From a virus, in the IMG/VR virus record IMGVR_UViG_3300009285_001223, positions 1 through 25,767 of that record: 25,767 nucleotides of DNA, one strand, 5' to 3'. Shown here one piece after another: positions 1 to 25,767 of the stretch. The position numbers were made by a program, and so were the translations under genes. Under the pieces are notes generated by a model. The model ran no database searches, had not been told where the DNA came from, and saw only the letters and a list, made by a program, of their open reading frames with translations. Each line of letters begins with the position of its first letter. The first letter of the stretch is position 1.

Positions 1-381
1 GGCGGCTACACCCACCCGCTGCCGGCTGGGCTCACGGCCACCGGGAACCTCTACCTCGGCGGCTACACCCACCCGCTGCCGGCTGGGCTCACGACCACCA
101 GGGACCTCTACCTCGGCGGCTACACCCACCCGCTGCCGGCTGGGCTCACGGCCACCGGGAACCTCTACCTCCGCGGCTACACCCACCCGCTGCCGGCTGG
201 GCTCACGACCACCTGGAACCTCTACCTCCGCGGCTACACCCACCCGCTGCCGGCTGGGCTCACGACCACCTGGAACCTCTACCTCGGCGGCTACACCCAC
301 CCGCTGCCGGCTGGGCTCACGACCACCAGGAACCTCTACCTCGGCGACTACGCCCACCCGCTGCCGGCTGGGCTGACCGCC
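1..381 (+). repeat. 57-bp in-frame tandem repeat, 6.7 copies
   Basis: Units begin at 1, 58, 115, 172, 229, 286 and 343. The first six are 57 bp each and nearly identical; the seventh is recognisable to about 381. The period is exactly 19 codons. Differences cluster at the first codon (Gly or Arg) and at codons 13-16 (Ala/Thr, then Thr, then Gly/Arg/Trp, then Asn/Asp), while the remaining codons are unchanged in the six full copies. The array continues off the left edge. Such homogeneity indicates recent expansion or ongoing homogenisation by recombination or slippage. Confidence 0.95.
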
Positions 382-408
382 CGCGCCGAAGCGGGCGAGA
401 AGGAGTGA
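1..408 (+). CDS. Leucine-rich-like tandem-repeat protein, 5' truncated by the window
   Basis: The frame is open from base 1 and ends at TGA 406-408, so only the last 135 residues are seen. They consist of six complete copies and one degenerate copy of a 19-residue unit with consensus GGYTHPLPAGLTATGNLYL. The pattern LPxGLTxxxNLYLxGYTHP resembles short bacterial leucine-rich repeats (LPxGLxxLxLxxN), which fold as a curved solenoid and usually bind other proteins or surfaces. The last copy runs into a charged tail, AEAGEKE. Third codon positions are almost all G or C in this frame, which supports it over the other two open frames. The next gene starts two bases after the stop and its ribosome site lies inside this gene's end. 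It may be a fibre or adhesion protein at the end of a late module, but function is not proven. The repeat itself is certain. Confidence 0.75.
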   Translation, partial: GGYTHPLPAGLTATGNLYLGGYTHPLPAGLTTTRDLYLGGYTHPLPAGLTATGNLYLRGYTHPLPAGLTTTWNLYLRGYTHPLPAGLTTTWNLYLGGYTHPLPAGLTTTRNLYLGDYAHPLPAGLTARAEAGEKE

Positions 409-410
409 AC

Positions 411-767
411 ATGGCAACCTCAGCCGTCAGCGAAGAGGTCGCCATGAGGGACTACCGCAACCTGGACGTAGTCGAGCGCTTGGGAATGTGGCGCACGTCT
501 GACCAGTACCCGCCGTTTGTGGTCACCGAGCGGCAGACGCTCGAGGATGCGGCTGCGCTCATCACCGTGTTGCGCACCATGCTTGCCGAGATGTTGGTGG
601 CAAGGCCGCCACTGGAGGCAGACAACCAGCTCGTTCTCCAACTGGTCCCAATGAACACGTTGCTCGAGGAGTGCCAAAGCTGCCACGTCCCCACCGGCGA
701 GCCCTGCCGCACCTGCTGCCCGGTTGGCGGCACCTACCCCCTCGACGCCGAAGGAGAAGAGCCATGA
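411..767 (+). CDS. Small protein with C-terminal Cys-rich zinc-binding-like motif
   Basis: This 118-residue protein is not recognised as a known family. The ATG at 411 is preferred over GTG 405 because AAGGAG at 400-405 lies five bases before it. The N-terminal two thirds look helical with alternating Leu and Ala (about residues 44-88). The C-terminus carries C88-x2-C91-H92 and C99-x2-C102-C103, a spacing that could hold one zinc ion. It ends in an acidic tail. Its TGA overlaps the ATG of the next gene (ATGA at 764-767), so the two are probably translationally coupled. Function is unknown; a small regulatory or accessory phage protein is possible. Confidence 0.75.
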   Translation: MATSAVSEEVAMRDYRNLDVVERLGMWRTSDQYPPFVVTERQTLEDAAALITVLRTMLAEMLVARPPLEADNQLVLQLVPMNTLLEECQSCHVPTGEPCRTCCPVGGTYPLDAEGEEP

Positions 768-1195
768 ACAACGCCGCGCTCACCCTCCGGAACGCCGAGC
801 TGCGCCGAGAGGTCGGTTCCCTCAAGCGGGAAGTCAGCAGCCGTGACCGGCTCATCGCGGACCTGACGGCCGAGGGGGCCATGTTGCGTGACGAGCTTGC
901 TAGGGGGATCACCTTCCGGTACAACCGGCAGGCGATGATCCACAAGGGCATCCAGCGCGTGGCCCAGGTGGCCGAAGCCATGCGGCCGTGGCGGAGGCTG
1001 GCAACCGCCTGGATCTCCCACCGGAGGGCCTGGAGCGTCGTCTGCCCAAAGGAGCTGTCTGCCATCCTGGACCAGATCGTACTCGGTGACTCTGACCGCC
1101 CCGAGGACGAGGAGGACCACGAGCTGGCCCGTCTACAGCGACTCCTCAGGCTGTCCGGAATCGCCGCCGAGGGCGGAGAAGGAGAAGAGTCATGA
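764..1195 (+). CDS. Hypothetical protein with N-terminal coiled coil
   Basis: The protein has 143 residues. The start at 764 has AAGGAG eight bases upstream and overlaps the previous stop. Residues 5-48 (LTLRNAELRREVGSLKREV and onward) show a heptad-like pattern of Leu, Val and Ile with many charges, typical of a coiled coil. A basic and aromatic middle with several Arg and Trp follows (residues about 53-92), and the tail from about residue 108 is acidic. No catalytic motif is visible. It may form an oligomer with the neighbouring small proteins. The stop overlaps the ATG of the membrane protein gene at 1192. Function unknown. Confidence 0.75.
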   Translation: MNNAALTLRNAELRREVGSLKREVSSRDRLIADLTAEGAMLRDELARGITFRYNRQAMIHKGIQRVAQVAEAMRPWRRLATAWISHRRAWSVVCPKELSAILDQIVLGDSDRPEDEEDHELARLQRLLRLSGIAAEGGEGEES

Positions 1196-1386
1196 CCGTG
1201 TTGATCAGTGGAGTGCTATGCGTCCTCGCCGGAACCATTCTCGTGGTGATCGGCAAGCTCAAAGGACTCGAGCTGAGGGTGACCAGGATTGAGACGATCT
1301 TCCAGACCCCGCCGGCGAGCCGGCCAACCGCCACCGGAAAGGTGGCACTGATCGAGGAGGCCATGGCCACTCGGAGCGCGCCATGA
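1192..1386 (+). CDS. Small one-pass membrane protein carrying a portal-like peptide
   Basis: This 64-residue protein has a GGAGAAGGAGAAG ribosome site and overlaps both neighbours by four bases. Residues 3-20 are a hydrophobic membrane segment, followed by a short basic and amphipathic helix (about residues 22-36). Residues 44-56 read RPTATGKVALIEE. The portal protein encoded at 10005-12182 has RPTATGQVALIEE at residues 475-487, and both proteins have IETI shortly before the motif. At DNA level the 39-base blocks differ at seven positions, six of them silent. A TM segment followed by a helix resembles small phage holin-like or membrane anchor proteins, but the portal-like segment is not expected in those. 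Function is unknown; the shared peptide is directly seen. Confidence 0.75.
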   Translation: MTVLISGVLCVLAGTILVVIGKLKGLELRVTRIETIFQTPPASRPTATGKVALIEEAMATRSAP

Positions 1387-1886
1387 CCGCCGAGATCATC
1401 GAAGGCTCCTTCGACAACGCCCGGCGCTACCGCGGGCGCCCCTACAGGTGTCCAGCTTGCGGGTATGTGGTGCTCCAGGTCGACGCCGGAAACGGCCGGC
1501 TCATCGCCGTCCAGCCCTGCATGCTCAACGTCTTCCTGCCCGTCCGGAATCTCCTCGGACCCGACGGCGTCCCCGTCATGATCGAGGACGTCGCGGGCTT
1601 CGTGAAGAACAACCAGCTCGTCTCGACCCCCAACGCCATGATTCCCCACAACGCTGTCTGCCACGAGCTGGCCGTTCTCCTCGGCGAGCCCTGCGCCCCA
1701 CTGGAGATCCTCCTCGCCGGCGCGCCCCCTCCCTGTGCCGCCTGCAGCCATCCCTGGACCGACCACGCCAAGCTCGGCGAGCCGGTCGTCAAGGGCTGCA
1801 ACGTCGAGGGCTGCGGCTGTGGGCAGTGGGTCGAGGTGGTGGGGCCTCAGGCCGTCCCTGACCCGGAGGTGCCCCATGCCGGATGA
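1383..1886 (+). CDS. Protein with two zinc-binding cysteine clusters
   Basis: The protein has 167 residues and starts at ATG 1383 overlapping the previous stop, with CGGAG upstream. An N-terminal knuckle has C23-x2-C26-G. The C-terminus has C118-x2-C121-x-H123-x4-H128, then C139-x4-C144-x-C146 followed by an aromatic residue. That second pattern is a recurrent small metal-binding motif in actinobacterial and actinophage proteins, to my knowledge, which is a weak host clue. The middle (residues 40-110) is a hydrophobic domain with no motif I recognise. It may bind nucleic acid or another protein through zinc. Its end overlaps the next gene by 11 bp. Function unknown. Confidence 0.75.
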   Translation: MTAEIIEGSFDNARRYRGRPYRCPACGYVVLQVDAGNGRLIAVQPCMLNVFLPVRNLLGPDGVPVMIEDVAGFVKNNQLVSTPNAMIPHNAVCHELAVLLGEPCAPLEILLAGAPPPCAACSHPWTDHAKLGEPVVKGCNVEGCGCGQWVEVVGPQAVPDPEVPHAG

Positions 1887-2130
1887 CTTCGTCGCGCTGC
1901 CCAGCATAGAGTTCGCTCCCGATGGTAAGGGCGGGCTGACGATCAGGATCAACGGGGAGGAGTTCACCCCGAAAGAGATAATCGACGACGGGTCATTGTG
2001 GGATGGTGCTCCGCTTGGCGGGGGTATGGAGATCGCTACCGCGATCTTCGGCGAGGAATTCGCCAAGATCCTCATTGAGCCGGCGTTGGGCTACCTCATA
2101 AGCTCCGAGGAAACCGTCCCTGACCCATGA
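1876..2130 (+). CDS. Hypothetical acidic protein, 84 residues
   Basis: The ATG at 1876 is chosen because GGAGG ends six bases upstream and it overlaps the preceding gene by 11 bp, the style of this cluster; an upstream extension in this frame would run deep inside the previous gene. The protein begins MPDDFVALPSIEF. Residues about 10-35 look like short beta strands, and a hydrophobic helical stretch (IATAIFGEEFAKILIEPALGY) lies near residues 53-74. The overall charge is acidic. No domain is recognised. It is the last well-supported rightward gene before the convergent leftward operon. Confidence 0.65.
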   Translation: MPDDFVALPSIEFAPDGKGGLTIRINGEEFTPKEIIDDGSLWDGAPLGGGMEIATAIFGEEFAKILIEPALGYLISSEETVPDP

Positions 2131-2294
2131 CGAACACCGAAAGCGGGGGAGGCCGGACCCTTCCCCAGCTGAGCGACTACCTCACCCCGGGCCTCATCAC
2201 ACCCGGGCCGTGCCCACCCCAACAGCGACCAACGGCGTCCGGGCCGTGTCGCTCCTACCTGGTTAGTCGGTCAGCTCGAGGTCCATCGGCGTGA
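2127..2294 (+). CDS. Possible small ORF at the convergent junction
   Basis: A 55-codon frame starts with ATG 2127, overlapping the previous stop in ATGA, and ends at TGA 2292-2294, about 30 bp inside the opposing gene. The first 30 codons have the GC-rich third positions of the neighbours, while the rest do not. No ribosome site is visible, the predicted protein is Pro- and Arg-rich, and the frame runs through the hairpin at 2224-2253. It could be a coupled small gene or simply an open frame in an intergenic spacer. Confidence 0.25.
   Translation: MTNTESGGGRTLPQLSDYLTPGLITPGPCPPQQRPTASGPCRSYLVSRSARGPSA
2224..2253. terminator. Hairpin between convergent operons, putative bidirectional terminator
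   Basis: AGCGAC (2224-2229) pairs with GTCGCT (2248-2253), and ACGGC (2232-2236) pairs with GCCGT (2243-2247). This gives an 11-bp stem with a two-base bulge and a six-base loop. It sits just downstream of both converging gene sets. No U-tract follows on either strand, so it could be a weak or Rho-assisted terminator. Confidence 0.45.
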
Positions 2295-2751
2295 AGACGT
2301 CGTCATCCCCCGGCCCGGCGAGCACCGGCGTGCCTGCCCCAGCAGCGGGATGCCTCAGGGTGATCGACCACCCCGCCCACTCCCCGGTCCCGGTCCACTC
2401 GTCCCCGAGGACGAAGCGACCGTAGCGGGCCTCCAGGCCGGCGCGAAGGTTCGCGGCCATGCTCCCCGGCAGGGCGTCCAGCATCGCGCGGTGGCGGTCG
2501 CTGAGGGCAACGTTGACCATGCGCTGCTCCCCCGCCGGCGGCAGCTCCCCGGCCGGTGTGGTGGCCATCGCCAGGTCGTCGTCAAGGCGCCGGGTGAGGT
2601 AGCGCAGCTCGGCCAGCAGCGCGGCCATGCGGCCCGCCAGCTCCTCGCGGTGCACCGTCCCTGCCCCAGCTACGGCCAGGACCCGGGCGAGCCGCTGCAC
2701 CGGGCGCAGCAGCTCCTGGGCCAGGTCGGTCGGGATGCGCAGATGGGGCAT
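2263..2751 (-). CDS. Hypothetical protein, last gene of leftward operon
   Basis: The protein has 162 residues. The start codon lies at 2749-2751, four bases after the stop of the small gene at 2756-2884, and the stop is TAA at 2263-2265. The N-terminal half is Leu/Ala/Arg-rich and helical (LAQELLRPVQRLARVLAVAG and on to residue about 62). Residues about 78-125 (VNVALSDRHRAMLDALPG followed by LEARYGRFVLGDEW) look like a small mixed domain, and the tail is acidic and Gly-rich. No known motif is seen. The ribosome site is weak (GGTAACACC precedes ATG), so coupling to the upstream gene is likely. Function unknown. Confidence 0.7.
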   Translation of the reverse strand: MPHLRIPTDLAQELLRPVQRLARVLAVAGAGTVHREELAGRMAALLAELRYLTRRLDDDLAMATTPAGELPPAGEQRMVNVALSDRHRAMLDALPGSMAANLRAGLEARYGRFVLGDEWTGTGEWAGWSITLRHPAAGAGTPVLAGPGDDDVFTPMDLELTD

Positions 2752-2755
2752 GGTG

Positions 2756-2884
2756 TTACCGGGTAATACCGGGGGCGACCGTCTCGTAGTGGTCGCCGCA
2801 CCACACCATCGGCCGTCCGTGGATGTAGTCGCCAGCGTCCGGGAACCCGTTGCCGCGCTCGCTGATGGTTGCTATCGTGCTCAT
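2756..2884 (-). CDS. Very small protein, 42 residues
   Basis: This gene is too short for usual ORF lists but is well marked. On the minus strand GGAGAGGAGAGAG precedes ATG (2882-2884) by a few bases, and the frame ends with TAA at 2756-2758, four bases before the next gene. It encodes a protein starting MSTIATISERGNGFPD and containing DYIHGRPMVWCGDHYET. Conserved-looking aromatic, His and Cys residues suggest a folded or metal-binding peptide, but no family is recognised. The spacing on its 3' side supports membership of the leftward operon. Confidence 0.55.
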   Translation of the reverse strand: MSTIATISERGNGFPDAGDYIHGRPMVWCGDHYETVAPGITR

Positions 2885-3050
2885 GGTCTCTCTCCTCTCC
2901 AGTCGCTCCGCCCGGGTCCGCCGGGCGCGGGGTCAGCGGCTACAGACCCATGGAGCGCGCAATGCTCTTCGCCATTCCTGACCAGGACCCAGCGTGGTAC
3001 CTCCGGCAGCCTCGCCGCGGGGTCCGGCTTGCCGCAGGGGCCGGGAGAGT

Positions 3051-3308
3051 TTATCTGACCACCACCGGCCGCCACCGGCCCTTGGGATGGCATGATGGCC
3101 GGTCCCACGCCCATCCGGCGACGGGGCGACCGTCCCGGCGGAGGTCGTAGACCCATGACATCCCGGCCTGTTGGCCGTACCTGGGGTAGCAGCCGATATG
3201 GTTTGCCTCGCGCCGGGTGGTGTGGTAGCTGGTGATTACCTCGCCTCCGTGAAGAACAAACACGACACAGTAGCGGGCGTCGGTCGGGGTGGTCATGATG
3301 TCTTGCAT
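3051..3308 (-). CDS. Hypothetical protein, 85 residues
   Basis: ATG at 3306-3308 is preceded by AAGGAG with a seven-base spacing, and the start lies four bases after the preceding gene's stop. An internal ATG 12 bases later is an alternative start. The sequence CVVFVLHGGEVITSYHTTRREAN followed by a Tyr/Trp-rich, basic C-terminal half suggests a small alpha/beta fold. No motif is recognised. The 166 bp downstream (2885-3050) contain no frame with a usable start codon, so they are left without a gene. Confidence 0.65.
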   Translation of the reverse strand: MQDIMTTPTDARYCVVFVLHGGEVITSYHTTRREANHIGCYPRYGQQAGMSWVYDLRRDGRPVAGWAWDRPSCHPKGRWRPVVVR

Positions 3309-3312
3309 GGGG

Positions 3313-3612
3313 TCACTCCTTCTCGGCGGTCAGGTCGAACGGGTGGTAGTCGATGGCGTCGTCGGTGGCGAGCTCCTCGGCCGCGTCGGCTTCGAGGTCG
3401 AGGGTCAGCTGGTACGGGACCCAAGCGTTCGGGGCCTGGCGGTGGAGCCATCGGAGATAGTCGAGGGTCTCGGCCGCGCCCGCTTCGGCGATGGGCTCGG
3501 CGGTGGTCGGGGTGTACCCAGGGGCGAGGATGCGAGTCTCGATGGGCTGGATGGCTTGGACGAGGGCGGTGAGACGGATGTCCAGCCTGTGTCCAGAAAG
3601 GTCGGGGGTCAT
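3313..3612 (-). CDS. Hypothetical acidic protein, 99 residues
   Basis: The frame stays open much further upstream, but the real start is most likely the ATG at 3610-3612. It overlaps the stop of the preceding small gene in ATGA, and the upstream part of the open frame crosses a promoter and repeats. The protein begins MTPDLSGHRLDIRLTALV, contains a helical stretch (AGAAETLDYLRWLHRQAP) and ends with a strongly acidic tail. No family is recognised. It is the second gene of the leftward operon. Confidence 0.65.
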   Translation of the reverse strand: MTPDLSGHRLDIRLTALVQAIQPIETRILAPGYTPTTAEPIAEAGAAETLDYLRWLHRQAPNAWVPYQLTLDLEADAAEELATDDAIDYHPFDLTAEKE

Positions 3613-3770
3613 GACGCACCGCCGATCCGCGCGCCGTAGCCGGCGAGGGACAGCCGGACGGCGTGCCGGTAGGCGGCCGCCAGCGTCCGGTGGGTCACAA
3701 CGCCGCGGTCCGCGCGGCTCGGGTGGCTGTACGCCACGGTCGTTGGGCGGGTGGGGGTTGAGGGGGTCAT
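3609..3770 (-). CDS. Small basic protein, 53 residues, first gene of leftward operon
   Basis: This gene is below common length cut-offs but has the best ribosome site in the operon: AGGAGG five bases before the ATG at 3768-3770. It ends at TGA 3609-3611, overlapping the next ATG. The protein starts MTPSTPTRPTTVAYSHPSRA and ends LSLAGYGARIGGAS. It has many Arg, His and Thr residues and a helical middle (THRTLAAAYRHAVRLSLAG). As the first gene behind the promoter at 3788-3816 it may be an early regulatory or host-takeover protein; this is inference. Confidence 0.6.
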   Translation of the reverse strand: MTPSTPTRPTTVAYSHPSRADRGVVTHRTLAAAYRHAVRLSLAGYGARIGGAS

Positions 3771-3787
3771 CGGTTCCTCCTGGGACC

Positions 3788-3816
3788 AAGATGGCGCACC
3801 TTTCTGGGCTTGTCAA
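3788..3816 (-). promoter_or_regulatory. Leftward sigma-70-like promoter
   Basis: On the minus strand a perfect TTGACA lies at 3811-3816, then 17 bases, then CATCTT at 3788-3793. The -35 box is consensus while the -10 matches only partly. It lies just upstream of AGGAGG and the ATG at 3770, so it would drive the five-gene leftward operon with a very short leader. Confidence 0.5.
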
Positions 3817-3880
3817 GGGGTTGTGACGTCCGAGTTTCAGTACATCGACCCTATCATCATAGGAGGCAGCTCTGGCACGG

Positions 3881-3990
3881 TGGACATCTGTGGACATGGT
3901 CTGACATCTTAGGACACCGAGTGACACCAGAGGACAGGGTGTGTCATCTCTGGACACAGGCTGGACATCCGTGGACCAGGTCTGACATCT
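3881..3990. repeat. Helically phased array of TGGACAT/CTGACAT motifs
   Basis: A GACA-containing heptamer recurs about every 10 bp at 3881, 3891, 3901, 3911, 3921, 3931, 3951, 3961 and 3982, with an inverted copy (GTGTCAT) at 3941 and a decayed GTGGACC at 3971. Bases 3881-3909 and 3962-3990 form a longer direct repeat with three mismatches. The array ends directly upstream of the -35 box of the rightward promoter. One site per helical turn would place bound proteins on one face of the DNA. Confidence 0.8.
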
Positions 3991-3994
3991 GTGC

Positions 3995-4023
3995 TTGACT
4001 CGGCTGCTCCTCGACCCTACGAT
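3995..4023 (+). promoter_or_regulatory. Rightward sigma-70-like promoter
   Basis: TTGACT at 3995-4000, a 17-base spacer and TACGAT at 4018-4023 form a near-consensus promoter. It follows directly on the phased GACA array, so the array probably regulates it. Transcription would run through about 740 bases of untranslated sequence before the gene at 4771. Confidence 0.6.
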
Positions 4024-4125
4024 CAAGGCCAGGACCATGCACGCTCCTCACCGCCTCCGCCGGCCAGGGCAGCTCTCCAGGCCCACGGCTACATCCACCC
4101 TCACAGCCTCCGCCTCCTCCGCCTC

Positions 4126-4161
4126 GGGGAGGGAGGGGGGACTACAGGGGGGAGGGCAGGG
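4126..4161 (+). other. G-run cluster, potential G-quadruplex
   Basis: Six runs of three or more G occur within 36 bases (4126-4129, 4131-4133, 4135-4140, 4147-4152, 4154-4156, 4159-4161) with loops of one to six bases. This satisfies the usual four-tract quadruplex pattern. It is preceded by a pyrimidine-rich CCTCCGCCTC-type tract (4107-4125). It lies in the leader of the rightward promoter. Confidence 0.6.
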
Positions 4162-4413
4162 TGCAGCTCATGCCCCGTCTCCGTCTCCGTCTCCGCCCCC
4201 GGCGAGCTCCTCCTCCTCAAGGTCGACCTGGGTGCAAACCAGCCGGAGGGGCTCAAGGGGCTCGAGGGGTGGGACGGATCGGCCGAGGAGACTAGGCATT
4301 GTCCCACCTAGGATGGTCTGTAACGTGGTGCGTGACAGACTAGACCGGAAGGCCCGCCCCTGTTGGGTCTCCCCCCCATCGCCTCACTTTTGTCATAGGG
4401 CTCACGATCGAGG

Positions 4414-4436
4414 TTCCGGAAAGACATATTATGTCT
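4414..4436. promoter_or_regulatory. Paired palindromes, possible operator
   Basis: TTCCGGAA (4414-4421) abuts AGACATA-T-TATGTCT (4422-4436), a perfect 7-1-7 inverted repeat, unusually AT-rich for this genome. The size and symmetry suit a dimeric helix-turn-helix repressor site. TATTAT inside it resembles a -10 box, but no -35 box is found at the right distance. Confidence 0.45.
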
Positions 4437-4770
4437 ACCTGGGCTCATCGACTGTTGATTCCAGAGCACTTAGTAGTCGAGACGCGCGCGAAATCTCAGG
4501 TTTGGAGACGGGCCGGTGAGAATCTCAGCGTTTTCCACAGCAGCAGGGGCTCGAGGGCCAGGTCGGCTGGGGGTTTCGGCCTGGTCTCGGTTGGAGCGAG
4601 CACCCTCGCCGATGACCCACCGTCGCCCCCAATCGTGCCTGAGCCCAGACGGTAATCCCCCTCCGCCTGCCTACGCAGTTTTGGAAAACCCCACCAGGGC
4701 TGTCGCGGAAGGGGTTCAAGCCGTCGTCGATTCAAGGGGGCATTCTGTGCGTTCTAAGCGGAGGTCTCCG

Positions 4771-5331
4771 ATGAAGGTCGGTCATGGCTGGGTGAGGCGA
4801 GCTGAGTCCCTGGTGTTCGTCTGCGGGGATGGCTACTACGGCTTCGAGGGTATTCCGAGCTGGCGGCCCTACGAGGTGAGTGAGGAGCTGATCGACGACC
4901 TGGGTCGTGACCGGGTGAACGAGCTGCTTGGAAATCCGATTTGGGGCGGCGATAGCTTCTGCTGCATGACTGAGGTGGTCTACCCGCGGAGCATCGGGGG
5001 CATCCTGGCTCTGGCGGCGGACTGGGTTCACTACGGCTGGCTGGCCGGGCAGTACTACCTGGTCATCTGGGGCCGCCAGCGGGGTCTGTGGCACTTTGAC
5101 CCGGCAAAAAGGCGGGAGCTGGAGCCTTGGAAGTGGGTCCACCTGCGTCTGGGGCGGGAGCCTGGACGAGCTGAGCGGGTAGCGGCGTCCGCTGCGGCCT
5201 GGGCGGCACTCCAGGCTCGGCGCGCGGCTGAGCCCGAGCCGCTGCCTCCGAGCGTTGACGAGCTGGTGGCTGGCTTCGAGCGCGATGCTCGCGTCCGTCT
5301 TGGGCTGCCCGCCGAGAGGAGGCTCCAGTGA
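4771..5331 (+). CDS. Hypothetical protein at start of packaging operon
   Basis: The frame is open from further upstream, but the ATG at 4771 has GGAGG six bases before it and marks where codon use becomes typical. The protein has 186 residues. Residues 1-125 look like a compact alpha/beta domain rich in Trp, Tyr and Gly (WVRRAESLVFVCGDGYYGFE, then AADWVHYGWLAGQYYLVIWG). The remainder is an Ala/Arg/Glu-rich helical tail. No family is recognised. Its TGA overlaps the GTG of the probable small terminase, so the two may act in the same process. It is the first gene after the control region. Confidence 0.75.
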   Translation: MKVGHGWVRRAESLVFVCGDGYYGFEGIPSWRPYEVSEELIDDLGRDRVNELLGNPIWGGDSFCCMTEVVYPRSIGGILALAADWVHYGWLAGQYYLVIWGRQRGLWHFDPAKRRELEPWKWVHLRLGREPGRAERVAASAAAWAALQARRAAEPEPLPPSVDELVAGFERDARVRLGLPAERRLQ

Positions 5332-6050
5332 GTCTCTCCCCGGTGATCGGCACGGAGCTGCTCGAGGAGCTGGAGCTGCTGGGGGTCGACACGGCGGTGG
5401 TTCTCCCCGAGTCGATGGAGCCGGCGCAGGTCGAGGAGTTCGAGAAGATGCGGGACGCTTTGGCCCTGCGGGGGACGGGGCGGACCGAGGCGGAGATCGA
5501 GAGTCTGATGGGGTGGCCGGCGGGGCAGGTCAAGACGTGGCGGAAGAAGCAGGCTCCCCTCTGGGGCTGGGCACTGGCGGACTCAATTGAGCGGGCGAAC
5601 CGGCTGACCGGCTACGTGGCGTGCCAGGCGATCAGCCTGATGAACCAGGCGGAGGTAGCTGGGATCAAGATGCTGTACCGGGTGATGACCGAGACGGCGG
5701 TCGAGGTGGCGAGGATGACCGCCGAGGGGAACGCCACGGCGGCGAACCGGCGGCTGGAGACGGGGGCGAACGCTGCTCGGGGGCTGCTGACCTACGCGGG
5801 GCGGCTCCGGGAGCACGCGATTGCGGATTCGAAGGTGGACGCCGAGGGGAAGCTGAGGCCGGCGTTGAGTGCGGAGTTTTTGGAGCGGCTGAAGCGGAGC
5901 ACGCCGGAGTCGACGAAGGCGAGGATCAGCGAGAAGCGGGCGGAGGTGGCTGCGAGAGTGGCGAAGCACCGGAAGGTGGCGCCGAAGCGTGGGGTGAGCG
6001 CGGGGCTGCACCAGACGCTGGCTGCCATGGGGGTCAGTGATGGGGACTGA
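5328..6050 (+). CDS. Probable terminase small subunit
   Basis: The protein has 240 residues. The GTG start at 5328 overlaps the previous stop and has AGGAGG five bases upstream. Residues about 48-73 (RGTGRTEAEIESLMGWPAG followed by QVKTWRKK) fit a DNA-binding helix-turn-helix like those opening many small terminases, which recognise the packaging site on phage DNA and hand it to the large subunit. A long helical region follows (ANRLTGYVACQAISLMNQAEV through the Arg/Ala-rich residues near 150), suitable for ring oligomerisation, then a basic C-terminal tail (residues 185-225) suited to contacts with DNA or the large subunit. Assignment rests on fold features and position; the large terminase is 2.3 kb downstream, further than usual. 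A generic DNA-binding protein is the alternative. Confidence 0.55.
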   Translation: MSLSPVIGTELLEELELLGVDTAVVLPESMEPAQVEEFEKMRDALALRGTGRTEAEIESLMGWPAGQVKTWRKKQAPLWGWALADSIERANRLTGYVACQAISLMNQAEVAGIKMLYRVMTETAVEVARMTAEGNATAANRRLETGANAARGLLTYAGRLREHAIADSKVDAEGKLRPALSAEFLERLKRSTPESTKARISEKRAEVAARVAKHRKVAPKRGVSAGLHQTLAAMGVSDGD

Positions 6051-6189
6051 GTGGTACTCGACGTGGGACGAGGCGTTTGAGGCTGCGATGTTGAACGGGG
6101 CGACGCGAACGGACGCGGCGTTGATCGCGGACGCCGCGGTTGAGGCCGCGTTCGGGTTCCGACCTGGAGCGAGGGAGAAGGCATCATGA
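6040..6189 (+). CDS. Small hypothetical protein, 49 residues
   Basis: ATG 6040 overlaps the end of the previous gene by 11 bp and the frame ends in TGA 6187-6189, overlapping the next ATG. A GGGGG run lies six bases upstream. The protein begins MGTEWYSTWDEAFEAAMLNG and is Ala-rich and amphipathic (DAALIADAAVEAAFGF). The overlaps at both ends and normal third-position GC support it as a real gene. No function can be assigned. Confidence 0.6.
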   Translation: MGTEWYSTWDEAFEAAMLNGATRTDAALIADAAVEAAFGFRPGAREKAS

Positions 6190-6620
6190 GCGACTGGCTG
6201 GTCACGGCGGACATCCCGATCAACGAGAAGGCGATTGCCCAGAACGCGACAATCTACGGCCCTGGGGGCGGAGCTGCGGCTGACGGGTGGGTCCTGTGCA
6301 AGACGGGGACGGGGTTCAACATCTGGTACTACATGACGTCTGCGGGGGCGCCGACGGTAAACCTGACGCTGCGGTACACCTTGTTCCGCCCGGGGCATGG
6401 TGGGACGCACGACCCGGACTCCACGGCGCGGGCGAACTACCGGACGGTGACCCTGGGGGCGGCGTTGGCGGTCCTCGACGCCTGGACGCACATCGACACG
6501 CCGGCGGAGATCAGGGACTACCCGTTCGTGGCGTACCAGATCGTGGCCACAGAGAACAACGTCGCGGCGGTGACGACCCTTTCGGTGGCCATTGCGCGGA
6601 ACGGGTCGGGACCCTGCTGA
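6186..6620 (+). CDS. Beta-rich putative virion protein, 144 residues
   Basis: The start at 6186 has GAGAAGG five bases upstream and overlaps the preceding stop. The sequence alternates hydrophobic and polar residues with many Thr, Gly and Ala (GFNIWYYMTSAGAPTVNLTL, RTVTLGAALAVLDAWTHIDT), as in a beta sandwich. No catalytic residues stand out. With the next two genes it forms a beta-rich set lying between the terminase genes. It may be a head or tail decoration protein or a chaperone-like partner for the following lectin-like protein. It is not matched to a named family. Confidence 0.7.
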   Translation: MSDWLVTADIPINEKAIAQNATIYGPGGGAAADGWVLCKTGTGFNIWYYMTSAGAPTVNLTLRYTLFRPGHGGTHDPDSTARANYRTVTLGAALAVLDAWTHIDTPAEIRDYPFVAYQIVATENNVAAVTTLSVAIARNGSGPC

Positions 6621-7885
6621 TGGGCTGGCGTGACTGGGTTGGGTGGGCGAACTGGCGTGGATGGAGCACCGCCGACTTGGTCTACCTCCTCCTCGACGAG
6701 TTCACCACCGCCGACGCCGCCCCGCTGACCTCGCCGCGAACGTGCGAGCCGGGACCGGGGACGTTGACGGCGGCGCAGGTTGACGGATCTCTCGCCGTGG
6801 CTTCCGGCGCACTGGACGTCACGGCGCAGGCCACACCGGCATGGGGAGACCTCGGTCTCTACGGCGCGGCCGTGACGCGTTCCTCTGGTGTCGCGCTGGT
6901 GGCGTCCATCAGCGTGGCGACGTGGGAAGAGCTTGGCCTCGGCTGGCACACGGCCGGCGCGGTGGCCGACCCGGACGCGATGGAGCACGCGCTACAGCTC
7001 CATGCCACCGACGGGCGGCTGGACATGCGCGGAGACATCGCGCTGACCGCTGGGCTCAGCACGGCCACGCCGTACAAGCTGGCCGTCATCCTCCTGAGCA
7101 CCGGGGCCGTGATGGCTATCTATGACGGCGCCGCGTGGCGCCTGTTGTTCGTGAGTTCAACCGGCGCCACAGCCACGCTGTACCCAGCGCTCGCGAGCCT
7201 CGACGCGGTGGCCTCGCTGGCGCAACTGGCCATCCTCGACCTCACCGACCCCCGCAACGCCAACCCCGCCGGCACCGACTGGTCCGACCCCTACTCGCTG
7301 GCCATCGTCCACGACACGTTCACCGACACCAACGACGTCAACCTCACCGCGCACACCCCAGAGACGGGTGGGCCGTGGACGATCTGGGGCAACGGCAGCG
7401 CGGCGGCTAGCATCCAGTCGAATGCGGCGGTGACCACAACAACTACGGCGCTCGTCAGGGTAGATGCCGGGACGGCTGACGTGGTCGTAATTGCCACCGT
7501 CAGCGGGACCCTACTGGCCAATAACAATCACCAGCTGTATTTCCGGATGACTGACGAGCAACTCCTACTCAACTGCTGGTACTACCGTATCAGCGCCTCT
7601 GGGAACGTCCGGATCTACGAGGTAGTCAACGACGTACACACTCTACGGGGGAGCACAACTGTCACTGTTGCTACTGGCGGGTCAATGATTGTGCGGTGCA
7701 GTGGGTCTGACATTCGAGGGTTCTACCGCTCTCCAGCCGGTGTCTACACCGCCCTGACTGCGTACACTTCGACGGTGCACCAAGCTGAAACGCGGCATGG
7801 ATTCCAGATCGGAAGCCCCGCCACACTAGACGGCTTCACCGTCTACCCGATCAACATCACCAACTCGCTGCCGGAGGGCCTATGA
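6620..7885 (+). CDS. Two-domain LamG/concanavalin-like virion protein
   Basis: The protein has 421 residues. The ATG at 6620 overlaps the previous TGA; the longer open frame upstream is the shadow of the previous gene. After a Trp-rich start (MGWRDWVGWANWRGW) there are two similar jelly-roll-like halves. The first opens with LLLDEFTTADAAPLTSPRTC (about residue 26) and the second with IVHDTFTDTNDVNLTAHTPE (about residue 230). The F(T/D)-rich opening followed by W, G and long alternating Val/Thr strands is typical of LamG-like folds in phage structural and fibre proteins, which bind glycans or decorate particles. I infer a surface-exposed virion or receptor-binding protein. Its place between small and large terminase is unusual. 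Confidence 0.65.
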   Translation: MGWRDWVGWANWRGWSTADLVYLLLDEFTTADAAPLTSPRTCEPGPGTLTAAQVDGSLAVASGALDVTAQATPAWGDLGLYGAAVTRSSGVALVASISVATWEELGLGWHTAGAVADPDAMEHALQLHATDGRLDMRGDIALTAGLSTATPYKLAVILLSTGAVMAIYDGAAWRLLFVSSTGATATLYPALASLDAVASLAQLAILDLTDPRNANPAGTDWSDPYSLAIVHDTFTDTNDVNLTAHTPETGGPWTIWGNGSAAASIQSNAAVTTTTTALVRVDAGTADVVVIATVSGTLLANNNHQLYFRMTDEQLLLNCWYYRISASGNVRIYEVVNDVHTLRGSTTVTVATGGSMIVRCSGSDIRGFYRSPAGVYTALTAYTSTVHQAETRHGFQIGSPATLDGFTVYPINITNSLPEGL

Positions 7886-8148
7886 CCTGGCGCGCCCGCA
7901 TCGTCACGCCGTGGATTGGCACCGGGGCCGACGGCGACGCGAATCGTCCCGTCTTCCATGACGCCGGCCTGGCGCACCTGTCGTGGGTGGACGTGACGGG
8001 TCAGACGGCGGAAAACATCCAGCCCGCGCCCAACGCCTACACGATCGAGGTCACCACTGCGGCCGAGGCCGACCTGGACGCGATTGCCGCCCACCCAGCC
8101 GGGTTCGTGGAGCTCTACCGCGAGGAGGTGGCCAATGGCCAGACCTGA
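7882..8148 (+). CDS. Small virion-associated hypothetical protein, 88 residues
   Basis: The ATG at 7882 overlaps the previous stop (ATGA) and has GGAGG five bases upstream. The sequence begins MTWRARIVTPWIGTGADGDA and contains two predicted strands and a helix (YTIEVTTAAEADLDAIAAHP). This layout resembles small phage proteins that often lie next to fibre or capsid decoration genes, but no name can be given. It overlaps the next gene by 14 bp, so coupling is likely. Confidence 0.65.
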   Translation: MTWRARIVTPWIGTGADGDANRPVFHDAGLAHLSWVDVTGQTAENIQPAPNAYTIEVTTAAEADLDAIAAHPAGFVELYREEVANGQT

Positions 8149-8326
8149 GCACGGCCGCCCCGACGACGTGCCGAGCCCCCAAGGCCGTGGCGAGCTGGTG
8201 ACCGGCCTCGTCCGCCTCGGCTACCGCGGGCAGGACCTCGCCGCCATCATCGCGCCGGGCCGCACCCGGCGGCAGATTGCAGGCGACTTGATCGCGATGC
8301 AGAAGCAGGCCAGGAAGGCTGACTGA
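8135..8326 (+). CDS. Small helix-turn-helix-like protein next to large terminase
   Basis: The protein has 63 residues. The ATG at 8135 has GAGGAGG six bases upstream, which decides it against the longer open frame. Residues 20-55 (ELVTGLVRLGYRGQDLAAII, then RTRRQIAGDLIAM) suggest a three-helix DNA-binding unit with a basic recognition helix; the tail is Lys/Arg-rich. Lying directly before the large terminase, it is a second candidate for a small-terminase or packaging-site factor, alongside the larger protein at 5328-6050. Its size is small for a full small terminase. Confidence 0.65.
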   Translation: MARPEHGRPDDVPSPQGRGELVTGLVRLGYRGQDLAAIIAPGRTRRQIAGDLIAMQKQARKAD

Positions 8327-10008
8327 TGCCCCTAGTCCGAGCGTCCCGGCGCACGAAGCGCGGCAAGGAGGCCCCGCAGGGCGGCCTCTACTGCAAGCGC
8401 TGCGCCGACCTCGGGGTGGACCACTACGCCTTTAAGGCGCAGTGCGAGGGCAGCCTCTACGACTTCGTCAAATACTTCGTCTCGGACTGGGTCATCCCGG
8501 AGATCCACGGGGCCGTCATCGACTGGTTCACCGAGGAGCGCGCCGCGGGGGCCAACGACTTCCTCGTGATGTTCGCCCGGCGGCACCTGAAGAGCACGGT
8601 GTTCTCCATCGGCTATCCCCTGTGGAGGGTTGTCCAGACGCGCGGGGACATCCGGCTCAACCTCGTCATGCTCTCCGGCGGTCTTGCTGCGGCGAAGCTC
8701 AAGAAGATCAAAAACGTCGCCCAGGGCCAGAACTTCAAGCACTTCTGGGGTGACCTGGTTCCCGAACCGACCGCGCAGGGGGCAATCTGGACGAAGGAAG
8801 AGGTCCAGTTCAACAGCCTAGCGACCTACGAGGAGCCGACGATCACGGCCTCTGGGGCAAAGAAGAAGCAGGTCGGCGGGCACTACGACGAAATCATCCT
8901 CGACGACCTTGTGGACGGGTCGGTGTCCTCCTCGACGCTCCAGATCAACGCCGCCCTGTCGTTTCTCTCCGGCGTCGAGGGCATGTGGGTGAATCCGGAC
9001 AAGGCCCTCCTCCTCATCGTCGGGACCGCCTGGCCCGGCGGGTTCTACGAGCCGCTGCTCAAGGACGAGTCATTCAAGAAGTGCATCTTCGGGTGCAGGG
9101 TGGACGACCGCTATCTGGGCTTCATGCAGAGCCGAGGGCTCGACACGTCCAGCTTCAAGCTCAGAGAGCCACTTTACCGGGCGCACGGCAACTACCCGGC
9201 CCGCGAGACCGAGAAGACCCTGGCGCGGGCGAAGAAGCGCTTCAAGTCGATGTATGCAAACCAGATGGACAACGTATTCCTCGACGACAAGCTGCGGCAA
9301 TTCAGGGCCGAGGACATCCAGTACTTCAAGTGGGGCGACGACGAGAAGAAGTCCGTCATGGTCGACGGCGTCTACTACCCGGTCAGGGCGTTGTTCGTTC
9401 AGACCACTGTGGACCCCGGCGGGTCCGGGAAGTACTCCGAGGACGCATCGGCGGTGGTCACCACCGGCTGGGCTCGCGGGATCGGGGTCGGCTTCGTGTT
9501 GGACTCCTGGCACGCCAGGACGACCACCAAGCCGGTCATCGAGGAGACTCTCCGGCAGGCCGAGGCATGGGGATCGCGGTGCATCAGGGCCGAGCATGCC
9601 GCCATGCAGTCGATCCTCACCGACTGGCTCCAGGACGAGATGAGGCGCCGGAAGAAGAGCTTCAAGCTCGACCCGGTTGCTGCCGGGCACCGCAGCAAGG
9701 TGGAGCGCCTGCTCGGGCTCCAGCCGTTCATCGCCAGCCACCAGGTCTACTTCCGTCAGGACCAGCCGGATCTCCCGAACGAGCTGGCGGAGATCGTCAT
9801 CGTCGGCAACGAGATCAAGGGTGCGTCGCCGAACCTCGCCGACGCCCTCGCCTACAGCACCGGGTACTGGCGCAGCTCGCCACCGGCGTTCCTTAGCTCC
9901 GACGAGATCCCCTTCGTCGAGGAGCAGGACGAGATCATGGCTGACCACGAGGTCCGATACAGGCTCCAGTGCCCCACCAGGGCGTCGTTCGTGAGGGCTT
10001 CCCTATGA
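8326..10008 (+). CDS. terL: Terminase large subunit
   Basis: This 560-residue protein is the packaging motor ATPase and headful or end-cutting nuclease. The N-terminal ATPase has a Walker A-like FARRHLKST (residues 83-91), a form common in phage terminases, Walker B DEIILDD (188-194) and a coupling motif GTAWPGG (233-239). The C-terminal RNase H-like nuclease has D363 in VDPGG and a final acidic residue in LADALAY (D506); E423 or a nearby residue may be the middle metal ligand. Residues 23-40 hold C23-x2-C26-x6-H33-x6-C40, a possible zinc knuckle that most large terminases lack. The start overlaps the preceding stop (TGATG) and AGGAAGG lies upstream. The stop overlaps the portal start. Length is normal for the family. 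Confidence 0.93.
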   Translation: MPLVRASRRTKRGKEAPQGGLYCKRCADLGVDHYAFKAQCEGSLYDFVKYFVSDWVIPEIHGAVIDWFTEERAAGANDFLVMFARRHLKSTVFSIGYPLWRVVQTRGDIRLNLVMLSGGLAAAKLKKIKNVAQGQNFKHFWGDLVPEPTAQGAIWTKEEVQFNSLATYEEPTITASGAKKKQVGGHYDEIILDDLVDGSVSSSTLQINAALSFLSGVEGMWVNPDKALLLIVGTAWPGGFYEPLLKDESFKKCIFGCRVDDRYLGFMQSRGLDTSSFKLREPLYRAHGNYPARETEKTLARAKKRFKSMYANQMDNVFLDDKLRQFRAEDIQYFKWGDDEKKSVMVDGVYYPVRALFVQTTVDPGGSGKYSEDASAVVTTGWARGIGVGFVLDSWHARTTTKPVIEETLRQAEAWGSRCIRAEHAAMQSILTDWLQDEMRRRKKSFKLDPVAAGHRSKVERLLGLQPFIASHQVYFRQDQPDLPNELAEIVIVGNEIKGASPNLADALAYSTGYWRSSPPAFLSSDEIPFVEEQDEIMADHEVRYRLQCPTRASFVRASL

Positions 10009-12182
10009 TCCACGCGCAGGACCCCGTCGAAGGCGTCGTCGAGCTTGACCTCTCCCCCGAGGAGGAGAAGAAGCTCGTCGACGGCCTCATGAAGTCGTTC
10101 GACCAGGCCCTCCAGGACCGCGAGGACTCCGGGCTGGACAAGCAGGCGCAGAACGCCGTGCTCCAGTACCACTCCGCCCTCGACATCGAGCAGAAGGACC
10201 CCCAGGGGTCGCACTTGGACATGGCCAGCACCCGAAAGCTCACCGAGCAGGCGATCAGCCGCTTCATGAACCCGATCTTCCAACGCGACCAGATCGTCAT
10301 GGGCAAGCCGAGGTTCCCTCAGTGGGTGGACTTCGCCAAGGAAGCCGAGGGAATGGCCGACTGGATGCTGGACCGGACGAAGCTGCGGCTGTTCCTCGAG
10401 CCGTTCCTCAAGCAGGCGTTCGTCTTTCCGAAGGCCGTGGCGAAGATCCCCTTCAAACGGAAGCTCCGGAAGGTCAAGCGGTACATCCACGAGGTCGAGA
10501 AGGCCCCGGGGTCGATCACGAAGTCCGACAAGGGCCTCGAGACCCGGCAGGGCGACGACGGGAAGGTCTACGAGCGGCACTGGGGCCTCCGGGACAAGAA
10601 CGACCCGAAGATCACCGCCGTCGAGATGGAAGAGGTCGAGGCGGGAAGCTGGCCGGAGACGGTCCCCTGGCAGGACTTCATCCACCCCGTCCCGTGCTCG
10701 GACGTCTACACCTCCTCGTGGGTCACTCACCGCACCTTTCCTGGGCCTGACGACATCACCAGGGCCATCCAGGCCGGCGTCTACCGCGAGAACGCGACCA
10801 AGGCCGACGGGGAGTCCGTGCCCATCCTAAAGGCCATGGGCGACCCCACGGCGAAGCCTGACGAGTCGATGGGCATCTCCACCGCCGGCGTCCGCGGCGA
10901 CGGCGAGGAGGCCAGTGACGCCGGCGAGGATTCTGGGTTCTTCGAGATCCTCGAGTTCTACACCACCCACGCTGGCGACGAGGTGATCATCACCATCGAC
11001 CGCCAGTCAAAGACGGTCCTCCGGGCGGTCGAGAACTTCTACATGGAGGACCAGCGGCCATTCGTGACCTGGAGCTACGAGGCCACGCTGAACAACGTGG
11101 ATGGGATCAGCCTGTGCTTCATCCTCGAGCCCTATCACCGGGCGATCTCCTGCCTGTTCAACCAGGCCCTCGACAGCGGCTCGCTGGCCCTGGAGAAGAT
11201 GACCTTCATCGACGCGAATCTTGAGGCCGGACGCTACTTCCCGGACAACAAGGGCAAAGGCGGGGTCTTCACTGTCAACGTGGCCGGGAAGGTCTCTGAC
11301 AGCATCGCCCAGTTCGACCTCGGGACGCAGATCGGCTCGGTGCAGTACCTGATCTCCTCTCTCCAGTCGGAGATGCGTGAGCTGGCGTCGCTGACGCCCT
11401 ACCACTCCGGTATCGAGACCATCCAGCGGCCGACGGCCACCGGGCAGGTCGCCCTCATCGAGGAGGGGAAGCAGCCCCAGTACAACCGGATGGACAGCCT
11501 CCGGACCTGTCTCTCGGCCCTGGTCATGATGATGTTCGGCCGCTATCGGCAGTTCAACCCGGTTGACTTCGAGTACTACGTGCAGTCGAAGGACCCGAAG
11601 AGCCGCGAGCTGTCCTACGCGGTCATCAAGTGGCCGGCTGAGTCCTGGCGCCGGTGTGTGAACATCGAGCTGGCCATCTCCTCCGAGCAGATGAACCGCG
11701 ACATGCGGAAGCAGGCGATGACCGCCCTGGTGGACAAGATGCCCCAGGTCTTCGAGCAGGTCATGGGCCTCGCCAACATGGCCATGTCGCCGGCGCCAAC
11801 CGCGGTGATCGCGCGGCAGCTTCTCGACTTCCAGCTGAAGAACATCATCCAACCGTGGCTCGAGGAGTTCGAGGTCCTCGGGCGGGAGGCACTCGACCTT
11901 GGAGAAGCAATCGACACCGGCGCAGCCTGGCAGCAGCAGCTCATGCAAATGCAGCAGCAGATGGAGATGCTGGGTTCTGAGGTGCAGTCAAAGGATGCTC
12001 AACTGGGTGAGATGGCACGATCACTTCACCACGTCTTCTCCCAGTTCGTCGCCGCCACTGGAAAGATGCCTCAACCCACCCCCTTCGGTCGATCATCGTC
12101 GTCTGGACCGCCTCAAGCGGCAGCCGGGATGGGCGGAGGTTCTGAAGTACCTGGAGGCGCAGATGCAGCCCTTGCTGGTTGA
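10005..12182 (+). CDS. Portal protein
   Basis: The protein has 725 residues. The ATG at 10005 overlaps the terminase stop and GAGGG lies seven bases upstream; an ATG 36 bases earlier is less likely. Portals form the dodecameric ring through which DNA is packaged and to which the tail attaches. Evidence is position right after the large terminase, length, and family-like stretches such as LDRTKLRLFLEPFLKQAFVF, PWQDFIHPVPCSDVY, and TIQRPTATGQVALIEE (about residue 472-487), followed by a long helical region and a Gln/Met-rich coiled coil (WQQQLMQMQQQMEML) near residue 645. The last 30 residues are Ser/Gly/Ala-rich with atypical AT-ending codons, because another frame there looks coding. The size is like portals of P22-type short-tailed phages. 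Confidence 0.9.
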   Translation: MIHAQDPVEGVVELDLSPEEEKKLVDGLMKSFDQALQDREDSGLDKQAQNAVLQYHSALDIEQKDPQGSHLDMASTRKLTEQAISRFMNPIFQRDQIVMGKPRFPQWVDFAKEAEGMADWMLDRTKLRLFLEPFLKQAFVFPKAVAKIPFKRKLRKVKRYIHEVEKAPGSITKSDKGLETRQGDDGKVYERHWGLRDKNDPKITAVEMEEVEAGSWPETVPWQDFIHPVPCSDVYTSSWVTHRTFPGPDDITRAIQAGVYRENATKADGESVPILKAMGDPTAKPDESMGISTAGVRGDGEEASDAGEDSGFFEILEFYTTHAGDEVIITIDRQSKTVLRAVENFYMEDQRPFVTWSYEATLNNVDGISLCFILEPYHRAISCLFNQALDSGSLALEKMTFIDANLEAGRYFPDNKGKGGVFTVNVAGKVSDSIAQFDLGTQIGSVQYLISSLQSEMRELASLTPYHSGIETIQRPTATGQVALIEEGKQPQYNRMDSLRTCLSALVMMMFGRYRQFNPVDFEYYVQSKDPKSRELSYAVIKWPAESWRRCVNIELAISSEQMNRDMRKQAMTALVDKMPQVFEQVMGLANMAMSPAPTAVIARQLLDFQLKNIIQPWLEEFEVLGREALDLGEAIDTGAAWQQQLMQMQQQMEMLGSEVQSKDAQLGEMARSLHHVFSQFVAATGKMPQPTPFGRSSSSGPPQAAAGMGGGSEVPGGADAALAG

Positions 12183-12300
12183 GCTGGTCAAGTCCGGGGA
12201 CATCCCCCGGGCCGAGCTGGCCGCGCAGCTCCGGACGCTGACGCAGGTCCACAAGTTCCTGGCGAAACCGCCAGAGGAGAAGGAGAACGACGATGCTTGA
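12163..12300 (+). CDS. Small helical protein after portal; start uncertain
   Basis: The ATG at 12163 has GGAGG five bases upstream and gives 45 residues (MQPLLVELVKSGDIPRAELA and on), overlapping the portal end by 20 bp. However, this frame already has typical GC-ending codons from about 12088, where it reads DHRRLDRLKRQPGWAEVLKY. That stretch resembles small helical proteins found after portal genes in many phages. No ATG or GTG lies nearer than 12007 or 11995 to open that longer form, and neither has a good ribosome site. So the true product may be longer, made from an unusual start or by a ribosomal frameshift from the portal. Role unknown, possibly head assembly. Confidence 0.5.
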   Translation: MQPLLVELVKSGDIPRAELAAQLRTLTQVHKFLAKPPEEKENDDA

Positions 12301-13255
12301 CAGGATGTTGCGGGGACTCCAACTGCACTGGGAGGCCGAGCCTTCGGGAGGCGGAGCCCCAGCGCCAACGCCACCACCGAAGGTCGAGGACTACGACGAG
12401 CCGGCGGAGGTCAACCCTGACACCGAGAGGGTCCACTACGACGACGACGAGCCGGCTGCAGCGGCACCGCCAGCCCCCAGGGCGGCGAAGCCGGTCGAGA
12501 AGGCACCGGAGCCCGAGCCGGCCGCCGAGGTGACGCCGGCCCCGGTCGCCCCGCCGGCGTGGATGGAGCAGATCCTCGGGATGCAGATCCCCGGCGCTGA
12601 CCCGGCGGCCCCCGGCGGCGACCTGGAGATCCCGCCGGAGCTGGCCGACTCGATGCTCCCGGAGAAGGAGCTGCGGGCGATCCTTGCTTTCGTCAACCAG
12701 CGGGCCGGACAGGGCACGGAAGCCGCCCAGCGGGCCACTGAGCGCCTCGAGCAGCTTGAGGATGCCCAGGCGCGTCGGACGATCGTGAGCACGCTGCAGG
12801 CCGTCCAGCGCAACGCCTACAACGGGGTGTTCGCCAACGACCCGGTGCTCCAGGGGAACGAGAAGGCCGCCGCCATGGCCGACAAGATCATGCAGCAGTG
12901 GCTGGACCAGGGCGCGTTCAACGCGTTGCACCCGAAGCTCCGCGACGACAGCAGCCTTCGGATGGCCGCGCACCCGATGTTCCCGGCGCTGGTCGCCGCC
13001 ATGACGAAGATCCTCGTCCTGGGTAGCGACACCACCGGCGAGCCGACCACGGTCATCCCCCGTGGCGCCGAGGTGGCGTCGGCCACCGCGCCCCGACGAG
13101 GCCAGGCCAAGACGTCGCCCTTCTCGGAGTCCGAGAAGAAGGTCATGCGCGCCCACGGCGTGAACGTCGCCGACGCCGAGCGGGCCTGGAAGCTGAAGCA
13201 CGAAGGCGGTCACGGGTCGTTCGACGACTACGACTCCGTGGAATCAGAGGGCTAG
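12293..13255 (+). CDS. Probable scaffold protein
   Basis: The protein has 320 residues. ATG 12293 overlaps the previous stop and GAGAAGGAG lies eight bases upstream. Residues about 18-85 are a Pro/Ala/Glu-rich disordered region, the middle (about 118-165) is charged and helical (NQRAGQGTEAAQRATERLEQ), and the C-terminus (about 275-310) is a basic helical region (SESEKKVMRAHGVNVADAE). This disordered-helical-basic order and the place between portal and capsid genes fit a scaffold, which guides capsid shell assembly and then leaves or is cut. No protease gene is seen nearby. Sequence alone does not prove it. Confidence 0.6.
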   Translation: MLDRMLRGLQLHWEAEPSGGGAPAPTPPPKVEDYDEPAEVNPDTERVHYDDDEPAAAAPPAPRAAKPVEKAPEPEPAAEVTPAPVAPPAWMEQILGMQIPGADPAAPGGDLEIPPELADSMLPEKELRAILAFVNQRAGQGTEAAQRATERLEQLEDAQARRTIVSTLQAVQRNAYNGVFANDPVLQGNEKAAAMADKIMQQWLDQGAFNALHPKLRDDSSLRMAAHPMFPALVAAMTKILVLGSDTTGEPTTVIPRGAEVASATAPRRGQAKTSPFSESEKKVMRAHGVNVADAERAWKLKHEGGHGSFDDYDSVESEG

Positions 13256-13259
13256 GACC

Positions 13260-13979
13260 ATGCCATTCAAGAAGGGCCAAAACCGCCCCTGGCTGAAGAA
13301 GAAGAAGGAGAAGACCGTGGACAAGCCGGAGATCGTCACCAAGCCACTACAGCCGACCGTTGCCGTCGAGTCGCTCGAGGACCGACGTGAACGACACGAG
13401 GAGCCAACGAAGCCGCCCAAGGACATGAGCACAGCCGAGATCGCCGCGACCGAGAGGTACCAGGCGATCCACGGCAACAGATGGGAGCACAGGGCAGGCT
13501 CACCGCTCAATCCGAACCGGAGCCAGCTGCAGCAGATCGAACCGCTTCTGAAGGCGCACCTCAAGGTGGTCTTTGGGAAGGACTTCAACATCGGCTGGTT
13601 CATCGCCGCGGATCTCGGGGAGAGGGAAGGAGAAGGCTGGCGCGTCGCCAACATCGGCGACTTCCCTAGCGACGAGCGGAACAACCCGCTGTGGTCGGAC
13701 GGTATTGCCATGCGCTACCGGATGAAGAACCACGCCGACGGGACGATCCGATGGGGGTCGACGTCGAAGTTCTTCTTCTGCTACATCCCGACCGCCAAGA
13801 GGCTCGAGCTGAAGGCGGCCGAGAAGGCAGCGCGGGAGGCCGAGTACCACAAGGTCGTCCCGAAGAAGGAGGCCAAGGTCTTCCGTGACCCCGAGGAGTT
13901 CAACGCCAACCCCAACATGATGGAGTCCATCATCAACACCAGGCAGGAGACTGCTTCTGGTGGGAGAGTAGTGAGGTAA
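13260..13979 (+). CDS. Basic hypothetical head-module protein, 239 residues
   Basis: ATG 13260 follows the previous stop by four bases, with a weak TAGGA upstream. The N-terminus is extremely basic (MPFKKGQNRPWLKKKKEK), which could bind DNA or the inner capsid surface. The middle (residues about 85-180) is a compact domain with many Trp and Phe (GKDFNIGWFIAADLGE, DGTIRWGSTSKFFFCYIPTA). The C-terminus is helical and charged. Position between scaffold and decoration genes suggests a virion or assembly protein, but I know no family for it. Confidence 0.7.
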   Translation: MPFKKGQNRPWLKKKKEKTVDKPEIVTKPLQPTVAVESLEDRRERHEEPTKPPKDMSTAEIAATERYQAIHGNRWEHRAGSPLNPNRSQLQQIEPLLKAHLKVVFGKDFNIGWFIAADLGEREGEGWRVANIGDFPSDERNNPLWSDGIAMRYRMKNHADGTIRWGSTSKFFFCYIPTAKRLELKAAEKAAREAEYHKVVPKKEAKVFRDPEEFNANPNMMESIINTRQETASGGRVVR

Positions 13980-13982
13980 CAT

Positions 13983-14492
13983 ATGAGCTTCGCAAACAAC
14001 CCGCAGCTTCAGGGTGGGGAGTCTCCCGAGTCCGCACTCGGCCGACTGAACCACTTCCACACCGGGACCGGCACGTCGGCCTGGCTCAGCGGTGAGCTGG
14101 TCAAGCTCAGCGCCGCCACCCCGCCGGTGGCCACCGTGCTCGGCACGGCTGGCGCCCTGACCGCCACCCCAGTGGCTGGTCAGGCCCAGAAGGCCGACGG
14201 AGCCACCGCGGTGGTACAGCCGTTCATCGAGATCAACCCGAACCAGAAGTGGAAGATCAAGTGCACCAACAACGGCACGGCGGCCTTCGCTGGGTCGTTC
14301 CGGGTCGGGACCAACTACGGCCTCTACTTGGCCTCGAACGTCTGGTACGCCGACCTCAACGTCACCAACCAGGACATGGTCGTGTTCCTCGGCCCGGCGC
14401 TCGGGCACGGCGAGGCGGCGGACGGGTCGGAGAGCTCCTGGGGCTGGTTCTCCTTCATCCCGTCGGTGTGCCACCTGTCCGCAGGCATCTGA
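13983..14492 (+). CDS. Probable capsid decoration protein
   Basis: The protein has 169 residues. GTGAGG lies six bases before ATG 13983. The sequence is rich in Gly, Ala, Thr and Val (ATPPVATVLGTAGALTATPV) and ends in short beta strands (FAGSFRVGTNYGLYLASNVW, SWGWFSFIPSVCHLS). Small beta-rich proteins immediately before the major capsid gene are commonly head decoration or cement proteins that stabilise the shell. Assignment is by position and composition only. Confidence 0.55.
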   Translation: MSFANNPQLQGGESPESALGRLNHFHTGTGTSAWLSGELVKLSAATPPVATVLGTAGALTATPVAGQAQKADGATAVVQPFIEINPNQKWKIKCTNNGTAAFAGSFRVGTNYGLYLASNVWYADLNVTNQDMVVFLGPALGHGEAADGSESSWGWFSFIPSVCHLSAGI

Positions 14493-14510
14493 GGGGGGAG
14501 GAGTAGCAAC

Positions 14511-15410
14511 ATGAACACGATCACTTTTGCCAAGGCAGTCGCGCTCACCAAGTACGAGGAGCCCATGCTCATCGAGGATGGCAGGGACTCCGTCAACTGG
14601 AAGCCGCTCTTCACCCACGGGAAGATGAAGGCCAACTCCTGGCAAACCTTCCAAATCACCGGGTTTGGCGAGGCCGACCAGCGCTCCGAGCTGCAGGCGG
14701 TGACCTTCGAGGAGGCCGCGGAGCTGGACCCGATCACCTTCACGGCGATCGGGTTCGTCAAGGGCTTCGTCGTCAGCGAGGAGCTGATCGACGACAACAT
14801 CCAGATCACCAACCTCCTCGGGAAGTGGTCCACTTCGGTCGGCCGGGTCATGCGGCTCGCAAGAGAGAAGTCGGCCATGTCGATCTTCAACAACGCCTTC
14901 GACGTCGCCTACCCGGGCTGGGACGGTGTGGAGCTGTGCGGGACGCACACCACCTACTCCGGCGACACCCTGGACAACGACTTCCCGGCGACCAGCTTCG
15001 ACTGGGACACTTATTGGGACCTCATCCGGTACTTCACGTACCAGATGATCGACGAGCGCGGGCTCCCCATGAGCGCCGAGCCGTGGCAGATGGTCATGCA
15101 CCCGATCCTCCAGGAGCGGTGGGAAGCGATCATGAAGTCGCCTGGGAAGTACGACACCGGCGACAACCACGCCAACACCCTGAAGGACAAGCAGACCAAG
15201 GTCACCTTCAACCGGCACGCGTCGAGCACCACGGCGTACTTCATGATGTCGAAGGAGCAGCGCGACCACTTCCACTTCCGGATCAAGAAGGCGGTGGAAA
15301 CCAAGTGGCACGAGGCGTTCGTCAACATCGGCAAGCTCTGCCGGAACCACCAGCGGTTCGCGTTCGGGTTCTCGGACCACCGGTACATCGTGGGCAGCCC
15401 CGGGGCGTGA
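14511..15410 (+). CDS. Major capsid protein, HK97-fold
   Basis: The protein has 299 residues. GGAGGAG lies upstream of ATG 14511. Features typical of compact HK97-type capsid proteins of the Mu gpT sort are visible: an N-terminal region with beta strands (WQTFQITGFGEADQRSELQ), a long spine-like helix (LLGKWSTSVGRVMRLAREKS, near residue 103-122), then AMSIFNNAFD and a GTHTTYSGDTLDN loop. The P-domain has the WQMVMHPILQERWEAIM pattern of a surface-exposed helix, and the C-terminus has HRYIVGSPGA. Its stop is followed by a strong hairpin terminator, which fits a gene needing high, separately controlled expression. Length is at the short end for the fold. Confidence 0.85.
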   Translation: MNTITFAKAVALTKYEEPMLIEDGRDSVNWKPLFTHGKMKANSWQTFQITGFGEADQRSELQAVTFEEAAELDPITFTAIGFVKGFVVSEELIDDNIQITNLLGKWSTSVGRVMRLAREKSAMSIFNNAFDVAYPGWDGVELCGTHTTYSGDTLDNDFPATSFDWDTYWDLIRYFTYQMIDERGLPMSAEPWQMVMHPILQERWEAIMKSPGKYDTGDNHANTLKDKQTKVTFNRHASSTTAYFMMSKEQRDHFHFRIKKAVETKWHEAFVNIGKLCRNHQRFAFGFSDHRYIVGSPGA

Positions 15411-15424
15411 CCTCAACCAACCTG

Positions 15425-15451
15425 CCCCGGGGAGCTAGCCACTCCCCGGGG
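15425..15451 (+). terminator. Strong terminator hairpin after the major capsid gene
   Basis: CCCCGGGGAG (15425-15434) and CTCCCCGGGG (15442-15451) form a perfect 10-bp stem with a seven-base CTAGCCA loop, followed by TGCTTCTCTTG, which is only partly T-rich. It lies 15 bases after the capsid stop and before the ribosome site at 15465-15470. Partial termination here would raise capsid transcript levels relative to downstream genes; a 3' RNA stabiliser is the alternative. Confidence 0.7.
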
Positions 15452-15478
15452 TGCTTCTCTTGAAAGGAAGTGGGCATC

Positions 15479-17272
15479 ATGGCTGCGAACAAGTACACCC
15501 ACCACCAAGGGATCAGCGTCACGAACCCGACCTACGGCTACGCCTTCGGCGAGCTGGGCTCGGAGTTCAAGCAGGTCACCACGTCGTCCTCGACGGCCTA
15601 CGGGGTGACCAACACCTATTTCGCGATGGGCTCGAACGCCAACGCGGTCGGTTCGGCCGTGGAGATCGAGCGGGCGACCTACACCTCGGCGCACCGGGTC
15701 TACTCGGATGACGGCGGGGATTCCCTCTACGGTGCCGGGTCGGTCCCGGACCTCCGGGGGAGCCTCTCCCGGTTCCTCATCACCGCCGACCAGAGTGGTG
15801 GTGACGTCCGGCTCTTCGCTCTCATGGGGCAGCTGAAGAGTTACGACGGCGAGTGGGCCGACGAGCAGGTCGCCGGCGTCCACGGCTACCTGGAGCTGGT
15901 GCGGTCCGCGGGGACCATCAACTTCCAAGGCTACGGCGTGACGGCCGGCGTCATGTCCACCGTCGAGACCTCGGGCACCATGACCCTCGACACCAACGCG
16001 GTGATCGCCGGCGTGGCGGCCATCTCGAAGATGACCAGCGGGCTCACTCAGACCGGGAAGACCGCCGGGTTCTACGTCTCAACCTACAACACTGCGCAGT
16101 GGTCCGACGCCACGGCGCGGTCCAACTGGGGCTACGGCCTCTACGTCGACGAGGATGCGATCACCGTCTGCCCGATCCAGGTCGGGAAGTTCGTGGCCTC
16201 GGCGGCGGCGGGCGGCGGGTTCGCCGTCACCCTCACCAACTCCGCGGCGATGCGGGTCTACGGCGAGGTTACTGCGGATCTCACGTCCTCGGCCATGGTC
16301 CGGTCCATCCTGGGCCGGATGTTGGTCACCGGCGCGATCACCTCGAACGCCGAGGTCTTCGGCACGGTGGGGCAGCTCGTCAGCAAGGCGGCGACCCTCA
16401 CCCACGACAACGCTGGCGTTCTGGGAACCTTCGAGGCGCAGAGTACGGCGGTGACCATCTCGGGCACCGGCGGCGACAACTGCACGGCGGCGGTTCTCGG
16501 CCGGGTGGGCGTGACCGTCACCTCCACCACGGTCAACAGCACGGGCATCCTGGCTGGCGTCGCGGCGATGAGCAACATCACCTCGGGCTACGTCACCGTG
16601 GACTCCGGTGGCGTCCTGGCCGGCGTCTACGTCGGCCTGTTCTCGACCAAGCAGGTGTGGAGCACCGGGCTTTACATCGCCACCGCGTCGTGCACGACCG
16701 ACATCCGGCTCCAGTCCGGGGCGACCATCGAGCAGCTGACGCACCTGAAGCTCAAGACCAGCGACGACACCCACGTCATCCAGCTGAACAGCCGGAACTA
16801 CGCGGCCACCAGCGGGGACATCATCGGGTTCCAGTCGAAGCCGGCCGGCAACGCCTCGGGGACCCAGACGGTCTACGGGGCGCAGATCAGCCCGCGGTTC
16901 AACGACAACATCGACGGCGCGGCGCTCGTCGGCCTCCAGGTGGAGCCGATCCTCAAGGGCGCCACGGCAGCGGCGATCAGCGGCGACGTCCGGGGTCTCG
17001 ACGTCCGGTTGTCGGACGACGGGAACGCCGGCCACACCGTCGGGGGGATCACCTGCGGCATCGACATCTACAACAACCTGAAGTCCTCGACCTTCACCGG
17101 CGGGGTCTACGCCATCAACATCCGGGCCAACGGCGACACGCAGGCGTGGAGCGGGGCGGTGAACTTCCCGGCCGGGCTGACCGGCGCCGCTGACGGCATT
17201 GGCGCGGCGGTCTACGTCGACTGCGCCATCGGTGGTGTGGCGATGCGACTGGCCGGGAAGTACGTGAGCTGA
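15479..17272 (+). CDS. Large beta-repeat virion surface protein
   Basis: The protein has 597 residues. ATG 15479 is preferred over the GTG at 15470 because AGGAAG (15465-15470) is eight bases from it. Almost the whole length is Gly/Ala/Thr/Ser-rich with short alternating strands and loosely repeated units such as AGVAAISKMTSGLTQTGKTA and AGVAAMSNITSGYVTVDSGG, and RSILGRMLVTGAITSNAEVF. The pattern suggests a beta solenoid or repeated beta sandwich, as in head fibres or capsid decoration proteins of phages. Its place right after the major capsid gene supports a virion surface role. No enzymatic motif is seen. A tail spike is a less likely alternative. Confidence 0.7.
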   Translation: MAANKYTHHQGISVTNPTYGYAFGELGSEFKQVTTSSSTAYGVTNTYFAMGSNANAVGSAVEIERATYTSAHRVYSDDGGDSLYGAGSVPDLRGSLSRFLITADQSGGDVRLFALMGQLKSYDGEWADEQVAGVHGYLELVRSAGTINFQGYGVTAGVMSTVETSGTMTLDTNAVIAGVAAISKMTSGLTQTGKTAGFYVSTYNTAQWSDATARSNWGYGLYVDEDAITVCPIQVGKFVASAAAGGGFAVTLTNSAAMRVYGEVTADLTSSAMVRSILGRMLVTGAITSNAEVFGTVGQLVSKAATLTHDNAGVLGTFEAQSTAVTISGTGGDNCTAAVLGRVGVTVTSTTVNSTGILAGVAAMSNITSGYVTVDSGGVLAGVYVGLFSTKQVWSTGLYIATASCTTDIRLQSGATIEQLTHLKLKTSDDTHVIQLNSRNYAATSGDIIGFQSKPAGNASGTQTVYGAQISPRFNDNIDGAALVGLQVEPILKGATAAAISGDVRGLDVRLSDDGNAGHTVGGITCGIDIYNNLKSSTFTGGVYAINIRANGDTQAWSGAVNFPAGLTGAADGIGAAVYVDCAIGGVAMRLAGKYVS

Positions 17273-17281
17273 GGAGGTACC

Positions 17282-17449
17282 ATGGCACGACCGAAGAGCT
17301 ACCAGCAGGACCCGCCGACAGTCCGGCCGCCGGACCAGCCGGTGGAGCGGACCTACGAGACCGAGGACACGGCGAAGCCGTTGGCCCCGGTGGTCGTGGA
17401 GCACCCGCTGGGCGTGAACCAGGACGACGGGTCCTGGGAGCACGACTGA
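17282..17449 (+). CDS. Small Pro-rich protein, 55 residues
   Basis: This gene has AGGAGG four to five bases before ATG 17282 and ends at TGA 17447-17449. The protein starts MARPKSYQQDPPTVRPPDQP and is rich in Pro, Asp and Glu without hydrophobic core, so it is probably disordered. The start is two bases from typical operon spacing after the beta-repeat gene. Such short acidic/Pro-rich proteins sometimes link or assist head assembly, but no function can be claimed. Confidence 0.6.
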   Translation: MARPKSYQQDPPTVRPPDQPVERTYETEDTAKPLAPVVVEHPLGVNQDDGSWEHD

Positions 17450-17460
17450 GATGAACTGTT

Positions 17461-17513
17461 CCCCCACCCTAGGGTCGCACCCGAAGAGCGGTTCCCGGCC
17501 GCCTGGGTGGGGG
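17461..17513 (+). terminator. Long GC-rich stem-loop, possible terminator or RNA processing site
   Basis: CCCCCACCC (17461-17469) is complementary to GGGTGGGGG (17505-17513), a 9-bp stem with a 35-base loop. A second small hairpin, GTCCC-GAAC-GGGAC (17528-17541), sits just before the ribosome site of the next gene. The 105-base gap is the longest within this part of the rightward operon except near the capsid gene, and both hairpins fall in it. No U-tract follows. Confidence 0.4.
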
Positions 17514-17554
17514 GCAATTCCGGGGGAGTCCCGAACGGGACGGGAGAGGCCGAC

Positions 17555-17875
17555 ATGAAACTGAGCATCAAGGACCGCATCGTCATCATGGACTGCCTGC
17601 CAGCGCAGGGGAACCTGACCGATTATCGGACACTGCACCAGCTCCGAATGAAGCTGGCGCTCACCGACGAGGAGCGCGAGGCCGCGGGCTTCAAGGTGGT
17701 CCCCTCACCGGATGGCAAGGGCCAGTCCTTCGCGTGGGAGACGGACGTCGTCAAGGACGTCGACATCGCCGGTCACACCCAGAAGCTCGTCTGCGAGTCG
17801 CTGAAGCGGCTCGACACCGAGGGCCGGGTGAACGACCAGAACATCAGCCTGTTCGAGAAGTTCGGCATGGAGTAG
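17555..17875 (+). CDS. Conserved small phage protein, 106 residues
   Basis: ATG 17555 is preceded by GGGAGAGG with five bases spacing; the open frame extends upstream but lacks a site. The pattern KLSIKDRIVIMDCLPAQGN (residues 2-20), HQLRMKLALTDEEREAAGFK in the middle and LVCESLKRLDTEGR with a final SLFEKFG resembles small proteins I have seen scattered through tailed-phage structural regions, whose function is unknown. It is helical with a short strand pair. Position suggests a head-tail role. The family match is from memory of pattern, not a search. Confidence 0.7.
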   Translation: MKLSIKDRIVIMDCLPAQGNLTDYRTLHQLRMKLALTDEEREAAGFKVVPSPDGKGQSFAWETDVVKDVDIAGHTQKLVCESLKRLDTEGRVNDQNISLFEKFGME

Positions 17876-17878
17876 GCA

Positions 17879-18658
17879 GTGCCTCAGATCGAGATCTGCG
17901 ACGAGTGCGGAGGTGAGTGGCCTCGGGCGGAGCTTGTCCGCAAGATGCGGGCGTGGGGCTACACCGAGGGCGCCAACTACCTCCTCTACTCGTCGTACAG
18001 CTCGGCGTTCTGGACGGTGGACGGAGCCGTGGACGCCGGGCGGATCTCGATGGGGCTCTATGCCCAGCACTACCGGCCGACGATCACCAAGGCCGGAGTC
18101 GTGACGGAGGCGCGGGGGTCCCAGACCTGGACCGGGTCTGGGACCGCTCGCACCACCACCGCCACGGACATCTCGGGGCTGACCAACCTCATGCTGATCT
18201 TCAACGTCGGGGCCTACCATGCCCAGCCGGCCGCCCAGCAGCTCACCGCAGTGGTGGGCATGACCAACGCCGCCGGTGACACTTTCGAGGCCCTGCGGAC
18301 GCAGGTCGTCAAGGGCGGGCAGATGGTCTGGGTGTCGGTGCCAGTGGCAGACCTCGATGCCGGCGTCACGCCTGACCCGGCCTCGGCCTATTTTTACTGC
18401 GACGTGACCATCACCGGGGCCTCGAGCAAGTGGTGGTTCGACGGCGCGCTGGTCTGCGACGCGACGCGGGTCCCGACGCACCGGCCGATCACCAAGGGGG
18501 CGTCGGTGGTGAAGGTCGGCCACGGCTTCGCCTGGAAGATTCCCGTGCTGTGCCCCAGCTGCGGCAAGGCCGAGTTCCTCCTGAAACCCTCCGAGCGCTA
18601 CGGGGACTTCCGCCAGGCCGACTGGGTGGAAATCCGCAGCGAGATTGAGAGCCTCTGA
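17879..18658 (+). CDS. Zinc-ribbon ends around a beta-sandwich domain
   Basis: The protein has 259 residues. The GTG at 17879 is the start: GGAG lies seven bases upstream and the N-terminal knuckle begins at once. C7-x2-C10 near the N-terminus and C225-x2-C228 near the C-terminus could together form one four-cysteine zinc site, with the whole central domain inserted between the two halves. The centre (about residues 75-215) has strands such as TTTATDISGLTNLMLIFNVG and QMVWVSVPVADLD, resembling carbohydrate-binding beta sandwiches. It lies between a conserved small phage gene and the adaptor candidate, so it is probably a virion protein. Function is inferred only weakly. Confidence 0.7.
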   Translation: MPQIEICDECGGEWPRAELVRKMRAWGYTEGANYLLYSSYSSAFWTVDGAVDAGRISMGLYAQHYRPTITKAGVVTEARGSQTWTGSGTARTTTATDISGLTNLMLIFNVGAYHAQPAAQQLTAVVGMTNAAGDTFEALRTQVVKGGQMVWVSVPVADLDAGVTPDPASAYFYCDVTITGASSKWWFDGALVCDATRVPTHRPITKGASVVKVGHGFAWKIPVLCPSCGKAEFLLKPSERYGDFRQADWVEIRSEIESL

Positions 18659-19359
18659 TGGCACGGATGACGGCGCTCGACCATGTGACCTTCCTGCGGA
18701 AGAGGATGGGGAACCCGACGACCGCGGAGTGGGACGACGACGACCTCCTCCGGATGGTCAACCTCGCGCAGCTCCGAATTGCCGCGTCGCTGGCGGCGGC
18801 GCAGAGGCTCCGCGAGTTGGAGACCTCCGGCGACATCACCACTGCGGCACAAGTCGTCGAGACGCACTACGAGCTGCCGACCGACGTGCTCTACATCACC
18901 GCGGTGCAGAACATCACCGACGGCATCCCCATGGACCCGCTCAACCGCTGGGAGTACGCCAAGCGCACCGCCGGGTCGATCCAGACCGGAAGCCCGACGC
19001 ACTACCTGGAGTCGGGAGTCGGGAGCAACGGCGTCAAGGCGCTGGTTTTCTGGCAAGAATCCGACGGGGTCTACACCATCCGGGTCTGGTACGTCGCCCA
19101 GCCGGCGGCCCTGGTGCTCAGCCCGACGCCGACGTCGTCCGACCTCCCCGAGGACTTCGACGAGGTGATCCTCGACATGGCGACGGAGATCGGGAAGACC
19201 TGGAACGAGGACGTCCAGGGCGGCGCGGCGGAGCGGGCGAGGGGCTCTGAGACCGGCGGGGCCGTCGCCACCGGCAACCGGCCGGTGGCCCCGAAGGTCA
19301 GCCGGTCGCTCGACTCGGTGGTGGGGCCGGGGACGCGGCTCCGTAGGGGCGGGCGATGA
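18658..19359 (+). CDS. Probable head-tail adaptor protein
   Basis: The protein has 233 residues, ATG 18658 overlapping the previous stop. N-terminal helices (LDHVTFLRKRMGNPTTAEW, DDLLRMVNLAQLRIAASLAA) are followed by a beta region (THYELPTDVLYITAVQNI; VYTIRVWYVAQPAALVLSP) and a helix LPEDFDEVILDMATEIGKTW. That order, with the acidic FDEVILD helix, is typical of adaptor proteins that join portal and tail in short-tailed phages. The C-terminus is Gly/Arg-rich and disordered. It lies between the capsid block and the large tail protein, as expected. Assignment moderately secure. Confidence 0.65.
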   Translation: MARMTALDHVTFLRKRMGNPTTAEWDDDDLLRMVNLAQLRIAASLAAAQRLRELETSGDITTAAQVVETHYELPTDVLYITAVQNITDGIPMDPLNRWEYAKRTAGSIQTGSPTHYLESGVGSNGVKALVFWQESDGVYTIRVWYVAQPAALVLSPTPTSSDLPEDFDEVILDMATEIGKTWNEDVQGGAAERARGSETGGAVATGNRPVAPKVSRSLDSVVGPGTRLRRGGR

Positions 19360-20183
19360 CCGACTTCAAGTTCCCCAAGGGCCACGCCCGGGGGCTGAAG
19401 AGCTTCGCCTCGACGCTGCCGCAGCTGCTGTCTGACGACCCGGCGGTGCAGCAGGAGGTCATGAGCTTCCTGGAGTGCCTGGCGTTCAAGACCGACCTGA
19501 AGGGCGTGAACCTCCTCGAGACGCCGAAGGGGGTCACGCAGGCCGACCTCGCGAAGACTCTCGGAGGAGCGACGGAGATCGACCTCGTCACCGACGACGA
19601 CGTGGACACCGGGCCGGACCCTGAGCCCGAGGAGAGTCTCTACGAGCCGCACGTCAGCTTCCTGAAGTGCGTCATGGGGTACTCACAGGGGGCCGTGCTC
19701 AACGAGCGGACGCTGGGCGCCACATGGGAGCACAACCTGACCAACGTCCCCCAGGCGGAGCACGAAACGCTCGACGGACTCGACCTGACAGCGGGGACGT
19801 TCACGGCGCCGACCGAGGGTGTTTACCTCATCACGTTGGATGCCCAGATCTTCTGGAACTGGGCTTACTGGCCAGTGCAGGCGATCCCCGACGTGACCAA
19901 CCCGACCGAGCTGTACTGGCTGGGTGAGATCGCGGTCAACGGCACTCAGTACGCAGCGTTCGAGAACGCCACCAACACCTGCTTCGCCGCGACAGGGAAC
20001 GGGACTGGCCCGCTCCGTCAGTTCTCCTTGGCGTACACCGTGCTGCTCTACCTGGGCGACGTCGTCACCTTCTCCATCCAGCAGGACAACGACATGAACT
20101 ACGACGCCGACTCGTTTTTCCAGTTCGGGATCACTCTCATCTCCGACCGCTTCGCCGACCCCGAGGAGAAGCTCTACCCATGA
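19356..20183 (+). CDS. C1q/TNF-like jelly-roll virion protein
   Basis: The protein has 275 residues, starting at ATG 19356 in an ATGA overlap. Residues 1-95 are helical and end in an acidic linker (TDDDVDTGPDPEPEESLYEP). Residues about 115-268 have the C1q-like order: a GTFTAPTEGVYLITLDAQI strand pair near residues 147-165, then VLLYLGDVVTFSIQQDNDM and a final FFQFGITLIS strand. C1q-like trimers occur at tips of phage fibres and in surface adhesins. I infer an anchor helix plus a binding head, probably a fibre or receptor-binding protein. The overlap with the large tail protein gene supports a shared role. Confidence 0.65.
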   Translation: MTDFKFPKGHARGLKSFASTLPQLLSDDPAVQQEVMSFLECLAFKTDLKGVNLLETPKGVTQADLAKTLGGATEIDLVTDDDVDTGPDPEPEESLYEPHVSFLKCVMGYSQGAVLNERTLGATWEHNLTNVPQAEHETLDGLDLTAGTFTAPTEGVYLITLDAQIFWNWAYWPVQAIPDVTNPTELYWLGEIAVNGTQYAAFENATNTCFAATGNGTGPLRQFSLAYTVLLYLGDVVTFSIQQDNDMNYDADSFFQFGITLISDRFADPEEKLYP

Positions 20184-23100
20184 GCCGAAAGAAGCGCACC
20201 TACATTCCGCTCAGCGGCGCATCGGAAGGCCCTACCGTCCACGAGAAGGAGAAGCTGCCTCCGAAGTGGGACCGGCTCCAGAACCTCTACCCCAGCCGTG
20301 ACGACGGGGTGCCGGCGCTGCGGTCGGACTTCACCAGCATCGCGGCGGCGACGTTGCAGCTCGAGGCGTTCCGAGCGCTGTGGGTCGGCGGGTCGGTGGC
20401 GGACTCGAAGGACGACTTTCTGAACTCGGTGACCTACCTGCGGAACGAGCACACGGTCTACTTCTCGAGGCTCATCCCCTACACCACGGCGGCGGGCACG
20501 GCGACGCTGCGGATCTCGACCTACACCACGGGGACGGCGGTGGTCTCCAGCGGGGCATCGGCGGTCACCGGGACGACGACGGCGTTCCTCCAGAACGTCT
20601 GGCCTGGGTGCTTCATCAAGTGGACCACCGGCGGTCGAATGTACCTCGTCTCGGCGGTGACCACCGACACGGCGTTGACCATCGACGGCACGGCGACGGA
20701 GAACGAGTCCGGGGCGTTCACCATCTACCAGACCTGGCACCCCACCGCCGGGGACCACAAGCTGAGCATCCAGACCTGGGGGAACTACGGCCTCGTCGGT
20801 CAGGCTCTCCCCGGGCGCGCGGTGGACATCACGAAGGTCGCCGGCCCGTGGATCAACCGGGTGGACCTGTTCGGAGCCTATGAGTGGGCGCTCGTCAGCC
20901 CAAGCTCGTCGGTCATCGGGAGCTTCGTCTGGAAGAGCGGGACGAAAAACTACTGCGGCAGCAAGAACGTTGAGGACGCCGTTCTCAGCACTGGAGTCTG
21001 GTCAGCCGGCGGCGGTGGGCAGGGACCAGACGGCAACGGCGGGACGATCAGCTTCTCGTTCAAGACGGGAGCCTACTCCGAGGTGATCGACGGGATCACC
21101 TGGACCGGAACCTACACCGAGGTGCTGATTAGCGGGGTGGCTCAGAACACCCTGGCCCCAATCAGGTCCAAACGGAAGACCGGTGCAACCACGGGGACGG
21201 TGGAGTTCTTCAACAGCTGGCAGAACATCGCCAGCGACGGGACGACCACGGTCATCACGACCGGGTGGGACAGCTTCACGACGACTGACCTTGGCACCGC
21301 TGCCGACAACTGGACGCGACAGGTCAAGGGCGCTCCTACTGGCGGAGCCTCGTTCTTCAGATGCGTCGGCGGGGTGTTCTACTCCAACGCCAGGGGTTCA
21401 TGGATGGGCACGGACGACCCATCGCTTGGGTGGTCGCCGGTCGCCGGGCTTCACGGGGCTGTATACGTCATTGCTGGGGCCGGCGGCTTCTACGCGATCG
21501 CGGGCAGCAGTCCAGTCTTCAGCGCTGACGGGATGTCGTTCCAGCGGATTACGGGGCTTCCAGACTGGGCCGAGGAGTCCGGCGGGGCCTGGCACGTCAT
21601 GCACGACAGCACCAGCGGGCTTACGTGGCTCACTGCACACGGCGTCGCCGGCGGCGGGGCCGGAATCTGTTCCACGACCGACGGGTCAACCTGGACCGAC
21701 TACGACGTCTCCGGGATCGTCACCGCGACCGGCGTGGCGATCAAGACCTACCTCACCGGCTGGGCCTTCGGGTCCTCGTCACAAATCGGCCTCGTCGGGT
21801 CCTTTGGGACCTACCTCGGCACGCCAGTCGCTCCGGTCATCCCGCCCACCATGGAGAACTTCGAGCCGATCAGCCAGCTCTACCGCGGCAAGTCCTACGC
21901 CTCGGTCGACTCCTACATCGTCCTCTGTGGGACGTCGGAGTGGAACGTCGACCCGGAGGACAACGACAACGTCGGCTGGATTCACCACTACCGGCGCGTC
22001 CGCTGGCCCTCGCCGGGGACGACGAACGACTGGCAGGGAGAGGGTGCTGGGTTCCTTGACTGCCCAGGCGGGTCGGCAATCATCGACGCCGCGCCGGTGG
22101 GCCACAACGTCATCCTGTTCGAGGCCGACGGCATCGGGTTGCTCCAGCAGCTGGGCGACCTGGACTCGGCGTTCGGCTACCGTCCGCTGAAGCAGAACCT
22201 CACGAAGATCAGCAACGTCCTGATGCTCGACGGCGCGGCGTTCTTCGTCTCCGAGGGCGGGCAGCTCTGGACCACCAACGGTGTTCAGGTGACCCAGGTG
22301 CCGGGCTTCGACCTGACGGAGTTCGAGGACCAGTGGAACAGCACCGACCCGGTGTGGCTGGACTACTTCGAAACCTACGGGTGCATCGTGGTCTTCCGGC
22401 CGAAGGTCGCCGGGTCCGAGCACTGCGCCTACCTCGTCGGTGAGGAGGGTGGGCAGATCACCAGGATCATCCTCCCCGAGTGGACCGGCACCGGCGCGGT
22501 GACGATGATTCCGAAGTCGGTGACCGTCTCCAGGGTGCCCGGCGCGGAGCGGCTGTGGGTAGGCTACAACCCCGACTCGGCCGACGCCGACTACACCGTG
22601 TCGATGTACCTGAACATCGGGGCGGCAATCACCGGCGTGGACACCATCAAGAGCGGCACCACGAAGCGGTGGCACGCGAAGATCCTGAGCGGCGAGCTGC
22701 GGGTCGTCCCCGAGGGCCAGACGACCAGGGTCCACGAGGTGGAGCTGCGGACCCACAGCGCCGGCGGGACGGTCGAGCCCGACGTGACCATCAGAGCGAA
22801 GAACATCGAGGACTCGGCATGGCAGTCGGCCGGTGACAGCTACGGGACCATCGCCCTCGACACCGACTCCTGCGACGGGACCGGGACGGTGTTCTCGAAC
22901 ATCATCGGGGTCAGCTCCGGGTCGGTGTTCACCACGCCGCAGCCGGCGAGCCGCTGCCGGTTCTACAAGCTGGTGGTGGCCACGTCCACCTACACCGGCT
23001 TGACGCTCACGACGGACTACACGCTCACCGGGGCCTCACAGGTGACGCTCGTCGCGGCCCTGACAGCCGGCGTTTCCCTCGTCGCCTTCTGGGATTCCTG

Positions 23101-23425
23101 CCCGTCGGTGAAGGTCGCGGCGGAGGACTACATCCTCGCCGAGACCTCGGACTCGATGCACCGGATCACGAGCGTCACCGACTACGACACCTTGGTGCTC
23201 GACTGGTACCTCGCCTCAGGGTCCGAGGTCGGGAAGCATCTCCCCGCGGTGCAGATGGCCACGGACGACGGCTATGCGGTCCTGGCGATGCCGTTCACAA
23301 TGGACGGGGCGAACGTCGAGATCCGGATCATCCCGAGGAACGACGCCTCGGCTTCGACCCGGGCGAAGATCTACGGTCTGACGGTGACGCACAGCCCGCT
23401 GGCGTCCGAAGAGAGGAGACGGTAA
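20180..23425 (+). CDS. Large beta-propeller tail (nozzle/stabilisation-like) protein
   Basis: The protein has 1081 residues; ATG 20180 overlaps the previous stop. The opening (KWDRLQNLYPSRDDGVPALR) is a pattern seen at the start of tail nozzle and DNA-stabilisation proteins of short-tailed phages. Residues about 125-180 carry an inserted small beta domain (SAVTGTTTAFLQNVWPGCF). The centre has Asp-box-like repeats at S448-A-D-G and S498-T-T-D-G-S-T-W505, which mark propeller blades. Further on, YRRVRWPSPGTTNDWQGEG and GHNVILFEADGI match the propeller part of such tail proteins. The C-terminal 250 residues are beta-sandwich-like. It probably forms the tail tip below the adaptor. Length is larger than P22 gp10 or T7 gp12, so extra domains are present. 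Confidence 0.7.
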   Translation: MSRKKRTYIPLSGASEGPTVHEKEKLPPKWDRLQNLYPSRDDGVPALRSDFTSIAAATLQLEAFRALWVGGSVADSKDDFLNSVTYLRNEHTVYFSRLIPYTTAAGTATLRISTYTTGTAVVSSGASAVTGTTTAFLQNVWPGCFIKWTTGGRMYLVSAVTTDTALTIDGTATENESGAFTIYQTWHPTAGDHKLSIQTWGNYGLVGQALPGRAVDITKVAGPWINRVDLFGAYEWALVSPSSSVIGSFVWKSGTKNYCGSKNVEDAVLSTGVWSAGGGGQGPDGNGGTISFSFKTGAYSEVIDGITWTGTYTEVLISGVAQNTLAPIRSKRKTGATTGTVEFFNSWQNIASDGTTTVITTGWDSFTTTDLGTAADNWTRQVKGAPTGGASFFRCVGGVFYSNARGSWMGTDDPSLGWSPVAGLHGAVYVIAGAGGFYAIAGSSPVFSADGMSFQRITGLPDWAEESGGAWHVMHDSTSGLTWLTAHGVAGGGAGICSTTDGSTWTDYDVSGIVTATGVAIKTYLTGWAFGSSSQIGLVGSFGTYLGTPVAPVIPPTMENFEPISQLYRGKSYASVDSYIVLCGTSEWNVDPEDNDNVGWIHHYRRVRWPSPGTTNDWQGEGAGFLDCPGGSAIIDAAPVGHNVILFEADGIGLLQQLGDLDSAFGYRPLKQNLTKISNVLMLDGAAFFVSEGGQLWTTNGVQVTQVPGFDLTEFEDQWNSTDPVWLDYFETYGCIVVFRPKVAGSEHCAYLVGEEGGQITRIILPEWTGTGAVTMIPKSVTVSRVPGAERLWVGYNPDSADADYTVSMYLNIGAAITGVDTIKSGTTKRWHAKILSGELRVVPEGQTTRVHEVELRTHSAGGTVEPDVTIRAKNIEDSAWQSAGDSYGTIALDTDSCDGTGTVFSNIIGVSSGSVFTTPQPASRCRFYKLVVATSTYTGLTLTTDYTLTGASQVTLVAALTAGVSLVAFWDSCPSVKVAAEDYILAETSDSMHRITSVTDYDTLVLDWYLASGSEVGKHLPAVQMATDDGYAVLAMPFTMDGANVEIRIIPRNDASASTRAKIYGLTVTHSPLASEERRR

Positions 23426-24615
23426 TGGCGATGAACCCGCAGCTGATGCAGCTCCTTCAGATGTTCATGGGTGGTGGTGCTGGAGGTGGTGGGCTCTCCG
23501 CCCTCGGGAAGGATGCCGGGATGACTCTGCCGGCGAAGGAGCCCTCGCAGAGGATTGGCGGTGATGGCTCTGACATGGCCGACATGCTCGGCGGCGGTGC
23601 CCCTGGCGGCCGGTGGGCAGAGAAGATGGGCAACGCCCCCGCGATGGCCGCGCCGGGCATGGGGGGCGGTGGCAGCATGCCCCCGCTCGGCATGGGGGGT
23701 CGCGGTGGGCAACCCGGGCTGCCGGCGATGCCGATCGACCCGGCTGCAGCCGGCGGGTACGACGTGAAGGTGCGTCCTGCCGTCGGCGGGCTCAACAGCG
23801 AGGAGGCCTTCTCCGCGATGTACGAGCGGATGATGCGGGCGCAGCTGGCGGCCCAGACGGCAGCGGCGAGGGGAGACAACCCGGCGGCGCAGCTCCAGGC
23901 TGAGCAGATCGGGCAGATGCTCCAGCGGCTCCTGGGCGACTGGGACACCTGGCGCAGCCAGACCCGGGCCGACACGCTCGGCGAGGAAGAACGGTCTCGG
24001 CAGAAACGGGACGACCTCCGCAGCCGACAGAAAGCCGAGAAGGAGCAGCTGAGGCGAGACCGTGAAAGGCGCCTGGGTGAGGCCGAGGGGCGGCGACAGG
24101 AGATGCGCGACGCCTTCCTGGATCGACAGAGAGGCTCTGCGGCGGACCGTAAGTCAAGGGACGACGACAAGGACGGCGGGCGCGGCGGACGCGATGGTGA
24201 TGGGGACGGTGGGCGCGACAACAAGGACGAGTTCATGGGGTTCACCAAGGAGGACTTCAAGGATCTTCCCCAGGACAAAGCCTACGCCATGGCCATGCGG
24301 CTTGTCCGGCAGCTCGGCGGTGGGCCAGTGGGAGGGCTCCGACAGATGGGTTCACCAATGCAGCCCGGGCGACCACGACCGGGATTCAACAGCTATGACA
24401 GTAGTCACAGGAACAAACCGTGGGGAAGGGAGGGAAGACAGCAGATCCCAGGCTGGCTCCAGGCCATCATCGAGATGGGACCGGGCGAGCGTGAGGCGAC
24501 GGAGGAGATGCGAAGCACTCCCGGGAGCAACCCTAACCCGTATGTCCCGCAAGGTCGCCAGATCCGCGGTACAGGGTCTCTTGGCAACTGGTTCCCATCC
24601 AGTGGTGGGGGGTGA
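23425..24615 (+). CDS. Gly-rich and coiled-coil protein, candidate internal virion protein
   Basis: The protein has 396 residues. ATG 23425 overlaps the previous TAA and has GAGGAG upstream. Residues 1-110 are Gly/Met/Pro-rich and disordered (MFMGGGAGGGG, GMGGGGSMPPLGMGGRGG). Residues about 120-240 form a long charged helix (AEKEQLRRDRERRLGEAEGR), followed by an Asp/Gly/Arg-rich low-complexity stretch (DGGRGGRDGDGDGGRDNKDE) and another helix-plus-disordered tail. This is unlike an enzyme. Being after the tail protein gene, it may be packaged in the head and ejected with DNA. This is inference from place and composition. Confidence 0.6.
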   Translation: MAMNPQLMQLLQMFMGGGAGGGGLSALGKDAGMTLPAKEPSQRIGGDGSDMADMLGGGAPGGRWAEKMGNAPAMAAPGMGGGGSMPPLGMGGRGGQPGLPAMPIDPAAAGGYDVKVRPAVGGLNSEEAFSAMYERMMRAQLAAQTAAARGDNPAAQLQAEQIGQMLQRLLGDWDTWRSQTRADTLGEEERSRQKRDDLRSRQKAEKEQLRRDRERRLGEAEGRRQEMRDAFLDRQRGSAADRKSRDDDKDGGRGGRDGDGDGGRDNKDEFMGFTKEDFKDLPQDKAYAMAMRLVRQLGGGPVGGLRQMGSPMQPGRPRPGFNSYDSSHRNKPWGREGRQQIPGWLQAIIEMGPGEREATEEMRSTPGSNPNPYVPQGRQIRGTGSLGNWFPSSGGG

Positions 24616-24618
24616 CCC

Positions 24619-25497
24619 ATGGCCTTCTTCGGTCTCGACGGGAAATTCGGGTCCTGGATGGACAACCCCAAGTTCATGAGCCCGGACTTCCTCGGCGTCC
24701 GGGGCAGCAATACCGGCGCGGTCAGGCCCGGAGGAGGCCCCGGTCAGAGCAGGCTGGTGAAGCCGGAGGCGCCGGGCGGACAAGTACGGAATCCTACTCG
24801 TCCATACCCGGCGTTGCCCTCAGGCGACGATGAACTCTTCCCGTGGGAGGTCGTCCCTCGTTGGCCTGGGCAGATGATGGGGGGTGGTACCGGTACCGGG
24901 CCAACGCCCAACGACATGAGCGACGTCGAGGACTGGGACGAGTTCTACAAGCGCCGCAAGATGGCGATGATCCTCCGGGGTGACCGCCCGACGCTCGACC
25001 TCGCCGGGCTCCTCGGCAAGGCCGGCTGGAAGGGCGGGGGCGTCCCGGAGAAGTGGGACGGCGGGGCGTCGATCGCCAAGGCGAAAGTGGACCCCATGAG
25101 CGTTATCAACGCCGCCAAGCCGGGGATCATGGAAGAGATGAACCGCGGCTTTGCCTCGGCAGCGATGCGCCAGGGCGCCACCGGGGCGATGATGGGGTCT
25201 GGCTACTCACAGGCCCTCGGCGGGGTGGCGCGGAAGGCCGCAAACGACATCGGGCAGGTCACCATGGACACGCTGTTCAAGAGCAGCGAGTCGGCCGCCG
25301 ATCGGGAGCAGCAGGCCCTGGAGTCGGCGCGGGACCGGTCGCTCAGCGCCTGGGGGACCCACGGCAACTGGGAGGCCGACGCCGGGAAGGAGTACTTCTC
25401 AAACCTGATGGGGCTCCTGGGGATGTTCGGTGGGAACCTCGACGAGTACAACGTGGACTTTAGCGGTCTCGGTGACGCGCTGGGTGGGGGTGCGTGA
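24619..25497 (+). CDS. Candidate internal/ejection protein, 292 residues
   Basis: ATG 24619 follows the previous stop by three bases with a G-rich site upstream. The first 90 residues are disordered and Gly/Pro-rich. Residues about 155-235 form a helical region rich in Ala, Gly and Met (INAAKPGIMEEMNRGFASAA, ATGAMMGSGYSQALGGVARK), which could insert in membranes, and a charged helix follows (SAADREQQALESARDRSLSA). This composition resembles ejection proteins of short-tailed phages, which form a channel in the cell envelope. The C-terminus is Gly/Asp-rich. The stop overlaps the ATG of the acidic gene. Confidence 0.6.
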   Translation: MAFFGLDGKFGSWMDNPKFMSPDFLGVRGSNTGAVRPGGGPGQSRLVKPEAPGGQVRNPTRPYPALPSGDDELFPWEVVPRWPGQMMGGGTGTGPTPNDMSDVEDWDEFYKRRKMAMILRGDRPTLDLAGLLGKAGWKGGGVPEKWDGGASIAKAKVDPMSVINAAKPGIMEEMNRGFASAAMRQGATGAMMGSGYSQALGGVARKAANDIGQVTMDTLFKSSESAADREQQALESARDRSLSAWGTHGNWEADAGKEYFSNLMGLLGMFGGNLDEYNVDFSGLGDALGGGA

Positions 25498-25767
25498 TGA
25501 GCAGGCCATTGACCCCGGAAGAGCTTGAACTCCTCGAACTAGAAGATTTGGATGAGCTTGAAGAACTGCCGCTTGAAGAACTGGAAGAAGAGGATGATTT
25601 TGAACTACTGGACGAGGAGCCGCTGCTGGACGATCTAGAACTCGAAGACGAAGATTTTGACGAACTAGAAGACTTTGAGGAACTAGAAGATCTAGACGAA
25701 GAGCTCGATCTGCTGCTTGAAGACGAAGAAGTCACAGATGAAGAAGACACAGACGAAGAACTTGAAG
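25497..25767 (+). CDS. Asp/Glu/Leu-rich low-complexity protein, 3' truncated by the window
   Basis: ATG 25497 overlaps the TGA of the previous gene (ATGA is at 25497-25500), and the frame stays open to the window end, giving at least 90 residues. After MSRPLTPEELELLELEDLD almost every residue is Asp, Glu or Leu, with rare Phe, Pro, Thr and Val. Base content is clearly lower in GC than its neighbours, and codons GAA, CTA and CTT replace the GC-ending ones used elsewhere. Short DNA blocks such as GAACTAGAAGA recur. The opposite strand reads as poly-Ser and is rejected. An acidic disordered protein, DNA mimic or internal virion component is possible; no family is known to me. Confidence 0.65.
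   Translation, partial: MSRPLTPEELELLELEDLDELEELPLEELEEEDDFELLDEEPLLDDLELEDEDFDELEDFEELEDLDEELDLLLEDEEVTDEEDTDEELE

Follow-up and report, generated by a model that had tools for sequence, protein, structure and literature searches.

A short gene in a 25,767-base virus record, analysed here at its full length as the window, encodes a predicted single-pass membrane protein that shares a peptide with the portal of the same phage. Residues 44-56 of this 64-residue protein, RPTATGKVALIEE (1321-1359, plus strand), are identical to the portal segment RPTATGQVALIEE (11427-11465, plus strand) at 12 of 13 positions, a match that had been claimed in the original prediction and is borne out on the translations. 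For one genome, a match this close is far beyond what chance would give, and it is worth keeping as a candidate relationship rather than as an established one.

A short-tailed phage remote from known relatives

The record has a G+C content of 66% and comes without an attached host genome. Its gene order and family matches are those of a short-tailed phage, with a terminase large subunit (phrog_38, 1.9e-37) followed by an SU10-type portal and then by likely scaffold, capsid and tail genes. A 240-residue ORF at 5328-6050, which has a weak helix-turn-helix match (HTH_68, E 0.015), occupies a position like that of a terminase small subunit. Judged from protein comparisons, the phage is remote from everything known: the terminase is 24% identical to Zobellviridae, the portal is 20% identical to that of a Manatee Spring podovirus, and the capsid is 23-26% identical to proteins of two IMG/VR contigs. 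These two distant capsid relatives were the only ones recovered when close relatives were sought via the portal, terminase, capsid, tail and neighbour genes.

The small membrane protein gene

The ORF at 1192-1386 (plus strand; product MTVLISGVLCVLAGTILVVIGKLKGLELRVTRIETIFQTPPASRPTATGKVALIEEAMATRSAP) looks very probably like a real gene, because it is preceded by a purine-rich stretch, GGCGGAGAAGGAGAAG, that would make a strong ribosome site, is flanked on both sides by ATGA overlaps (upstream ORF stop at 1195, downstream ORF start at 1383), begins with a predicted transmembrane helix, and has a third-position G+C of 78%, similar to its neighbours. The upstream gene of the same run (764-1195, plus strand) is of unknown function and has no family match in PHROGs/Pfam-type searches, and the downstream gene (1383-1886, plus strand), also of unknown function, encodes a cysteine-rich protein with only a weak Desulfoferrod_N match (E 0.019).

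Hydropathy and an AlphaFold2 model together place the membrane helix at residues 2-21 (1195-1254, plus strand). Residues 3-21 have a mean hydropathy of 2.7, and the single-sequence model contains a confident helix at residues 2-37, then a loop, and then a low-confidence helix at residues 49-60 that covers the motif. The protein thus appears to span the membrane once, in agreement with its earlier description as a tiny membrane protein. Four positively charged residues (K22, K24, R29 and R32) follow the helix, and the C-terminal tail is therefore predicted, by the positive-inside rule, to be cytoplasmic.

The gene is not a portal-family member in its own right: its product is 64 residues long, resembles the portal over 13 residues only and has no portal family match. 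Homologues of the small gene were sought in IMG/VR, GTDB genomes, phages and plasmids, and none was found; the protein likewise has no match in PHROGs, Pfam, NCBIfam or phages. A T4-type prohead protease site was also considered, since IEE↓A and IEE↓G fit the pattern (I/L)xE↓(A/G/S) of such sites. It was set aside, as sites of this kind also occur in five other proteins of the window and no protease gene was recognised.

The portal and its matching segment

The portal gene (10005-12182, plus strand) is assigned to the SU10 type through PF23899 (5.2e-12; 45.4 bits against a cut-off of 30), phrog_332, phrog_1216 and profile matches to portals in the PDB. Its reading frame opens at GTG 9969, and the ATG at 10005 overlaps the terminase stop codon as ATGA. 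The portal numbering given originally, residues 475-487, holds for the start at ATG 10005; counted from the upstream GTG, the segment comprises residues 487-499. The tetrapeptide IETI had been said to lie just before the motif in both proteins. It does precede the motif in each, in the portal at 11412-11423 (plus strand) and in the small protein at residues 33-36 (1288-1299, plus strand), but it is one residue away in the former and seven in the latter, so that the two copies of IETI are not collinear.

In an alignment of distant portals, the matched segment is a signature of the family. Its T and A occupy two of the eight invariant columns in seven portal sequences, and as T477 and A478 they account for two of the three invariant columns among nine portals, T7 and phiKMV included. 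A profile search of solved portals aligned the same stretch, rTAtevqall. The shared stretch is the most conserved element of the portal.

The segment aligns with residues R368-V-T-A-E-E of T7 gp8. In that portal, R368 is a tunnel-loop residue that makes up the channel's positive ring, and the 39-residue helix alpha10 that follows the R368 region serves as the channel valve (PMC6702177). The portal of the window resembles T7 gp8 in having the R-x-T-A core between alpha9 and a 39-residue helix, and differs in that a second copy resides outside the portal, on a 64-residue membrane protein. Because of this alignment, the small protein would end in the equivalent of the tunnel-loop arginine and the first turns of the valve helix. 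A structure model of the portal, although too poor to be used for docking (pLDDT 31), shows a 39-residue helix that starts at residue 478.

Probability of a chance match

The 27 proteins of the window were compared all against all as 13-mers (2.3e7 pairs), and the 12/13 pair was the only inter-protein match above 9/13. Under a chance model calibrated on 5e10 pairs from unrelated phage ORFs, 1.3e-6 pairs at 12/13 or better are expected per window; observed and expected numbers in the calibration were 48 and 36 at 10/13, 1 and 0.7 at 11/13, and 0 and 0.009 at 12/13. Nine control records yielded two other within-genome pairs at 12/13, both with plain causes: that of phiKMV comes from a terminator whose palindrome is read on either strand, and that of SIO1 from repetition of a motif in a single tail-gene region. 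Comparable copies of a portal segment were absent from the examined stretches of eight other phages. A shared 4-mer such as IETI within the 12 upstream residues has a p of about 0.004, for a feature chosen after the fact.

At the DNA level the pair is less extreme. A DNA-only model gives 8e-4 expected per window, and with the observed DNA background, which is 5-18-fold above that model, the expectation rises to about 1e-3 to 1e-2. All of these expectations are per window, and the windows among which the pair was noticed may be very numerous, so coincidence is still a real possibility.

The peptide itself is not a common motif: IMG/VR has no instance of the pattern TATGxVALIE(E/D), and 257 Gb of bacterial and archaeal genomes contain a single one, which answers in the negative the earlier concern that it might turn up in many unrelated proteins. 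The single occurrence is in an unrelated glycosyltransferase of Oceanicola sp. (ATATGRVALIEE, around 2581-2612 of its stretch, minus strand), where the likeness to the portal peptide is due to chance.

Codon-level history of the match

The two DNA blocks (1321-1359 and 11427-11465) agree at 32 of 39 bases, and the seven differences consist of six silent changes, as originally noted, and the one that exchanges K for Q. From this it had been concluded that conservation acts on the peptide and not on the DNA, a conclusion that goes further than the silent sites allow: the codons for shared residues are identical in 6 of 12 cases, against 5.9 expected from the codon usage of the phage, which is what two independent encodings give. 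Fourfold sites are likewise identical in 3 of 10 cases (3.8 expected). The silent sites give no indication of copying, and their pattern fits peptide selection and coincidence equally. A recent DNA duplication is ruled out by this saturation. The histories that remain are an old duplication in which selection has strongly maintained the peptide, transfer from the portal of a diverged relative, or coincidence; a common origin of the two segments seems, on the whole, somewhat more probable than separate ones.

Possible origins and functions of the shared segment

We tentatively propose, as a possible reading, that the product of the small gene combines a membrane anchor at its N-terminus with a short stretch derived from a portal, either the phage's own or that of a diverged relative, and that it acts on new portal subunits. 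Held by the anchor at the cytoplasmic side of the membrane, the stretch would most likely meet freshly synthesised portal subunits while the ring is being built or earlier; its effect could be to promote nucleation there, or to restrain or compete with assembly of the ring. The tail's cytoplasmic location, its meeting with portal subunits and the direction of any effect are inferred, as is the common origin. In favour of this proposal are the outlier status of the match under the calibrated model, the IETI upstream of both copies, the rarity of the peptide, the conservation of the portal stretch, the charged residues after the membrane helix, the membrane-bound portal initiator of T4 and the position of the gene within a tightly overlapping run. 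Counted against it are the lack of a small-gene homologue in the databases searched, which leaves conservation of the motif unsupported; silent sites that differ as much as those of independent sequences; and the eight other phages, whose examined stretches hold no similar copy. In addition, the segment lines the channel in the finished ring, so that probably only unassembled subunits could be contacted. That the phage has turned its own portal valve segment into a membrane-anchored peptide controlling portal assembly, whether its own or that of a co-infecting relative, and so has built a regulator out of the most conserved part of that protein, is rather doubtful.

In T4, portal assembly is initiated at the membrane with the aid of the chaperone gp40 (PMC9958956). 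The likeness concerns the proposed action only, that is, assistance to portal assembly at the membrane, and no sequence relation is claimed. To our knowledge, gp40 does not copy a portal segment. Nothing fitting a portal-derived or portal-targeting small membrane protein was found in the literature, judged by titles.

The same data can be read as coincidence, in which case the product would be an ordinary small phage protein that crosses the membrane once and has no known role, and the likeness of its C-terminal helix to a portal segment would be accidental. The codon identity expected of independent encoding, the displaced IETI, the modest DNA-level expectation, the choice of the pair from perhaps very many windows and the appearance of the same 11-residue pattern in the glycosyltransferase all speak for this account; the calibrated peptide-level expectation, in which IETI is not yet counted, speaks against it, and we regard it as about as probable as the reading proposed above. 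Phage genomes are mosaic, and illegitimate recombination might instead have fused a piece of a diverged relative's portal to a membrane-anchor ORF, leaving a piece without portal-related function. Silent differences older than the transfer would then account for the saturation at silent sites, with no need for selection within the small gene. Such a scar is nevertheless unlikely, as no relative with a portal of this kind was found and the frame and 12 of 13 residues have been kept, although similarity stops abruptly on both sides.

Small phage membrane proteins do act in superinfection exclusion, and the original prediction had suggested that the protein might dock or decoy an incoming virion. 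The portal valve gates DNA, and a peptide presented to an arriving virion, at its portal or its tail, could block DNA entry. This suggestion is not supported, because the segment lies inside the portal channel and the tail is predicted to be cytoplasmic, facing away from a virion whose portal remains outside the cell. The protein is like Sie-type exclusion proteins in being small with one membrane helix, but its topology and target do not fit, and no sequence relation to a known exclusion protein was found in PHROGs, Pfam, NCBIfam or phages; a role in exclusion is very unlikely. Host defences that sense the portal protein, as AVAST type 4 is described to do, might conceivably be titrated by a portal-like peptide at the membrane. 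Such sensors, however, probably recognise the fold of the portal and not a run of 13 residues, and nothing in the window points to a defence role, which makes a decoy of this sort highly improbable.

If the relationship is real, the shared segment would be a naturally occurring peptide directed at the part of the phage portal that varies least, and could help in studying how portal rings begin to assemble at the membrane, a step that is poorly understood. Should it be coincidental, it shows by measurement how convincing a peptide match due to chance can appear.

Other features of the window

A region of about 3.2 kb (2131-5327) that lacks a convincing plus-strand gene separates the first gene run from the likely small-terminase gene. 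Minus-strand ORFs at 2263-2751, 3051-3308 and 3313-4038 within it could be genes, and three direct repeats with a spacing of about 40 are located at 3876-3990. Both ends of the window display repetitive reading frames. At the right end, a low-complexity, highly acidic frame (LEELEDLDELEEL...; 25494-25766) is open and contains short degenerate DNA repeats. At the left end, six near-identical 57-bp tandem repeats (1-457) encode GGYTHPLPAGLTxTxxLYL in a reading frame that is open at the end of the window, and they show a 171-nt register in which most copies are 87-96% identical.

What the first reader, a model, noticed from the sequence alone, without database searches (positions are those of the whole stretch)
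3881..3990. Helically phased array of GACA motifs between divergent promoters
About ten copies of a T(G)GACA-type heptamer recur every 10 bp for 110 bp, one with inverted orientation, and 29 bp of the array are repeated 81 bp apart with three mismatches. Spacing by one DNA turn is unusual and suits cooperative binding of a protein along one face. It abuts a rightward -35 box that contains the related TTGACT. It may be a switch that decides between leftward and rightward expression, or a replication initiator site.
Basis: partly seen in the sequence, partly recalled or inferred. Interest (0 to 1): 0.7.

Follow-up and report, generated by a model that had tools for sequence, protein, structure and literature searches.

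The report
Ten-base-phased GACA array at module junction
A short viral DNA sign, GACA, is repeated once per turn of the helix about eleven times in a non-coding gap between two sets of genes of an unknown tailed phage; it is real and is most likely a docking strip for a DNA-binding protein at the site where the phage genome is cut and packaged or where late genes are switched on.

Summary
The array is real and unique in the window. Eleven in-register units, nine with exact GACA, fill 3882-3993 at 10-bp steps (one 11-bp step). Six are consecutive, against a maximum of 3 in 200 shuffles. It lies in a 1-kb non-coding gap (3771-4770) between a short leftward operon and the rightward packaging/structural operon, and it abuts a sigma70-like promoter (3995-4023). 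Similar 10-bp KGACA arrays, with conserved motif and variable spacers, occur in unrelated phages: beside terminase or HNH genes, over late promoters, inside replication-initiator genes. The closest match in sequence and layout is in Streptomyces podoviruses (Beephvirinae), where the array lies inside the 253-275-bp direct terminal repeat, upstream of terL. T7 has CCTAAAG arrays, at 13-bp steps, beside its terminal repeat. The window's terminase is weakly related to those of terminal-repeat podoviruses. Best reading: a protein-loading array at the genome-end/packaging junction (about 0.42). Main rival: an activator/operator array for the adjoining promoter (about 0.35). No read data or binding experiments; genome ends and binding protein are unknown.

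The parts
3882..3993 (+). array of 11 in-register units (consensus KGACAYC, 10-bp steps, one 11-bp step at 3953-3964); 20-bp super-period GGACA/TGACA
3574..3597 (-). 24-nt exact inverted copy of array segment 3949-3972 (TCTGGACACAGGCTGGACATCCGT), codons 6-13 of the leftward 99-aa gene
   Evidence: E 2e-7; 0 expected with up to 3 mismatches
3995..4023 (+). sigma70-like promoter TTGACT-17-TACGAT that abuts the array
   Evidence: the only consensus promoter in 2200-5400; 0.3 expected
3771..4770 (.). non-coding junction between leftward small genes and rightward late genes; holds the array
   Evidence: no GC3 bias in the gap, strong GC3 bias in flanking genes
3612..3770 (-). first leftward ORF (53 aa), AGGAGG ribosome site before its ATG; no family match
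3316..3612 (-). second leftward ORF (99 aa); its 5' end carries the inverted array copy
2266..2751 (-). leftward ORF (162 aa) with a possible strand-helix-helix segment at residues 78-110; candidate DNA-binding protein, weak evidence
   Evidence: pLDDT 52; no Pfam/PHROG match; no significant fold match
4771..5331 (+). first rightward late ORF (ATG 4771, GGAGG 4760-4764), unknown function
5328..6050 (+). 240-aa ORF, possible small terminase (HTH-like N terminus, long helices)
   Evidence: HTH_68, E 0.015, below cut-off; pLDDT 53
8326..10008 (+). large terminase
   Evidence: phrog_38, 1.9e-37
9969..12182 (+). portal / head-tail connector
   Evidence: phrog_332 1.3e-14; phrog_1216 1.5e-11

Best explanation
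The array is a loading strip for an oligomeric DNA-binding protein at the junction between the two gene modules of a T7-like podovirus, most likely the genome-end/concatemer junction. Each KGACAYC unit binds one subunit or domain. The 20-bp super-period suggests dimers placed head to tail, and a nucleoprotein stretch of about 110 bp marks the place where packaging terminase acts or where the ends are processed. The adjoining rightward promoter may be influenced by the same complex, and the inverted partial copy 350 bp away may be an accessory site. Shown: the array, its uniqueness, the non-coding junction, the promoter match, the late-gene layout, the extra copy, and the same kind of array inside the terminal repeats of Beephvirinae. 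Inferred: that the window's junction is a genome end, that a packaging protein binds, and the stoichiometry.
For: (1) Layout: leftward small genes, then a 1-kb non-coding gap with the array, then rightward late genes with TerS-like, TerL, portal, scaffold-sized and capsid-sized ORFs. Immanuel3 has leftward genes, DTR, then rightward terL. ICBM1, VpV262 and tf have two divergent modules separated by the DTR. For SIO1, PMC6775973 describes an ORF-free region between two modules that resembles the DTRs of ICBM1/ICBM3. (2) The closest KGACAYS arrays with diverged spacers lie in Beephvirinae, inside the 275/253-bp DTR, 100% identical at both ends. PMC9753666 confirms 253-bp DTRs and podovirus morphology. 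The array plus the DTR right end is the most conserved block of about 1 kb there. (3) In 5 of 8 DTR podoviruses the most strongly 10-14-bp-phased stretch of the genome is within 1 kb of an end (T7, T3, Immanuel3, phiKMV, ICBM1); T7 has CCTAAAG at 13-bp steps beside its DTR. (4) The window's TerL matches four phage records: three of DTR cobaviruses (Lentibacter ICBM1/ICBM3) and one unclassified. (5) T3/T7 packaging specificity maps to within 5% of the termini (PMC3276506).
Against: Genome ends of the window phage are unknown; no reads are available. In the Beephvirinae sister genus Manuelvirus (TerL about 87% identical) the array is mostly lost while the DTR end motif stays, which does not suit an essential terminase site. 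The array reads GACA toward terL in the window but TGTC toward terL in Beephvirinae. TerL similarity between the two is only 25%, so the likeness may be convergent. Phased repeats are not confined to DTR ends: P2 (cos) also ranks 1 at its end in the same scan, and VpV262 and tf rank 16.
Confidence: 0.42

Rival explanations
1. Operator/activator array: a phage regulator polymerises on the GACA units and activates or represses the rightward late promoter at 3995-4023, and perhaps the leftward operon through the inverted site at 3574-3597 (DNA looping or roadblock).
For: The array ends within about 10 bp of the -35 box. In other phages TGTC/GACA arrays lie just upstream of HNH/TerS/TerL operons, with a -10 box 14-15 or 25-27 nt after the last unit (L007, L026, L030, L034, L050, L090, L108, L015, L042), in some 3-16 bp after a small regulator-like gene. 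An extra 24-nt site lies in the divergent operon.
Against: Orientation is opposite: those promoters are on the TGTC side. On the window's TGTC side the best -10 (TATGAT) is 21 nt away, out of that phase. The rightward leader would be about 740 nt. No regulator gene is identified.
Confidence: 0.35
2. Replication origin iterons: an initiator protein binds the array and opens a nearby AT-richer stretch.
For: At least 12 of the 119 GACA-array loci carry the array inside initiator-like genes. The window array lies in a local AT-richer stretch (44-48% against 20-34% in the flanks).
Against: No initiator, helicase or primase gene recognised in the window; the array is not inside a gene; AT-rich stretches are moderate.
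Confidence: 0.14
3. Centromere-like partition site bound by a ribbon-helix-helix protein such as the 162-aa leftward product.
For: GACACCTCC arrays lie within about 1 kb of ParA plus a small helix protein in L013, L036 and L096. The 162-aa model has a strand-helix-helix segment.
Against: No ParA-like gene in the window; the model is low confidence; no family or fold match.
Confidence: 0.05
4. Chance or neutral tandem duplication without function.
For: 81-bp internal repeat; no close relative to test conservation.
Against: The motif is conserved while spacers differ, six exact steps against at most 3 in shuffles, and the same motif and spacing with free spacers recurs in unrelated phages.
Confidence: 0.04

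Closest known systems
GACA/TGTC array inside the direct terminal repeat of Streptomyces phages Immanuel3 and FlowerPower (Beephvirinae)
   Same: KGACAY units at 10-bp steps, GC-rich podovirus, non-coding divergent junction upstream of terL
   Different: opposite orientation relative to terL; fewer units; known to lie in the DTR, which is unknown for the window; TerL only 25% identical
Short-repeat arrays beside the T7/T3 terminal repeats (called SRL/SRR from memory; CCTAAAG computed here)
   Same: heptamer-like motif, many phased copies in non-coding DNA beside the genome end of a podovirus with promoters nearby
   Different: motif CCTAAAG and 13-bp step; the arrays' function is not established as far as I know
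TGTC arrays upstream of HNH/TerS/TerL operons in other phages (L007, L026, L030, L034, L092, L108 and others)
   Same: 10-bp TGACA/GGACA units, variable spacers, start of the packaging operon, promoter-linked
   Different: promoter on the TGTC side in phase at 14-15 or 25-27 nt; mostly AT-richer flanks; regulator-like gene next to some arrays
GACA arrays inside initiator-like genes (L004, L033, L104 and others)
   Same: 10-bp GGACA units with free spacers
   Different: inside a coding sequence; no such gene in the window
OmpR/PhoB-type tandem direct-repeat sites (from general knowledge)
   Same: about 10-bp direct half-sites, 20 bp per dimer, upstream of -35
   Different: usually 2-6 half-sites; no response regulator found in the window

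Membership tests
DTR-associated short-repeat array (T7/Beephvirinae kind) | several phased copies of a short motif in non-coding DNA | tested here: met
DTR-associated short-repeat array (T7/Beephvirinae kind) | lies in or next to a direct terminal repeat | not testable with these tools
   the record is a linear fragment and no reads are available
DTR-associated short-repeat array (T7/Beephvirinae kind) | junction of late and divergent gene modules in a podovirus-like genome | tested here: met
   compared
DTR-associated short-repeat array (T7/Beephvirinae kind) | T7 motif CCTAAAG at 12-13-bp steps | tested here: not met
   motif is KGACAYC at 10-bp steps
DTR-associated short-repeat array (T7/Beephvirinae kind) | terminase related to DTR phages | tested here: inconclusive
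   only weak hits: three records of DTR cobaviruses and one unclassified phage, 23-24% identity, E about 5e-6
Late-promoter activator array (TGTC type) | promoter on the TGTC side, -10 at 14-15 or 25-27 nt | tested here: not met
   TATGAT at 21 nt on that side; the strong promoter is on the GACA side
Late-promoter activator array (TGTC type) | regulator gene immediately upstream | tested here: not met
   no recognisable regulator beside the array
Initiator iterons | inside or next to an initiator gene | tested here: not met
   no initiator, helicase or primase among the window proteins that were scanned
Partition centromere | ParA/ParR-type genes adjacent | tested here: not met

The most novel reading that the evidence does not exclude
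Unrelated phages share a 10-bp GACA binding code read by one widespread type of DNA-binding domain, used as a loading array in several roles (late promoters, initiator genes, genome ends). The window and the Beephvirinae would be the genome-end form, making such arrays a general end-marking or packaging signal of terminal-repeat podoviruses.
Probability: 0.15. Interest if true: 0.7.

Novelty: new variant of a known kind. Interest (0 to 1): 0.45.

Why it matters
Phased short repeats near podovirus genome ends are known from T7, but their function and binding protein are, as far as I know, unsettled. A second motif with one-turn spacing, found in Streptomyces phage terminal repeats and at the module junction of an uncultured podovirus, gives a compact test of whether such arrays are packaging/end signals or transcription control. 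It would also help to place genome ends in metagenomic phages assembled across the junction.

Tried and rejected
Near relatives: TerL, portal and MCP scans of viral contigs gave nothing or only 23-26% relatives without the array; exact array strings gave nothing; phage DNA similarity gave none. The HTH/RHH regulator hunt in the window gave no significant family or fold match; both structure models were low confidence. Coding repeat rejected: the 10-bp period is not a codon multiple and the gap has no GC3 bias. 'Packaging neighbourhood is enriched' as a bare count rejected as weak: TerL within 4 kb is common in viral contigs; only the tight, oriented cases count. A control motif (ACAG) also gave 120 loci, so raw hit numbers mean little; the difference lies in spacer divergence above 0.4 (36 GACA versus 13 ACAG loci, the latter including about six copies of one family). 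The phased-repeat test at genome ends is only suggestive, because the cos phage P2 also ranks first. The literature library held no paper on these arrays.

Full report
OBSERVATION. The window is a linear 25.8-kb virus record. From 3882 to 3993, units of the form KGACAYC follow each other every 10 bp: GACA at 3883, 3893, 3903, 3913, 3923, 3933, (3943 GTCA), 3953, 3964, (3974 GACC), 3984. There is one 11-bp step, at 3953-3964. Units alternate GGACA and TGACA, so self-identity is higher at lag 20 (0.55) than at lag 10 (0.41). The stretch is the strongest 10/20-bp-periodic window in the record (0.509; next 0.399; shuffle maximum 0.469). Six exact steps exceed the shuffle maximum of 3, and no other tetramer forms such a run of 4 or more at 9-13-bp steps. 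The 'inverted' unit can equally be a direct unit with one substitution. At 10.5 bp per turn the array drifts by about 137 degrees, so a single face is an approximation.

SURROUNDINGS. The array sits in a non-coding gap, 3771-4770. Codon-position GC is flat in the gap, while all flanking genes show strong GC3 bias. To the left is a leftward set of small ORFs (53, 99, 85 and 162 aa and others) without family matches. To the right, rightward genes start at 4771 (GGAGG then ATG) and run through a possible small terminase (5328-6050), large terminase (8326), portal (9969), scaffold-sized ORF and capsid-sized ORF. A promoter match, TTGACT-17-TACGAT at 3995-4023, directly follows the array and is the only one in 2200-5400. 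A leftward TATGAT without a -35, and a TTGACA near 3815 with a poor -10, are the only leftward candidates (sequence inspection).

A SECOND SITE. Part of the array (3949-3972, including the 11-bp step) recurs exactly, 24 of 24, inverted at 3574-3597 in codons 6-13 of the 99-aa leftward gene (expected 0). Array units differ from each other by 15-30%, so this is either a recent copy or a site under constraint.

THE SAME KIND OF ARRAY ELSEWHERE. A scan for five GACA at 10-bp steps hit its limit at 119 loci. A control motif (ACAG) also hit its limit, but arrays with conserved motif and strongly diverged spacers are more frequent for GACA (36 versus 13 with spacer divergence over 0.4, and the 13 include about six copies of one family). 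Gene-neighbour clustering shows several classes. (a) Arrays just upstream of HNH/TerS/TerL or between TerL and portal, mostly reading TGTC toward those genes, several with a -10 box 14-15 or 25-27 nt after the last unit. (b) Arrays inside initiator-like genes. (c) Arrays near ParA.

CLOSEST MATCH. A pattern nearer to the window's (KGACAYS) found, among arrays with diverged spacers, a family of Streptomyces phages. In Immanuel3 and FlowerPower the array lies inside the direct terminal repeat (275 and 253 bp, 100% identical at the two record ends), with terL starting about 400 bp after the repeat. Their 253-bp repeats and podovirus shape are published (PMC9753666). In an alignment of five members, the array with the motif AACAACCCC(C/G)GGG and the repeat's right end is the best-conserved block of about 1 kb. 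In the sister genus Manuelvirus the units are mostly lost while the end motif is kept, so the array is not indispensable there.

GENOME ENDS. The window layout (divergent modules meeting at an ORF-free gap, late side beginning 3.5 kb before terL) matches terminal-repeat podoviruses such as ICBM1, VpV262 and tf. PMC6775973 describes an ORF-free region between two modules of SIO1 that resembles the terminal repeats of its relatives. The window's TerL has only four weak phage matches: three records of terminal-repeat cobaviruses and one unclassified phage. T7 carries CCTAAAG at 13-bp steps right beside its terminal repeat. In 5 of 8 terminal-repeat podoviruses the most phased stretch of the genome is within 1 kb of an end; among four other phages this was true of one (P2). 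This is suggestive, not proof.

HOW IT MOST LIKELY WORKS. A protein loads along the DNA, one subunit per turn and probably as dimers per 20 bp, making a stiff nucleoprotein stretch. I favour a role at the packaging/genome-end junction (0.42) over control of the adjoining promoter (0.35), origin iterons (0.14), a centromere (0.05) or no function (0.04). The first two are not exclusive: T7 too has its promoters beside its end repeats. Shown steps: array, uniqueness, junction, promoter match, extra copy, analogues in terminal repeats. Inferred: genome end, binder, effect.

NOVELTY. Phased short-repeat arrays beside podovirus ends are a known kind (T7). The motif, the one-turn step and the Beephvirinae parallel appear not to have been described in the papers searched, hence 'new variant of a known kind'. 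Membership is not claimed, because the defining feature (a terminal repeat at this place) could not be tested.

Noticed in passing
window 17462-17526 (+): Rfam int-alpA RNA match (40.7 bits, gathering 35.8) in a short gap inside the structural gene run, with no integrase recognised in the window.
   Followed up: no
window 1-374: 57-bp tandem repeat (95% matches) coding GYTHPLPAGLTTTRNLYL units in an ORF open at the contig end; its complement is also an open frame.
   Followed up: no
window 25494-25766: very acidic Glu/Asp/Leu-rich ORF running off the contig end, with 15-18-bp repeats.
   Followed up: no
window 3845-3859 and 4011-4025: 15-bp direct repeat TCGACCCTA(TC/CG)ATCA, 13 of 15, flanking the array; the right copy holds the -10 box.
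   Followed up: partly
window 4423-4435 and 4122-4161: palindrome GACATATTATGTC and G-rich tracts in the non-coding junction.
   Followed up: no
L004, L023, L091, L033, L038, L104: GACA 10-bp arrays embedded in the coding linker of phage initiator-like proteins, like the lambda origin inside gene O.
   Followed up: partly
L007, L026, L030, L034, L050, L090, L108: TGTC arrays whose last unit sits at the -35 place of a promoter with TATAAT-like -10 at 14-15 nt (25 in L034), at or near the start of packaging operons in several; looks like a late-activator family.
   Followed up: partly
L314:987-1033: Solirubrobacter soli chromosome: KGACA array directly after an FtsK/TraB-like translocase gene of what looks like an integrative element.
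   Followed up: no
L013, L036, L096: GACACCTCC arrays near a ParA gene and a small helix protein, possible centromere.
   Followed up: no
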